The position numbers were made by a program, and so were the translations under genes. The notes below the pieces were generated by a model that was not told the DNA's origin, searched no databases, and worked only from the letters and a program-made list of their open reading frames with translations. Shown piece after piece: positions 1 to 64,000 of a DNA stretch of 64,000 bases. Numbering within the stretch: position 1 is the stretch's first letter; every line of letters starts with the position of its first letter. The DNA comes from Amedibacterium intestinale. GTDB taxonomy: Bacteria > Bacillota_I > Bacilli_A > Erysipelotrichales > Erysipelotrichaceae. The DNA lies in contig NZ_AP019711.1 in the NCBI RefSeq assembly GCF_010537335.1, forward strand, positions 2,418,001 to 2,482,000. The letters are read 5' to 3'.

Positions 1-1
1 T

Positions 2-649
2 GATGCCAACGACATGAGAACCCTGCAGCCATTTACAGAAGGATACAAAGAACTGTATGGGCAGTATCCAAAGATGGAAGTAACGGATGCAGGATATGGG
101 AGCTATGAAAACTACAGCTACTGTAAAAGCAAGGGGATCAAAGGCATATTGAAATATAGCGGATATGAAAAGAAGAAAGAAAAAGTAACTGACAAGAACC
201 GTTATCAGCTGCGGCATATGGAACGCATGGAGGATGGAACACCAGTTTGTCCTGCAGGACATGTGTTTGAAAAAGAGCGAATCGGAGTAAATCTCCAGGG
301 ACAGTATCCAAAAATGACAGTGTATTATAGAAATAAAAACTGTTGTGGGTGTGCACAAAGAAATAAATGCACGACTTCAAAAAATGGAAGAAGTGCAAGG
401 ATCGTACCGGCATTAGAGAAGATGCATACAGAAATAGATGAATATCTAAAGAGCGAAGAAGGAAAGATGTTGATGAGGAAACGCAGCGCACAGGCAGAGG
501 GGGCATTTGCGGATATCAAGCAGGACTTTGAATATGTGCGACTTCATCGACGAGGGGAAAGCGGAGTAAAAGTAGAATTGATTCTGGTATGTATAGGATA
601 TAACCTAAGAAAGTACCATAATCGAAAAAAGGTGAAAAATATGAATTAG
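2..649 (+). CDS. IS1182-family transposase, C-terminal part (5' end outside window)
   Basis: The reading frame is open to the first base, so the ATG at 14 is probably internal and the true start lies upstream of the window. The product resembles the C-terminal part of DDE transposases of the IS1182 family. It has an acidic segment with TDAGYGSYEN, a Cys-rich middle (CPAGH, then NCCGCAQRNKC), and the conserved QAEGAFADIKQD block that carries the catalytic Glu, followed by a basic tail. It acts by cutting and joining the ends of its own element. Nothing shows whether the full gene is intact. Confidence 0.85.
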   Translation, partial: DANDMRTLQPFTEGYKELYGQYPKMEVTDAGYGSYENYSYCKSKGIKGILKYSGYEKKKEKVTDKNRYQLRHMERMEDGTPVCPAGHVFEKERIGVNLQGQYPKMTVYYRNKNCCGCAQRNKCTTSKNGRSARIVPALEKMHTEIDEYLKSEEGKMLMRKRSAQAEGAFADIKQDFEYVRLHRRGESGVKVELILVCIGYNLRKYHNRKKVKNMN

Positions 650-750
650 TTTTCCACAATGAGCAGGGGGAAGATTGAAAAGCAAAGGTAGAAAATAGCT
701 ATTTTAAGGATAGTTGTTTTTAAAATACCCAAAAGCAGGAAGAATTATTA

Positions 751-801
751 AAAAAAGCTGTGATTTTCGGAGAAACTATAATTTCTCTTACTCGTCACAG
801 C
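751..801 (-). terminator. Hairpin with T-tract on the minus strand, downstream of pepF
   Basis: GCTGTGA at 757-763 pairs with TCACAGC at 795-801, with a second nested pairing (GAGAAA/TTTCTC). On the minus strand the stem is followed by six T (751-756). It would stop transcripts leaving pepF, or shield the insertion sequence from outside transcription. Confidence 0.55.
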
Positions 802-831
802 CCCATAGTTTAAGCATACTATATACATATA

Positions 832-853
832 AGCAGGATGTATTCCTGCTTTT
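832..853 (+). terminator. Hairpin between IS1182 element and pepF
   Basis: AGCAGGA at 832-838 pairs with TCCTGCT at 844-850, followed by TTTT on the plus strand. Read from pepF on the minus strand, the stem is present but the T-tract is missing. A terminator whose tail was displaced by the adjacent insertion is one explanation. Confidence 0.5.
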
Positions 854-872
854 CTAGTACTCTATGCGAATC

Positions 873-2633
873 TTATTTCATAAGTCTTTTAAATTTATCA
901 AGAATTTCTTTAAAGTAAGTAAAGGCATCGTTGTATACATCATCACTTCTTGGGTCGACACCTGCATGAACAAGTTCATCGATTGGTGCTTCGCTTCCTC
1001 CTTTTGTTAGGAAGCTACGATATTCTTCTACATTTCCATTTAAGATTTGTTTTACAAAACTAATCGCAACGGCCATTCCAAGTGTATATTTATATACATA
1101 GAAATTATAGTAGAAATGAGGAATGTGATAACATGCATAGCGATACAACTCATCTACTTCAACGCTTTCTCCAAAGTAATCATGATTAATATCAAGGAAA
1201 TATTGTGTTAAGTCTTTGGAAGAAACTGGTTTTCCTTCTTCAATCCATGCATGCAGTTTTGTTTCTAGTAATGCATACATTGGCTGACGATATAATGTTC
1301 CTATTAATTGTGTTAAAAGACTGTCTAGTAAATATGCCTGATATTGCTTATCATCGTTTGTTTTTAATAAATATTCATTTAACAATAATTCATTAACAGT
1401 CGAAGCTACCTCTGCCACAAAAATACGATAGCTGCTTAAAATCGGACGATTGTGCTTATGCGAATAGTAGGAATGCATAGAATGTCCCAGTTCATGCGCA
1501 AGCGTACTTAAGGAGTCATAAGAACCAGTAAAATTAGTTAAGATAAATGGTTTGGAGTCATGTGTTCCACTGGAATAAGCGCCGCTTCTTTTTCCTGGAT
1601 GAGGCAAAAAATCAATCCATCGTTCTTTACGTGCAGTTTCTAGCATTTCGACATAGTCTTCCCCAAGAGGAGCCAATGCTTTTTTTAGAATAGAAAAACT
1701 TTCGTCAATACTGTAAGTGATATCAATATCCTTTACCATAGGTAAAAAGGTATCATAATAATGCTGGGTGTCTAAATGAAGTAGTTCTTTATGCAAAGCG
1801 AAATATTCATGCAGGTAAGAATGATATTTTTCGTTTGCCATATATAAAACTTTATCATAAAGCTTTTTATCTGCCCCATCTTCAAATAGGCTCGCTTCTA
1901 ATGCAGAAGGGAAGTTTCTTAATTTCGCATTTACAACCTGTGTTTTCGCATGCCCGCCTAATAAATTAATAAATAAATTTTGGTAACGTTTATATTCTTG
2001 AAAATAGTTTTGAAACGCCTCTTTTCGAACATTGCTGTCTGGGTGTAATAAAAACTTGTTTAATGTTCCTCCGTTTAAAAATTCTTCTTTTCCATCTATG
2101 TGAACAGGTTGAAATTCCATTCGAAAAGAAGAATAGGACTCTTCTGGAACTCTTGTGATTCCACTGTATTGAGCCATGATATCTTCAATTTCTTCACTTT
2201 GACGATGGGGAATCGTACGCCATATTTCTTCCATTGGATAGGTAAAGTCTTCACAGTCCTTTTCTTTTAAATACTGTTCAATGCTATCTTTCTTTTGAAT
2301 GATTTCTAAATCTAAAAAAGAAAGTTTTTCCGCAACCGCCTGCATTAAGGAAGAAGAAGCAGAAAGATTTTTTTGCCCATCTTCATCTTCTGGGTCAACA
2401 TCAGTTGCCATTTGTGCATAGACACATACATTATCTACACGGCGATATAAATCTTCTAGTTTCAACATAAACTGCAGGTATACATCTTTTGTATCTGCGA
2501 TATGTCCTTTTTGATTTGCAACTTCGTTTAATAAAGCAAGCACTTTATGATATTCTTCTTCATATGCTTCCTGACTTTGAAACATACTGGATAAATCCCA
2601 TGTCAAATCTTTATCAATTTCATTTCTTTTCAT
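873..2633 (-). CDS. pepF: Oligoendopeptidase F (M3B metallopeptidase)
   Basis: This is a cytoplasmic zinc peptidase that cuts short peptides of roughly 7-17 residues, supporting peptide recycling. The 586-residue length is typical of the M3B family. The zinc motif HELGH is at residues 380-384 within LAHELGHSMHSYYS, and a downstream AEVASTVNE segment supplies the third ligand. An N-terminal helical oligopeptidase region precedes the catalytic domain. There is no signal peptide. The gene diverges from deoD and has its own promoter at 2653-2681. Its 3' end faces the IS1182 remnant, but the reading frame is complete. Confidence 0.95.
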   Translation of the reverse strand: MKRNEIDKDLTWDLSSMFQSQEAYEEEYHKVLALLNEVANQKGHIADTKDVYLQFMLKLEDLYRRVDNVCVYAQMATDVDPEDEDGQKNLSASSSLMQAVAEKLSFLDLEIIQKKDSIEQYLKEKDCEDFTYPMEEIWRTIPHRQSEEIEDIMAQYSGITRVPEESYSSFRMEFQPVHIDGKEEFLNGGTLNKFLLHPDSNVRKEAFQNYFQEYKRYQNLFINLLGGHAKTQVVNAKLRNFPSALEASLFEDGADKKLYDKVLYMANEKYHSYLHEYFALHKELLHLDTQHYYDTFLPMVKDIDITYSIDESFSILKKALAPLGEDYVEMLETARKERWIDFLPHPGKRSGAYSSGTHDSKPFILTNFTGSYDSLSTLAHELGHSMHSYYSHKHNRPILSSYRIFVAEVASTVNELLLNEYLLKTNDDKQYQAYLLDSLLTQLIGTLYRQPMYALLETKLHAWIEEGKPVSSKDLTQYFLDINHDYFGESVEVDELYRYACYHIPHFYYNFYVYKYTLGMAVAISFVKQILNGNVEEYRSFLTKGGSEAPIDELVHAGVDPRSDDVYNDAFTYFKEILDKFKRLMK

Positions 2634-2652
2634 AGTATCACCTCTTGTTAGT

Positions 2653-2681
2653 ATTGTATGCTAATAAGAAAAAATACACAA
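2653..2681 (-). promoter_or_regulatory. pepF promoter
   Basis: On the minus strand, -35 TTGTGT (2681-2676) and -10 TACAAT (2658-2653) are separated by exactly 17 bp, ending about 20 bp before the pepF start. Confidence 0.6.
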
Positions 2682-2707
2682 GAATAAGAATTTTTTTTAG
2701 TTTATGT

Positions 2708-2713
2708 TATAAT
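2708..2713 (+). promoter_or_regulatory. deoD -10 box
   Basis: A perfect TATAAT lies 36 bp before the deoD start. No good -35 match lies 17 bp upstream, only an AT-rich run. Confidence 0.45.
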
Positions 2714-2748
2714 TACAATGTATTCGTATATGAAGGAGGAAAAATACT

Positions 2749-3465
2749 ATGTCAACACCACATAATGCAGCAAACAAAGGTGATATTGCGAAAACAGTTT
2801 TAATGCCGGGAGATCCATTACGTGCAAAATATATTGCGGAAACATATTTAGAAAATCCAGTACAGTTTAATACGGTAAGAAATATGTTTGGTTATACTGG
2901 TACTTATAAAGGAAAGAAAATTTCTGTTATGGGTAGTGGTATGGGTATGCCAAGTATTGGTATTTATTCTTATGAATTGTATAAATTTTACGATGTAGAA
3001 AATATCATTCGTATTGGTAGTGCCGGAGCTTATACAGACAAACTTGATTTATTTGATTTGGTACTTGCAGATGGTGCATGGAGTGAATCAACATTTGCGA
3101 AAGCACAGGCAGATGTTGATGGAGATGTGATGTATCCAAGTGAAGACTTGAATAAAAAAATCATAGAAGCAGCAGAAAGAGTTAATAAAAAAGTTACTTG
3201 TGCTAGAATTCATTCCAGCGATGTATTCTATCATGAAGATAATGTAGATGGACATGAAGAATTTTATGCAAAACATGGATGTGTATGTGTAGAAATGGAA
3301 AGTTTTGCATTATTCCACAATGCGAAAGTATTAGGAAAAAATGCAGCATGTTTATTGACGATATCTGATTCATTAGTAACAAGTGCAGCTACAACTGCAG
3401 AAGAAAGACAGACTTCTTTTAATGCAATGATGGAAGTAGCATTAGAAGCAGCAATTAGTTTATAA
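2749..3465 (+). CDS. deoD: Purine-nucleoside phosphorylase, DeoD type
   Basis: Cleaves purine (deoxy)nucleosides with phosphate to the free base and (deoxy)ribose-1-phosphate for purine salvage. At 238 residues it has the length of the hexameric bacterial family. Recognisable blocks are the N-terminal VLMPGDPLRAKYIAE phosphate-binding segment, RIGSAGAYTD, the EMESFALF sugar/base-binding motif, and TISDSLVTS with the Asp that protonates the base. A strong AAGGAGG site sits 8 bp before the ATG. It is monocistronic: a terminator follows at 3503-3534 and the copper operon has its own promoter. Confidence 0.96.
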   Translation: MSTPHNAANKGDIAKTVLMPGDPLRAKYIAETYLENPVQFNTVRNMFGYTGTYKGKKISVMGSGMGMPSIGIYSYELYKFYDVENIIRIGSAGAYTDKLDLFDLVLADGAWSESTFAKAQADVDGDVMYPSEDLNKKIIEAAERVNKKVTCARIHSSDVFYHEDNVDGHEEFYAKHGCVCVEMESFALFHNAKVLGKNAACLLTISDSLVTSAATTAEERQTSFNAMMEVALEAAISL

Positions 3466-3502
3466 GCTGTTTTTACTTGAGTGTAAAAAGAATATATAGG
3501 AG

Positions 3503-3534
3503 AGTGGTTGATTTTCGATTGACCACTTTTTTTA
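3503..3534 (+). terminator. Rho-independent terminator after deoD
   Basis: AGTGGT...ACCACT stem, extended by wobble pairs, followed by a run of seven T. Confidence 0.8.
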
Positions 3535-3549
3535 TATTATGCAGATGAT

Positions 3550-3578
3550 TTGACATAGAAGACAACAAATATTATAAT
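3550..3578 (+). promoter_or_regulatory. csoR-copA promoter
   Basis: Consensus -35 TTGACA (3550-3555) and consensus -10 TATAAT (3573-3578) with a 17-bp spacer. This is the strongest match in the window. A strong core promoter fits a repressor-controlled operon. Confidence 0.85.
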
Positions 3579-3587
3579 GATTGCACA

Positions 3588-3604
3588 ACACCCATAGGGG
3601 GTGT
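3588..3604 (+). promoter_or_regulatory. CsoR-type copper operator
   Basis: ACACCC-N5-GGGTGT palindrome with G/C tracts, centred about 18 bp after the -10 box and directly in front of the csoR ribosome site. CsoR operators are typically G-tract pseudopalindromes of this kind. Bound here, the repressor would block the start of transcription. The assignment rests on position and shape. Confidence 0.75.
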
Positions 3605-3616
3605 GGGAGGTATAAA

Positions 3617-3880
3617 ATGACACCAGAAAGAGAAAAGGCATTAAAAAACTTAAAAACAGCAAAAGGACAGCTGGAAGGTATTATAAAAATGATAGAAGAA
3701 GAAAGATATTGTATTGATATTTCTAATCAGATCTTAGCTTCTACAGCACTTTTAAAGAAAGCAAACCTTCATATCCTTAGTGGACATTTGCACAGTTGTG
3801 TAAAACAGGCAATGCAACAAGGTGACAGCGAAGAGAAATTAAAGGAAATCGAAGATGTTTTAGGAAAACTGATGAAATAG
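3617..3880 (+). CDS. csoR: CsoR-family copper-sensing repressor
   Basis: Small all-helical repressor (87 residues) that releases DNA when it binds Cu(I). The Cys-His-Cys copper ligand set is visible: the Cys in ERYCIDIS, then the H-x3-C in GHLHSC. The ATG at 3617 is chosen over an upstream start at 3581 because GGGAGG lies 7 bp before it. The earlier start would run through the operator and add 12 residues not seen in the family. It is followed 12 bp later by copA, so the repressor controls its own operon and the copper pump. Confidence 0.9.
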   Translation: MTPEREKALKNLKTAKGQLEGIIKMIEEERYCIDISNQILASTALLKKANLHILSGHLHSCVKQAMQQGDSEEKLKEIEDVLGKLMK

Positions 3881-3892
3881 GAGGTTTTGATT

Positions 3893-6331
3893 ATGGAATT
3901 TAAGTATCATGTTAGTGGCATGCATTGTGCTGCATGTTCTGCTGCAGTAGAAAGAATATTAAAAAAGCAGGAAGGAATTGAAACAGCACAGGTAAATCTG
4001 GTGATGGAAGAAGTTTTGATACAGGCAGAAGAAGAGAACTTTGATGCCTGGAAAGAAGCAGTAAGCAAAGGTGGATTTGAGCTTGAGAAACTGCAGGATA
4101 AAAAAGATGTATCGTATCATAAAAAAGTGGTATGTGATATTTTAGGAATGCAGTGTGCAGCATGCAGTGCTGGTATTGAAAAAGTTTTAAAAAGAACAGA
4201 AGGAATTTTAGATGTATCCGTAAATCTATTGTTGAATCAGGCAGAAATAGAATATGATCAAACGAAAATAAAGCTGGAAGAAATTTTTCAAGTGATTCAA
4301 AAAGGTGGGTTTGATGCTCGAATTCATCAGGAACAACAGCAGGAAGAAACAAAGAAAAAAGATTATGAAAACGTGCATATTTATGGAACCTTGATCGTTG
4401 CTTTTCTATTGTTGTATATCGGTATGTCACATATGCTTGGAAGTTTTGAACTTCCTTTACCGAATATTATTTCCTATAAAACAAACCCTTTTAATTTTGC
4501 ATTTATTCAGTTTGTACTAGCAACGATCATTGCGATAAGTGGCTGGAAATTTTATTATCGAGGTATACGCTCTTTACTTCATGGGGCAGCGAATATGGAC
4601 ACTTTAGTTGCGATAGGTACAGGAAGTGCATATATTTATTCTGTTTTTTCCTTATTCTCAATTGCCAATGGAAATGTGCATGCAGTTCATTCTCTGTATT
4701 TTGAAGGAGCTGGTGTGGTTATCGCATTGGTACAGTTTGGAAAACATTTGGAGGCTATTTCTAAGAAAAAATCAACAGGCGCCATTCAGGCGTTATTACA
4801 GCTTCGTCCTAAGACTGCTACCTTATTTAAAAATGGTAAAGAAATGGAAATTTCTGTAGATGAAGTAGTTGTAGGCGATGTTTTGGTTGTAAAAGCAGGA
4901 GAGCATATTGCCGTTGATGGAATTGTTGTAGAAGGAGAAAGCAATGTAGATGAGAGCATGCTGAGTGGTGAAAGCATGCCGGTGAAAAAAGGAGTACAGG
5001 ATGAAGTACATCAAGGAACGATGAATCTTGATGGAAGATTGTTGATGCGCTGCAGTGTTGATAATGAGGATACGACACTTTCAAAAATTATTCGTATGGT
5101 GGAAGATGCACAAAGCAAGAAAGCACCAATCGCAAGAATTGCGGATCGTATTTCTATGTATTTTGTACCAATTGTGATGGGGATTGCATTTGTGTCGGCG
5201 CTTATATGGTATTTTATTCAAAAAGATGTATCCTTCTCTTTAACGATTTTTGTAAGTGTACTAGTCATTGCCTGTCCTTGTGCATTAGGTCTGGCTACAC
5301 CAACTGCCATTATGGTAGGAACTGGAAAAGCAGCGCAGCTAGGTATTTTTATTAAAAGTGGAGAAGCTTTGGAAATAGCTAGTCATATCGATTGTGTGGT
5401 CTTTGATAAAACAGGAACCATTACGATTGGAAAACCGCTTGTAACCGATGTATTTGCGCAGGATAAACAACAGGTGTTAGCTTATGCGGCAGCTTTGGAA
5501 CAGGGAAGTGTACACCCTCTTGCAACTGCCATCTTACAAAAAGCAGAGGAAGAACATATATTAGCTCCATCTTTATCAAATATTCAAACAGTGAATGGAA
5601 AAGGTGTGTACGCCCAGTTGTCTGAAAAGAAACTGATGGCGGGAAATCGACGTATGATGGAAGAAGAAGGTCTTGATGTTTCTATGTATTTAGAAGCTGA
5701 GAAAGCATGCCAGGAAGCTGGTAAAAGTGTTGTATGGGTTTCTTATGATCAGCAGGTCATTGGTATGTTAGCTATTGCGGATAAAATAAAAGATCATGTG
5801 CGTGATGTGGTAGAAAGCTTAACAAAAAGTGGAAAAGAAGTATATATGATAAGTGGAGATCATACAAGAACTGCAACTGCAATTGCGAAACAGGCAGGAA
5901 TTACGAATGTTATAGCGGAAGTTTTGCCACAGGATAAAGCAGAAGAAGTGAAACGATTACAAAAGCTTGGCAAGAAAGTCGCAATGGTAGGAGATGGTAT
6001 CAATGATGCAATTGCCTTAACACAAAGTGAAGTAGGAATTGCTATTGGAAGTGGAAGCGATGTTGCGATAGAGAGTGCAGATATTGTATTAATGAAAGAA
6101 GATATACGTGATGTAGAAACAGCACTTCGTTTATCTCATTCTGTTTTGCGTAATATTAAACAAAATTTATTTTGGGCATTTTTCTATAATACGATTGGAA
6201 TACCTGTTGCGGCTGGTATTTTATATCCAATTTTCCATATTCTTTTATCACCTGTGTTTGCAGGAGCAGCTATGGCATTTAGTTCTGTATCTGTTGTAAG
6301 TAATGCACTTCGTTTAAGGAATTTTAAATAA
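3893..6331 (+). CDS. copA: Copper-exporting P1B-type ATPase
   Basis: Membrane pump that uses ATP to export Cu(I). Domain order: two N-terminal heavy-metal-binding domains (GMHCAACS with Cys12/15, GMQCAACS with Cys88/91), eight predicted membrane helices, an actuator domain (SGESMPV), the membrane metal site Cys461-Pro-Cys463 in ACPCALGLATPT, the phosphorylated Asp505 in DKTGT, the HPLA motif of the nucleotide domain, and GDGINDA. The ATG at 3893 is preferred over a TTG at 3887 because AGGAGG ends 8 bp upstream of it. It belongs to the csoR operon. No separate CopZ chaperone gene is seen. Confidence 0.96.
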   Translation: MEFKYHVSGMHCAACSAAVERILKKQEGIETAQVNLVMEEVLIQAEEENFDAWKEAVSKGGFELEKLQDKKDVSYHKKVVCDILGMQCAACSAGIEKVLKRTEGILDVSVNLLLNQAEIEYDQTKIKLEEIFQVIQKGGFDARIHQEQQQEETKKKDYENVHIYGTLIVAFLLLYIGMSHMLGSFELPLPNIISYKTNPFNFAFIQFVLATIIAISGWKFYYRGIRSLLHGAANMDTLVAIGTGSAYIYSVFSLFSIANGNVHAVHSLYFEGAGVVIALVQFGKHLEAISKKKSTGAIQALLQLRPKTATLFKNGKEMEISVDEVVVGDVLVVKAGEHIAVDGIVVEGESNVDESMLSGESMPVKKGVQDEVHQGTMNLDGRLLMRCSVDNEDTTLSKIIRMVEDAQSKKAPIARIADRISMYFVPIVMGIAFVSALIWYFIQKDVSFSLTIFVSVLVIACPCALGLATPTAIMVGTGKAAQLGIFIKSGEALEIASHIDCVVFDKTGTITIGKPLVTDVFAQDKQQVLAYAAALEQGSVHPLATAILQKAEEEHILAPSLSNIQTVNGKGVYAQLSEKKLMAGNRRMMEEEGLDVSMYLEAEKACQEAGKSVVWVSYDQQVIGMLAIADKIKDHVRDVVESLTKSGKEVYMISGDHTRTATAIAKQAGITNVIAEVLPQDKAEEVKRLQKLGKKVAMVGDGINDAIALTQSEVGIAIGSGSDVAIESADIVLMKEDIRDVETALRLSHSVLRNIKQNLFWAFFYNTIGIPVAAGILYPIFHILLSPVFAGAAMAFSSVSVVSNALRLRNFK

Positions 6332-6389
6332 GAGATGAAAAAACTTTAAAGATATAGTACAATTTACTACAGAATGGAAGGTGTATAGC

Positions 6390-7031
6390 TTGGAAATGAT
6401 GGTTTGGATTATCTTTACGCTTATCATTGTAGTAAGTTTTGTAGGTAGTACTTTTTTGAAAAACAATATCTTTAATAAATTATTAAAAGATATGCAGAAA
6501 CAGGATTTTGATACGTTTTTTAAGCGTTTAGATTCTTTTACGACAAAACTTTTTTATGCTCCCTTTAACAGAGAATACATGCGTTTAAATGCATATTTTC
6601 TAATGGGAGATGAAAAGAAAATTAAAGAACAGTTTGATTTAATATTAACGTTGCGTATGAGCAAAAAGCAGGATATCGATATCAGTTTGAAAGCTTTTTA
6701 CTTCTATATTGATGATAAGAATAAGCAAAAGACAGAAGAAATGCTGCAGCGTATTCAAAAATGTGGAAATGAAGAAATATATACACAGTGTAAGATTATG
6801 TCTGCTATTGTAATTGATAAAAGTATTGAATACATTGATGATATGGAAGCACAGGTAAAACAGTGTGAAGGTATCGATAGAGGGATGTTTCATTATTTAT
6901 TAGGTCTTCAGTATTTAAATAAGAAAGATACACCAAAAGCCATGGAACATTTACAAAGTGCGCAAAAGGATTTGAAAGACTCCCCATATGAATTAAAAAT
7001 AAAACAAATCATAAAGGAACATAAAAAATAA
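6390..7031 (+). CDS. Membrane-anchored protein of unknown function with helical repeats
   Basis: I do not recognise this protein. Residues 5-22 form one hydrophobic helix, followed by about 190 charged, helix-rich residues that look like degenerate tetratricopeptide-type repeats. One example is HYLLGLQYLNKKDTPKAMEHLQSAQKDL near the C-terminus, shown here in part only as a TPR-like unit. The start is uncertain. GGAAGGTG is placed well for the TTG at 6390 (6 bp), while an ATG at 6396 would be 12 bp away. It lies 58 bp after copA without an obvious promoter and may be read through from it. Confidence 0.7.
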   Translation: MEMMVWIIFTLIIVVSFVGSTFLKNNIFNKLLKDMQKQDFDTFFKRLDSFTTKLFYAPFNREYMRLNAYFLMGDEKKIKEQFDLILTLRMSKKQDIDISLKAFYFYIDDKNKQKTEEMLQRIQKCGNEEIYTQCKIMSAIVIDKSIEYIDDMEAQVKQCEGIDRGMFHYLLGLQYLNKKDTPKAMEHLQSAQKDLKDSPYELKIKQIIKEHKK

Positions 7032-7083
7032 GAGGATATCATCATTAGTTTCTATATTATAGGGGAAGGACTGGATAACCATT

Positions 7084-7116
7084 AAAAAAACGTATCGAGA
7101 TAGATACGTTTTTTTA
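7084..7116. terminator. Bidirectional terminator between convergent genes
   Basis: CGTATC (7091-7096) pairs with GATACG (7103-7108), flanked by an A7 run on one side and a T8 run on the other. It can stop both the plus-strand gene ending at 7031 and the minus-strand LCP gene ending at 7120. Confidence 0.85.
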
Positions 7117-7119
7117 ATG

Positions 7120-8703
7120 CTATTGTTCATTCGCCATATAATCCCATACAATAGTAGGATCATCATTTACTTTAGGACTGTTTTTATATAAATCATTCAA
7201 ATCAAAACTAAAGTTTTTCATTTCCAGCTGATGACTTGCGCCATCATATGCATTTAATATCCATTGTACTTCTTCCTGATTGTATAAATATACATCGAAT
7301 TTTTGTTCATTTCCCTGACTGGCAGTGTATTGATAACTGTAAGTTCCATTGTCACTGGAAATAGAGCTGATGGTCCATGGTTTTATATTTTCCAGCTCAT
7401 GTGATACAAATTTTGTAATTTGGGAAGTTGGCATATTGGTCATAACATAATTTGGAGCGATTTCCATTAATTCGTTAAAGGAAGTTAGTGCGGTTGCAGG
7501 ATTCATTAATTTATTGATAATTGCTTTAATGATGCGCTGCTGTGCACGTTCTCTTCCTGGATTATCATAGCCTGGTGTTTTTCGATGTCGAGAATATGCT
7601 AGCGCCTGTTTCCCATTTAATGTTTGTTCTCCTTTGTCAAGGCAAATCAAATCTTCTTCTTTAAAGCTTCTGTTTTCATCTTGCTCACAGAAACTAATTT
7701 CCACATCTACATCAATGCCACCTAGAGCATCTACGATTTCAATGAGAGAATTAAAACTGATGCGGGCATAGTAATCAATAGGAATTTGAAAGAAGTTTTC
7801 AAGAGATGCTATACTTGTGTCAATTCCATATAAACCAGTATGTGTAAATTTATCATTTAAATTATTGACTGCAGTGTTAGGCATATAGCCATCTCTTGGC
7901 AAAGAAACCATATCAATATGGTTTGCTCGTGGATTTACGATTAAGATGATATTTGTATCTGTTCTTGTCTGCTGATCTGGAGAACCCATACTATCTAAGC
8001 CACTCACATAGACGGTGAAAGTTTCTTTTGTGATGTCTTTTTGAACTTTAGTTTCTTTGATTTCTCGCTCATAGGTTTCAAGGATAGTGAGCTTGTCTTG
8101 TAATCCTTCCTGATTAGCACAAGCAATATTATAATAAGTGTCAGATATTGCGACAGCTTGAATCGTTTTATTTTCAAGGTCTGTAAACAGGGTTGTATAG
8201 TCCAGTGCTTCTGTTTCACTATAAGTAGAAATATCTTTTCTTAGCTCTTCTTTCATGAAAGAGGCATTGTCTACATCACTTCCATTTTGAAAACCAATTG
8301 CAGAATTTTGTAAATCATTAATATTATTAAATTTATTTTCTTTTAATGATACGATATATAATTTGTTCTTTTTAGAAATTGTACCGTCCTTATTCATAGT
8401 TGTACTGGATACCTTGTTTAAAGTTTGATGCGATTTATGCAGCAGATAGCCACTAAAACCAAGCAGAACACAAAGAAGAAGTACAAAGCATCTTCGAAGA
8501 ATACGAACCCATAAAGGCATTTTTTTAAATGATAAAAGTAAAAAAATAAGCCATAAAACACCAATTAGTGCTGCTCCAATCGTAATCCATTTTTGAGGAA
8601 GAAGTCCAAAAAGATAGGCAACATAAAAGGCAGCAATGCCAATTCCAAGCATAAGAAGCATTAAAATCATATCTATAATATAAAATCGTTTTTCTTTTCT
8701 CAT
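7120..8703 (-). CDS. LytR-CpsA-Psr (LCP) family cell-wall glycopolymer transferase, copy 1
   Basis: LCP proteins transfer undecaprenyl-linked glycopolymers (teichoic acids or capsule) to peptidoglycan outside the membrane. The N-terminus has about three membrane helices (residues 8-85). Residues about 105-235 form an extra domain discussed under findings, and the LCP core follows with NPRANHIDMVSLPRDGY, DALGGIDVDV, LNGKQALAYSRHR and PGRERAQQR, including the conserved Asp and Arg residues. The ATG at 8703 is preferred over a GTG at 8709 because GGAG lies 7 bp before it. A close paralogue lies immediately upstream (9029-10612). Confidence 0.92.
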   Translation of the reverse strand: MRKEKRFYIIDMILMLLMLGIGIAAFYVAYLFGLLPQKWITIGAALIGVLWLIFLLLSFKKMPLWVRILRRCFVLLLCVLLGFSGYLLHKSHQTLNKVSSTTMNKDGTISKKNKLYIVSLKENKFNNINDLQNSAIGFQNGSDVDNASFMKEELRKDISTYSETEALDYTTLFTDLENKTIQAVAISDTYYNIACANQEGLQDKLTILETYEREIKETKVQKDITKETFTVYVSGLDSMGSPDQQTRTDTNIILIVNPRANHIDMVSLPRDGYMPNTAVNNLNDKFTHTGLYGIDTSIASLENFFQIPIDYYARISFNSLIEIVDALGGIDVDVEISFCEQDENRSFKEEDLICLDKGEQTLNGKQALAYSRHRKTPGYDNPGRERAQQRIIKAIINKLMNPATALTSFNELMEIAPNYVMTNMPTSQITKFVSHELENIKPWTISSISSDNGTYSYQYTASQGNEQKFDVYLYNQEEVQWILNAYDGASHQLEMKNFSFDLNDLYKNSPKVNDDPTIVWDYMANEQ

Positions 8704-8796
8704 ATACACACTCCATTTATAAATTATATTTATTATAAACTATTTAAATCTATTTATATATGGCTATTTTATGAAAATTCGTTAAGAAAAGAAAAA

Positions 8797-8818
8797 AGGA
8801 ATGTAGGTTTACATTCCT
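8797..8818 (-). terminator. Terminator hairpin, outer copy, after LCP copy 2
   Basis: On the minus strand GGAATGTA/TACATTCC forms an 8-bp stem followed by TTTTTTC. It is the distal copy of a hairpin that also occurs at 9009-9030. The two flank the 190-bp repeat and differ at one loop base. Confidence 0.75.
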
Positions 8819-9008
8819 CAGGTTGTTGACAAACTATATATTTTGAAAATATATAAAACCAATTTAAAAAAAGTGGTAGAAAGATTCCTTTTACTAGGTG
8901 ATTTTTGGTAAATGATAGCTTAAAATCACCTGTTTTTTATACAAAAGTGGGGATAAAAAAAGACCGAATGACAAAGTCTGCTCAAAGAGCGACTTTGTCA
9001 ACGGTCTG
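8819..9008. mobile_element. 190-bp terminator-targeting repeat, copy A
   Basis: Non-coding element with imperfect terminal inverted repeats. The left end is CAG, three variable bases, then GTTGACAAA; the right end is its near reverse complement. It contains AGGTGATTTT...AAAATCACCT followed by T6 on the plus strand. It also contains a long hairpin, GACCG...GACAAAGTC/GACTTTGTC...CGGTC, preceded by A7, so a terminator on the minus strand. It is flanked by a 22-bp direct duplication of a terminator hairpin (8797-8818 and 9009-9030). The sequence at 57716-57905 is the same as far as can be read. Confidence 0.8.
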
Positions 9009-9030
9009 AGGAATGTAGGGTTACATTCCT
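9009..9030 (-). repeat. Duplicated terminator hairpin, inner copy
   Basis: Same stem as at 8797-8818 (GGAATGTA/TACATTCC) but without a T-tract. It begins within the TAG stop codon of LCP copy 2. The pair is interpreted as a target duplication made when the 190-bp element inserted. Confidence 0.75.
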
Positions 9031-10612
9031 AGTATTGCGGTGTTATTGCCATTGTATCCCAAACAATGTTTGGATCATCATTTATATTTGATGTATTTCC
9101 ATCTATGGTATTGATATTAAATTGGAAATTTTTCATTTCTAATGGATGCAGGGCACTTTCATAAGCATCATGTACAGCTTGTACATCTTCTTTTGAAAAT
9201 AAATAGACACTGGAAGTACCTTCTTCCTTTGGTATACTGGCAGTAAAGCGAGAATCATTAACACCATTGTCAGTTGATATAGAAGAAATTGTCCATGGCT
9301 GTGGATTGTTTAACTCTGAAGATATAAATTTTGCGATTTGAGAGGCTGGCATATCGGTAAGTACATAGTCTGGGGCAATATCCAGCAGACTATTTACATA
9401 GGTTAATGCATTAGGACTTATTAATTTATCAATAATAGCATTAATGATGCGACGCTGTGCACGCTCTCTTCCTGGATTATCATAGCCAGGTGTTTTTCGA
9501 TGTCGAGAATATGCTAGCGCCTGTTTTCCATTCAGTGTCTGTTCCCCTTTTTCAAGACAAATCAAATCTTCTTTTTTAAAACTTCTGTTTTCATCCTGTT
9601 CACAGAAACTGATTTCTACATCTACATCAATACCGTTCATTGCATCTACGATTTCAATTAATGAATTAAAACTTACACGTGCATAATAATCAATAGGAAT
9701 ACCAAAAAAGTTTTCAATAGAGGAAACACTTGCACTGATTCCATACATTCCTGTATGTGCCAGCTTATCATTTTCATTATGCAAAGCTGTATTTGGAATG
9801 TAGCCATCTCTTGGCAAAGACACCATATCAATATGATTAGCTCTTGGATTCACAATAAGTAAAATATTGGTATCGCTTCTGTTTTGCTGATCAGGAGAAC
9901 CCATATTGTCTAAACCGCTTATATACACAACAAAGGGTTCTTTGGAAATATCTTTTTGTTTCTTTTCTGTTTTTAGATTTTTCTTTTTAAGAGTCGCAAT
10001 CGTTTTAATATTATCTTCAAATCCATCAATATTGTTTTTAGACATATCGTAATAATTATCACTAATAGCTAAAGCATCTATATTTCCTATCATCATTTGT
10101 GAAATCAATGTTGTATAATCAAGTTCTTCTACCATTTGAATATCTGCTGATTTTTTGATTTCGGTTTTAGCGTATTCACTGTTTTCTATATCGCTTCCTT
10201 TTTGGAAACCAACACGATGAGAAGCAAGTTCATCCAATGACGTGATAGAGCTGTTTTTAGAGGTAATGATCTTGATTTCTGTATATTCTTTTTCTTCCAT
10301 CTGAAACATCTGGTTTAATGTCTGTTTTGATTTTTGAAGAAAGAAGGCAGGAATACACAGAAGCACACATAAAACCAGGATAAAGATTCGTTTGGTTATG
10401 ATGATCCATCGCTTTGTCTTTCGAAGACTAAGAAGAAATAATGTGATATAAATCATCAGGAAAAAGATAACCCCTATAAGAATCCATTTTTTGGGAAGAA
10501 TGGAAAACGTCAGTGCATTATATAGCATATAAATTCCAACCAGTAATAAAATAAATAAAAAGATAAGATCAATGGTTCTGGTATAGTAACGTTTTGGTTT
10601 TTTATTTGTCAT
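9029..10612 (-). CDS. LytR-CpsA-Psr (LCP) family cell-wall glycopolymer transferase, copy 2
   Basis: Paralogue of the gene at 7120-8703 with the same architecture: N-terminal membrane helices, an extra extracytoplasmic domain (about residues 110-235, VGFQKGSDIENS) and the LCP core (MVSLPRDGYIPN, DAMNGIDVDV, QALAYSRHRKTPGYDNPGRERAQ). The cores of the two proteins are almost identical while the first 230 residues differ widely. Both genes read in the same direction. This one has its own promoter (10649-10677), and a terminator-targeting repeat now lies in its 3' terminator. AAGAGTTG-type purine-rich sequence precedes the ATG. Confidence 0.92.
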   Translation of the reverse strand: MTNKKPKRYYTRTIDLIFLFILLLVGIYMLYNALTFSILPKKWILIGVIFFLMIYITLFLLSLRKTKRWIIITKRIFILVLCVLLCIPAFFLQKSKQTLNQMFQMEEKEYTEIKIITSKNSSITSLDELASHRVGFQKGSDIENSEYAKTEIKKSADIQMVEELDYTTLISQMMIGNIDALAISDNYYDMSKNNIDGFEDNIKTIATLKKKNLKTEKKQKDISKEPFVVYISGLDNMGSPDQQNRSDTNILLIVNPRANHIDMVSLPRDGYIPNTALHNENDKLAHTGMYGISASVSSIENFFGIPIDYYARVSFNSLIEIVDAMNGIDVDVEISFCEQDENRSFKKEDLICLEKGEQTLNGKQALAYSRHRKTPGYDNPGRERAQRRIINAIIDKLISPNALTYVNSLLDIAPDYVLTDMPASQIAKFISSELNNPQPWTISSISTDNGVNDSRFTASIPKEEGTSSVYLFSKEDVQAVHDAYESALHPLEMKNFQFNINTIDGNTSNINDDPNIVWDTMAITPQY

Positions 10613-10648
10613 ATTTTCAACTCTTTTCTTTCTTTTTTAAGCTTGTTT

Positions 10649-10677
10649 ATTATAGTATAAAACCTGTATTCTGCCAA
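10649..10677 (-). promoter_or_regulatory. Promoter of LCP copy 2
   Basis: On the minus strand, -35 TTGGCA (10677-10672) and -10 TATAAT (10654-10649) are separated by 17 bp. They sit 37 bp before the gene start. Confidence 0.65.
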
Positions 10678-10754
10678 TTTTAAATTTCTGAATTTTTAGT
10701 AATATATTAGGAAAACAACTTAAAAGTATAGTATAATAAACCGGAGGTGATTTT

Positions 10755-12956
10755 GTGTCGTTTTTAGATGGATTGAATAAACAGCAAAAAGAGGCTGCAC
10801 AGTGTGTAGATTCTCATCTTCGTATTATTGCGGGAGCCGGAAGTGGGAAAACCCGTGTGGTAACGACCAGAATTGCATACCTGGTAGAAGAATTGCATGT
10901 ATTGCCGAATAAGATTCTGGCAATTACATTTACAAATAAGGCCGCAAAAGAGATGAAAGAGCGTGTAGAAAGTATGCTGGGGGATATAGGAAAGGCCGTT
11001 CAAATATCCACAATTCACTCTTTTTGTGTGCGTTTATTAAGAGAAGATATATTAGAAATTGCATATCCTAGAAACTTTACGATTTTAGATGGTGATGATC
11101 AAAAAAGTATTTTACGAGATGCATATAAACAGATGAATATCGATGTGAAAGCATATAGTTACAGCAGTATGCTTGCCTATATTAGCGGAAATAAAACAAA
11201 CTTTGTAGATTGTGATATGGCAAAAGCAAGTGCAGGGGTTTGGGATGCAGAGCAAATTAAGGCCGATGTATATGCATTTTATGAAAAGCGAAGAAAAGAA
11301 ATGTATGCTTTGGATTTTGATGATTTATTGCTGTATACACATAAGATTTTAAAAGAAAAAGAAGATGTGCGAAGAAAATGGCAGAGAAGATTTTCTTTTA
11401 TCCATGTAGATGAATTTCAAGATGTGGATATGCTGCAGTATGATATTATTCGTATGCTGGTAAAAGATGGCAGTTATTTATGTGTGGTAGGAGATCCTGA
11501 TCAGACGATTTATACATGGCGTGGTGCACAGGTTGATATCATCATGAATTTTGAAAAGGATTTTCCTGATAGTAAAACCGTTATCTTAAATGAAAATTAT
11601 CGCTCTACACAGCAAATTTTAAATGGAGCGAATGCTTTAATAAAAAATAATAAAAATCGTATTGATAAAGAATTGTTTACGGAAAGAAAAGGGGAACATA
11701 AAATTGTTCATTTTTCCGCAATGGATGATGCGAATGAACCTTTATGGGTCGTTAGCAAGATTCGCACACTCGCACAGGAAGGTATTTCTTATGGAGATAT
11801 TGCGGTTTTGTATCGTTCCAATTATTTATCAAGAGGGTTGGAAAAATGCCTGCTGGATTTTCGTATTCCTTATCGTATTTATGGAGGAATTCGTTTCTAT
11901 GATCGTGCAGAAATCAAGGATTCTTTAAGTTATCTTCGTTTATTGACACCTTCAAATCCAGAAGATCCAAAAGAATTGTATAAAAATCTTGCGATCAAAC
12001 GTATCATTAATTTGCCAAAGCGTGGAATCGGAAATAAGACAATGGAACTTATTGAAACACAGGCAGAGCATGATGATACCAATATGTATGAAATCATTAA
12101 AAATTATGAGATTGGAAAAGGAAAAGCGAAAACAAGCTTGCAGGCTTTTGTACAGCTTATTGAAAAATATAGAGCACAGGTGGATAAGATTTCCATCGAT
12201 CAGCTTTTGGAACAGCTTTTAGAAGAAAGCGGATATTTACATATGCTAAGAGAAGATAAGGAAATTGAGCGATTGGAAAATATCAAGGAACTTATCAGTG
12301 ATATATCAGATTATGTAGAGGCATATCCAGAAGGAACTTTACAAGAATACTTGCAGGAGATTTCTTTGTATACAGATAAAGAAGATACTTCTCAAAGGGA
12401 TTGTGTACAGCTGATGACCATTCATGCCGCAAAAGGTCTGGAGTTTGATCATGTGTTTGTATACAACTTATGTGAAGGGGTGTTCCCAAGTGAGCGCAGT
12501 ATTGCGGAAGGGGGAGCACAAGCACTGGAAGAAGAAAGACGACTTGCTTATGTTGCCTTTACACGTGCAAAGAAACGCTTGTTTTTATCAGATTCTTATG
12601 GTTATAGTTTTGTATTGGATAAAGTAAAAACCTCTTCACGTTTTGTAAAAGAAATACCAGAAGAATACATAGAAGAAGTTGGTGCTAAACCACGAAACAC
12701 TTTTACAAGTGATACAGATACCTTTAATGGAAACGATTTTCTTTCCATGCATTCCTCTTTTGAAACAAAAAACACACAGGCAGAAAATAAACCTGTAAAA
12801 AAAGGAAAGATTCGAAAAGGGGATTTAATTACGCATGATGTATTTGGTGATGGTGTGGTTATTAAGCTGGAAGATAAACTGGCTACGATTGCCTTTGATA
12901 AAAAATTTGGAATTCGTAAAATTATGATCGATCATCCGGCATTAAAGAAAAAATAG
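10755..12956 (+). CDS. pcrA: ATP-dependent DNA helicase PcrA/UvrD
   Basis: Superfamily 1A 3'-5' helicase for repair and plasmid/rolling-circle replication. The 733-residue length is normal. Visible motifs: Walker A GAGSGKTR, the Ia segment AITFTNKAAKEMKERV, motif II VDEFQDVD, motif III GDPDQTIYTWRGA, motif IV LNENYRST, motif V TIHAAKGLEFDHVFV and motif VI VAFTRAKKRL. A C-terminal Tudor-like segment (HDVFGDGVVIKLEDKLATIAF) matches PcrA proteins. The start is GTG, with GGAGGTGA 4 bp before it. First gene of the pcrA-ligA-camS-gatCAB operon; ligA follows after 9 bp. Confidence 0.96.
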   Translation: MSFLDGLNKQQKEAAQCVDSHLRIIAGAGSGKTRVVTTRIAYLVEELHVLPNKILAITFTNKAAKEMKERVESMLGDIGKAVQISTIHSFCVRLLREDILEIAYPRNFTILDGDDQKSILRDAYKQMNIDVKAYSYSSMLAYISGNKTNFVDCDMAKASAGVWDAEQIKADVYAFYEKRRKEMYALDFDDLLLYTHKILKEKEDVRRKWQRRFSFIHVDEFQDVDMLQYDIIRMLVKDGSYLCVVGDPDQTIYTWRGAQVDIIMNFEKDFPDSKTVILNENYRSTQQILNGANALIKNNKNRIDKELFTERKGEHKIVHFSAMDDANEPLWVVSKIRTLAQEGISYGDIAVLYRSNYLSRGLEKCLLDFRIPYRIYGGIRFYDRAEIKDSLSYLRLLTPSNPEDPKELYKNLAIKRIINLPKRGIGNKTMELIETQAEHDDTNMYEIIKNYEIGKGKAKTSLQAFVQLIEKYRAQVDKISIDQLLEQLLEESGYLHMLREDKEIERLENIKELISDISDYVEAYPEGTLQEYLQEISLYTDKEDTSQRDCVQLMTIHAAKGLEFDHVFVYNLCEGVFPSERSIAEGGAQALEEERRLAYVAFTRAKKRLFLSDSYGYSFVLDKVKTSSRFVKEIPEEYIEEVGAKPRNTFTSDTDTFNGNDFLSMHSSFETKNTQAENKPVKKGKIRKGDLITHDVFGDGVVIKLEDKLATIAFDKKFGIRKIMIDHPALKKK

Positions 12957-16051
<3,095 letters not shown>

Positions 16052-16069
16052 AAGAAAGGAAGAATAGGT

Positions 16070-16363
16070 ATGGAACAATATAGTGCAGAGTACTTTAAGA
16101 AACTGGCACACGATATCATGTTCGATTTAAGTGATGAAGAAGCTTGTGAACTGCAGGAAGAATTCAAGGAACTTTTGGAACAGATCGAGGTGCTAGATAA
16201 AATTGATACAGAAAATGTAGAAGAAATGATTTACCCATTTGAAGCAGAAACTGTATTTTTAAGAGAAGACAAAGTAGAAAATGTCATTTCTCAGGAAGCA
16301 GCATTAAGCAATGTAAAATCTGCAAAAGCAGGTCATGTACATGTACCTAAGGTGGTGAAGTAA
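16070..16363 (+). CDS. gatC: Asp-tRNA(Asn)/Glu-tRNA(Gln) amidotransferase subunit C
   Basis: Small 97-residue subunit that links GatA and GatB. The N-terminal helix (SAEYFKKLAHDIMFDLSDEE), then a central helix, then the VLREDKV-like segment (VFLREDKVENV) fit the family. A GAAAGGAAG site precedes the ATG. It is followed by gatA after 1 bp. Confidence 0.93.
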   Translation: MEQYSAEYFKKLAHDIMFDLSDEEACELQEEFKELLEQIEVLDKIDTENVEEMIYPFEAETVFLREDKVENVISQEAALSNVKSAKAGHVHVPKVVK

Positions 16364-16364
16364 G

Positions 16365-17786
16365 ATGGATTTTGAAAAAGCAAGAAAACAGAGCGTAGAA
16401 GAACGTATAAACCAAGCGTTTGAAAAAGCAAAGGCATCCCAGGATAAATTAAATGCAGTTGTTACTTTTATAGATCCTAAAGAACAGATCGAAGCATTAA
16501 AAGATGTGGATGAAAAAGCGCCACTATATGGTATGCCAATTGTTTTAAAAGACAATGTGAATACAAAAGGAATTCGTACAACAGCAAGTTCTCGAATTTT
16601 AGATAACTATGTGCCTGTTTATGATGCACATATCGTAGATAAACTGCGTGAAGCTGGAGCTGTTGTCATTGCGAAAGCAAGCATGGATGAATTAGGTATG
16701 GGTGGTACAAATAAAAATGCGCATACTGGAAAAGTAAATAATCCTTGGGATGTTCGCCGTATTTCAGGGGGAAGTTCTGGAGGTAGTGCAGTACTTGTAG
16801 CAGAAGGAATCGTACCTTTTGCGATTGGTACAGATACAGGAGACAGTGTACGAAAACCAGCTGCATATAATGGTGTTATCGGTGTAAAACCGACATATGG
16901 AAGAATTTCTCGTTATGGTATCATTCCATATGCAAGCAGCCTTGATCATGTTGGATACTTTACAAGTGCGGTAGAGGATGCAGCTTTAGCATTGGAAGTG
17001 CTGGCTGGAAGAGATGATCGTGACATGACAAGCTCTTATAAAGAGGTAGAAGCATATTCTAAAAATCTAAACAGTGACATCAAAGGAAAACGTATTGCGG
17101 TATTTGGAAATGTGCAGGATGCAATTCAAAATGCAGAAATGAAAGAAAATTTTGATGCATTAATGAAAAAATTAGAGGAAAGAGGCGCAATTGTAGAAAA
17201 AGTCTATTTAGATGAAACTTTGATGCATGCAATTTTGCCGGTTTACTATATTATTGCGAATGCCGAGGCTACCGCAAATCATTCAAACTTAGATGGTATT
17301 CGTTTTGGTATGAGAGAAGATGGAGAAAGCGTAGAAGATGTAATGATCAATTCCAGAACAAAGGGATTATGTTCTTATGTTCGTAAGCGTTTTGTCATCG
17401 GAAGTTATTCTTTATATGAAGAAAATCAAGAAAAAGTATTCCGTAAAGCACAGAAAGTGCGTCGCTTAATTGTGGAAGAAATGAATAAAGTATTAAGCAG
17501 TTATGATGTGATAATTGCCAATGCTGCACCTAGTATTGCACCATATAGCGATGCAAGTGAAGATGAGCATTTAAGTAAAGATATTACAGTTGCGGAAAAC
17601 CATATGGTTATGGGAAACTTCTCTGGAAATCCAAGTATGACGCTGCCATGTGGATTTGTGGAAGGTATGCCAATTGCGGTAAATATCAGTGCAAAAGCAT
17701 TTGATGAACAGACAATGTTTAATATCGCAAAAGCAATTGAAGAAGAAACAGGATTAAAAGGAAACGATGTGGAGGTAGACGCATGA
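16365..17786 (+). CDS. gatA: Asp-tRNA(Asn)/Glu-tRNA(Gln) amidotransferase subunit A
   Basis: Amidase subunit that releases ammonia from glutamine and channels it to GatB. The Ser-cisSer-Lys triad can be placed: Lys62 in VLKDNVNTKG, the cis-Ser in ISGGSSGGSA and the nucleophile Ser161. The segment around the nucleophile reads GTDTGDSVRKPA, whereas the usual form is GTDTGGSIRQPA. The Gly to Asp change at residue 160 is next to the catalytic Ser and is noted under findings. Length (473) is normal. The end overlaps gatB by 4 bp. Confidence 0.95.
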   Translation: MDFEKARKQSVEERINQAFEKAKASQDKLNAVVTFIDPKEQIEALKDVDEKAPLYGMPIVLKDNVNTKGIRTTASSRILDNYVPVYDAHIVDKLREAGAVVIAKASMDELGMGGTNKNAHTGKVNNPWDVRRISGGSSGGSAVLVAEGIVPFAIGTDTGDSVRKPAAYNGVIGVKPTYGRISRYGIIPYASSLDHVGYFTSAVEDAALALEVLAGRDDRDMTSSYKEVEAYSKNLNSDIKGKRIAVFGNVQDAIQNAEMKENFDALMKKLEERGAIVEKVYLDETLMHAILPVYYIIANAEATANHSNLDGIRFGMREDGESVEDVMINSRTKGLCSYVRKRFVIGSYSLYEENQEKVFRKAQKVRRLIVEEMNKVLSSYDVIIANAAPSIAPYSDASEDEHLSKDITVAENHMVMGNFSGNPSMTLPCGFVEGMPIAVNISAKAFDEQTMFNIAKAIEEETGLKGNDVEVDA

Positions 17787-19207
17787 AATACGAAACCGTA
17801 ATAGGAATTGAAATTCACTGTGAATTAAAAACAAAAACAAAAATGTTCTCCTCAGCACCGGTAGCTTTTGGAGAAGTGGCAAATACATGTGTAAATGAGG
17901 TAGATTTAGGACATCCTGGAACACTTCCTTGTGTTAACAAAGAAGCTGTTCGTTTAGCTGTAAAAGCCGCAACAGCTTTGCGTTGTGAAATTGATCCACT
18001 TGTGAAATTTGATCGTAAAAATTATTATTATTCCGATCTTCCAAAGGGATTTCAGATTACGCAGCAATTTCATCCAATTGGAAGAAATGGATGCATAACA
18101 ATTGAAACAGAAGATGGCAAGAAAGATATTCGTATCAATCGAATTCACATGGAAGAAGATACAGCAAAACAGTTCCATAGTGATGCAGGGACTTTGATTG
18201 ATTTTAACCGTGCAGGTACACCGCTTGTAGAAATCGTAAGTGAAGCGGATATGCGAAGTGGAAGTGAGGCTGCTGCTTATGTCGAAAAGTTAAGAACTTT
18301 ATTGTACTATTTAGGAGTCAGCGATGTTAAAATGGAAGAAGGAAGCATGCGCTGTGATGTCAATGTTTCCATTCGACCAGTTGGAAGTACAGCTTTTGGT
18401 ACAAAAACAGAAGTGAAAAATCTAAACTCTATTTCCAATGTACAAAAAGCAATTGATGCGGAAGTAGAACGACAGATTCAGCTGGTAGAAAATGGAGAAA
18501 AAGTTGAACAGGCTACTCGCCGTTATGATGAAACACAGAAAACTACCATTTTGATGCGTAAAAAAGAAGGAAATGTAGACTATAAATTTTTCCCAGAACC
18601 TAATATTACGCCAATTCGTTTAAGTGATGAATGGATTTCTGAAATTCAGGAAAATATGGAAGAACTTCCTGATGAAAGAAAAGCTCGTTATATGGGACAA
18701 AACGAATTAAGTGCATATGATGCAGATGTACTTGTTTCTAACAGAGAACTTTCTGATTTCTATGATGAAGTTATCAAGCATACAAAAGCGTATAAGAAAG
18801 CAGCTAACTGGGTAATTGTAGAGCTTTCTGCAGCTTTAAACAAAGCAAATATCAAACCAGCAGATAATCCTTGTAAAGCAGAATATCTTGCGGATATGAT
18901 CAACATGGTAGAGGCGCAGGAAATCAGTGGAAAACAGGCAAAAGTTGTGTTTGAAGAAATTATGAAAGGAAAAGATCCAAAGAAAGTCGTAGAAGAAAAA
19001 GGCATGAAACAGATGAGTGATGCAAGTGAACTTCTTGCGATGATCAATACGGTTTTAGATAACAATCCACAGTCCATTGAAGATTTTAAAAATGGAAAAG
19101 ATCGTGCTGTTGGATTCCTTGTTGGGCAGGTTATGAAAGCCAGCAAAGGACAGGCAAATCCTGCAATGACAAATAAACTTATTCAAGAAGAACTTAAGAA
19201 AAGATAG
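17783..19207 (+). CDS. gatB: Asp-tRNA(Asn)/Glu-tRNA(Gln) amidotransferase subunit B
   Basis: Kinase/transferase subunit that activates misacylated Glu-tRNA(Gln) or Asp-tRNA(Asn) and amidates it. The start YETVIGIEIHCELKTKTKMF and the signatures DLPKGFQITQQFHPIG, RIHMEEDTAKQFH and MRCDVNVSIRP are diagnostic. The C-terminal YqeY-like tail (GFLVGQVMKASKGQANP) binds tRNA. Its presence implies that the cell makes Gln-tRNA and/or Asn-tRNA indirectly. Confidence 0.97.
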   Translation: MKYETVIGIEIHCELKTKTKMFSSAPVAFGEVANTCVNEVDLGHPGTLPCVNKEAVRLAVKAATALRCEIDPLVKFDRKNYYYSDLPKGFQITQQFHPIGRNGCITIETEDGKKDIRINRIHMEEDTAKQFHSDAGTLIDFNRAGTPLVEIVSEADMRSGSEAAAYVEKLRTLLYYLGVSDVKMEEGSMRCDVNVSIRPVGSTAFGTKTEVKNLNSISNVQKAIDAEVERQIQLVENGEKVEQATRRYDETQKTTILMRKKEGNVDYKFFPEPNITPIRLSDEWISEIQENMEELPDERKARYMGQNELSAYDADVLVSNRELSDFYDEVIKHTKAYKKAANWVIVELSAALNKANIKPADNPCKAEYLADMINMVEAQEISGKQAKVVFEEIMKGKDPKKVVEEKGMKQMSDASELLAMINTVLDNNPQSIEDFKNGKDRAVGFLVGQVMKASKGQANPAMTNKLIQEELKKR

Positions 19208-19255
19208 AAATTTAAGATAAAATTTAGTACAATGAATACCATCAGAGGTGATAAA

Positions 19256-19870
19256 ATGGCAAAAAGTAATAAAAAAAGCAAACAGGTGAAACAAAAAAAT
19301 ACAAAGAGCAATATTCTTTATATTGTTGCGACTGTAGTTATTTTAATTCCCTTGTTAATGCTTGGATATATTTATTTCTCAACAAAAGAAAATAAAGGAA
19401 AGCCAACTGTTGGTAATCGTTTTGATAATGCTCTTGTGGAAAAAATTGAGCAAAATCAAATTGATCAGGTAAAATCAAGTTTAAAATATGATAAAGCCGA
19501 GAATGTAGAAATTAATTTGACAAGTGCGACATTACGTATAACAATTGATTTACAAGATACATGTGGAAAAAGCGATGTAGACAGCGTACTAAACGATGCT
19601 TATAAAAAAACTACGCAGATTCTTCCTGTAGAAACATATTTTACAAATAAAGATGATGTTAAAATGTATGATTTGGATATTCATGTATATAACTTTATTC
19701 CAAAAGATGATGATTCTACAGATGGATGGGTATATAAAGAAAAAATTAAAAATGCTTCCAGTAAGAAAGCAGTAACCGATACTCTAAGTTCTGCTCGCAG
19801 CAAAGAGGATGCAAATGCATTGTTGAAGCAGCAAAAAGAGCTGGAGAAAGAAGCAGGACAATCAAAATAA
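19256..19870 (+). CDS. Conserved-looking single-pass membrane protein, function unknown
   Basis: Not recognised. A very basic N-terminus (SNKKSKQVKQKNTKS) is followed by one membrane helix (about residues 17-40) and an extracytoplasmic region of about 160 residues. This contains ENVEINLTSATLRITIDLQD and an acidic/polar C-terminus. The ATG at 19256 is chosen because AGAGGTGA lies 4 bp before it; an in-frame ATG at 19232 has no such site. It follows gatB by 48 bp and ends at a strong terminator, so it may be the last gene of the operon. Confidence 0.75.
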   Translation: MAKSNKKSKQVKQKNTKSNILYIVATVVILIPLLMLGYIYFSTKENKGKPTVGNRFDNALVEKIEQNQIDQVKSSLKYDKAENVEINLTSATLRITIDLQDTCGKSDVDSVLNDAYKKTTQILPVETYFTNKDDVKMYDLDIHVYNFIPKDDDSTDGWVYKEKIKNASSKKAVTDTLSSARSKEDANALLKQQKELEKEAGQSK

Positions 19871-19876
19871 AGAAGA

Positions 19877-19896
19877 AAGGGCGTATGCCCTTTTTT
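19877..19896 (+). terminator. Rho-independent terminator
   Basis: AAGGGC-GTAT-GCCCTT stem followed by T4-6. It closes the pcrA-to-19870 transcription unit. Confidence 0.85.
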
Positions 19897-19909
19897 AAGG
19901 AGTGGGAAT

Positions 19910-21238
19910 ATGAAAAAGAATGAACATGTGAATGGAATATGCTGCGGTTACACCAAAGATGGTCATGGGGTCGTAAAAATTGATGGATTTCCATTGTTTG
20001 TGAAAGGCATGCTGGAAAATGAAGAAGGTGAACTGGTCATAACTATGGTAAAGAAAAGCTATGGTTATGCTCGTTTATTAAACTTACATAAAACAAGTGC
20101 AGAACGTGTAAAACCTGTTTGTCCACTCGCAAAACAATGCGGAGGATGTCAGCTGCAGCATATGTCATATAAAGAGCAGCTGCGTTATAAAAAACAGAAA
20201 GTACAGGATGTTATCGATCGTATTGCGAAACTGGATTTAAAAGTAGAAGATGTTTTGGGAATGGAACATCAGTTATACTATCGTAACAAAGGACAGATTC
20301 CTGTTGGATTAAAAAATAATATTGTACAGACTGGTTTTTATCGTATCAATTCAAATGAAATTATTGATATGAATACCTGCTTGATTCAAAGTGAACGTAT
20401 CAATACCGTTCTTGCTGTTATGAAAGAGTTATTAGTTAGTTATGAAAATGCATCCGTTTTTCGTCATTTGTTAATTAAAGATGGATTTCATACAGGAGAA
20501 GTAATGGTTGTATGGATTACTCGCAAGAAAAACTTTCCACATAAAGAAGATATGGTAAAAGAACTGGTAGATCGTTTGCCATTTGTTAAAAGTATTGTAT
20601 TGAATTTAAATACAAGAGAAGATAATGTTATTTTAGGTAAGGAAGAAGAAGTGTTATATGGGCAATCCTTTATTACAGATACGATTCATGGTTTAAAATT
20701 CCATATTTCTTCTAAATCCTTTTATCAGGTAAATCCTGTTCAAACAGAAGTACTATATGGAAAAGCTTTAGAATTCTGTGAAATAAAAGGAAATGAAACG
20801 ATATTGGATATGTATTGTGGTGTAGGAACAATCAGTATGTTTTTAGCTCAGAAAGCTAAAAAAGTGATTGGAATTGAAATTGTGGAGCAGGCAATAAAAA
20901 ATGCGAAAGAAAATGCATTAAACAATGGCATTTCTAATATTGAGTTTGTATGCAGCGATGCGGCTTCTTATGCGAAAAAATTAAGTGAAGAAAATATGAA
21001 ACCAGATATTATTGTGGTTGATCCTCCAAGAAAAGGATGTGATCAGATAACACTTGACAGTATTGTGAAAATGTCACCACAAAGAATTGTTTATGTATCT
21101 TGTGATCCAGCTACACTGGCAAGAGATCTTCGTATTTTAGAAGATAGTGGATATCATTGTATAAAGGTACAGCCTGTTGATATGTTCCCATTTAGTCACC
21201 ACATAGAAAATGTAGCACAGCTTATAAAAAACAAATAA
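19910..21238 (+). CDS. rlmD: 23S rRNA (uracil-5-)-methyltransferase RlmD/RumA
   Basis: SAM-dependent enzyme that makes m5U in 23S rRNA. Features in order: a TRAM-like N-terminus, the iron-sulfur ligand set CPLAKQCGGC with a fourth Cys in MNTCLIQ, the SAM site LDMYCGVGTISMFLA, DPPRKGCD, and the catalytic Cys in VYVSCDPATLARDL. The end is MFPFSHHIENVAQLIKNK. The 3' end and its terminator are partly duplicated 1.5 kb downstream. The 3' end of this gene is a known integration site for mobile elements in Firmicutes. Confidence 0.94.
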   Translation: MKKNEHVNGICCGYTKDGHGVVKIDGFPLFVKGMLENEEGELVITMVKKSYGYARLLNLHKTSAERVKPVCPLAKQCGGCQLQHMSYKEQLRYKKQKVQDVIDRIAKLDLKVEDVLGMEHQLYYRNKGQIPVGLKNNIVQTGFYRINSNEIIDMNTCLIQSERINTVLAVMKELLVSYENASVFRHLLIKDGFHTGEVMVVWITRKKNFPHKEDMVKELVDRLPFVKSIVLNLNTREDNVILGKEEEVLYGQSFITDTIHGLKFHISSKSFYQVNPVQTEVLYGKALEFCEIKGNETILDMYCGVGTISMFLAQKAKKVIGIEIVEQAIKNAKENALNNGISNIEFVCSDAASYAKKLSEENMKPDIIVVDPPRKGCDQITLDSIVKMSPQRIVYVSCDPATLARDLRILEDSGYHCIKVQPVDMFPFSHHIENVAQLIKNK

Positions 21239-21378
21239 CCTGATAAATAAAGCGCTTTAGACACTTTTCCATAGTCTAATTTTAAACTCTAGAAAATGAG
21301 ATAACTGATAATTTTGCCTGATTTTAGAAATAAGTCAGGCTTTTTTATGAAATCAGCAGTAATAAGTGTTCGTGAAAA
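21200..21378 (+). repeat. Direct repeat 1: rlmD 3' end plus downstream region
   Basis: The last 39 bp of rlmD, its terminator and about 35 further bases to GTGTTCGTGAAAA recur with roughly three-quarters identity at 22682-22873. Together they bracket the RhuM-like gene. The remainder of the 310-bp gap before that gene (21379-21548) is AT-rich with no further structure that I can see. Confidence 0.75.
21316..21346 (+). terminator. Rho-independent terminator of rlmD
   Basis: GCCTGA...TCAGGC stem followed by T6. Confidence 0.8.
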
Positions 21379-21548
21379 TTAATGAAAGATATCTTTAATA
21401 TTAAGAGAATAGTTATCATTTAATCTGTATAGAAAAGTAATGTGATCTTTAGTATACTGAACACAGTAAAAAAGTTTTGTTTTAGTAGAGACATAATTGA
21501 ATTGTTTTAAAGAATATGATTGTTTTGCTAGATACGGAGGTGTTCGAT

Positions 21549-22595
21549 TTGGGAAAAAAGGAAAGCCAAGTAAAAATACGTTCTAGTGCAGCTGAATATT
21601 TGACTTATGTTGCATCTGTCGGGAATCAGAAAGACAGTCTTGAAATGCGTTATGAAGATGAAAATATCTGGTTGACACAAAAGATGATGTCCACATTGTA
21701 CGACGTTGGTTTACCGACGATTAATGAACATATTAAAAAAATTTTTGCAGACAGCGAATTAGAAGAGGCTGGAACTATTCGGAATTTCCGAATAGTTCAA
21801 ACGGAAGGTTCTCGTCAAGTGACTCGTGATACAAAGCATTATAATCTTCAAATGATTATTGCTGTTGGGTTCAAAGTAAACAATGAGCGAGCTGTACAGT
21901 TCCGCAAATGGGCCAATGGTATTGTGAAGGACTACACCATCAAGGGATGGGTCATGGATGATGAACGCCTGAAAAACGGTGGCTCGGTGCTCACAACAGA
22001 ATATTTTGACCGTTTGCTTGAGCAGATACGTGAAATTCGTTTGTCCGAACGTAGGTTTTATCAGAAAATAACAGATATATATGCTACAGCACTTGATTAT
22101 GATCGTACAGCAAAAACAACAAAAGATTTTTTTGCTAAAGTGCAAAATAAGATGCACTATGCAGTTCATGGACATACAGCAGCGGAGCTGATTTATGAAC
22201 GTGCGGATGCAGACAAGCCACATATGGGCTTAACGACATGGGCATCTGCACCGGAAGGTAAAATTGTAAAAAGTGATGTCAGTATTGAAAAAAATTATTT
22301 GAGTGAAAAGGAAATGCGTTCTTTAGAGCGTATTGTATCTGCATATCTTGATTTAGCCGAAGACCGTGCGGAAAGACACATTCCTATGACAATGGAAGAT
22401 TGGTCCAAACGATTAGATTTATTTTTGATGGCTGATGATAGAGAAGTTCTTCAAAACGCAGGAAAAATCACGACAGAAATTGCAAAGGAAAAAGCGGAAT
22501 CAGAATTTGAAAAATATCGAATTGTGCAGGATAGATTGTTTATGTCTGATTTTGATAAATATCTGTTAGAATTAGAGAAAAAGCCAAAGAAATAA
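21549..22595 (+). CDS. RhuM-family protein
   Basis: Matches the RhuM (virulence protein) family: WLTQKMMSTLYDVGLPTINEHIKKIF, RQVTRDTKHYNLQMIIAVGFKVN, FRKWANGIVKDYTIKGWVMDDERLK. The molecular function of this family is not established; members are common in mobile islands. The start is TTG at 21549, with GGAGGT 7 bp upstream; an ATG at 21516 has no ribosome site. The N-terminal winged-helix-like region suggests DNA binding, and the C-terminal half is helical and charged. It stands alone between two copies of the rlmD 3' end, consistent with cargo of an integrated element. Confidence 0.82.
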   Translation: MGKKESQVKIRSSAAEYLTYVASVGNQKDSLEMRYEDENIWLTQKMMSTLYDVGLPTINEHIKKIFADSELEEAGTIRNFRIVQTEGSRQVTRDTKHYNLQMIIAVGFKVNNERAVQFRKWANGIVKDYTIKGWVMDDERLKNGGSVLTTEYFDRLLEQIREIRLSERRFYQKITDIYATALDYDRTAKTTKDFFAKVQNKMHYAVHGHTAAELIYERADADKPHMGLTTWASAPEGKIVKSDVSIEKNYLSEKEMRSLERIVSAYLDLAEDRAERHIPMTMEDWSKRLDLFLMADDREVLQNAGKITTEIAKEKAESEFEKYRIVQDRLFMSDFDKYLLELEKKPKK

Positions 22596-22639
22596 ATACT
22601 TTGTATATCTGGATTTTTAAAAATGCAGATTTCAACAAG

Positions 22640-22720
22640 GGATTATCATGCAAAATCAATATCTCTTTTGCGCATTCGAGTCACATAGAAAATGTAGTAT
22701 AGCTTGTAAAAAACAATTAA
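22640..22720 (+). pseudogene. Remnant of a second rlmD 3' end
   Basis: Conceptual translation gives FAHSSHIENVV, a stop, then LVKNN and a stop, matching the C-terminus of RlmD (FSHHIENVAQLIKNK). No upstream part of the gene is present. The divergence from the intact gene next door suggests a foreign copy brought in by an integrating element, as commonly seen at attachment sites, not a recent duplication. Confidence 0.65.
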
Positions 22721-22873
22721 CCTGATAAATAAAGCGTTTTAGACAATTTTCCATAGTCTGATTTTGAACTCCAGAAAAATGGGATACAACTGGTAATAAT
22801 TGATTATTTTACCTGATTTTCACGAAGTCAGGCTTTTTTTGATGGAAAACAAAGAAAAAGGTGTTCGTGAAAA
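22682..22873 (+). repeat. Direct repeat 2: counterpart of 21200-21378
   Basis: Shares CACATAGAAAATGTAG, CCTGATAAATAAAGCG, CCATAGTCT, a TCAGGC terminator and GTGTTCGTGAAAA in the same order with repeat 1. Contains its own terminator (CCTGA...TCAGG then T7, 22812-22840). Likely the far attachment site (attR-like) of an old insertion. Confidence 0.75.
22812..22840 (+). terminator. Terminator in the second rlmD 3' end copy
   Basis: CCTGA/TCAGG stem followed by C and seven T. It is the counterpart of the rlmD terminator at 21316-21346 and would stop RhuM transcripts. Confidence 0.7.
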
Positions 22874-22894
22874 GGTATGTTAGAGGATGTAGAA

Positions 22895-23095
22895 ATGAAA
22901 TTAGCAGGGATGAAAAACTCTTTACAGGTATTCATTACCCGTACATACGGATCAGACCAGAACGTCTTTACACCTAGACAACTTGAAGGAGTTCTAAGAG
23001 GATATCTTGTTTATACAGAGATCATAATCAAGACATTAAGAAATTGTGATGAATTTCATAATGAAAAATACTTTTATGATATAAAAATTAGATAA
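22895..23095 (+). CDS. Small hypothetical protein
   Basis: Open frame of 66 residues (starts MKLAGMKNSLQVF, ends YDIKIR) that I do not recognise. GAGGATG lies 8 bp before the ATG at 22895; an ATG at 22877 is also in frame. It follows directly after the attachment-site-like repeat and could be a fragment of element cargo. Composition is plausible for a protein but nothing more supports it. Confidence 0.35.
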   Translation: MKLAGMKNSLQVFITRTYGSDQNVFTPRQLEGVLRGYLVYTEIIIKTLRNCDEFHNEKYFYDIKIR

Positions 23096-23134
23096 ATATT
23101 CTAATATGATTACAATGTTAATATAGCTGTATAG

Positions 23135-23140
23135 TATAAT
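23135..23140 (+). promoter_or_regulatory. -10 box of a plus-strand leader RNA
   Basis: Perfect TATAAT with a poor -35. It would start an RNA running into GTATCACTGCC (about 23190), which is nearly complementary to GGTGGTGATAC (23292-23302), and through the hairpin GAAGTAG/CTACTTC (23271-23289). Confidence 0.4.
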
Positions 23141-23304
23141 TACAAATGGGAGATATTTATCCTTGGAAAATACTAACCTGATGTATCACTGCCAGCCCTT
23201 TGCGAATGAATATAGATATAAATGTTATCATTACTATGGTAATGCTCTATATGATAGTTAAGGAGTTAAAGAAGTAGTCTAACTACTTCTAGGTGGTGAT
23301 ACGT

Positions 23305-23360
23305 AAAAAAACAGGAGCTACCAACTCCTGCTTTTCTTTGGCTGTTACCAACCCTTTGCA
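23305..23360 (-). ncRNA. Candidate short antisense RNA (type I antitoxin-like)
   Basis: On the minus strand a perfect TATAAT (23371-23366) is followed about 40 bp later by a compact terminator: CAGGAG-TTGGTAG-CTCCTG (23330-23312) and seven T (23311-23305). The predicted RNA is about 55 nt and opposes the plus-strand leader with its ribosome-site-like GGTGG. The organisation is that of type I toxin-antitoxin loci, but no hydrophobic toxin ORF remains. The only frame, from a GTG at 23296, encodes 28 residues with no clear membrane helix. The rest of the 400-bp gap between 23095 and 23496 holds no other feature I can support. Confidence 0.45.
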
Positions 23361-23495
23361 TGTATATTATAGCACACTTTAAATGATATGATACATTTTC
23401 TGGTTATAAATTTATAAGAAGACATTAAAATATGAGAAATCTTTCGGTTGATTATAGCAATTTGGCATAAATGGTATATATTATAAGTTAAAAAA

Positions 23496-23864
23496 ATGGT
23501 TTTCAGAGTGGGAGAATTATGGCTTTCTACTCCCAATTTTATACATTCAACACATGTTGAGACAATCGCTTTACTTTCCAAACTTAAGACAAAACAACAT
23601 ATCAAAATTGAATTACATGCAGAAGAAATAGAATTGACATCTTCAGAATGTAAATCCACTTACAGTAATATTAAACAATATGTTTTTGATAAATATGGAT
23701 TTAAGGTATCAAGTCTATATATAGCACAAGTAAAAGAAAAGTGTGGAATTAAAGAAAGAGAAAATTATAATAAACCGAAAAATGTGGATTTAAATCAGCC
23801 AATTTGTCCAGTAGAGAAAGAAGAAGCAATAAAAGATGCGTTTAGGCATTTTCAAATGATTTAA
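23496..23864 (+). pseudogene. C-terminal fragment of an integrative-element RlmD variant
   Basis: Begins in unrelated sequence. From about 23534 it reads HSTHVETIALLSKLKTK, which is the RlmD/RumA C-terminus (xHVETIALL). It continues into an extra domain (YGFKVSSLYIAQVKEKCGIKERENYNKP, ending KEEAIKDAFRHFQMI). From memory, the same extension occurs on RumA-type methyltransferases and other proteins carried by integrative elements of gut Firmicutes. The catalytic and SAM-binding parts are absent, so this piece cannot methylate RNA by itself. It could still be translated as a small domain. Confidence 0.7.
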
Positions 23865-24086
23865 TATTTGACTACTAAAGTTAACTTTTCGAAACTAGTA
23901 TTTGAAAATGTTTAAGTTTAGGATTCTATTAATAATTAAATATTGAATAGAGTAAGTCTATTTTAGTGATAGGTAAGCAATAGTATATAAATACAAGTTA
24001 TCAGAAGATGAAATTGATTTTTCGAAGAAAAGATTAGGCCGATGGAATACTGTTAAAGTTCAAAAATTAGTGAAAGGATGGTTAAA

Positions 24087-25669
24087 ATGCAATTATCTAA
24101 AATAATAAAATAAAGATTAAAAACTATAGATTACTTATTGATGCAGAATTGGATGTTGATGCAAAAACAACTCTAATCGTTGGTCGTAATAATACCGCAA
24201 AGACTTCTTGTAATAGTTGCATCAATACTGTGTTAGAAGGAAAAGCCTTTTCCTATAATGATTATCCTTTGCCAAAACGAGAGAATCTCCATAACCTGTT
24301 TTTGCAGTTTATGGAGAAAAAATTGAGCTATGAGGATCTTTATAAAGATGTTGAAACGATTTCGATAGAATTCGTAGTTGATTATTCATTGGATGCTAAA
24401 TTTCGACGTGTCTTTTCTGATAGCTTTCCACTAATCTTGATTGATGAATATCAAGACTCGTATAAACCAATTGTCGACCGATTTATAAATTTCTTCATCG
24501 CTAAAGGAGTGGGACCACAATTTGGCTTTTTTGGAGATGCGTGGCAAACTATTTATCAAACTAATAATGCTTGTGGCGCGATTGAACACAGCAATCTTGA
24601 GAAAATCAAAAAAGGTTCAAACTTTAGATCTGCTCCCAGAATTGTGAAACTTTTAAATGACATCCGTCCAGATTTGCCGCAACAGTCTGCAATAGATAAT
24701 TTTGAGGGTGAAGTTGTTGTTGTTACTTGTGATGATTATCCTGGGGTTCGTAGGTCGGATCGTACATTCAAAGATGATCTTCCGCCAGAAGAACTAAAAT
24801 CCAGACTGTATCAATTGTCAGAGTGTATCAAGAAAAATGTGCCGAAAGAGGAAAATATCAAGATTTTGATGATAACACATAAAGTTCTTGCTACCCAGCA
24901 AGGATATGAGCGCCTATTAGCTATTATTGATGATGGACTTCGAGATAAACAAGACCCATTTTTACTATTCTTCATGAATACCGTTGAACCGATATATGAA
25001 GCGTTAAGTACATTGAATATGCAGCTTCTGTTTGATACACTAGGAATTAGACGCTATCCTATCACAAAAAAATCTGAGAAAACAAAATGGAAAGAGTTTG
25101 AATTACAGCTCAAGAAAGCTCGTGATGGGAAAGCTATTGATGTTATCAATACTATTGTAGAGTCAAAGTTAGTTCCTATTCCGTCATTGGTTGATGGATA
25201 CTACCATCTATATTTCGATGCCCCTGACACTATCTACGGATTGAATGCAACAATCCGTGAAGTTTTAGATTTGGATTACAGTCAATTTAGGGCTGCAATT
25301 GAATTTTTATACCCTGAAGCAGAGTTTTCGACAGAACATGGTGTTAAAGGCGAAGAATACGATAATGTTGTCTTTGTTATTAGTAAAGGATGGAACCAAT
25401 ACCAATTTGAGACTTATGCACCTATGATAACGGGGAAAGTTCCAATACCAGTAGGTAAAGAGGCGTCATATGAACGAAATAGAAATTTGTTTTACGTATG
25501 TTGTTCGAGACCGAAGAAAAGACTTTTTTTATTTGTTTCAATACCGCTTAATTCTGCTTTTAGAAACTTTCTTACCGATATTGTAGGAGCAGAAAATATT
25601 TATACATTTAATGAATATATGGATAATAAATCCGTTTTATACAATGTCGGTTTGAATGTCGGTATATAA
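24087..25669 (+). pseudogene. Deletion fusion of a Gabija-like pair (GajA N-terminus joined to GajB C-terminus)
   Basis: The first part is the start of an OLD/GajA-type ATPase: KIKNYRLLIDAELDVD, then the Walker A region IVGRNNTAKTS, in which the key Gly is Ala. Near residue 82 (about 24392-24403) the frame passes directly into the middle of a UvrD-like helicase: LILIDEYQDSYKPI (motif II), GFFGDAWQTIYQ (III), GSNFRSAPRIVKLL (IV), STEHGVKGEEYDNVVFVI (V), YVCCSRPKKRLFLF (VI). The rest of the ATPase, its TOPRIM nuclease and the helicase Walker A are missing. The likely original ATG (24087) is also out of frame because of a small indel near 24100-24110; a TTG at 24149 opens the frame. Enzymatically dead by inference. 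Confidence 0.75.
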
Positions 25670-25683
25670 TTGACTTTTGTCGG
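25646..25683 (+). repeat. GTCGG repeats before the AlbA_2 gene
   Basis: Three GTCGG copies at 25646, 25658 and 25679, spaced about one and two helical turns, lie just before the next gene. They also encode the NVGLNVGI tail of the preceding fused ORF. The same 12-bp unit recurs in the downstream gene at 26831-26860. Confidence 0.5.
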
Positions 25684-25718
25684 TATAATATGTATGATAC
25701 AACTTGAGGTGAAGTGAA

Positions 25719-27059
25719 ATGCCAAAATATATTGAATCAGAAACTTTAGAACTAAAAGAAAAATATACTGATATCATCTGCAAGGAAATAGTTTCATTCT
25801 TAAATGCTTCCGGTGGAACAATTGTCATCGGTGTTAAAGATGATGGAACTATAGTTGGTGTTGATAAGATTGATGAAACTTTCAAGAAAATATCCGATAT
25901 CATCACAACACAAATTGAACCAAATCCACAAGACGAAGTAAGTTCGGAACTTCGTTTTGAAGATGGAAAGACATTGATCGTTGTTAATGTTTCAAAAGGA
26001 ATTAAGCACATCTATTGTCAAAAGAAATATGGCTTTTCTTCTGTTGGTTGTACAATCAGAGTCGGAACAACTTGTCGAGAAATGACACTGGAACAAATTC
26101 GCATTCGATATGAAAATAAATTTGTCGATTCAGAGTATATGCTTAAGAAACGAGCAACTATGTCCGACTTGTCATTTAAAGAATTGAAAATTTATTACAG
26201 CGAAAAAGGTTATCATTTAGATGACAGTAACTTTGAAGCTAACTTGAATTTAAAAAATCAAAATGGTGAATATAATCTTTTGGCGGAATTATTGGCAGAT
26301 AAAAACAACATTCCTTTGATATTTGTGAAGTTTAAAGGAAATGATAAGGCTGCAATTTCTGAAAGAAGCGATTATGGATATAGATGTATTATCACTTCTT
26401 ATGAAAAGATAAAGAACAGACTTCAAGCAGAAAACATTTGTGTCTCTGATACAACGGTGAGACCAAGACAAGATACCTATTTATTTGATTATGACTGTGT
26501 GAATGAAGCAATTTTGAACGCATTAGTTCATAATGATTGGACAATTACAGAGCCACAAATTTCTATGTTTGACAATCGCTTAGAAATTTTATCTCATGGT
26601 GGTTTACCAAGCGGAATGACAAAGAAGCAATTCTTTGATGGAATCAGTAAACCAAGGAATGCTACACTCATGCGAATTTTCTTAAATATGGGTCTTACAG
26701 AACACACTGGGCATGGAATTCCAACCATCGTGAAAAAATATGGAGAAGAAGTTTTTGAGATTGAAAACAACTACATTCGTTGTACAATTCCGTTTGATGA
26801 TGTCGTTTTGGACAAAATCAAAAGTGAAAATGTCGGTAATAATGTCGGCAATAATGTCGGCAATATTTCGTTGAACAAAACGGAGAAGAAGGTCATTTCT
26901 TTATTGATTGAAGATTCAGAGTATACGGCAGATGAATTAGCTTCAAAGATTGGTGTAACAAAAAGAACGATAGAACGAGCATTTATATCATTGCAAAAGA
27001 AAAAAGTCATTGAAAGAATTGGCTCAAACCGAAAAGGAAATTGGATTGTAATAAAATAA
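25719..27059 (+). CDS. AlbA_2 (Schlafen-like) domain protein with ATPase-like and winged-helix domains
   Basis: Domain order: an N-terminal AlbA_2/divergent AAA-4 domain (ESETLELKEKY..IVSFLNASGGTIVIGVKDDG, residues 5-125), a linker, a GHKL-like C-terminal module (VNEAILNALVHNDW, SHGGLPSGMTKKQFFDG, GLTEHTGHGIP, residues 250-345), an NVGNNVGNNVGN repeat, and a winged helix (KVISLLIEDSEYTADELASKIGVTKRT). Such proteins are usually annotated as putative transcriptional regulators or RNA/DNA-binding proteins, and some are found in defence regions. Its own target is unknown. GAGGTGAAG precedes the ATG. It looks intact, unlike its upstream neighbour. Confidence 0.85.
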   Translation: MPKYIESETLELKEKYTDIICKEIVSFLNASGGTIVIGVKDDGTIVGVDKIDETFKKISDIITTQIEPNPQDEVSSELRFEDGKTLIVVNVSKGIKHIYCQKKYGFSSVGCTIRVGTTCREMTLEQIRIRYENKFVDSEYMLKKRATMSDLSFKELKIYYSEKGYHLDDSNFEANLNLKNQNGEYNLLAELLADKNNIPLIFVKFKGNDKAAISERSDYGYRCIITSYEKIKNRLQAENICVSDTTVRPRQDTYLFDYDCVNEAILNALVHNDWTITEPQISMFDNRLEILSHGGLPSGMTKKQFFDGISKPRNATLMRIFLNMGLTEHTGHGIPTIVKKYGEEVFEIENNYIRCTIPFDDVVLDKIKSENVGNNVGNNVGNISLNKTEKKVISLLIEDSEYTADELASKIGVTKRTIERAFISLQKKKVIERIGSNRKGNWIVIK

Positions 27060-27192
27060 TATTGTAAAATAAGCAGAATCCTTACATACATGTAATGTTG
27101 ATCTTTATATGTAGGAAGTTTAGATAAAAATTCGAAAGTTACATCTATTGTTCTGTGCAAAGAAGATAAAAAATCAAATCTATATTATAGAG

Positions 27193-27225
27193 ATGTAAGT
27201 TATTGATGATGACTTGCATTTTTTT
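27193..27225 (+). terminator. Rho-independent terminator after the AlbA_2 gene
   Basis: ATGTAAGT pairs with ACTTGCAT (one wobble), followed by T7. The rest of the 317-bp gap (27060-27376) is AT-rich. A TATAAT at 27348-27353 without a recognisable -35 may start the ABC operon. Confidence 0.75.
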
Positions 27226-27376
27226 ATATGCTTCGATTGGATTGAAAAGAATTAAATTAAGAAATTCAGTTAGTAGAGATACTAATAAAGGGGAATAATC
27301 AAGATGCATAATTCCATAAGTTAAACTATAATTCTTATTAAAAATATTATAATATATAACAAAGGAGTGATGGAAA

Positions 27377-28267
27377 GTGGAGAAAGTTTTGGAAATAAAA
27401 GGGTTAAATAAATATTTTAAAAACCATCATGTTCTTAAAGATATTAATTTAACGATTTATGAAAAAGAAATTATTGGTTTTATAGGTCCTAATGGTGCGG
27501 GAAAAAGTACAACGATGCGCTGTATAAACAACCTTATTTTTCCTTCTTCTGGATCAATAAAAATATGTGGTTATGATTTAATGAAAGACAGAGATAAGGC
27601 GTTGCAGTGCCAGTCATCTTTAATTGAAAATCCTGGGTTGTATTTAGAGATGACAGGGTATGATAATCTAAAGATTTTTGGAGCCTTGCGAAAAGTTTCT
27701 AAACAAAGGATTAAGGAGATTGCAGAATTTACAAATCTGAAAGATGCTTTATATAGAAGGGTAGAACATTATTCTTTAGGTATGAAGCAGCGTCTAGCTT
27801 TAGGGATTGTGTTACTTAATAAACCGAAACTTATTATTTTGGATGAACCGACGAATGGATTAGATCCAAAAGGAGTGATGGAACTTAGAGAAACAATTCT
27901 AAACTTAGTAGAAAAAGAAAATGTATCCATCCTTTTTTCATCACATATCTTAGGAGAAATTGAAAAAATCGCAACAAGAATCGTATGTATACGCAATGGG
28001 GAAATAATTCCTATGCAAAATGATTTGTATAAGAATGAGCGGTATCAGCTAAGGACAAATAACAATCATAAAGCAAAACAAATCATAAGTGAAACAGGTG
28101 CTGCTGTACAAGAAAAAGAAATGAATGTACTTTCCGTATTGTTATCACAGGAACAACCATTAAAACAAGTTATAAAAAAACTAGTAGAAGCGGATGTTGA
28201 AATAGAAGATATTGAAAAAGAAGTCGTTAGCATTGAAAGTATTTATTCTTCTATATATGGTGGTTAA
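27377..28267 (+). CDS. ABC transporter ATP-binding protein (BcrA/LanF-like)
   Basis: Energy-coupling subunit of an ABC-2 type exporter. Walker A GPNGAGKST, a YSLGMKQRLALGI signature and Walker B LIILDEPTNGLDP are all present, as is the switch His (LFSSHILGEIEK). At 296 residues with a C-terminal extension it resembles the ATPases of bacitracin/lantibiotic immunity exporters. The substrate cannot be read from sequence. GTG start, with AAAGGAG 9 bp upstream. The next gene starts 1 bp after the stop codon. Confidence 0.88.
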   Translation: MEKVLEIKGLNKYFKNHHVLKDINLTIYEKEIIGFIGPNGAGKSTTMRCINNLIFPSSGSIKICGYDLMKDRDKALQCQSSLIENPGLYLEMTGYDNLKIFGALRKVSKQRIKEIAEFTNLKDALYRRVEHYSLGMKQRLALGIVLLNKPKLIILDEPTNGLDPKGVMELRETILNLVEKENVSILFSSHILGEIEKIATRIVCIRNGEIIPMQNDLYKNERYQLRTNNNHKAKQIISETGAAVQEKEMNVLSVLLSQEQPLKQVIKKLVEADVEIEDIEKEVVSIESIYSSIYGG

Positions 28268-28268
28268 G

Positions 28269-29468
28269 ATGAAAAGGTTACTATTTATAGAATATTATAA
28301 ACTGTTTAGAAATAAGAAAAACTGGTTAATGATATTGGCATGTATCGTATTATTTCTGTTTATCGGTATTCAAAACATGTCTTTAGACAGGCAATATATG
28401 GAACACAGACTTGATTATTTGGAAGATGAAGCAGATAGTGCAATGTTGATGAGAGATGATCTGGAAAAGAAAATGACGGGTTTAGATAAATCTTCAAAAG
28501 AATGGGAACAGTTAAAAGAAGAATATGATTATTGGGCATGGGAAACAGAGGCATCTCGTTTACTGTCTGGATATTATCATAATGTAAATACAGTATATGG
28601 AGAAGATCAAAAGATTGCAGAGCTCAGCATTCAAAGAAATCAAAAACTTATAGATGCGATTCATAAGGAATATACGGGCATGCTTTATCAGTTTTCAACT
28701 CCGCAAAGAGAAGTTGAAGAATCTCAAAAAGAAATTTATATCATGCAGAAACTTTTGGATAATAATAAAGAAGAGTTAAAAGAAAATCCATCTTTATCAT
28801 TTTTGTATTCTAGTCCTTATGAAATGAATGGTTTCAATTATCTTGCAAGAGCATTTGATGGAATACTTTATATTTTTGTCATCATGCTGCTGTATCTTTT
28901 TATATCTGATTGTTATACAAAAGAAATGGAGCAGGGTAGCTATAAATTTTATATGACGACACCTTATAAACGAACGACTATCATACTTGCAAAAATTATT
29001 ACAGTGGTTAGTTTTTCATTGTTTCTTCTTGGTTTATCACTTGGCATAGGTTTTCTAGTTTTTAGTTTTTTAAATGGTATCGGAGATATTCAGTATCCTT
29101 ATATCATAGGAAAAAATTTAACGACTCCATGTGGCAAATACCTAATTAAATTAGGAGCTATGGTCACCATAAGTATTATTACCCTAATCGTATCCTTTTT
29201 CTATTTTTCGCTTTATACGAAAAAACAGACAACGCTCATCGCAATAGGTTCTTGTATCTTGTTGTGTGTTTACTTTATTTATGCTTTGTTTGGACTATCA
29301 AATGTGCATATAGTGGAGCTACCGTTTATATCTCAAATTTATGTAAGTAAGCTGCTTCAACAGAAAAATAATCTTATTGGCATTGGTGCAGTAAATATTG
29401 TATTGATTGCATGTTTTATAAAACTCTCCGTGATTAGATTTTCTAAATTGGATTTGAAAGATGGGTGA
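28269..29468 (+). CDS. ABC-2 type exporter permease subunit 1
   Basis: Begins MKRLLFIEYYKLFRNKKNWLM with a membrane helix. A large extracytoplasmic, coiled-coil-rich loop follows (residues about 40-190), then five further helices with YTKEMEQGSYKFYMTTPYKR before the core. This layout is that of ABC-2 permeases for peptide antibiotic export or resistance. The ATG at 28269 is used because it follows the ATPase stop codon immediately. An earlier in-frame ATG would lie inside the ATPase gene. Confidence 0.82.
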   Translation: MKRLLFIEYYKLFRNKKNWLMILACIVLFLFIGIQNMSLDRQYMEHRLDYLEDEADSAMLMRDDLEKKMTGLDKSSKEWEQLKEEYDYWAWETEASRLLSGYYHNVNTVYGEDQKIAELSIQRNQKLIDAIHKEYTGMLYQFSTPQREVEESQKEIYIMQKLLDNNKEELKENPSLSFLYSSPYEMNGFNYLARAFDGILYIFVIMLLYLFISDCYTKEMEQGSYKFYMTTPYKRTTIILAKIITVVSFSLFLLGLSLGIGFLVFSFLNGIGDIQYPYIIGKNLTTPCGKYLIKLGAMVTISIITLIVSFFYFSLYTKKQTTLIAIGSCILLCVYFIYALFGLSNVHIVELPFISQIYVSKLLQQKNNLIGIGAVNIVLIACFIKLSVIRFSKLDLKDG

Positions 29469-29474
29469 TGAAAC

Positions 29475-30896
29475 TTGTGGAAGTATATTTGGTATGAAAT
29501 TAAGTTTTTATTAAAAGCAAGTAAAACAAAGATTTTAATTTTGCTTGTTTTTGTAATGACGATTGCTTATTCTGTTAACAATTATCAAAAATCTCTAGAA
29601 GAGGAAATATATGGAATGAATTTGTTAAAAGAACAGTATTATATGCTTGAGATTTATGACAGCTTTCTAGATATAGATGCGAAAAGAGGCATATATTATG
29701 GTGATGAAGATGAACGTAGAGCTGCCATAAAAGAATGGAAAAGTGTTATAAAAAAAGCCCAGGCTGCTGCCAGAGAAAAAGACTGGAAAACATATAATGA
29801 ATTAAGTTTGTTAAATGGCGTGTATTTGTATCGTCATACACAGCTTACAGATTATAAGTACAAAGATGAATATGCATATTATTCACAGTATAACGATGAA
29901 GTAGACAAAATTATCGAAAAAAGAAATCTAACACACATAAAAGTTCCGGATTTGGCACATGATAGTACAGATGTAAGCAATACAACAAATGCGGATTTAA
30001 GTATAGCTTCCTTTATTGATACGCAGTACTGTATAAGATTATTTGATACATTGCTGGATAAAGGATTGGCACCAATCAATCATTATCAGGTAGATAGTGT
30101 TAGTATATTCTTTCATACATTCAATGAAATCGTACCTCTTTTAGGTGTTATTCTTATATGTTTATTGGGATTTGACAGTATATCCAAAGATAAGGAAATG
30201 GGGACAATAAAAACGATTATCAGCAGTCCACATATGCGAAAGCGATATATGTTTGTGAAAACCATATCCACAAGTTGCGTATCTTTTATCATGCTGTTAT
30301 TGCCAAGCGTTTTGATTTCTGTATGTTTGGGGGCTTTTGACAAGTTTAAAATGATTTTTTATCCAACCTTGACATTTAAAGAAGGACTTCATTCTTTTCA
30401 GATGGCATTTAACAATATTGGAGATATGGAAAAAATGGTAGATATGGGAAGAATGTATTCCAGTGAACATTATTCAGGACTTGTTCGTCATTCATTATAT
30501 GGTGGAGACAATATGAACTGGACAGCACTGCGATCTCCAGATATGTCTTTAGACTATATGAGTTTAGGTCTGTTTTTGTTGTTTGCATTAGTACTGCTTG
30601 TTCTGTTTATTCTGTTTTTGAATTCAATGACTATGTTCATTAATATAGTGATTAAGTCAAAAACGATTGGTTTGTGTATCAGTTTGGCATTATGTCTTCT
30701 GCTTTATGCAACAACCCCAATTACGAATACGGCAGTTGGGTATCTATTCGATCCGTTTAGTTATAAAAATGCAGTAGAGGTCGTTGCTGGAACTACTTCC
30801 TATTCGTTTTTTTCAGGAATAGTCGTTTTATCTGTTTATATCCTAATCTTACAAATAATGGGAAGAATTGTAATGAAGAAAAAGGATATGAACTAA
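29475..30896 (+). CDS. ABC-2 type exporter permease subunit 2
   Basis: Second permease with the same topology: one N-terminal helix (KTKILILLVFVMTIAYSV), a long extracytoplasmic loop, then the LLGVILICLLGFDSISKDKEMGT segment and further helices. It pairs with the gene before it to form a heteromeric exporter. The TTG start at 29475 is 5 bp after a GGGTGAT site. No regulator gene (BceRS-type) adjoins the operon, and no clear terminator follows in the 256-bp gap. Confidence 0.8.
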   Translation: MWKYIWYEIKFLLKASKTKILILLVFVMTIAYSVNNYQKSLEEEIYGMNLLKEQYYMLEIYDSFLDIDAKRGIYYGDEDERRAAIKEWKSVIKKAQAAAREKDWKTYNELSLLNGVYLYRHTQLTDYKYKDEYAYYSQYNDEVDKIIEKRNLTHIKVPDLAHDSTDVSNTTNADLSIASFIDTQYCIRLFDTLLDKGLAPINHYQVDSVSIFFHTFNEIVPLLGVILICLLGFDSISKDKEMGTIKTIISSPHMRKRYMFVKTISTSCVSFIMLLLPSVLISVCLGAFDKFKMIFYPTLTFKEGLHSFQMAFNNIGDMEKMVDMGRMYSSEHYSGLVRHSLYGGDNMNWTALRSPDMSLDYMSLGLFLLFALVLLVLFILFLNSMTMFINIVIKSKTIGLCISLALCLLLYATTPITNTAVGYLFDPFSYKNAVEVVAGTTSYSFFSGIVVLSVYILILQIMGRIVMKKKDMN

Positions 30897-31057
30897 TATA
30901 TCACCATATATATTTTAGGTAAGACATATGTTTTTAAATTTCTGTGTGGAAATTATATACATTAATATATTTACTTTTGATTATTTAATGTAATAGATTT
31001 GATTAAATAAAAAAACAAACTCTACTATAATTCATTGAAAAGTTTTCATTTTGCTTA

Positions 31058-31086
31058 TTGACTTCAAACTTTATTATCCTTATAAT
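31058..31086 (+). promoter_or_regulatory. guaB promoter
   Basis: -35 TTGACT (31058-31063), 17-bp spacer, -10 TATAAT (31081-31086), 66 bp before the guaB start. The leader shows no riboswitch-like structure that I can recognise. Confidence 0.8.
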
Positions 31087-31152
31087 GTATTAAAATCTAA
31101 ACGATTTTAAATTAGGAAAGTAGAGAACAAAAAGAAAAAAGGAGATGGATTT

Positions 31153-32664
31153 ATGGCTTACTATTTTGAAGAACCTTCCCGTACTTTCAGTGAATATTTA
31201 CTGGTACCAGGATATTCCAGTGCAGAGTGTACACCTGCCAATGTTTCATTAAAAACACCGCTTGTTAAATTTAAAAAAGGAGAAGAACCAGCTCTTTCTT
31301 TAAATATTCCGATGGTTTCTGCAATCATGCAGTCTGTATCAGGAGAAAAAATGGCTTGTGCTCTTGCCAGAGAAGGTGGAATCTCTTTTATTTATGGATC
31401 ACAAACAGTAGAAGATGAAGCAGCAATGGTACGTCGTGTTAAAATGACAAAAGCTGGTTTTGTTTTCAGTGATTCCAATATTCGTCCAGATGCTACATTA
31501 GCTGATGTTTTAGCATTGAAGGAAAGAACAGGACATGCAACCATGGCAGTTACAGAAGATGGAACTGCTGAAGGAAAACTTTTAGGTATTATTACAAGCC
31601 GTGATTATCGTGAATCACGCATGGATTTACAAACAAAAGTCGCTGAATTCATGACTCCGTTTGAAAAATTAATTTATGGTAAAGAAGGATGCAGCTTATC
31701 AGAAGCAAATGATATGATTTGGGAACATAAGTTAAATCAGTTGCCTATCATTGATGATGAACAGCATTTGGTGGCATTTGTATTCCGCAAAGATTATGAT
31801 TCTCATAAAGAACATCCAAATGAATTGCTGGATAATGACAAACGTTATATCGTAGGTGCTGGTATCAATACACGTGATTATGAACAGCGTGTTCCTGCAT
31901 TGGTGGAAGCTGGTGCGGATGTATTATGCATTGATTCCAGTGAAGGATTTAGTGAATGGCAGGCATTGACTTTAAAATGGATTCGTGAAAAATATGGAGA
32001 CAGTGTTAAAGTTGGTGCAGGAAATGTTGTAGATGCGGAAGGATTCCGTTTCTTGGCAGAAGCTGGTGCTGATTTCATTAAAATTGGAATTGGTGGAGGA
32101 AGTATTTGTATCACACGTGAACAAAAAGGAATTGGACGTGGACAGGCGACTGCGACAATTGAAGTAGCAAAAGCACGTGATGAATACTTTAAAGAAACAG
32201 GTATTTATATTCCTATCTGCAGTGATGGCGGTATCGTACATGACTATCATATTACCCTTGCCTTGGCAATGGGGGCTGACTTTGTAATGCTTGGGCGTTA
32301 TTTCTCTCGTTTTGAAGAATCTCCAACAAAAAAAGTTACTATCAATGGTACATATATGAAAGAGTATTGGGGAGAAGGAAGTGCACGTGCAAGAAACTGG
32401 CAGCGTTATGATATGGGAGGAAGTAATAAACTTTCCTTTGTAGAAGGTGTTGATTCTTATGTTCCTTATGCTGGTGCGTTAAAAGATAATGTGGATTTAA
32501 CACTGAGCAAAGTAAAACATACAATGTGTAACTGTGGCGCTTTGACAATTCCAGAACTTCAGCAGAAAGCAAAAATTACTTTAGTTTCTGCGACAAGTAT
32601 TGTAGAAGGTGGAGCACACGATGTTGTGGTAAAAGATAATACAATTGATGCGAAAGTAAAATAA
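31153..32664 (+). CDS. guaB: IMP dehydrogenase
   Basis: Oxidises IMP to XMP with NAD+, the committed step to GMP. The catalytic Cys319 is in [10 protein letters not shown], preceded by [35 protein letters not shown] and the flap-type [13 protein letters not shown] segment follow. Two CBS domains (about residues 95-225) interrupt the barrel. The 503-residue length fits. The substituted active-site wording (GIGRGQATA, where GVGVPQ-type sequence is commoner) belongs to the IMPDH branch found in some Firmicutes and protists. A minor alternative is a related GMP-reductase-like activity. Confidence 0.9.
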
Positions 32665-32682
32665 GAAAATTATAAAATATAT

Positions 32683-32720
32683 AACCATTATTTCATATAA
32701 AGTGAAGTAATGGTTTTTTT
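32683..32720 (+). terminator. Rho-independent terminator after guaB
   Basis: AACCATTA pairs with TAATGGTT across a 17-base loop, followed by T8. Confidence 0.8.
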
Positions 32721-32811
32721 TATATTTAATTTTGGAATATATACTGCAAGATTTTTATAACAAGTGCAATATTTTTACAGTTTTCTTTATATATAATAAG
32801 AGTACGTTGTG

Positions 32812-32836
32812 TCACATTTATGAAAGTTAAATGTGA
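32812..32836 (+). promoter_or_regulatory. Inverted repeat (operator-like) before the GH84 gene
   Basis: Perfect 9-bp arms TCACATTTA and TAAATGTGA with a 7-base centre, between a TATAAT-like box (about 32797) and the ribosome site. It is a candidate binding site for a dedicated regulator, for example the AraC-type protein at 41478-42998, or an mRNA hairpin. Confidence 0.55.
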
Positions 32837-32862
32837 TAATCATAGAAAGGATGAAAGAGAAT

Positions 32863-35800
32863 ATGATAAAAAAGACAATGAAAATGTTTTTAGCTTGTAT
32901 GTTAGTATGTACAGGTATTCTTGGAAATGTACAAATTACACAAGCGGCAGAAGAATTGACTAAGTATGAAATCTATCCAAAACCACAAGATGTTTCATAT
33001 GAAAATCAAGAAATTACATTATCTAATACGTTAAATGTCGTTTATGATAGTGCAATTGATGCAGAAACTAAAGCGAGAATGCAAGAAGTTGCAAATGTTT
33101 TAGATTTGAAGTTACAAGAAAATAACAAAGCTCAAGAAGGCTTGACAAATATATTTGTAGGGGTAAAAGGAACAAAAGATATAGCAAGCAGTTATATTGA
33201 AGCTAACTATCCGCAAAATGAAGACTTGTATCAAAAAATTGATGCATATTATTTAAATGTAAATAAAAACAATGAAATTGTTGTACTTGGGAAAGATAGT
33301 GATGCAGCATTTTATGGAATAACTACGTTATATCATGTATTTCAACAAGTAAAAAATAATCAGGTACGAACTTTTACAGTAAAAGATTATGCTAATGTTG
33401 CAAGTCGTGGATTCATTGAGGGTTATTATGGTAATCCATGGTCTACACAAGATCGTATAAATTTGATGACTTGGAGTGGTTATTATAAATTGAATTCTTA
33501 TTTTTATGCTCCAAAAGATGATCCAAAACACAATGCAAAATGGAGAGAACTATATTCTCAAGAAGAAATTGATACAAAAATTAAACCATTGGCAGAAGCA
33601 GGAAATAAATCAAAAACACGTTTTGTATATGCATTGCATCCATATATGAATAATCCAATTCGTTATGATTCTGATGAACATTATAGTGAAGATTTAAAAA
33701 TTATGCAGAATAAATTTGAACAAGTAATTAAAGCTGGAGTACGTCAAATTGCTATTCTTGCAGATGATGCAAAAAATGTTGGTGGAGAAAACTATATTAA
33801 AACATTGGAAGACATGACTGCGTGGCTAAAAAAAATGCAAGAGACTTATCCAGATTTAAAATTAACACTTCCATTTTGTACACAGGAATATATGTATAAT
33901 GGAGAAGAGTATTATAAACGTTTTCCAGAAAATGTACAGATTGTAATGACTGGTGGAAAAATATGGGGAGAGGTATCACAAAGTTTTACGGATACTTTTA
34001 CAAGTAAAGCAGGACGTGGACCATACATGTGGATTAACTGGCCTTGTACAGATAATTCTAAGAAACATTTGATTATGGGTGGTTATTCTAACTTCTTACA
34101 TCCAAAAGTAAATCCAGAAAATATTCAAGGTATTGTATTGAATCCTATGCAGCAGTCAGAACCAAGTAAAGTAGCAATTTTTGGAAATGCTGCATATAGC
34201 TGGAATATGTGGGACAGTAAGGAAGAAGCTGATCAAATTTGGAACGATGCATTTAAATATGTTGATCATAATGGACCATATGAAACAGATGCATCTAACG
34301 CATTGCGTGAATTATCAAAACATATGATAAATCAGGCAATGGATGGTCGTGTTGTCGCATTAGATGAATCTATTGAACTTCGTGAGCGTTTAACTGAAGT
34401 AAAAGATTTATTAAGTGTGGATGCGAGTATTGATGTTGCAAAAATCGATGATTTAATTCGTGAATTTGAAGTATTGCAAAATGCTGCAAAAGTTTATCGT
34501 CAGCAAGCAGGAGATAAAAATATTAGAGATCAAATTGTTTATTGGTTAAACTGTTGGGATGATACAACAGAAGCTGCATTAGCATATTTGACTGCTATAA
34601 AAGAATTAAATACAGGTAATGACAGTTCTGTTATTTTAGAAAATTTCTCAAAAGGTCAGGCAGCATTTACAAAATCAAAAACATATGGTTTCAATTATGT
34701 TGATCATTTAGAATATGCTGAGGTAGGTGTACAGCACATTGTACCATTTATTAAAGAAATGGAATCTTACTTATCTATTAAAGTTAGCACAATGGTTGAT
34801 CCAACAAAGCAAATTATTACACCTATTACAAACCGTACGGATACACCATCTTCTCCTATGCAAAATATGTTAGATGACAGTGATACGACATATACACAAT
34901 GGAAAACACCAAACTCTGCAAAAGCAGGAGATTATATCGGAGTTACTTATACACAGCCTATTACTATGAATGAAGTGAAATTCTTGATGTCAGATAGTGC
35001 TACTAACAATAAAAATACATTTGCAAAAGCAAAACTTCAGTATACAGAAGATGGTAAAGAATGGAAAGATATTGAAGGGACTGAAAAAGGCAATAAGGCA
35101 TTAGAATTCTCTGTAAGTGATTTGGATTTGCAGATGAAAGGTATTCGTATTATCTGTACACAGGATACACCGGATATCTGGTTATCTATTCGTGGTATTT
35201 ATATCAATGGGAAAGCTATTCAGCAAGTAGAAGGATATAACCTAAAATTAATCCGAACAAATGAATATAAAATTTATAATGGAAATGGTGAAGATCGATT
35301 GCTAGATGATAAAGATGATACTTTTGTGTGGTATCAGACAAGAACTGGTGATATGTCTTTGGCAGATGATTATGTAGGATTTGATTTACGTAAAGTGTAT
35401 CCAATCGATAATGTACGTTTCATTATGGGATACGAGGGGGATTTCTGGAGTAATTATGCTTTAGAATATTCTGTAGATGGAAAGACTTATACAGAATTTA
35501 AATCATACGAACAATCAGAAAATAAAAAAATTGTTGAAGAGAACTTTGATGGAATAGAAGCTCGCTATGTAAGACTTAGAAATAAAGAAGATAAACACAC
35601 TTGGTTGAAAATGGCAGATTTTAAAGTAAGTATTATCGAAGAAGGTGATAAAGTATTTACAAATAGTGACGAATTGCAAAACTTAACAATGGAGTTGAAC
35701 GATGATCGTGCTGCTATTGAAAACTGTGAAAATATTACATTGCAGACAGGCGAATTTATCGGAGTAATGTTACCTAGAATTCGTGATATTCAAAAAATAA

Positions 35801-38037
35801 CTGCTAATTTGGTAAATGCAGATGATATTGCTCTTGAAATTTCTGATAATAATGTTGAATGGAATGCTTATTCAGCAAATAAGAAAAACAACGATAAGGT
35901 AACAGCACGTTACATTCGTTTGATAAATCACAGTAATCATGCAGTTACATTTAGTATTAATAAATTAGAAGTTCTATCTAATGAGATTTATGCTCCATAC
36001 TTAAAAGAATCAACATTTGGTATTCAGCCAGGATGGGGAGAATCAGAAGATAGTCGTAATAATGGTGCAGCATTTGACGGTAACGTTGATACAACAACAG
36101 AATTTGGAACATTGCCAAACAAAGGTGAATATGCAATCTATGATTTGGGACAGAAAAGAAATATTTCAAAATTAGAAATATTATGTCAAGACAGTGCAGT
36201 AAATTATTTACGAGATGGAGAAATTTCAATTTCCAATGATTTGGAGAATTGGACAAAAGTGATTACAATCGGAGATGGAGTTGAAAATAAAAATGATGCT
36301 GCTGTAAAATGTATAGACTCTGATGCAGGATATAAAGCAAATTCAACCTATCCAAACAAAGTTTCAATAGCAGGAACATTAAAACAGCCTCAAACAGCAC
36401 GTTATTTAAAAATAGAAGCAACTGCATCTAATGAAAATCGTGCAATTGTGTTTAATGAAATTTTTATCAATGATGGTGAATATGTTCCAACAGAAAACAA
36501 TCCAAGCTTTACTTCTAATACTATAGAAGCACAGGGGTTTGGACCGAACAATATGTTTGATGGAAACTTAACAACTTCTTACAAACCAGCAGATGGAAAA
36601 GCAGGATATATAAGCTACAAGCTTTCTGAAAATCTTGGAGTAAAAAAACTTAATATCGTGCAAAGTGGAACACCAAGTCATGCGAAAGTAATGGGATTGG
36701 TTGGTAATGCAGAAGAAAAAGAATGGGTACAGCTAGGCATGTTAGATACTGCATTTACTGAAATTTACTTGCCATTCTGGGATAACTTATTTGAAGTGAA
36801 ATTTGAATGGGAAGAAAATCATGCTCCACAAATTTCAGAAATCATTTTATTGACAGACAAGAAATATGGAACAGATCATACTGCACTTGATGAATTTATT
36901 AAATCTTTAGACGTAAAAGAAGAAGATTATACAATTGCATCTTATAGAGTATTTAAAGAAGCATTGGATAATGCTCAGGCTATTAATGCAGATAACAATA
37001 GTACACAAACAGAATTAGATACAGCATTAGAAGAATTGGAAACAGCATTTTATAAGTTAGTAAAAGCAGGCAATCTTACTTTAATTAAAGAAGAGTTGGA
37101 TAGTATTGCAAATCTACATAAAGAAGACTATACAGAAGATTCTTATGCTGCTTTAATAGAGGTTGTGAAAGAAGCTGAACAATTATTAAAGAAAGCGGAT
37201 GTTACAGAAGCAGAAGTTACTGAAATGGTAGAAAAACTGCAGGCTTCAAAAGCTTCTTTAGTAAAAAAAGTACAGGTATCAAAAGATTTATTAAATCAAT
37301 ATATTGAAGATAATAAATTGGATGAATTAGATTTAAGCTTATACATGAGTGATACAGCTGAAATTTTTAATAAAGCATTGAAAGCTGCACATGGTATTTT
37401 AAATGTTGAAAATGCAACATTGGAGCAAGTAGAAAATGCATATACACAATTACAGAATGCAAGAGCAGGCTTAGTTCTAAAAGCAACAAAAGAACAAGTA
37501 CAGTCATTAATGGATTGGATAGCATCTTATAAGGAGACTGCATATACACAGACAAGCTGGAAAAAGTTTGCAAATGTATGTGCTGAAGTAATGAAAGAAT
37601 TAGAAGGTGAAGTAAGCCAGACACGTCTTGCAGAATTAAGAAGTGATGTTGAAACTGCAGCGAAAAGTTTAGTTAAGGCAGCAGATAAAACAATTGTTGA
37701 AGGTTTATTGGATTATGTATATGGTTTAGATAAAAACAAATGTACATTGGAATCATACAATAAATTGATTGAAACTGCCGATAAAATTGCGGAACAATTG
37801 AAGAATGGTGATTTAACACAAGAAGAAGTAGATATGTTAAAAGCACATTTGGAAAAAGCAATTGCCGAGTTGGAAGCAGCAAAACCAGATGAAGATAAGA
37901 ATAATGCTGAAGACGAAACAGGTAATAAAGATTCTGTGAGTACGGGTGTACAAAATACTGTAATGCCATTCGCATTCTTATCTATGTTATCATTTGCAAG
38001 TTTTGTAGTATTAAGTAAAAAACGTAAAGAAAACTAA
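32863..38037 (+). CDS. Secreted, wall-anchored GH84 beta-N-acetylglucosaminidase (hyaluronidase/NagJ-like)
   Basis: Predicted to remove beta-linked N-acetylglucosamine from host glycans (mucins, O-GlcNAc, possibly hyaluronan) outside the cell. From the ATG at 32863 the protein has 1724 residues. Order: signal peptide (1-33), GH20b-like domain (40-165), GH84 barrel (170-470) with SRGFIEGYYGNPWS and the catalytic Asp301-Asp302 pair in ILADDAKN, a helical linker, four discoidin/CBM32-like domains (about 655-790, 800-925, 1045-1200, 1215-1335), about five FIVAR-type helical repeats (1340-1695), then a C-terminal hydrophobic helix and KKRKEN. The sorting motif reads VSTGVQ, not LPXTG. An upstream in-frame ATG (32851) has no spacing to its ribosome site. 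Confidence 0.92.
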   Translation: MIKKTMKMFLACMLVCTGILGNVQITQAAEELTKYEIYPKPQDVSYENQEITLSNTLNVVYDSAIDAETKARMQEVANVLDLKLQENNKAQEGLTNIFVGVKGTKDIASSYIEANYPQNEDLYQKIDAYYLNVNKNNEIVVLGKDSDAAFYGITTLYHVFQQVKNNQVRTFTVKDYANVASRGFIEGYYGNPWSTQDRINLMTWSGYYKLNSYFYAPKDDPKHNAKWRELYSQEEIDTKIKPLAEAGNKSKTRFVYALHPYMNNPIRYDSDEHYSEDLKIMQNKFEQVIKAGVRQIAILADDAKNVGGENYIKTLEDMTAWLKKMQETYPDLKLTLPFCTQEYMYNGEEYYKRFPENVQIVMTGGKIWGEVSQSFTDTFTSKAGRGPYMWINWPCTDNSKKHLIMGGYSNFLHPKVNPENIQGIVLNPMQQSEPSKVAIFGNAAYSWNMWDSKEEADQIWNDAFKYVDHNGPYETDASNALRELSKHMINQAMDGRVVALDESIELRERLTEVKDLLSVDASIDVAKIDDLIREFEVLQNAAKVYRQQAGDKNIRDQIVYWLNCWDDTTEAALAYLTAIKELNTGNDSSVILENFSKGQAAFTKSKTYGFNYVDHLEYAEVGVQHIVPFIKEMESYLSIKVSTMVDPTKQIITPITNRTDTPSSPMQNMLDDSDTTYTQWKTPNSAKAGDYIGVTYTQPITMNEVKFLMSDSATNNKNTFAKAKLQYTEDGKEWKDIEGTEKGNKALEFSVSDLDLQMKGIRIICTQDTPDIWLSIRGIYINGKAIQQVEGYNLKLIRTNEYKIYNGNGEDRLLDDKDDTFVWYQTRTGDMSLADDYVGFDLRKVYPIDNVRFIMGYEGDFWSNYALEYSVDGKTYTEFKSYEQSENKKIVEENFDGIEARYVRLRNKEDKHTWLKMADFKVSIIEEGDKVFTNSDELQNLTMELNDDRAAIENCENITLQTGEFIGVMLPRIRDIQKITANLVNADDIALEISDNNVEWNAYSANKKNNDKVTARYIRLINHSNHAVTFSINKLEVLSNEIYAPYLKESTFGIQPGWGESEDSRNNGAAFDGNVDTTTEFGTLPNKGEYAIYDLGQKRNISKLEILCQDSAVNYLRDGEISISNDLENWTKVITIGDGVENKNDAAVKCIDSDAGYKANSTYPNKVSIAGTLKQPQTARYLKIEATASNENRAIVFNEIFINDGEYVPTENNPSFTSNTIEAQGFGPNNMFDGNLTTSYKPADGKAGYISYKLSENLGVKKLNIVQSGTPSHAKVMGLVGNAEEKEWVQLGMLDTAFTEIYLPFWDNLFEVKFEWEENHAPQISEIILLTDKKYGTDHTALDEFIKSLDVKEEDYTIASYRVFKEALDNAQAINADNNSTQTELDTALEELETAFYKLVKAGNLTLIKEELDSIANLHKEDYTEDSYAALIEVVKEAEQLLKKADVTEAEVTEMVEKLQASKASLVKKVQVSKDLLNQYIEDNKLDELDLSLYMSDTAEIFNKALKAAHGILNVENATLEQVENAYTQLQNARAGLVLKATKEQVQSLMDWIASYKETAYTQTSWKKFANVCAEVMKELEGEVSQTRLAELRSDVETAAKSLVKAADKTIVEGLLDYVYGLDKNKCTLESYNKLIETADKIAEQLKNGDLTQEEVDMLKAHLEKAIAELEAAKPDEDKNNAEDETGNKDSVSTGVQNTVMPFAFLSMLSFASFVVLSKKRKEN

Positions 38038-38046
38038 CATATTAAA

Positions 38047-38092
38047 AAAGGAGAAATTCATTTATCATAAATGCTTTTCTTCTTTTTTTTAT
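38047..38092 (+). terminator. Weak terminator after the GH84 gene
   Basis: AGAAA...ATTTAT/ATAAAT...TTTCT imperfect stem followed by a T-rich run (CTTCTTTTTTTT). Confidence 0.5.
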
Positions 38093-38133
38093 GTAAAAAT
38101 GATTTGATAAAAAATTGTTAAAAATAATAAATA

Positions 38134-38159
38134 TTCTTAATTATAAACAACGGGTGCTA
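38134..38159 (+). repeat. Left terminal inverted repeat of the cassette
   Basis: Pairs with 38976-39001 in inverted orientation with three mismatches in the centre. Its inner part CGGGT (38151-38155) also forms a local hairpin with ACCCG (38162-38166). Confidence 0.65.
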
Positions 38160-38347
38160 ATACCCGCGAAAGATTAGAATAATGCGATAAGTAGGTAATA
38201 TTCAAAATATAAATTTGAATAAAAAATGACCTGTAGTTAAATTGTGAGCAATGTTTTTAACGTAAATATATGTTATTAAAATTTAAAAAATAGTATAATC
38301 AAAATATATAAATAATAGTTAAATCATAATTTATGGAGGGAATCATC

Positions 38348-38752
38348 ATGAAACAATTTAAAGGTAAAAATGCGATATGGTTTGTAATGTCATTTTTGAT
38401 TTATAATTTATTACCGCTTCTTTTAATTGGTAAAGAACTAAACATAAGCAACAAGTTTGTAATAATCACATTACTAATACTTTATTATTGTGGGAATTTA
38501 ATTGTTCTTCCATTTATGCTAAGAAATAGGGTTGAATTATTTGATGATTACTTCATGTTTTATTATGGATTCGGTAAACAAAAAATTTATATTAAGGATA
38601 TTAAAGAAATAAAGAAAAGTCATAATCCAATCGCTTCATCAGCAAATTCATTCGATAGAATTTATATAGCAACAAATCAGACTGAATTATATATATCTTT
38701 GCGAAAAAATGACGAATTTATTCAAATGATTAAAGATAAGATATCGCAGTGA
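38348..38752 (+). CDS. Small membrane protein with bacterial PH-like domain
   Basis: Two N-terminal membrane helices (NAIWFVMSFLIYNLLPLLLI and FVIITLLILYYCGNLIVLP) are followed by a small beta-rich domain (VELFDDYFMFYYGFGKQKIYIKDI...LYISLRKNDEFIQMIKDKI). This is the layout of bacterial PH-domain proteins such as the SunI-type immunity family. The ATG at 38348 has GGAGGG 7 bp upstream; an in-frame ATG at 38333 overlaps that site. The function is unknown. A role in immunity to a bacteriocin is only a guess from the fold. It is the main gene of the inverted-repeat cassette. Confidence 0.75.
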   Translation: MKQFKGKNAIWFVMSFLIYNLLPLLLIGKELNISNKFVIITLLILYYCGNLIVLPFMLRNRVELFDDYFMFYYGFGKQKIYIKDIKEIKKSHNPIASSANSFDRIYIATNQTELYISLRKNDEFIQMIKDKISQ

Positions 38753-38786
38753 ATCAAACTTTTTAGAGCAGTCTTAAAATTGATTT

Positions 38787-38981
38787 TTAAATAGCAAAAA
38801 GACAGCCAATAATAAGACTTTCTTTTGCTTTGTTCAAAATAGTATCATAATAATCTTTAATTTTTTCAATCATTCCAGTACCTGTTTTTGTTAGCTTATT
38901 GTTTTCTAACAAATCATATTTATAGAATATTGTATGTATATAAGCAAAGGGTTGATATAAAGTATTTTGTATATCTAGCAC
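38787..38981 (-). CDS. Short ORF inside the cassette, possibly a gene fragment
   Basis: 64 residues read from a GTG that lies within the right inverted repeat (LYQPFAYIHTIFYKYDLLENN...AKESLIIGCLFAI). I do not recognise it. The residue composition is protein-like, but there is no ribosome site, so it may be the 3' end of a lost gene whose 5' part was removed when the cassette formed. Confidence 0.35.
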   Translation of the reverse strand: MLDIQNTLYQPFAYIHTIFYKYDLLENNKLTKTGTGMIEKIKDYYDTILNKAKESLIIGCLFAI

Positions 38982-39001
38982 CCGATTTTTATAATTAAGA
39001 A
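38976..39001 (-). repeat. Right terminal inverted repeat of the cassette
   Basis: Inverted counterpart of 38134-38159. Followed directly by TAATAAATA, also present before the left repeat. Confidence 0.65.
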
Positions 39002-39037
39002 TAATAAATAGTTTTAATCGTAAGAAATATAATTCAA

Positions 39038-39046
39038 TGTTATAAT
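39038..39046 (+). promoter_or_regulatory. Extended -10 promoter of the sensor operon
   Basis: TGTTATAAT is a consensus extended -10 (TGnTATAAT), 31 bp before the lipoprotein start. The -35 region is poor, which is normal for this promoter class. Confidence 0.6.
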
Positions 39047-39077
39047 ATTATACATGTTTAAGGATTGTGAGGGAGTT

Positions 39078-40022
39078 ATGAAGAAGGTTTTGTTTATAGT
39101 AATATGTACTTTATTTATGCTTTTTGGATGCTCAAAAACAAACACAAAATCACAATTACAAGAATTCACATATATATTATTTGTAGCACCATTAGAAAAT
39201 CACCCTATTTGGCAAAAAAGTGCAAAAGGTTTATTTGATGCGTGTAATGAGGAAGGATACTATTGTGATTGGATTGGTCCTGCAACAATTGATACAGCAG
39301 CAATGAACGATACCATGGAACGAGGTATAATTGCAAAAGCTGATGCTATTATTACACAGGGTGTTATAGATGAACAATTAGTTAAACAAGCAAAAGAGAA
39401 TAACATACCTGTTGTTTTGGTAGATAACGATATGCCTGCAAGTGCTAGAACTGCATTTTTTGGTAAAAACTTTACACAGCAAGCGGAGTTATTATTAGCG
39501 GATATTGAAAAAAGAATGGGCGAAGATGAGCCAATTATTATGGCAATTCAAGTCGCAGAAGAAAGTTTTCCGATTGCTGCACAACAAATTGAAGAAATTG
39601 AAAAAGTATTTTTAAAACATCGTGGTGGTTTTGAAATTGTAGATGTAACATCTTCTAAATCAGATAAAGTTAGAGCAAGAAAAGAATGGGTTTCTACTTT
39701 TGAAAAATACGAAAATGTCAATGTATCTATAAGTTTAGCAAGTGAGTCGGTAGAATCTTGTTACGAAAGTGCTAAAGAACTGCATAAATCAGATAATATG
39801 TTGATTTATGGAGTTGATGATTTGCAGCCTACTATACAATTGTTAAAGAAGGGCAGAATCACAGGGAGTATTATTACACCTTTTTATGATTATGGTTATA
39901 AAACAGTAAAATATTTAAAATCTTATTGGGAAAATGAAGACAATTCAAAGAAAGAACGATTCGATGTAGATATACAAATGCTTACAAAAGAAGAAGCAAA
40001 GGATTATCCATATGAAAAGTAG
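39078..40022 (+). CDS. Sugar-binding sensor lipoprotein (RbsB/XylF-like)
   Basis: Exported lipoprotein with lipobox LFGC and a type I periplasmic-binding fold (YILFVAPLENHPIWQKSAKGLFDACNEEG, ADAIITQGVIDEQLVKQAKENNIPVVLVDND, MLIYGVDDLQPTIQLLKKGRITGSI). It binds a sugar or similar ligand. No permease or ATPase gene is linked. It overlaps a sensor kinase by 11 bp, so it probably presents ligand to that kinase as in XylFII-LytS-YesN systems and does not feed a transporter. The ATG at 39078 has GAGGGAG upstream; the ORF extends 8 codons further without support. Confidence 0.87.
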   Translation: MKKVLFIVICTLFMLFGCSKTNTKSQLQEFTYILFVAPLENHPIWQKSAKGLFDACNEEGYYCDWIGPATIDTAAMNDTMERGIIAKADAIITQGVIDEQLVKQAKENNIPVVLVDNDMPASARTAFFGKNFTQQAELLLADIEKRMGEDEPIIMAIQVAEESFPIAAQQIEEIEKVFLKHRGGFEIVDVTSSKSDKVRARKEWVSTFEKYENVNVSISLASESVESCYESAKELHKSDNMLIYGVDDLQPTIQLLKKGRITGSIITPFYDYGYKTVKYLKSYWENEDNSKKERFDVDIQMLTKEEAKDYPYEK

Positions 40023-41463
40023 TGTAAAAAAAACATTAAAAGAACAATTAGCACATTTTCATAGTATCGTTTTTGTTGTGACATTAGTTGGTTTTACATT
40101 TTATATTGGATTGAATTTTTCTTCAATGAATAAATATAGTGATGCATTTCATCAATATGATCAAATTCAGCAGTTCTATACTTCACTGGAGCAGGCAAAT
40201 GAGCATTTTATTGATTATTTATATCGAAGTTCAAAAGATGCGTATTATGCCTATGAAAAAGAAATTGCAAGAGCAAAGGAAAGTTTATTGACATTGCAGA
40301 ATGCGAATTTGATGGAAGAAGGTTGGCGTATTCATCTTTTAGAAAATATGTTAGATACATATGTAACACAAGCAGAAGAAACCTATTCTATATATCAAGA
40401 AAATAATATTGAATATGAGAATGCTTATAATAATTTATTAAACATTTATGATGTAATTAAATCTACCAGCGCAGACAGCTATTCTTTATTGACGAATAAT
40501 ATGGAATTACAAAATGAGAAGTTACGTAAATCAAAACAGTATAGTATTTATACATTGTTTCTTTTTACCATCATCTTTTTATCTTTTTTATTTTATTATA
40601 TTCGTTTAACAAGAAGAGAAATTGAACAACCTTTAAATGAAATTGAAGAAAATATTAACAAAATAAAAGAAGGGACTTATGATTTAACAAAAATTTCTAA
40701 TACGAATAAAGAAATGTATGCAATATGCAATGCGTTAGAAGAAATTGCGAATATGGTACAAAAAGAAATCGCAATGACAAAAGAAAATGCGGTATTAGAG
40801 AAAAAGTTGTTATTGATGGAGAATGATAATTTAAGAAAAGAGGAACAGTTATTATTAAGTGAAATGAAGATGCTGCAAAATCAAATTAATCCGCATTTTC
40901 TATTTAATACATTAAACATGATTTATAAATTATCACTCATGGAAAATGCTCTTGTAAGTAGTGAAATGATTCAAAAGACAAGCTCTTTGCTTCGTTACAG
41001 TTTAGATAAGCAAGATAAATTGAGTGATATTCACAGTGAAATTGAAGCAGTAAAGAATTATGTTGCTATTCAGAAAAAACGGTTGGGAGAGCGTATTGAG
41101 TTTTATATTAAAGTACAAAAAGATGTACCCAATATCGTTATTCCTGGAATGATATTGCAGCCGTTGATAGAAAATTCTTTAAAACATGGATTGAAAAATT
41201 GTCTTTCTGATGGGGAAATTGTTGTTTCTGTTACGTATGATGCAAATTATGTATATTTATGTGTTAGTGATAATGGAGAAGGTGTAAGTGAGGAGGTATG
41301 TGAGCAGATGATGCTGTCACAATTTTACGATGATACTAAACAGCATTTAGGTTTATATAATGTAACAAGAAGATTAAAAATTTTATTAAAAGATCAAGTA
41401 TATACTACGGTTGATAGTTCACTTGGTTGTGGTTTTTCAGTTAATATAAAAATAAATCGATAA
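40012..41463 (+). CDS. LytS/YesM-type sensor histidine kinase
   Basis: Two membrane helices (residues about 17-35 and 177-195) enclose an extracytoplasmic helical sensor domain of about 140 residues. A HAMP-like linker follows, then the His_kinase domain with His295 in NQINPHFLFNTLNMIYKL, the N-box VIPGMILQPLIENSLKHGL and CVSDNGEGV with the HLGLYNVTRRL segment. It would phosphorylate the regulator encoded next. The sensor domain probably contacts the lipoprotein encoded upstream. Confidence 0.92.
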   Translation: MKSSVKKTLKEQLAHFHSIVFVVTLVGFTFYIGLNFSSMNKYSDAFHQYDQIQQFYTSLEQANEHFIDYLYRSSKDAYYAYEKEIARAKESLLTLQNANLMEEGWRIHLLENMLDTYVTQAEETYSIYQENNIEYENAYNNLLNIYDVIKSTSADSYSLLTNNMELQNEKLRKSKQYSIYTLFLFTIIFLSFLFYYIRLTRREIEQPLNEIEENINKIKEGTYDLTKISNTNKEMYAICNALEEIANMVQKEIAMTKENAVLEKKLLLMENDNLRKEEQLLLSEMKMLQNQINPHFLFNTLNMIYKLSLMENALVSSEMIQKTSSLLRYSLDKQDKLSDIHSEIEAVKNYVAIQKKRLGERIEFYIKVQKDVPNIVIPGMILQPLIENSLKHGLKNCLSDGEIVVSVTYDANYVYLCVSDNGEGVSEEVCEQMMLSQFYDDTKQHLGLYNVTRRLKILLKDQVYTTVDSSLGCGFSVNIKINR

Positions 41464-41477
41464 GAGCAGGTGAACAT

Positions 41478-42998
41478 ATGGAAAAACAATGTACAGTTTT
41501 GATTGTTGAAGACGAAGAAATTGAACGACAGTCCCTGATATCCATTTTACAAGGATATTTTAAAGATACAATTAAAGTATATGCTGCGGCACATGCACTT
41601 GAAGCATTGGAGTTATATAAACGATTTCATCATGATATTGTATTAAGTGATATTGAGATGCCGGGTATGAATGGTTTACAGTTAATTGAAGAATTAAAGA
41701 AAGAAAATTTGTTAACGATATTTTATATTGTAACATCTTATGATGATTTTTCTTACGCACAAAAAGCTATACAGCTAGGTATAGAAGATTTTATTTTAAA
41801 ACCAGTTACACCGACACAAATCATTAAAACAATTGCCAAAGCTATTGGACTTGTGAAAACTCAACAAAATCAGAAAGATGCAATATCTACTTTGTTTCAG
41901 CGGTATGGAAATATACGTCCCATCTTGGAAAAAGGATGTATTTATGCTATTTTAACACGTCGAGGAGAAATGGAAATTCAAAAATATATTAAAGATCTAA
42001 ATCTACGTGTCAATAGTGGATTATGTTTTATTGTTTCTCCAAAAAATGTAAAGCTAGAAGAAATACAGCAAATACATGAGGCAATTTATGATTTAGGTTA
42101 TTGCTGTATTCATGATTATGTTAATTCAAATTATATTTTCTTTGTTTTTTACAGTGAGGTATTCGGTATACAGGATATACAGGCAATTGAACAGGTTATT
42201 ACACAAGCATTATCACCAATGGCTTTTGTAGGTATTGGTAGTTGTGTAGAGTCTTGCGTTAAATTTTATGATTCTTATGTACATGCTTTGCGGGATTGCC
42301 AACCATTAAATATGCGTATAAAAATAAATTATAACAACATGAGTAAGAGTAAAACAGAAATGGATGAGAAGAGGGAACAATTTGTTCATATTTGCACTGA
42401 GGCCTTTCGTAATTATAAAGATGATATTATTTACATAGAAATTCGTAATTATGCGCAATATTTAATGCTTTATCCTTTAGCGGTAATTGAAGAACAAGTT
42501 AATTTGATGTTACAGGCAGTTGTAAAAGAATTACAGAAAGATTTTAAAGAGAATATTGAAATTGGGCAAATACCAAAGCTTTCTATTGAAAATGAATTAT
42601 ATACACATACTTTGCCATTGCAATTGGTACAAATTTTTAATAGTTTATTTTATCCATTGCGAAGTAGTAAAAAACAAGAGAGCAGTAGTTTAGTGCGTCA
42701 AATTGTTGATTATATTGAACAGCATTATGAAAAACCAATTAGTTTAGAAGAGGTTGCAAAAGTATTTTCTGTATCACCGTTCTATGTAAGTAAAATAATA
42801 AAAAATAATCTAGGGAAAAGTTTTACGGACATAGTGAATGAATGTCGGATTGAAAAAGCAAAGAATTTGTTGAAAGCACATGTTCGTATCAAAGAAGTTG
42901 TTTTTTGCTGCGGATTTCAAAGCCAAAGTTATTTTTCTAAAATGTTTAAAAAATTGGTGGGTGTTTCACCAAAAGAGTATCAAGATATGTTTTTATAA
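41478..42998 (+). CDS. YesN/AraC-type response regulator
   Basis: The N-terminal receiver has acidic VEDEEIER, the phosphoryl acceptor Asp58 in VLSDIEMPGMNG and Lys in FILKPVTP. A middle region of about 260 residues follows. The C-terminal AraC-type double helix-turn-helix (VDYIEQHYEKPISLEEVAKVF...CRIEKAKNLL...VVFCCGFQSQSYFSKMFKK) binds DNA. It is the output of the three-gene sensor operon; the GH84 gene upstream is the nearest plausible target. GAGCAGGTGA precedes the ATG. Confidence 0.93.
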   Translation: MEKQCTVLIVEDEEIERQSLISILQGYFKDTIKVYAAAHALEALELYKRFHHDIVLSDIEMPGMNGLQLIEELKKENLLTIFYIVTSYDDFSYAQKAIQLGIEDFILKPVTPTQIIKTIAKAIGLVKTQQNQKDAISTLFQRYGNIRPILEKGCIYAILTRRGEMEIQKYIKDLNLRVNSGLCFIVSPKNVKLEEIQQIHEAIYDLGYCCIHDYVNSNYIFFVFYSEVFGIQDIQAIEQVITQALSPMAFVGIGSCVESCVKFYDSYVHALRDCQPLNMRIKINYNNMSKSKTEMDEKREQFVHICTEAFRNYKDDIIYIEIRNYAQYLMLYPLAVIEEQVNLMLQAVVKELQKDFKENIEIGQIPKLSIENELYTHTLPLQLVQIFNSLFYPLRSSKKQESSSLVRQIVDYIEQHYEKPISLEEVAKVFSVSPFYVSKIIKNNLGKSFTDIVNECRIEKAKNLLKAHVRIKEVVFCCGFQSQSYFSKMFKKLVGVSPKEYQDMFL

Positions 42999-43055
42999 GA
43001 GACTTTAATAGGGAGTATTCTTTTTGAATTGTCTAAATTTGAAAATAAATTGGAA

Positions 43056-43082
43056 ACGATAATAACTGTGCTTAATTATCGT
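43056..43082. promoter_or_regulatory. Inverted repeat upstream of pgk
   Basis: Perfect 8-bp arms ACGATAAT and ATTATCGT with an 11-base loop, 50 bp before the pgk -35. No T-tract, so either an operator or a hairpin in the 3' tail of the regulator transcript. Confidence 0.4.
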
Positions 43083-43131
43083 GTAATGACTTTCTATATT
43101 TGTGATATTTTTAGCAAAATGAGAAAATCCG

Positions 43132-43160
43132 TTTACGAATGTTTGTTTGAGTGGTATAAT
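43132..43160 (+). promoter_or_regulatory. pgk-tpiA promoter
   Basis: -35 TTTACG (43132-43137), 17-bp spacer, -10 TATAAT (43155-43160) with an extended TGG in front. Confidence 0.75.
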
Positions 43161-43188
43161 ATTGCCGATACATAAGGAGGATTTTGCA

Positions 43189-44367
43189 ATGGCAAAAAGA
43201 ACTGTAAAAGATTTGGACGTTGCAGGAAAACGCGTTATCGTTCGCTGTGATTTCAACGTTCCTAGAAAAGATGGAAAAATTACAAATGACAACCGTATTA
43301 TTCAGGCTTTACCTACAATCAAATATTTGGTAGAAAACAAAGCTAGAGTAATCTTGATGTCTCACCTTGGAAAAGTTAAAACAGAAGAAGATAAAGCTAA
43401 AAACGATTTGCGTTGTGTAGCTGATCGTTTAAGTGAACTTGTAGATACAAAAGTTACTTTTGTACCAGTTACAAGAGGGGCTGAATTAGAAGAAGCTGTA
43501 GCTGCATTACATGATGGAGAAATCGTTGTTATGCAGAACACTCGTTATGAAAAAGGAGAAAGCAAAAATGATCCTGAATTAGCTAAATACTGGGCTAGCT
43601 TAGGGGATTTATTCGTAGAAGATGCATTCGGTAGTGTTCACCGTGCACACGCATCTACTGCTGGTATTCCTTCTATTCTTCCTAATGCATTAGGATTCCT
43701 GGTAGAAAAAGAAGTGAAAATGCTAGGTGCAGCTGTTGATACACCAGAACGTCCATTCGTTGCGATCATCGGTGGAGCAAAAGTTTCTGATAAAATTGCA
43801 GTTGTTGATAACTTGTTGAACAAAGCTGACAAAGTATTGATTGGTGGAGGAATGGCTTATACATTCTTGAAAGCACAGGGATACAATGTTGGTAAATCTT
43901 TAGTTGAAGAAGATAAAATTGAATTGGCTAAAGAATACTTGGAAAAAGCAAATGGAAAATTAATTCTTCCAGTAGATCATGTATGTGCAGATGCATTTGC
44001 AGAAGATGCAAATACAGTTGTTGCAGATAATGAAAATATTCCTGCTGATTACATGGGACTTGATATTGGGCCTAAATCTGTAGCTCTATACAAAGAAGCT
44101 TTAGCAGGTGCTAAAACAGTTGTATGGAATGGACCAATGGGTGTATTCGAAATGAAACCATTCGCAAAAGGTACATTAGAAGTATGTACAGCAATTTCTG
44201 AACTTCCAGGAGCTACTACAGTAATCGGTGGTGGAGACTCTGCTGCTGCTGCTATTCAGTTGGGATTTGCAGAAAAATTCTCTCACATCTCAACAGGTGG
44301 AGGAGCTTCTTTGGAATACATGGAAGGAAAAGAACTTCCTGGTATTGCAGTAATTTCTGAAAAATAA
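43189..44367 (+). CDS. pgk: Phosphoglycerate kinase
   Basis: Glycolytic enzyme that transfers phosphate from 1,3-bisphosphoglycerate to ADP. Family blocks: [67 protein letters not shown], the WNGPMGVFE motif and GGGDSAAA. The ATG at 43189 lies 8 bp after AAGGAGG; the open frame upstream covers the promoter. The codon use looks more biased than that of its neighbours, as expected for a highly expressed gene. Operon with tpiA, 26 bp downstream. Confidence 0.97.
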
Positions 44368-44393
44368 GAATAAGAGTATAGGAGATAAGAAAC

Positions 44394-45137
44394 ATGAGAA
44401 AACCAATTATTGTTGGAAACTGGAAAATGAATAAAACAATTGCGGAAGCAGTTGAATTCATTAAAGCAGTTGATCCTGTTTGCCATGATGGTGCTACATA
44501 TGGTGTAGGTACAAGCTTTTTGGCATTGAATGAAGCAAATAAACTTGCGAAAAACTTAATCGTTGCAGCTGAAAACTGCCACTTTGAAGACTCTGGTGCT
44601 TTCACAGGGGAAGTTAGTGTTCCTATGTTGGAAGAAATCGGTGTGAAATACTGTATCATTGGACATTCTGAACGTCGTGAAATGTTTGGAGATACAGATG
44701 AAACGGTAAACAAAAAAGCAAAACGCCTGATCAAAGCTGGTATTACTCCAATCGTTTGTATTGGAGAAACAGAAGCTCAGTATGATGCTGGAGAATCTGA
44801 AAAAGTTATTCGTGATCAGTTAAGCGGAAGTCTTGCAGACCTTTGCGCTGACTGTGTAAAAAACATCGTTATTGCTTATGAACCAATCTGGGCTATCGGA
44901 ACAGGAAAAAGCGCTTCTGTAGAAATTGCACAGAACTGCTGCCACATCGTTCGTGACCAGGTTGAAAAAATGTATGGTAAAGAAGCTGCTGATGCAGTAC
45001 GTGTACAGTATGGTGGATCTGTTAAACCAGAAAACATCGTTGAATATATGGCTCAGCCAGATATCGATGGTGCATTAATTGGTGGAGCAAGCTTGAAAGT
45101 AGAAAGCTTTACAGATATCATCAACAAAACAAAATAA
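44394..45137 (+). CDS. tpiA: Triosephosphate isomerase
   Basis: Interconverts dihydroxyacetone phosphate and glyceraldehyde-3-phosphate. N-terminal KPIIVGNWKMNKT has the catalytic Lys. The electrophile His is in CIIGHSERRE, the base Glu in VIAYEPIWAIGTGKSA, and phosphate-binding loops are in VQYGGSVKPEN and GALIGGASL. Length 247 is standard. Last gene of the unit, followed by a strong terminator. Confidence 0.97.
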   Translation: MRKPIIVGNWKMNKTIAEAVEFIKAVDPVCHDGATYGVGTSFLALNEANKLAKNLIVAAENCHFEDSGAFTGEVSVPMLEEIGVKYCIIGHSERREMFGDTDETVNKKAKRLIKAGITPIVCIGETEAQYDAGESEKVIRDQLSGSLADLCADCVKNIVIAYEPIWAIGTGKSASVEIAQNCCHIVRDQVEKMYGKEAADAVRVQYGGSVKPENIVEYMAQPDIDGALIGGASLKVESFTDIINKTK

Positions 45138-45145
45138 GACTTTTG

Positions 45146-45170
45146 GGAGTGTGAAAACACTCCTTTTTTT
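45146..45170 (+). terminator. Rho-independent terminator after tpiA
   Basis: GGAGTGT-GAAA-ACACTCC with a GNRA tetraloop and T7. Confidence 0.9.
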
Positions 45171-45349
45171 GTTTTCGTTCCATAAAAATCCATTCACACC
45201 CTTTAAAAACTATTAAGAGTAAAACTCTTGAGGAGATAATCAATTTAAGAATTCTTTAGAAATATATACATTAAAAATTCAAAGTTTTCTGTTACAGTTG
45301 ATTAGCTCAATAAAAGTAATACACAGAATAAATTGGAGGTAATAATCAA

Positions 45350-45787
45350 ATGAAACGAAAAATTCTAATCACGATGACAATTGCGTTAGCATTAGTTTTA
45401 GGTGGTGGTTTTTATCTTTCAAAAAAAATGACTACACCTCAAAATCAGATAAAAGAAACATTTAACATTCAGTTAGAGGATACAAAATTGCTTTATGATA
45501 TAGATACAAAAGAAGGGTTTCATAATGATGGAGTAAGTTATGAAATTTATCAAGTAAAAAATACAAATGCAGAGTTTCTAAAAGAGATAACGAAAACAAA
45601 AGATGAAGCAATGGAGAAGAATGTGAATGAATTGCTTAAACATATGGGTATTTCAAAAGAAAATTCTATTGATTGGGACAAGGAATATACATGGCAACAA
45701 GTAGAGTTAAACAAAGGGTTTGATATATTATATCTCATACTTTTTAAAGATAGTAATACAGTTTATGCTATTACAAATAATAAATAA
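45350..45787 (+). CDS. Hypothetical membrane-anchored or secreted protein
   Basis: 145 residues, not recognised. It has a short basic start (MKRKI), one hydrophobic helix (about residues 4-22, without a lipobox Cys) and a polar extracytoplasmic part rich in Lys, Glu and Asn that ends VYAITNNK. A GGAGGTAAT site precedes the ATG. Monocistronic; no clear terminator in the 215 bp that follow. Confidence 0.65.
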   Translation: MKRKILITMTIALALVLGGGFYLSKKMTTPQNQIKETFNIQLEDTKLLYDIDTKEGFHNDGVSYEIYQVKNTNAEFLKEITKTKDEAMEKNVNELLKHMGISKENSIDWDKEYTWQQVELNKGFDILYLILFKDSNTVYAITNNK

Positions 45788-46002
45788 TATTTTATGCAAA
45801 ACATAATTATCTCAAAATAAAAGATAAGAAATAGGTGAAACCGTATTTTTTGCTAGTATTAACTTAGAAGGAATCAGTACACATCTGTGATTGATAACTG
45901 ATGTGGCAATGGATTTTCTTCTTAATATTTTATGAAGTTTTTTTGATGCTCTTGTATTTAGAAAGACTTCGTTTTACAATAAGGCACATAGTGTGGTGAT
46001 GA

Positions 46003-46566
46003 ATGATGAAGAAAAAAAATATGGGTATGCGAATCTTAGCTGCAATCTTATTTTTAGGTTTTAGCGGAATTGTGATGTTTTCTATATATTCTTTTTCATC
46101 AGAAAATGGTTTTGATTCCCAAATGAGAAGTGAAATGGTTACAGAAAAAATAAAAGAAGAAGTAAAAACAAAGCTGGAAACAAGTGAGAAAGGGTTAAAG
46201 CTTTCTGAGAAAATTAAATACAAAGTGATTATGTATTCTCCTTATGGCAGCGACTGGAATGCAAATGTTCGAAAACTAGCACATTTTTCCATATATTTTT
46301 GTCTAGCTATGATGGTGTATATAACCTTGGCAATTTTAGGAGTAAATAAGACTTTGCGTTTCATTTTGACAATTGGTTTTTGTTTCTGTTTTGCGTTTGC
46401 GGATGAATATCATCAAGCCTTTAGCGGAGGAAGAACTTCTAGTATGACAGATGTATATATCGATACGTTTGGTGCACTGGTTTCTACATGTATATGGACT
46501 GTTTTATCATGGGTGTTAAATGGTATTGGTTATGTAATTCATACCATTAATAAAGCCTATGAGTAA
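46003..46566 (+). CDS. VanZ-family membrane protein
   Basis: Integral membrane protein with four or so helices. The VanZ signature is clear: NVRKLAHFSIYFCLAMMVY and FCFAFADEYHQAFSGGRTSSMTDVYIDTFGA. VanZ of Tn1546 raises teicoplanin resistance, but most chromosomal relatives have no known role. A predicted extracytoplasmic segment after the first helix is Glu/Lys-rich. Two adjacent ATG codons (46003 and 46006) are possible starts after a GGTGATGA site. Confidence 0.88.
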   Translation: MMKKKNMGMRILAAILFLGFSGIVMFSIYSFSSENGFDSQMRSEMVTEKIKEEVKTKLETSEKGLKLSEKIKYKVIMYSPYGSDWNANVRKLAHFSIYFCLAMMVYITLAILGVNKTLRFILTIGFCFCFAFADEYHQAFSGGRTSSMTDVYIDTFGALVSTCIWTVLSWVLNGIGYVIHTINKAYE

Positions 46567-46665
46567 TAGATAGAATGCATATTGTTGAAAATGATTTTTC
46601 TTTCCTCTCTTTACGATTATATCGGAATCTGTTATACTGATTTCTATTGAATGGAGGATGTGTTC

Positions 46666-47316
46666 ATGTTTAATATTAGTGAACTGATTTCGGATTTAAT
46701 TTATACGGTACCAGCTATTTTTATCGCTTTATCCTGTCATGAATTTGGACATGCATATGCAGCATATAAGATGGGAGATCTGTCACAGAAAGAAAATGGA
46801 CGATTGACATTAAATCCATTTCGTCATTTAGATCCTGCAGGAACTCTTTGTTTACTGCTGTTTCATGTAGGCTGGGGAAAACCAGTACAAGTTGATCCAT
46901 ATTTTTTCAAGGATAAAAAACAAGGGATGATTTGGACGGCAGTTGCTGGGCCATTGGTAAATTTAGTATTAGGTTTTGTGTTTATTTTATTGGATGGTTT
47001 GCTTCTTGTGTTAGGATTTCATGGTGTGATTGCTTCTTATTTACATGTATTATTCCAAACAACAGCGGTTATGAATATTGGGTTAGGGGTATTTAATCTG
47101 ATTCCTTTGCCTCCTCTTGATGGTTCCAAGGTTTTAATGGGAATTCTTCCGGAAGAAACATACTTTAAATTAATGCAGTATGAAATGTATTTTTCTTTAG
47201 GTTTGCTGCTGCTTCTATTTACTGGAGTTTTGGATGCATCATTAAATCATGCAATTTCGTCCATTTTACGCGTTTATTTAAATATAGTAGGTGCTATTTT
47301 AGGTATTTTCATTTAA
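46666..47316 (+). CDS. Site-2 protease family (M50) membrane metalloprotease
   Basis: Small intramembrane zinc protease of the group without a PDZ domain. HEFGH in LSCHEFGHAYAAYKMGD supplies zinc ligands, and NLIPLPPLDGSKV the third. Five or so membrane helices. Substrate unknown; relatives cleave membrane-bound regulators, but many of this short type are uncharacterised. The ATG at 46666 has GGAGG 8 bp upstream, whereas the in-frame ATG at 46651 overlaps that site. Confidence 0.9.
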   Translation: MFNISELISDLIYTVPAIFIALSCHEFGHAYAAYKMGDLSQKENGRLTLNPFRHLDPAGTLCLLLFHVGWGKPVQVDPYFFKDKKQGMIWTAVAGPLVNLVLGFVFILLDGLLLVLGFHGVIASYLHVLFQTTAVMNIGLGVFNLIPLPPLDGSKVLMGILPEETYFKLMQYEMYFSLGLLLLLFTGVLDASLNHAISSILRVYLNIVGAILGIFI

Positions 47317-47337
47317 GACTCTTTGGAGTCTTTTTTT
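47316..47337 (+). terminator. Rho-independent terminator
   Basis: AGACTC-TTTG-GAGTCT followed by T7, starting at the stop codon of the M50 gene. Confidence 0.88.
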
Positions 47338-47437
47338 GTTTAATAACAAAGATTGAATATAGAATGTAAGAAAGAAAAACGTTTGAAACATTTTACATAA
47401 GTATTTTCAAAATATGTGAAAAAGTTGCAGAAAAGTG

Positions 47438-47466
47438 TTGAAAAAATGTAATCTCGGTATTATAAT
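47438..47466 (+). promoter_or_regulatory. liv operon promoter
   Basis: -35 TTGAAA (47438-47443), 17-bp spacer, -10 TATAAT (47461-47466), 36 bp before livJ. Confidence 0.8.
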
Positions 47467-47502
47467 GAACCCATAAAAATCAAAGTTAAAGGAGAGAGGG
47501 AT

Positions 47503-48684
47503 ATGGGAAAATTTAGAAAGTTTATGATGATGGGGGTTGCCTCCTGTATGGCAGTTACCATGTTTGCCGGTTGTGGATCCGATGGGAAGGATGCTGGTTC
47601 AGATAGCAATGAAGTAAAACTGGGTTTGAATTTTGAACTTACTGGAGCTGCTGCAACATATGGGAATACCGAATTAAATGGTATTAAATTTGCGATGAAA
47701 GAGTTTAATGCGAAAGAAGGAAATAAATTCAAATATGTTGGTGTAGAAGGGGATAATAAATCTGATAATGCAGAAGCTACCAATATTGCCACAAAGATGG
47801 TTTCAGAAGATAAAGTGGATGCATTTGTTGGACCTGCTACTACAGGTGCTTCTTTGGCAATTTATGATGTAGCTAACAATGCAAATGTGTTTGTAATTTC
47901 TCCAAGTGCTACTGGTAGTGGAGTTACTACAAAACAAAATGGAGATGTGTATGAAAATGTATATCGTGTATGCTTTGAAGATGATTATCAGGGAGCTGCG
48001 ATGGCAGTATACGCCAGAGAAACTTTGAAAGTTTCAAAAGCTGCTGTATTAATGGATAATTCAGAACCATATTCGAAAGGATTATCTGCAGCATTTGAAA
48101 GTAAATTTAAAGAAGAGGGAGGAAATATCGTAATTAAAGAAAACTATCAGTCAAAAGATACAGATTTTAATGCCTCTTTGACAAAAATTAAAAATTCAGG
48201 ATGCGATGCCTTATATATTCCAGGATACTATACAGAAGTAGGTACAATTATTAAACAGGCACGTGAAATGGGAATTAATGTTCCAATCATTGGTGGAGAC
48301 GGTTTTGATTCCAGCGACCTTGTGAAATTGGCTGGAGATAAAAAATATTTGAATGATGTATATTTTACAACAGCTTATACAACAGTGAATGCTTCTGATG
48401 AGTTGAAAGCATTTATTGAAGCTTATAAAAAAGAATATGGAGAAGATCCAAGTATGTTCTCTGCACTTGCTTATGATGCGGCAAACTTGATGATGCAGGC
48501 TTATGAAGAAGCTGGTACAAAAGATCATGATGCTGTAAAAGAAGTGTTAGATAAGATGGAATTTAAAGGTGTAACTGGAACATTCACATTTGATGAAAAA
48601 CATACACCTAAAAAAGCAGCATTGGTTGTTAAAGTTGTTGATGGTGAACAGAAAGAAGCGGTAGAAGTCGATCCTAATAAATAG
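47503..48684 (+). CDS. livJ: Branched-chain amino-acid ABC transporter substrate-binding lipoprotein
   Basis: Extracellular binding protein for Leu/Ile/Val or related amino acids. Signal peptide with lipobox (FAGC), followed by the LivJ fold: VKLGLNFELTGAAATYGNTELNGIKFAMKEFN, FVGPATTGASLAIYDVANNA, SPSATGSGVT, GGDGFDSSDLVKLAG and MFSALAYDAANLMM. First gene of the livJHMGF operon. A hairpin between livJ and livH probably lets more binding protein be made than membrane components. Confidence 0.94.
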   Translation: MGKFRKFMMMGVASCMAVTMFAGCGSDGKDAGSDSNEVKLGLNFELTGAAATYGNTELNGIKFAMKEFNAKEGNKFKYVGVEGDNKSDNAEATNIATKMVSEDKVDAFVGPATTGASLAIYDVANNANVFVISPSATGSGVTTKQNGDVYENVYRVCFEDDYQGAAMAVYARETLKVSKAAVLMDNSEPYSKGLSAAFESKFKEEGGNIVIKENYQSKDTDFNASLTKIKNSGCDALYIPGYYTEVGTIIKQAREMGINVPIIGGDGFDSSDLVKLAGDKKYLNDVYFTTAYTTVNASDELKAFIEAYKKEYGEDPSMFSALAYDAANLMMQAYEEAGTKDHDAVKEVLDKMEFKGVTGTFTFDEKHTPKKAALVVKVVDGEQKEAVEVDPNK

Positions 48685-48700
48685 AAAGGAAAAGTTAAAT

Positions 48701-48730
48701 AGGAGAAAGATGCTGTCTTTCTCCTGTTTC
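48701..48730 (+). terminator. Intra-operon terminator/attenuator between livJ and livH
   Basis: AGGAGAAAG pairs with CTTTCTCCT across a 7-base loop, followed by a broken T-run (TGTTTCTTTAT). Partial read-through would set a higher level for livJ. Confidence 0.7.
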
Positions 48731-48755
48731 TTTATAGATGATGAGGGGTGAAGTT

Positions 48756-49634
48756 ATGACAGAATTCATGCAGCAAGTAGTAAATGGTCTATCGATTGGG
48801 AGTATCTATGCATTGATTGCTTTAGGATATACGATGGTATATGGAATTATTAAATTGATCAATTTTGCTCATGGAGATATTTATATGCTAGGGGCTTTTA
48901 TTGGCTTTAGCGCAATTACCTATTTCCATTTGGGATTTTTTCCGGCATTGATTATTGCTATGGCAATGTGTGCTGTGATTGGTGTTGTCATTGAAAGAAT
49001 TGCTTATAAGCCTTTACGTAATGCGACACGTATTGCGGCATTGATTACTGCCATTGGTGTCAGCTATGTGTTGGAATATGGAACACAGAAAATCATGGGA
49101 CCTAGTGCTCGACCTTTCCCTGCAAGTTTAGGAAATGAAAGTTTTGCTGTATTTGGTGTTCAAATTAAAATGCAGCAGGTTTATATTTTGGTAATTACGA
49201 TTGTTTTAATGGTTCTTTTACAATTTATTGTAAGAAAAACAAAGATTGGAAGAAGTATGCGTGCAGTATCAACCGATGCAGATGCTGCAAAACTGATGGG
49301 AATCAATGTAGATACAACGATTTCCATTACGTTTGCGATTGGCAGTGCACTTGCAGGAGCGGCTGGCGTACTGGTTGGTATTTATTATAATTCTATTAAT
49401 CCTTTAATGGGGATGGTTCCAGGTATTAAAGCATTTGTTGCGGCAGTCTTTGGTGGAATTGGAATTCTTCCAGGAGCAATGTTTGGAGGATTCTTTATTG
49501 GTATTGCGGAAACGATGGTGACAGCCTATGGAAGTTCTTTATATAAAGATGCAGTGGTATATGCAATTTTGATTTTAATTTTAATTATCAAGCCTGCAGG
49601 ATTGCTTGGCAAAAATAAGAAAGAGAAGGTGTAA
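48756..49634 (+). CDS. livH: Branched-chain amino-acid ABC transporter permease LivH
   Basis: Membrane subunit with about eight helices. Family blocks: QQVVNGLSIGSIYALIALGYTMVYGIIKLINFAHGD and GSALAGAAGVLVGIYYNSINPLMG and the coupling motif GIKAFVAAVFGGIGILPGAM. The ATG at 48756 has GAGGGGTGAAG before it; the ORF extends six codons further without a site. Confidence 0.94.
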   Translation: MTEFMQQVVNGLSIGSIYALIALGYTMVYGIIKLINFAHGDIYMLGAFIGFSAITYFHLGFFPALIIAMAMCAVIGVVIERIAYKPLRNATRIAALITAIGVSYVLEYGTQKIMGPSARPFPASLGNESFAVFGVQIKMQQVYILVITIVLMVLLQFIVRKTKIGRSMRAVSTDADAAKLMGINVDTTISITFAIGSALAGAAGVLVGIYYNSINPLMGMVPGIKAFVAAVFGGIGILPGAMFGGFFIGIAETMVTAYGSSLYKDAVVYAILILILIIKPAGLLGKNKKEKV

Positions 49635-49638
49635 GCGT

Positions 49639-50625
49639 ATGAAAAATATATTTTCGAAACTAAACTTATGCTGGATCGTTTTCACAACGATTGTGTTAAC
49701 TGTCATCACGTTATTGATGCAGGGAAATGTGATTACTGCTTATTATCAGGCAACCTTGTTTACCATTGGTATTAACATTATTTTGGCTGTATCCTTAAAC
49801 TTGATTATTGGTATTACAGGACAGTTCTCTTTAGGGCATGCCGGTTTTATGTGTATCGGTGCTTATTCCTGTGCAGTCGTTACCCTTCGTAATCCAACGA
49901 TGCTGGGATTTTTATTAGGCGTATTGATCGGGGCACTTATTAGTTCACTGGTTGCACTTGTTGTTGCGATTCCTACCCTTCGTCTAAAAGGTGATTATTT
50001 AGCAATCGCAACCTTAGGATTTTCAGAAATCGTACGTATTGTAGTATTGAATATGAAAGTTACCAATGGGGCTGCTGGTTTGTTTGGTATTCCCAAATTA
50101 ACAACTTGGCCTTTGCTTGTTGCATGCGTTATTATTTCTATTTTAATTGTTTTGAATTTTTCAAGAAGTGCACCAGGACGTGCCTGTATTTCCATTCGTG
50201 AAGATGAAATAGCTTCTGAAGCGATGGGAATTAACACAACCAAATATAAAACGATTGCGTTTGTCATAGGAGCTGTACTTGCCAGTCTTGCCGGTGCATT
50301 ATATGCATCAAATTTCTATGTCATAAAACCAGACTTGTTTACCTGGGCAAAATCTGTAGATGTACTGATTTTTGTAGTCTTTGGTGGAATGGGAAGTTAT
50401 ACAGGATCCATTTTATCCGCAATTGTTATTGGCTTTATCAATATGTTTTTACAGTCTTTCTCCGATATTCGTATGATTCTTTATGGGGCTGCTTTGGTAG
50501 TTATCATGGTATTTAGACCTTCAGGCTTACTAGGTACAAAAGAATTTACATTATCTGGATTATTTAAAAAACTGCGCAGCAGAAAAAAGAAAGGGGTGTT
50601 GAAGGATGAGTTTACTGAAAGTTAG
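49639..50625 (+). CDS. livM: Branched-chain amino-acid ABC transporter permease LivM
   Basis: Second permease subunit, about ten helices. LNLIIGITGQFSLGHAGFMCIGAY, IPTLRLKGDYLAIATLGFSEIVRI and the LIFVVFGGMGSYTGSI coupling region are characteristic. The ATG at 49639 follows an AGAAGGTG site, 4 bp after livH. Its 3' end overlaps livG by 20 bp. Confidence 0.93.
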   Translation: MKNIFSKLNLCWIVFTTIVLTVITLLMQGNVITAYYQATLFTIGINIILAVSLNLIIGITGQFSLGHAGFMCIGAYSCAVVTLRNPTMLGFLLGVLIGALISSLVALVVAIPTLRLKGDYLAIATLGFSEIVRIVVLNMKVTNGAAGLFGIPKLTTWPLLVACVIISILIVLNFSRSAPGRACISIREDEIASEAMGINTTKYKTIAFVIGAVLASLAGALYASNFYVIKPDLFTWAKSVDVLIFVVFGGMGSYTGSILSAIVIGFINMFLQSFSDIRMILYGAALVVIMVFRPSGLLGTKEFTLSGLFKKLRSRKKKGVLKDEFTES

Positions 50626-51382
50626 TGGATTAACAAAAAACTTTGGAGGTTTATGTGCGGTATCCAATGTTCATATGGAAATCCAGGAAGAAGAACTTAT
50701 TGGTTTAATTGGACCCAATGGGGCAGGTAAAACAACCTTTTTCAACCTTTTAACAGGTGTGTATGAACCAAGTGAAGGATCTATTCAATTAAATGTCGAT
50801 GGAAAAATGATGGAAATAGGCGGGAAAAAGCCGTATGTAATTACACGTATGGGACTTGCGAGAACTTTTCAAAATATTCGTTTATTTAAAACACAAAGTG
50901 TCTGTACAAACGTAAAGATTGCGATGCATAAAAATATTAAGTATGGAACGTTTCAGGCAATCTTTCGAACTCCTGCTTTTTATAAAGAAGAAGAAAGAGT
51001 ACAAAAAGAAGCAGAGGAATTATTGAAAGTTGTTGGCTTATATGAAAAAAGAGATGAGCTTGCCAGCAATCTTCCTTATGGGGAACAAAGAAAATTAGAG
51101 ATTGCGCGTGCTTTGGCTACCAACCCTAAAATTTTATTTTTGGATGAGCCGGCAGCAGGAATGAATCCACAGGAAACTGCAGACTTAACAAAACTGATTC
51201 ATAAAATTAAAGAAGAATTTCATGTGACGATCGTTTTGATTGAACATGATATGTCTTTGGTAATGTCAATTTGTGAGCGTATTTATGTATTGGATTATGG
51301 AAAATGCATTGCCCATGGATTGCCGGAAGAAATCAAAAAGAACCAAAGGGTAATTAAGGCATATTTAGGGGAGGATATCTGA
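50606..51382 (+). CDS. livG: Branched-chain amino-acid ABC transporter ATPase LivG
   Basis: Walker A GPNGAGKTT, LivG-specific TRMGLARTFQNIRLF, the signature LPYGEQRKLEIARAL, Walker B ILFLDEPAAGMNP and switch His in IEHDMSLVM. It forms the heterodimeric motor with LivF. Confidence 0.94.
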   Translation: MSLLKVSGLTKNFGGLCAVSNVHMEIQEEELIGLIGPNGAGKTTFFNLLTGVYEPSEGSIQLNVDGKMMEIGGKKPYVITRMGLARTFQNIRLFKTQSVCTNVKIAMHKNIKYGTFQAIFRTPAFYKEEERVQKEAEELLKVVGLYEKRDELASNLPYGEQRKLEIARALATNPKILFLDEPAAGMNPQETADLTKLIHKIKEEFHVTIVLIEHDMSLVMSICERIYVLDYGKCIAHGLPEEIKKNQRVIKAYLGEDI

Positions 51383-51383
51383 T

Positions 51384-52091
51384 ATGTTGCTGGAAGTAAA
51401 AGATTTAAGTGTACATTATGGAGTTATTCAGGCATTAAAAGGTGTTTCCCTGCAAGTTGAGGAAGGTGAAATTGTTTCTTTGATTGGGGCAAATGGTGCT
51501 GGAAAAACAACACTTCTTCAAACAATTAGCGGCTTATTGAAAAAGTCAGGTGGAGATATTCTTTTTATGGGGAAATCCTTAAACAAGGCAAATGCAAAAC
51601 ATATCGTAAAAGCAGGAATTACACAGGTTCCAGAGGGAAGACATATTTTTCCGGAAATGAGTGTTTATGAAAACTTGCTTATGGGGGCATATCTTCGAAA
51701 AGACAAAGATGGCATTAAAAAGGATCTGGAAATGGTGTATCAGCGTTTTCCAAGATTAAAAGATAGATTATCGCAGGATGCATCTACTTTATCAGGTGGA
51801 GAACAGCAGATGTTGGCTATGGGAAGAGCTTTGATGGCAAGACCCAAAATCTTGTTGCTGGATGAGCCAAGCATGGGACTGGCGCCTATTCTTGTAAAGG
51901 AAATCTTCTCTATTATCAAAGATATCAATGCACAGGGAACAACGATTCTTTTAGTGGAACAAAATGCGAAAATGGCCTTGTCTATTGCGGATCGTGCATA
52001 TGTGATGGAAACTGGAAATATTGTGATGTGCGGCAGTGGAGAAGAACTTGCACATAGTGAAGAAATTCAAAAGGCTTATTTAGGAGGATAA
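51384..52091 (+). CDS. livF: Branched-chain amino-acid ABC transporter ATPase LivF
   Basis: Walker A GANGAGKTT, LivF-type ITQVPEGRHIFPEMSVYENLLMGA, signature LSGGEQQMLAMGRAL, Walker B LLLDEPSMGLAP and LVEQNAKMALSIADR. Starts 1 bp after livG. The last codons contain the AGGAGG used by the next gene. Confidence 0.95.
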   Translation: MLLEVKDLSVHYGVIQALKGVSLQVEEGEIVSLIGANGAGKTTLLQTISGLLKKSGGDILFMGKSLNKANAKHIVKAGITQVPEGRHIFPEMSVYENLLMGAYLRKDKDGIKKDLEMVYQRFPRLKDRLSQDASTLSGGEQQMLAMGRALMARPKILLLDEPSMGLAPILVKEIFSIIKDINAQGTTILLVEQNAKMALSIADRAYVMETGNIVMCGSGEELAHSEEIQKAYLGG

Positions 52092-52095
52092 GGAT

Positions 52096-52743
52096 ATGTA
52101 TGTAAAAAATCGAATGACAAAACAACCGGTATGCATCGATGTGAATAGTAAAATTTCACAGGTTGTTGATATTATGAATGAAAAAAATCTACATCGTATT
52201 CCTGTTGTATCAGGAAAAAAACTGGTGGGACTTGTGACAGAAAGCATGATTTCAAAAAATGGAGCCAGCAAGGCGACAAGTTTAAGTATTTATGAGTTAA
52301 ATTATTTATTATCCAAAACAAGTGTAGATGCCATCATGATTCGTGATGTCATCACAGTGCATGAAGATCGTTTTTTAGAAGATGCAGCTTTATTGATGTA
52401 TAAGCATGATATTGGCTGTTTGCCGGTTGTAAATGATGAAAATGATGTAGTAGGAATTTTAACAAGCAATGATGTTATGTCTGCTTTTCTTGATATTTTA
52501 GGCTATAGAGAAAGTGGAAGTCGCGTGTGTGTAGAAGTAAAAGATGAGTTAGGTACAATTGGAGCACTGTCAGAAATATTTGTAAGAAATAATTGTAATA
52601 TCACACATCTTGGTGTATACAATCAGCAAAACGGATTTACGGATATGATTATTCGTATTAATACATTCCAGACAGATGCGCTGGAAAAAGACTTGGAAGC
52701 AAATGGATATAAAGTGCTGAATATCAGTAAAAATCCGAATTGA
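52096..52743 (+). CDS. CBS-pair plus ACT domain protein (AcuB-like)
   Basis: Two CBS motifs (residues about 1-55 and 75-135: NRMTKQPVCIDVNSKISQV and AIMIRDVITVHEDRFLEDAA) that in relatives bind adenosyl ligands, followed by an ACT domain (VCVEVKDELGTIGALSEIFVRNNCNITHLGV) that usually binds an amino acid. It starts 4 bp after livF and shares its ribosome site, so it is translated with the importer. A role as sensor that adjusts transport or branched-chain metabolism is inferred from position and domains only. Confidence 0.85.
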   Translation: MYVKNRMTKQPVCIDVNSKISQVVDIMNEKNLHRIPVVSGKKLVGLVTESMISKNGASKATSLSIYELNYLLSKTSVDAIMIRDVITVHEDRFLEDAALLMYKHDIGCLPVVNDENDVVGILTSNDVMSAFLDILGYRESGSRVCVEVKDELGTIGALSEIFVRNNCNITHLGVYNQQNGFTDMIIRINTFQTDALEKDLEANGYKVLNISKNPN

Positions 52744-52760
52744 TAATAAAGTGTTTTAAT

Positions 52761-52796
52761 GCCTGAGGCATACAAGCAGTGTGCTTTAGGCTTTTT
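52761..52796 (+). terminator. Rho-independent terminator of the liv operon
   Basis: GCCT...AGGC stem extended by wobble pairs, followed by T5. The 434-bp stretch from here to nrdD contains an open frame of 66 codons without a ribosome site (see rejected), a TATAAT at 53154-53159 and no other feature I can support. Confidence 0.7.
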
Positions 52797-53230
52797 GTAT
52801 GTATAAAATAGTGGAAAGTTCAACTAATTTTAAAAAATATTTTTATGAAAATCTGCTTACAAATGTGAATTATGTGCTTTTTCTATCTATTGAATGTACA
52901 AAAAAGGAAGAAACAAGAGATTATTTCTATGAATTTTGTATGAAAGATTTTCATTTTACAAATAGAATTGTGATTTTGTGCAGGGAGGATAATAGCTGAA
53001 AAGATAATAATCTTTACTGTTTTTCATATCTTTTTAGGATGAAAACAAATCTATATTTTTTTCTTTTTTTATAGAAACATACTTGTGTGACTCTTCACTA
53101 GCTATGTGAAAAAATAAACGTGTATAACTCTTTATTTCTCTTTCTTTTTGGATTATAATTTGTTGGAAATTATAAAAGAGGAATCTTTTAAGGAACATAA
53201 ATTTATGTCAGGAAGGGAAAGGGAGATTAG

Positions 53231-55393
53231 ATGAACATTATTAAGCGCAGCGGGAAAGAAGTAGAGTTTGATGCCAGAAAGATAGAAGATGCGGTTACAA
53301 AGGCAAACGATAGTGTAACGTTAATTTATCGTATGAGCAAGGAACAAATTAACACAATTGTTAAAAATGTTGAAGCGCATTGTGAAAAGCTTAGAAGAAG
53401 TGCTACTGTAGAAGAAATTCAAGACCAGGTAGAAGAAGAAATCATGAAGCAGCAGGCCTTTAAGGTTGCGAACAATTATATTACGTATCGTTATAAAAGA
53501 GAACTGGTTCGTAAGTCTAATTCAACAGATAAGCAGATTCTAAGCTTACTGGAACTGGAAAATGAAGAAGTTGCACAGGAAAACTCTAATAAAAATCCTA
53601 CCATCAGCAGTGTGCAGCGCGATTATATGGCAGGAGAAGTTAGTAAAGATATTACCAAACGTTTCTTATTGCCAACAGATATTGTAGATGCGCATGAAAA
53701 AGGAATCATTCATTTCCATGATGCAGATTATTTTGCACAGCATATGCATAACTGCTGTCTAGTGAATTTGGAAGATATGCTGCAAAATGGGACAGTTATT
53801 GGGGAAACCATGATTGAAAAACCACATAGTTTTTTAACTGCCTGCAATATTGCGACACAGGCAATTGCACAGATTGCTTCCTGTCAGTATGGAGGACAAA
53901 GCATTACGATGTCACACCTAGCTCCTTTTGTACAGATCAGTCGTGAAAAATTCCGCAGAGATGTACGAAATGAAATGACGACAGCTGGGCTGGATGTCAG
54001 TGATGATGTGATTAATGAAATTGCAGAGCTTCGAGTAAAACGTGAAATCAAGCAAGGGGTACAAACCATTCAGTATCAGGTCATTACGTTAATGACAACG
54101 AATGGACAGGCACCATTTATTACGATGTTTATGTATTTAAATGAAGTAGAAGATGGACAGACACGCGATGACTTGGCATTGATTATTGAAGAAATGCTGC
54201 ATCAGCGTATTCAAGGTGTTAAAAATGAAGCGGGTGTCTATATTACACCAGCTTTCCCAAAACTGATTTATGTATTGGAAGAAAATAATGTTCGTGAAGG
54301 AACAAAATACTGGCACTTAACAAAACTTGCGGCAGAATGTACAGCAAAACGAATGGTTCCGGATTACATTTCCGAAAAAATTATGAAAGAGTTAAAAGAA
54401 GGAAACTGCTATACATGCATGGGATGTCGTTCTTTCTTAACGGTATATAAAGATGAAAATGATAAATATAAATTTTATGGACGTTTTAATCAGGGTGTTG
54501 TAACTTTAAACCTGGTTGATGTTGCCTGCTCATCAAATGGTGATATCAATGATTTCTGGAAACTGATGGATGAGCGATTGGAATTATGTTTCCGTGCGTT
54601 AATGGCTCGTCATAACCGCTTGAAAGGAACACCTTCTGATGTAGCTCCTATTCTTTGGCAGAATGGAGCTTTGGCTCGTTTGAAAAAAGGAGAAAAAATC
54701 GATAAGCTGCTGTATGGCGGATATTCTACAATTTCTTTAGGATATGCTGGTTTGTGTGAGTGTGTACGTTATATGACAGGAAAACCGCACACCGATCCTG
54801 CTTCTACTCCATTCGCATTGGAAGTTATGGAATATTTGAATGCCGTATGTAAAAAATGGGCTGCAGAAACAAATATTGATTTCTCTTTATATGGAACACC
54901 TTTGGAATCTACAACGTATAAATTTTCAAAATGTTTACAGAAACGTTTTGGTATCATCGAAGGTGTAACAGATCGAAGCTATATAACAAATAGTTATCAT
55001 GTGCATGTAACAGAAGAAATCAATGCGTTTGATAAGTTAACATTTGAAGCACAGTTCCAGAAACTTTCACCAGGAGGAGCTATTAGTTATGTAGAAGTTC
55101 CTAATATGAAAGATAATATTGATGCGGTACTTGCGGTAATGCAGCATATTTATGATCATATTATGTATGCAGAGTTAAATACAAAAAGTGATTATTGCCA
55201 GATATGTGGATATGATGGAGAAATCCAGATCGTAGAAGATGAGAATGGAAAACTTGTATGGGAATGTCCACACTGCCACAATCGTGATCAAAATAAGATG
55301 AATGTAGCAAGAAGAACTTGTGGTTACATTGGTACACAATTTTGGAACCAGGGAAGAACACAGGAAATCAAAGAACGTGTTCTGCATCTATAA
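53231..55393 (+). CDS. nrdD: Anaerobic ribonucleoside-triphosphate reductase
   Basis: Oxygen-sensitive glycyl-radical enzyme making dNTPs. An N-terminal ATP-cone (residues 1-90) gives allosteric control. The catalytic barrel carries NCCLVNLEDML, YCxxCMGCRSF (CYTCMGCRSF) and QNGALARLKKGE segments. Near the C-terminus, zinc-binding Cys pairs (CQICG, CPHC) precede the radical loop RTCGYIGTQFWNQGR with the radical Gly at about residue 698. The ribosome site AGGGAGATTAG precedes the ATG. Forms an operon with nrdG, 10 bp downstream. It marks an anaerobic lifestyle. Confidence 0.96.
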   Translation: MNIIKRSGKEVEFDARKIEDAVTKANDSVTLIYRMSKEQINTIVKNVEAHCEKLRRSATVEEIQDQVEEEIMKQQAFKVANNYITYRYKRELVRKSNSTDKQILSLLELENEEVAQENSNKNPTISSVQRDYMAGEVSKDITKRFLLPTDIVDAHEKGIIHFHDADYFAQHMHNCCLVNLEDMLQNGTVIGETMIEKPHSFLTACNIATQAIAQIASCQYGGQSITMSHLAPFVQISREKFRRDVRNEMTTAGLDVSDDVINEIAELRVKREIKQGVQTIQYQVITLMTTNGQAPFITMFMYLNEVEDGQTRDDLALIIEEMLHQRIQGVKNEAGVYITPAFPKLIYVLEENNVREGTKYWHLTKLAAECTAKRMVPDYISEKIMKELKEGNCYTCMGCRSFLTVYKDENDKYKFYGRFNQGVVTLNLVDVACSSNGDINDFWKLMDERLELCFRALMARHNRLKGTPSDVAPILWQNGALARLKKGEKIDKLLYGGYSTISLGYAGLCECVRYMTGKPHTDPASTPFALEVMEYLNAVCKKWAAETNIDFSLYGTPLESTTYKFSKCLQKRFGIIEGVTDRSYITNSYHVHVTEEINAFDKLTFEAQFQKLSPGGAISYVEVPNMKDNIDAVLAVMQHIYDHIMYAELNTKSDYCQICGYDGEIQIVEDENGKLVWECPHCHNRDQNKMNVARRTCGYIGTQFWNQGRTQEIKERVLHL

Positions 55394-55403
55394 GGTATAA
55401 CAT

Positions 55404-55925
55404 ATGTATTATGGCGCATTAAAAACTTGTGATATCGCAAATGGCAGCGGAGTAAGAGTGACTTTATTTGTATCTGGGTGTACCAATGCCTGTGAGGGAT
55501 GTTTTCAGAAAGAAACGTGGGATTTCTCTTATGGAAGTTTGTATACGAAAGAAACAGAAGATAAAATCATAGAAGCACTTTACCCCAGCTATGTACAGGG
55601 ATTGACATTGCTTGGAGGAGAACCTTTTGAAATAGAAAATCAGAAAGAACTAATAAAGTTAGTCCGTCGAGTGAAGAAAGAATATCCAGAAAAAAACATT
55701 TGGTGCTATACAGGTTTTACACTGGAAAAAGATTTAATTGAAGGTGGAAAACGACATTGTGAAGTGACGGATGAAATGCTTTCTTATCTTGATGTCTTGG
55801 TAGATGGAAAATTCGAAGAAGATTTAAAAGATATCCGTTTAAAATTTAGAGGATCTTCTAATCAGCGTTTGATTGATATGAACGAAACAAGAAAGCAGAA
55901 TAAAATCGTTTTATTAGAATTATAG
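55404..55925 (+). CDS. nrdG: Anaerobic ribonucleotide reductase activating protein
   Basis: Radical-SAM enzyme that installs the glycyl radical on NrdD. The iron-sulfur ligands are in SGCTNACEGCFQ (C-x3-C-x2-C), followed by TLLGGEPFE and WCYTGFTLE. Length 173 is normal. Confidence 0.95.
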   Translation: MYYGALKTCDIANGSGVRVTLFVSGCTNACEGCFQKETWDFSYGSLYTKETEDKIIEALYPSYVQGLTLLGGEPFEIENQKELIKLVRRVKKEYPEKNIWCYTGFTLEKDLIEGGKRHCEVTDEMLSYLDVLVDGKFEEDLKDIRLKFRGSSNQRLIDMNETRKQNKIVLLEL

Positions 55926-55931
55926 AAATGT

Positions 55932-55966
55932 CCGTAAGTATCTTTATGATATTTACGGCTTTTTTC
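55932..55966 (+). terminator. Rho-independent terminator after nrdG
   Basis: CCGTAA pairs with TTACGG, extended by TAT/ATA, followed by C and T6. Confidence 0.85.
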
Positions 55967-56023
55967 TGTTCAAGAAATAGGGAATGTGATATAGTAGAGC
56001 ATATAAGAAAAGAGGAACAATTT

Positions 56024-57685
56024 ATGAAAAAATATAGTCTATATCTTATACCGTTGTATATTTTATATCTTGGTATTTATTATTATGTTGCATTGCCTCC
56101 TTTCAACTGGCATGCACCTGAATTTTGGAGGTTTTTGATTTTTGGATTTGGACCTTTACTGATAATCTTGCTGTTATCTAGCTTAACGATTCGCGGGATT
56201 CAGGGGGCAAGAGATTTTGGTTCTATGTTTCATAGAAATGTAGTAAATGCTGGTGAGGATAATAAAAAATGGAAAACAATTACAAGGGTATGCCTTGTGG
56301 CAATCGCAGTTATCATTCTTTTTCCATGTGTTATGTATGGAATAAATGTAAAAGTTTTTCATGCGAAAGAATATGCAAATCGTATTAATATAAAAAATGT
56401 TGAGTTTAGTGAAGTACCCGAAGTAGATTTTACAAAAACCCCAATCATTGATAGAGATAGTTCTATTCGTTTAGGGGATAAAGTTATGGGAAATATGACA
56501 GAGTGGGTATCACAGTTTGATGTAAGTCAGGAATATACGCAAATATCTTATAAAGATAGCGTATATCGTGTAACACCATTGACATATAATGGAATTATCA
56601 AATACTTTAAAAATAGAGGGAATGGGATTCCTGCATATATAACTGTTGACAGTACAAATGGAAAAACAGAACTTGTAAAATTAAAAGATTTAGGTTTAGG
56701 TGGAATGAAATATGTACCATCCGCTATGTTTAATGAAAATTTAATGCGTAAGATTCGTTTCCAGCATCCTACAGAAATCTTTGGTTCTCCTTCTTTTGAA
56801 ATTGATGAACAAGGGCATCCCTGGTATATTTGTTCAACGTATACATATAAAGGTGTAGGAGCTAAAAAACAGGTAACAGGAGCTATTTTCCTTGATCCTA
56901 TTACAGGAGAAAGTACGAAGTATGAAGCTGGAAATATTCCTTCCTGGGCTGATCGTGTTTTCCCTGAATCTCTGCTTGTACAGGAACTTGATGACAATGG
57001 AAGTTTACAGGATGGATTTATTAACTCTGTATTTGGACAAAAAGGGGTTACTGTAACTTCTGAAGGATATAATTATTTAGAAAAAGATGGAGATATCTGG
57101 TTATATTCTGGAATTACTTCTGTAAACTCTGATGAATCCAATCTTGGATTTGTATTAGTTAATATGCGTACTCATGAAGCAATGAAAATCGCAACTGCGG
57201 GAGCAAATGAAACAAGTGCTATGAAGAGTGCAGAAGCAGAAGTAAAAAATTATGGTTATCAGTCTACATTCCCACTGTTAATTAATTTAAATGGTAATCC
57301 AGTCTATTTAATGTCTTTGAAGGATAATGGATTGATTAAAATGTATGCAATGGTATCTGCGATTGATTATCAGAAAGTCGCAACGATTAGCAGTGATGAA
57401 AGCTTTGAGTCTTTAGCAAAATCCATGTTAAACGTATTAGGTTCTTCCAATGAAAACATAAATCCAGATCAGTTAAAAGAAGCGGACATTACAGTTTCTG
57501 CTGTGGAAAAGGTAAATCTGGAAGGTACAACATGGTATTATATTGAAAGTGAATCCAAGGATATTTTTAAAGTAGCTTTCCAAAGTCGTTACGAAGATAC
57601 TTTGGTTTTCTTGAAGAAAGGGGATGTTCTTCATATATCTTATGTGGATAATGAAGGTATCAAGCAAATTAAAGGAATTGAATAA
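56024..57685 (+). CDS. Large membrane protein of unknown function
   Basis: I do not recognise this family. Three membrane helices occupy the first 115 residues (YLIPLYILYLGIYYYVALP, FLIFGFGPLLIILLLSS and VCLVAIAVIILFPCVMYG). About 440 residues outside the membrane follow, with FHAKEYANRINIKNVEFSEV, GHPWYICSTYTYKGVGAKK, GAIFLDPITGESTKYEAG and ADRVFPESLLV, suggesting repeated beta units. The ATG at 56024 follows AGAGGAAC; the frame is open further upstream across the nrdG terminator. The gene is monocistronic, and its own terminator hairpin has been duplicated by the 190-bp repeat. Confidence 0.72.
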   Translation: MKKYSLYLIPLYILYLGIYYYVALPPFNWHAPEFWRFLIFGFGPLLIILLLSSLTIRGIQGARDFGSMFHRNVVNAGEDNKKWKTITRVCLVAIAVIILFPCVMYGINVKVFHAKEYANRINIKNVEFSEVPEVDFTKTPIIDRDSSIRLGDKVMGNMTEWVSQFDVSQEYTQISYKDSVYRVTPLTYNGIIKYFKNRGNGIPAYITVDSTNGKTELVKLKDLGLGGMKYVPSAMFNENLMRKIRFQHPTEIFGSPSFEIDEQGHPWYICSTYTYKGVGAKKQVTGAIFLDPITGESTKYEAGNIPSWADRVFPESLLVQELDDNGSLQDGFINSVFGQKGVTVTSEGYNYLEKDGDIWLYSGITSVNSDESNLGFVLVNMRTHEAMKIATAGANETSAMKSAEAEVKNYGYQSTFPLLINLNGNPVYLMSLKDNGLIKMYAMVSAIDYQKVATISSDESFESLAKSMLNVLGSSNENINPDQLKEADITVSAVEKVNLEGTTWYYIESESKDIFKVAFQSRYEDTLVFLKKGDVLHISYVDNEGIKQIKGIE

Positions 57686-57692
57686 GAACAAA

Positions 57693-57715
57693 AGCATATG
57701 GGTTTTCCATATGTT
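57693..57715 (+). repeat. Duplicated terminator hairpin, inner copy (locus B)
   Basis: CATATGG...CCATATG stem without its T-tract, 7 bp after the stop codon. Identical to 57906-57928 over 23 bp. Confidence 0.8.
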
Positions 57716-57905
57716 CAGGTTGTTGACAAACTATATATTTTGAAAATATATAAAACCAATTTAAAAAAAGTGGTAGAAAGATTCCTTTTACTAGGTGATT
57801 TTTGGTAAATGATAGCTTAAAATCACCTGTTTTTTATACAAAAGTGGGGATAAAAAAAGACCGAATGACAAAGTCTGCTCAAAGAGCGACTTTGTCAACG
57901 GTCTG
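57716..57905. mobile_element. 190-bp terminator-targeting repeat, copy B
   Basis: Same sequence as 8819-9008 as far as can be read, with the same ends (CAGGTTGTTGACAAA and TTTGTCAACGGTCTG). Here the element runs in the direction of the upstream gene; in copy A it runs against it. Both flanks are the same 23-bp terminator hairpin. Confidence 0.85.
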
Positions 57906-57932
57906 AGCATATGGGTTTTCCATATGTTTTTT
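57906..57932 (+). terminator. Rho-independent terminator, outer copy (locus B)
   Basis: CATATGG-GTTT-TCCATATG stem followed by T6. It is the functional copy of the hairpin duplicated at 57693-57715. Confidence 0.85.
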
Positions 57933-58032
57933 GCATGTTTGTAAAATAATGGAAGTGTATGTTATAAAAAGCATAGAAATATGATATGATTAATAATATG
58001 AGTCAAATCATATAAACGTCGAGGTGAATATC

Positions 58033-59511
58033 ATGGGAAAAAAGGTTGTCAAATATAAACTGGTAAGACATCGCTGGCCAGATGAAATACAGGCAGATCG
58101 AAAAAGAAAAATGCGCAAGGCAATGGTAATAGCGATTTGTTTTGTTTGTTTTTTTGGAGGGTTTGGTGTTAATGAATTATTGAATAAACAACGTGGTTTA
58201 AGTGATAAGACATTTGCGAAGTTTTCTGAAATTTATAATATCATGAGCAAGGAATTTTACTTTGGAAAGGATAAGGAAGATTTTGACGATGCTTTATTGA
58301 GTGGAGCGATTGAGGGCATGGTCAATGCCGGAGAAGATGTACATACGATGTATTTAGATGCACAGCAGTCAAATACGTTTACAAGTTCCATGGAAGGAAG
58401 TTTTGTAGGGATTGGTGTACAGTATTATGAGGAAAAAGAAGATTCTTTTCGAGTTACAAGAGTCTTAAATGACTCTCCTGCAGAAAAAGCAGGATTACAA
58501 AAAGGTGATCAGATTTATCGTATTGGAAATACAGTATGTAAAGATATGGATGCGGATAAAGTAAGAGAACTTATTTTAGGAGAAGCAGGATCAAGTGTAG
58601 AGATAGAAGTGCTTCGTGATGGAAAACATTTGGTATATGATTTAGAACGTCAAAAAGTAAATGATTCTGTTTATCATGAAATCTATGATGAGTATGCACT
58701 TTTGGAAATCAGCAGTTTTTCTGAAACTGTAGGAGATTCTACAGGAAAGGCATTGGAAAAAATCAAGCAGGCAGATGCGAAAAAACTGATTTTAGATTTA
58801 AGAAACAATGGAGGAGGATATTTACAGTCTGCACAGCAGATTGCAAGTTATCTTCTAGGGGAAGATGTCGTGATTTTTAAAGAGAAAAATCGTGATGGAT
58901 CTATTGATGACTATAAAACAATTTCAAAAGTAAAACAGTACACATTTGATAAAATTATACTTCTTGTGAATGAAGATACTGCCAGCGCTGCAGAAGTGTT
59001 AACAGCTGCATTAAAAGAGAACTTAGATAATGTGACAATCGTTGGTACAAATACGTATGGAAAGGGTACCGTTCAGTATCCATTGGTATTCTCTGATGGA
59101 AGTATGTTGAAATACACAACAGCGGAATGGATAAGTTCAAAAGGAAAAGAAATTAATGGTGTAGGAATCAAGCCGGATGTAGAAGTAAAACTTGATCCTG
59201 CTTTTACAACAGGGGCTCCAAAATTAAAAGATGGGGAAAGTTATGCACCAGACAGTGTAAATCCTGCAGCACAAAGTGTACAAGTGTATTTGAAATTTTT
59301 AGGATATGAGGTTGATCGTAGTGATGCATATTTCTCTAAACAAAGTGGAGAAGCATTAAAACAATTCCAGAAAGATCATGGTATGAAAGCGGATGGAAAT
59401 ATCGATAGTGAGGTTATCGATGTTCTTCTTTCAACAATATCAGAAGAATGGAATACAAATTTAGAGAAAAATGATGTACAGATGAAAAAAGCGATAGAAC
59501 TTGTAAAGTAA
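58033..59511 (+). CDS. S41-family carboxyl-terminal processing protease (CtpA/CtpB-like)
   Basis: Membrane-anchored serine protease acting outside the membrane. N-terminal helix (residues about 29-48), PDZ domain (FVGIGVQYYEEKEDS...GLQKGDQIYRIGN), S41 catalytic core with the Ser in NEDTASAAEVLTAAL and the Lys in NTYGKGTVQYP, then a C-terminal peptidoglycan-binding domain (VQVYLKFLGYEV...LKQFQKDHGMKADG). The domain order is that of CtpA/CtpB of Bacillus. The ATG at 58033 lies 5 bp after GAGGTGA; an in-frame GTG at 58024 is inside that site. Confidence 0.93.
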   Translation: MGKKVVKYKLVRHRWPDEIQADRKRKMRKAMVIAICFVCFFGGFGVNELLNKQRGLSDKTFAKFSEIYNIMSKEFYFGKDKEDFDDALLSGAIEGMVNAGEDVHTMYLDAQQSNTFTSSMEGSFVGIGVQYYEEKEDSFRVTRVLNDSPAEKAGLQKGDQIYRIGNTVCKDMDADKVRELILGEAGSSVEIEVLRDGKHLVYDLERQKVNDSVYHEIYDEYALLEISSFSETVGDSTGKALEKIKQADAKKLILDLRNNGGGYLQSAQQIASYLLGEDVVIFKEKNRDGSIDDYKTISKVKQYTFDKIILLVNEDTASAAEVLTAALKENLDNVTIVGTNTYGKGTVQYPLVFSDGSMLKYTTAEWISSKGKEINGVGIKPDVEVKLDPAFTTGAPKLKDGESYAPDSVNPAAQSVQVYLKFLGYEVDRSDAYFSKQSGEALKQFQKDHGMKADGNIDSEVIDVLLSTISEEWNTNLEKNDVQMKKAIELVK

Positions 59512-59529
59512 ATATAAAAATATGATATG

Positions 59530-59580
59530 AAAGGATTTCCTGTGGAAGATAGAAAGAACAGAAAATCCTTTTCTTTCTAT
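59530..59580 (+). terminator. Terminator after the S41 protease gene
   Basis: AAGGATTT pairs with AAATCCTT over a long loop, then TTCTTTCT. Confidence 0.55.
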
Positions 59581-59662
59581 ATAATATGGAAGAATTAGGT
59601 ACAAAGTAAGGAAATATTTTGAAAAATCTAGTACAATATGAGACAAAAGAGTAAGATATGTG

Positions 59663-59678
59663 TATCATAAGTATGATA
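59663..59678 (+). promoter_or_regulatory. Palindrome before uvrB
   Basis: TATCATA-AG-TATGATA perfect palindrome ending 1 bp before the AGGAGGTGA ribosome site. It does not match the CGAAC-N4-GTTCG LexA box of Bacillus. Candidate operator of unknown regulator. Confidence 0.4.
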
Positions 59679-59691
59679 AGGAGGTGACAAC

Positions 59692-61668
59692 ATGCAGGAA
59701 AAATTATTTGATCTGCATGCAGCATATAAACCAACTGGAGATCAGCCTAAGGCGATTAAAAAACTGGTGGAAGGAATTAAAGAAGGAAAAAAACAGCAGG
59801 TTTTGCTTGGGGCAACTGGAACAGGAAAAACGTTTACGATTTCCAATGTAATTGCACAGGTAAATAAACCAACGTTGGTATTTGCCCATAACAAAACATT
59901 GGCAGGGCAACTATATTCGGAATTTAAGGAGTTTTTTCCGAACAATCGAGTAGAATATTTTGTTTCTAACTTTGATTATTATCAGCCGGAAGCTTATATT
60001 CCAAGTTCTGATACGTATATTGATAAAAATGCGACAACAAATATGGAACTGGATATGCTTCGTATGGCGGCTGTCAATTCTGTCCTGGAAAGAAAAGATA
60101 CGATTATTATCGCATCCGTTGCCTGCATTTATGGTGCCAGCAATCCAGAACAGTATCGAGATATGTTTTTTAGTATTCGTGTTGGTGATATCATCGATAG
60201 AAAAGAATTGATGGGAAGACTGGTAGCACAGCAGTATACTAGAAATGATATGGATCTTGTACGTGGAACCTTTCGTGTACGAGGAGATGTGATAGAGGTC
60301 GCACTAGGACATACAGATGCGTATATTTTACGTATTGAAATGTTTGATGATGAAATTGAAAGGATTTGTGAAGTGGATCCTTTAACAGGAAAAATGTTAA
60401 ATGCGTATTCTGTATATGTGATACATCCAGCTAGTGGATATGCGACCAAACAAGATATTATTAATCGTGCCGCAAATACGATTGAAGAGGAATTGGAAGA
60501 TCGTTTGCAGGTATTGGAAGAGGAAGGAAAGCTGTTAGAAAAACAGCGTTTGGAACAGCGTACACGTTATGATGTAGAGGCATTAAGAGAATTTGGTGTT
60601 TGTCCTGGTATTGAAAATTACTCCCGTCATATTGATGGAAGAAAACCAGGGGAGCGCCCCTATACATTGTTTGATTATTTCCCTGATGATTTTTTATTAG
60701 TTGTCGATGAAAGCCATGTGTCTTTGCCACAGATTCGAGGGATGTATAATGGAGATAGAGCGAGAAAAGAAACTCTGGTAAATTATGGTTTTCGATTGCC
60801 TAGTGCATTAGATAATCGACCGATGCGCTTTGAAGAATTTGAAGAAACCATTCATCAGGCTGTATTTGTATCTGCAACACCAGGAGATTATGAATTAGAT
60901 AAAACGCATGGCGAAGTCGTAGAACAAATCATTCGTCCAACTGGATTGTTAGACCCAGTTGTTGATGTACGTCCTACACAAGGGCAGATTGATGATTTGG
61001 TAGATGAAATCAAAACGCGTATTGCGAAAAATGAGCGTACATTAATAACGGCGTTAACAGTGCGTATGGCAGAAGATTTAACCTCTTATTTAAAAGGGAT
61101 GGATTTCAAGGTTGCCTGGCTGCATCATGAAGTAAAGACAATTGAACGTACAGAAATCATTCGCGATTTACGTAAAGGAAAATATGATGTATTAATTGGT
61201 ATTAACCTGTTAAGGGAAGGTTTGGATATTCCAGAAGTATCTTTGATTGCTATTTTGGATGCGGATAAAGAAGGGTTTTTAAGAAGTGAGCGTTCTTTAA
61301 TTCAGATTATTGGTAGAGCTGCTCGAAATGCACATGGAGAAGTTATTATGTATGCGGATAGCATTACCCAAAGTATGCAGAAAGCCCTGGATGAAACGAA
61401 TCGTAGACGAAGTATTCAGATTGCTTATAATGAAGCACATGGCATTACCCCAAAAACAATTATAAAACCAATTCATGAAGTGGTAAGAAGTAAAGAAACA
61501 CAGGAAATGACGGCAAAATATATTAATAAAAAATCCAAAGTAACAAAGAAAGATAAAGAACAGTTGATGGCTAATCTGGAGAAAGAAATGAAAGAGGCCG
61601 CAAAAGTTCTGGATTTTGAAAGAGCAGCAGAATTACGTGATATTCTTATGGAACTAAGAAGTTCTTAA
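59692..61668 (+). CDS. uvrB: Excinuclease ABC subunit B
   Basis: Damage-verification helicase of nucleotide excision repair. Walker A GATGTGKT, the beta-hairpin region [24 protein letters not shown], motif [10 protein letters not shown], the VSATPGDYE region, [40 protein letters not shown] and a C-terminal UVR motif ([19 protein letters not shown]). Full length (658). No uvrA is adjacent in the window. Confidence 0.97.
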
Positions 61669-61680
61669 GGGGGATAATTT

Positions 61681-62835
61681 ATGTTTGATAAAAATGAAAA
61701 ATTGAGTAGAATGACATTAAAACATGCCATACTTTTGATTACTTATACAATTGCTTTGATTTGGGTTATTTTACATATGCATGAAGTATTGCATGTTGTT
61801 TCTATGGTCATAGGAATGTTGAAGCCGTTTATTTATGGAATCATGATGGCATTTATTTTTAATCTTCCTTTGAAGTTTTTTATGAAAAAGTTACCAGATT
61901 CTTTGAAAAAATGGAAAAAACCATTAGCTGTGCTTTGTTCCACCGTATTGGTTTTTGGTTTGTTGATTTTTATCACATTAATTGTTGTACCGGTACTTGT
62001 GGAAAGTGTTGCCAATCTAGTTATGATGCTTCCAGGATATTTTGAAGACACGATGAATATGATCGACAAGCTTTTGCGAAGTGGAACAATTCCAAAAGAA
62101 ATGCTGGATTCAATAGGAGTGTATGCAGCACAGATTCAGGATACACTTATCAAAATTTTAAGAAATGGTGTGCCGCAGCTAATTTCAATGGCTGGAGGCT
62201 TTGCCAGTGGTCTTGCCAATATTGGGATGGCTTTGGTAATCGCTGTTTACTTAACAATATCCAAAGATAAACTGATTTCTCAGTTGAAAAGATTTTTATA
62301 TGCATTTACGAGTACAAAGGTAAATACGTTTTTATTAAAAGTAGGAAAATTAACGAATGTTACATTTTCTAACTTTGTTGCCGGACAGCTTGTAGAGGCT
62401 GTTATCATTGGTGTACTTTGTTATATCGGATGTTTGATATTTCGTTTTCCTTATGCGCCAATTTTAAGTGTTGTCATTGGATGTACAAATGTCATTCCAT
62501 ATTTTGGACCATTTTTAGGTACAGGATTTGGTGCTTTTTTAGTCGCATTGGTAAATCCTTTACAGGCTGTTTTCTTTATTATCTTTGGTTCGGTTTTACA
62601 ACAGATAGAATCTAATTTGATTTATCCAAGAGTTGTTGGTACAACAGTAGGCCTTTCTGGTTTATGGGTATTGTTTGCGATTACCATTGGCGGAGGATTG
62701 TTTGGTATTGCAGGCATGATTCTAGGATTACCGGTATTCTCTGTGATTTATACGCTTATAAGAGAAATAATGAACAAAAGATTAAAAGAAAAACAGGAAG
62801 AGGAAAGGAGTAAGAAAAAAGTATGCTCATCTTAA
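61681..62835 (+). CDS. AI-2E-family transporter (putative exporter)
   Basis: Polytopic protein of the AI-2E/YdiK/PerM family with about eight helices. The central segment AGQLVEAVIIGVLCYIGCLIFRFPYAP and the GCTNVIPYFGPFLGTGFGAF, IYPRVVGTTVGLSGLWVLFAI blocks are typical. The substrate is uncertain; only some members move autoinducer-2, others act as Na+/H+ antiporters or have unknown roles. Starts 12 bp after uvrB with a GGGGGATAA site and overlaps yaaA by 13 bp. Confidence 0.9.
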   Translation: MFDKNEKLSRMTLKHAILLITYTIALIWVILHMHEVLHVVSMVIGMLKPFIYGIMMAFIFNLPLKFFMKKLPDSLKKWKKPLAVLCSTVLVFGLLIFITLIVVPVLVESVANLVMMLPGYFEDTMNMIDKLLRSGTIPKEMLDSIGVYAAQIQDTLIKILRNGVPQLISMAGGFASGLANIGMALVIAVYLTISKDKLISQLKRFLYAFTSTKVNTFLLKVGKLTNVTFSNFVAGQLVEAVIIGVLCYIGCLIFRFPYAPILSVVIGCTNVIPYFGPFLGTGFGAFLVALVNPLQAVFFIIFGSVLQQIESNLIYPRVVGTTVGLSGLWVLFAITIGGGLFGIAGMILGLPVFSVIYTLIREIMNKRLKEKQEEERSKKKVCSS

Positions 62836-63581
62836 TATCACCTGCGAAAACTATGCGTGAAGAAGGAAGACAAAAACCAGTTTCCATTCCGGTTTTATAT
62901 GAGAAAAGCGAAGTGTTGTTAGAGGCAATACGATCTTATTGTGTGGAAGACCTTATGAAACTTATGAAAGTTAAGGAATCAATTGCGAAAGAAACGAAAC
63001 AGAAGTTTCAAGAGATGCGTTTTGATACACATGGGGTTTGTGCTTTAGAAAGTTATGATGGTATCGCATTTAAAAGTATGAAACTGGATATGTTAGATAA
63101 GAAAGCATGGGAATATCTTCAGCAGCATCTACGTATTTTATCTGGATTTTATGGAATGGTAAAACCAATGGACTCCATATATCCTTATCGTATGGAAATG
63201 CAGCTTCGCTTACCTGTAAAAGAAAACAAGCATCTATATGCTTTTTGGAATGATACGATTGCACAGGCATGCCTTGCGGATTTAAAAAATCATAAAGAAC
63301 AAATCTTGATAAATCTAGCAAGCAAGGAATATGATAAAGCAATCTTGCCATATGTAGATAAGAAACAAGTTTTGACAATTCGATTCTGTATTGAAAAAGA
63401 TGGTGTTTTAAAAACCGAGTCAACACAGGTGAAAATGGCAAGAGGGTTGATGGTTTCTTATATGGCTGCACACCAGGTTGAAACCAAAGAGGAAATTAAG
63501 AAATTTGCGGAAGATGGGTATTGGTTTGAAGAAAGCATTTCCACAGAGGAAGAGTTTGTATTTGTGAAAAGAAAGGATTAA
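62823..63581 (+). CDS. yaaA: Peroxide stress protein YaaA (UPF0246)
   Basis: Matches the YaaA/DUF328 family: MLILISPAKTM, ALESYDGIAFKSM, LRILSGFYGMVKPMDSIYPYRMEM, INLASKEYDKAI and ARGLMVSYMAAHQVETKEEIK. In E. coli the homologue limits free iron under peroxide stress; the mechanism is a DNA-binding fold with a helix-hairpin-helix. It overlaps the transporter gene and is probably co-transcribed from uvrB. Confidence 0.94.
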   Translation: MLILISPAKTMREEGRQKPVSIPVLYEKSEVLLEAIRSYCVEDLMKLMKVKESIAKETKQKFQEMRFDTHGVCALESYDGIAFKSMKLDMLDKKAWEYLQQHLRILSGFYGMVKPMDSIYPYRMEMQLRLPVKENKHLYAFWNDTIAQACLADLKNHKEQILINLASKEYDKAILPYVDKKQVLTIRFCIEKDGVLKTESTQVKMARGLMVSYMAAHQVETKEEIKKFAEDGYWFEESISTEEEFVFVKRKD

Positions 63582-63584
63582 CAA

Positions 63585-64000
63585 ATGAAAATATTAGTAA
63601 CTGGTTTTGAACCCTTTCATAAGGAAATTATCAATCCTTCTTCTATGATATTAACAAAGCTTCCATCCACTATTAAGAAACATGAAATTATATGCTGTAC
63701 TCTTCCGGTTGATCTATCGTGTCTTAATATGATCAAAGATCATATAAACAAGATAGAACCTGATGCAGTGTTATCTTTAGGACAGGCTGCAGGAAGAAGT
63801 GCGATTTCTGTAGAAAGAATTGGTATTAATCTAGATGATTTTTCTATAGAAGATAATAAGGGAAATAAAATAGAAGATACAAAGATAATGATAGATGGTC
63901 CAGATGCTTATTTTTCTAATCTGCCTGTAAAAAAGATGGTAGAATTTATAAGGAATAAAGGAATCCCGGCCTATGTTTCCAATTCGGCAGGAACCTATAT
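63585..64000 (+). CDS. pcp: Pyroglutamyl-peptidase I, 5' part (runs off the window)
   Basis: Cysteine peptidase that removes N-terminal pyroglutamate. The first 138 residues show MKILVTGFEPFHKEIINPSS, LPVDLS, and the catalytic Glu in LSLGQAAGRSAISVERIGIN, ending in VSNSAGTYI. The catalytic Cys normally follows directly after this segment and therefore lies just beyond the window. GAAAGGATT precedes the ATG, 3 bp after yaaA. Confidence 0.93.
   Translation, partial: MKILVTGFEPFHKEIINPSSMILTKLPSTIKKHEIICCTLPVDLSCLNMIKDHINKIEPDAVLSLGQAAGRSAISVERIGINLDDFSIEDNKGNKIEDTKIMIDGPDAYFSNLPVKKMVEFIRNKGIPAYVSNSAGTY

Follow-up and report, generated by a model that had tools for sequence, protein, structure and literature searches.

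How a non-coding element of 190 bp comes to lie between two complete copies of one hairpin is the question raised by positions 57693-57932 of the window, a stretch of 64,000 nucleotides of the Amedibacterium intestinale genome. Most DDE transposons generate a short target duplication of constant length that is fixed by the enzyme. At this locus, here called copy B, the sequence-only reading had described a 23-bp hairpin perfectly duplicated around the element, with six T residues beside the outer copy only, and both descriptions hold: 57693-57715 equals 57906-57928 at 23/23 positions and the T6 occupies 57927-57932. The element carries imperfect terminal inverted repeats (CAGGTTGTTGACAAAC / CAGACCGTTGACAAAG), has no open reading frame of at least 60 aa inside it and lies with its flanking hairpin 7 nt beyond the stop codon of the + strand gene 55928-57685. 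Read on the minus strand, the left (inner) hairpin has CTTTTG after it and scores as terminator-like. The features of the locus are as follows.

55928 to 57685, + strand: gene of 585 aa upstream of copy B, whose terminator is the copy B target
57693 to 57715, no strand: left target hairpin of copy B, the whole hairpin AGCATATGGGTTTTCCATATGTT
57716 to 57905, + strand: MITE copy B, 190 bp, CAG...CTG
57906 to 57928, no strand: right (outer) target hairpin of copy B, AGCATATGGGTTTTCCATATGTT, same as the left one (23/23)
57927 to 57932, + strand: T6 tract of the original terminator, 3' of the outer hairpin copy only
58024 to 59511, + strand: gene downstream of copy B, 495 aa, a PDZ / S41-type (C-terminal processing) protease by inspection

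The window holds a second copy of the element, copy A, at the stop codon of the - strand gene 9029-10612.

8797 to 8818, no strand: left target hairpin of copy A, AGGAATGTAGGTTTACATTCCT
8819 to 9008, + strand: MITE copy A, identical to copy B
9009 to 9030, no strand: right target hairpin of copy A, AGGAATGTAGGGTTACATTCCT, differing from the left one at a single loop position

Aligned base by base, the two copies show 100% identity across 193 bp at a separation of 48,897 bp, as had been supposed, and their flanks are unrelated (AGGAATGTAGGTTTACATTCCT / AGGAATGTAGGGTTACATTCCT vs AGCATATGGGTTTTCCATATGTT). The reversed orientation relative to the transcribed gene is also confirmed, both elements lying on the + strand with the gene on the - strand at copy A and on the + strand at copy B. 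Copy A sits between two tandem paralogous genes (7120-10612) which are LytR-CpsA-Psr-like by inspection. A further repeat of the window, a 97-bp direct repeat of 91% identity at 21200-21296 and 22682-22778, includes the 3'-terminal part of a methyltransferase-like gene (19910-21238) and flanks a gene of 359 aa that is RhuM-like by inspection; this pair looks like a cassette inserted at a gene end.

The closed genome of 2,488,096 bases contains 13 copies of the element and one degenerate fragment, with 99-100% identity over the aligned part in 12 copies and 96% in the remaining one. The CAG...CTG ends are constant across copies and the flanking duplications, which are present at 13/13 copies and measure 19-29 nt with a single mismatch in one of them, differ from site to site. 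A single search with the end pattern YCAG-N3-GTTGACAAA retrieves the ends of these short elements together with seven pairs of ends spaced about 1.65 kb apart. The genome has seven full-length ISs of 1646-1649 bp whose ends read CAG-N3-GTTGACAAA as in the short element, with a frame of about 500 aa in intact copies that is broken in one copy (L101). The encoded transposase scores 415.2 bits against the IS1182 family model NF033551 (cut-off 270) and has the Pfam domains DDE_Tnp_1_6, DUF772 and DDE_Tnp_1. The short element is thus a MITE, being multicopy, without a frame of at least 60 aa, flanked by target duplications and bounded by terminal inverted repeats in common with an autonomous element of the same genome. 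MITE and IS have the outer 15 bp of their ends in common, the variable N3 excepted, and no obvious similarity was seen between their interiors. Ends, genome and target behaviour in common connect the two, and from these sequence features the IS1182-family IS of the same genome would most likely be the mobiliser of the MITE; since their likeness is limited to the outer ends, we infer trans-mobilisation by this particular IS. The right-end pattern of the MITE matches Erysipelotrichales records only among the genome contigs searched, and it has no match among the viral contigs.

With the element defined as CAG...CTG, the genome has 20 sites (13 MITE, 7 IS). Direct repeats of 19-35 nt flank the element at all 20, of which 19 are perfect and one has a single mismatch. 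All 20 duplications fold into a hairpin over their full span, compared with 945/60,000 (1.6%) random windows drawn from the 64-kb window; this full-span fold test was used in place of an ungapped palindrome score, which did not separate signal from background and handled centres poorly. No two of the 20 hairpins are alike in sequence and their loops range from 3 to 7 nt. Pairing stops with the repeat, with no additional pair beyond it at 12/20 sites and at most three at 19/20, and because the repeat ends where the pairing ends, the stagger is set by the structure and by no fixed distance within a protein. The proposal that the flanks come from the target is borne out by hairpins that differ at every site around constant element ends, and symmetric recognition is consistent with T-tracts which lie to the right of the element at six sites, to the left at three and on both sides at eight (n=20).

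Fourteen of the 20 hairpins have a long open frame whose stop codon is no more than 15 nt away, against an expectation of 5.9%, and 17 adjoin a T- or A-tract, against an expected 20%; most of the targets therefore are intrinsic terminators. A terminator is not required, because one MITE (L026, G000:C1:1368024-1368216) sits in a hairpin close to the 3' end of a frame that is regulator-like. The frame in question looks TetR-type and its C-terminus has been replaced. These observations support a target that is a hairpin, duplicated by the insertion, and not strictly a terminator. Part of the terminator bias could stem from selection against other insertions, as hairpins at gene ends are common, and such selection cannot account for the exact coincidence of repeat and hairpin.

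In DDE transposition the two transposon 3' ends are attached to opposite target strands, and the spacing of the two joints becomes the duplication. As the duplication here equals the hairpin, the joint on either strand would fall at the hairpin's 5' foot. The best explanation, which we hold with considerable confidence, is that the MITE is moved in trans by an IS1182-family DDE transposase which joins it to an extruded hairpin at the 5' feet. The palindrome would be extruded either as a cruciform or as a hairpin in single-stranded DNA, the transposase would synapse both element ends on this extruded target, and each element 3' end would be joined at one 5' foot, one per strand. The stagger would then span the whole palindrome, and gap repair would copy the hairpin to both sides; the simplest model would be an extruded cruciform attacked at its base. 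It is the products that are directly seen, and from them we infer the extrusion, the polarity of the joints and the mobilisation of the MITE in trans. The closest competitor keeps the same MITE and transposase and has the palindrome recognised as a linear duplex, with one subunit per arm and cuts at the outer arm edges. Its product would look identical, and a first repeat base of A and a last repeat base of T, each at 17/20 sites, may point to a weak sequence preference. However, the arms have no sequence in common, and repeats of 19-35 nt with loops of 3-7 nt are hard to reconcile with fixed duplex contacts, which makes recognition of this kind improbable. Insertion that leaves one whole hairpin on either side suggests that the enzyme recognises DNA shape and not sequence.

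Related elements were gathered from the Erysipelotrichales, from other members of the class and from plasmids of several genera (Enterococcus, Bacillus, Exiguobacterium, Staphylococcus, Cetobacterium, Vibrio, Providencia and others). Matching duplications of at least 15 nt are found at 41 of the 53 elements with both flanks readable and a hairpin is visible at nearly all of these, the whole-hairpin duplicators spanning several phyla, with examples from Enterococcus, Bacillus, Cetobacterium, Vibrio and Providencia. In a further 8/53 a hairpin abuts each end and the two hairpins are different. These IS copies (L156, L162, L171, L172, L177, L305, L308 and L312) are probably recombination products and hence markers of past rearrangements; copies whose flanks have recombined escaped a search for direct repeats that made no use of the end motifs, and the end-motif search picked them up. 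In genome G169 the hairpin to the left of one copy and that to the right of another are near-perfect reverse complements. Two ISEfa7-type copies of the same clade from E. faecium plasmids (L303 and L313) have no matching hairpin pair and a short hairpin at the right end only, and they may be rearranged or reflect another insertion mode. Many contigs of genome G019 stop about 70-140 bp into a related element with a different hairpin next to each (e.g. L033-L036, L194-L200), and these contig ends represent a high-copy member of the element family in that genome. Recombination between copies, which the unlike hairpins suggest, together with the identity of most MITE copies, might invite the view that the family spread mainly through gene conversion or homologous recombination among old copies. 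Conversion of old copies makes no new distinct duplications, yet 13/13 MITEs have a matching duplication specific to their site, so that this account is very unlikely. Of the two explanations offered earlier for the identity of copies A and B, recent movement or ongoing gene conversion, the former stands, 13 near-identical copies at 13 different hairpins being best explained by recent transposition, and the latter is unnecessary.

The interior of the MITE contains two terminator-like hairpins, one per strand, given here with the coordinates of copy B.

57793 to 57835, + strand: internal terminator-like hairpin, AGGTGATTTT...AAAATCACCT then GTTTTTT
57852 to 57904, - strand: internal terminator-like hairpin, AGACCG..GACAAAGTC..GACTTTGTC..CGGTCT then T7

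The MITE folds with a z of about -6 on either strand. In an alignment of eight copies from four genomes, one of them a diverged copy from another family of the order (G059), 8/8 have both internal T-tracts, the stems are mostly preserved in the seven closer copies and covariation is scant, with both sides changed in 1/30 pairs. The MITE may accordingly be a two-way terminator, with termination predicted on both strands, and two-way termination would make up for the parting of the inner hairpin from its T-tract. Given targets that are mostly terminators and a MITE with a terminator-like structure on each strand, insertion would keep neighbouring genes terminated at their 3' ends and probably do little harm. 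Folding on both strands and a position at gene ends are also what a structured cis-regulatory RNA or attenuator unit of many operons might display, and such a unit would not be a mobile element. This has hardly any likelihood in view of the unrelated genes, either orientation, transposon-type ends, target duplications and one copy inside a coding frame, together with the absence of any Rfam family at gathering score in the window and of the element at the same genes in relatives, at the sites examined.

Comparison with relatives, made at the level of species, supplies the unoccupied state. The empty site with one hairpin that had been anticipated is seen at the site of one IS copy (L103) in a genome of the same genus (G001), where the junction can be aligned, the convergent genes are kept and a single hairpin, diverged in sequence, stands without the IS. 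At two further sites the orthologous gene of relatives is followed by a single terminator hairpin, without the element. The orthologue of the gene upstream of copy B in G001 is followed by a different single hairpin with T6, again without the element and with a different downstream gene, and gene order differs among the relatives at this orthologous gene. That the hairpins instead belong to the element, as a unit of hairpin, 190 bp and hairpin diverging among copies, accords with a hairpin on both sides of every copy and is practically dismissed by identical 190-bp cores between wholly different hairpins which nevertheless match left to right at each site, by flanks that differ at all 20 sites and by the one hairpin at the orthologous unoccupied IS site, which already contradicts it.

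Group IIC introns likewise insert beside intrinsic terminator hairpins; they are RNA-based retroelements and give no target duplication, in which they differ from the element described here, and the window has no Rfam match. A closer parallel is IS1272/TnSha1 of the IS1182 family, for which hairpin targeting with target deletion has been described (Furi et al. 2016, PMC4923244). The likeness includes an IS1182-family DDE transposase, insertion in both orientations and targets that are inverted repeats without fixed sequence, several of them confirmed terminators, comparable to the 20/20 full-span and mutually different hairpins found here. IS1272 is longer, with 1934-1945 bp and 548 aa compared with 1646-1649 bp and about 500 aa for the IS here, and unlike the present elements, which have a hairpin at both sides at 20/20 sites, it leaves no target duplication and removes the hairpin partly or wholly, its deletion of the target hairpin also being described by Wan et al. 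(2017, PMC5678879). Among three outcomes considered possible, the same authors drew duplication of the whole stem-loop through joining at the 5' feet (their Fig 13, pathway b), and pathway b stands without an example in the available text of that paper (PMC5678879). The RUP, BOX and SPRITE MITEs are similarly short, non-coding and multicopy with terminal inverted repeats, and SPRITE may likewise carry terminator-like structures (PMC10969869); a term search of the available text of this review returned no MITE with a whole hairpin as target duplication. The open-licence literature contained no IS1182-derived MITE and no documented whole-hairpin duplication, and ISfinder may record some. Palindrome targeting by IS1182-family elements is thus already known, and what is new, as far as the open literature was searched, is the consistent duplication of the whole hairpin, its limitation to one of two sampled clades and a MITE of that clade.

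The prototype IS1182 and its relatives belong to the same curated transposase family (NF033551). Their ends read GGGGCTG and not CAG-N3-GTTGACAAA, and their transposases, which are about 21-25% identical to those of the CAG-end elements, form a separate clade (100/100 support) that includes the prototype. A control set of 24 such copies (L263-L269, L274-L276, L278-L286, L288-L290, L296 and L300) lacks long duplications and is nearly devoid of flanking hairpins, with one near the left end and two near the right end. Target flanks in these copies are 60% A on the left and 56% T on the right and enclose no hairpin, the pattern that an IS1272-style exchange of a terminator hairpin for the element might leave behind. 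ISEfa7 and other annotated IS1182-like elements with CAGACTGTAGACAAA ends share the clade and the end motif of the present elements, and close relatives in E. faecium and E. faecalis (L306 and L307) duplicate the whole hairpin; the ISEfa7-type copies L303 and L313 differ in their want of a matching pair, and ISEfa7 is autonomous and not a MITE.

A wider proposal, which we regard as tentative and somewhat short of an even chance, is that a widespread clade of the IS1182 family picks extruded hairpins by shape and joins at their 5' feet, that a sister clade with the prototype IS1182 and perhaps IS1272 acts with opposite polarity and deletes the target, and that the MITEs of the duplicating clade evolved as bidirectional terminators that fit this niche. 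A duplication as long as the hairpin that was struck makes structure-guided transposition directly testable and provides natural examples for a pathway previously found only as a drawing. The end motif with flanking hairpins gives a simple rule for detecting further elements of this kind, and a hairpin-seeking transposase is a possible probe for DNA structures extruded inside cells. Terminators offer safe landing sites, on which an element that duplicates its target and bears terminator-like structures of its own could spread at little cost. If the wider proposal is true, one enzyme family would have two opposite readings of one target structure.
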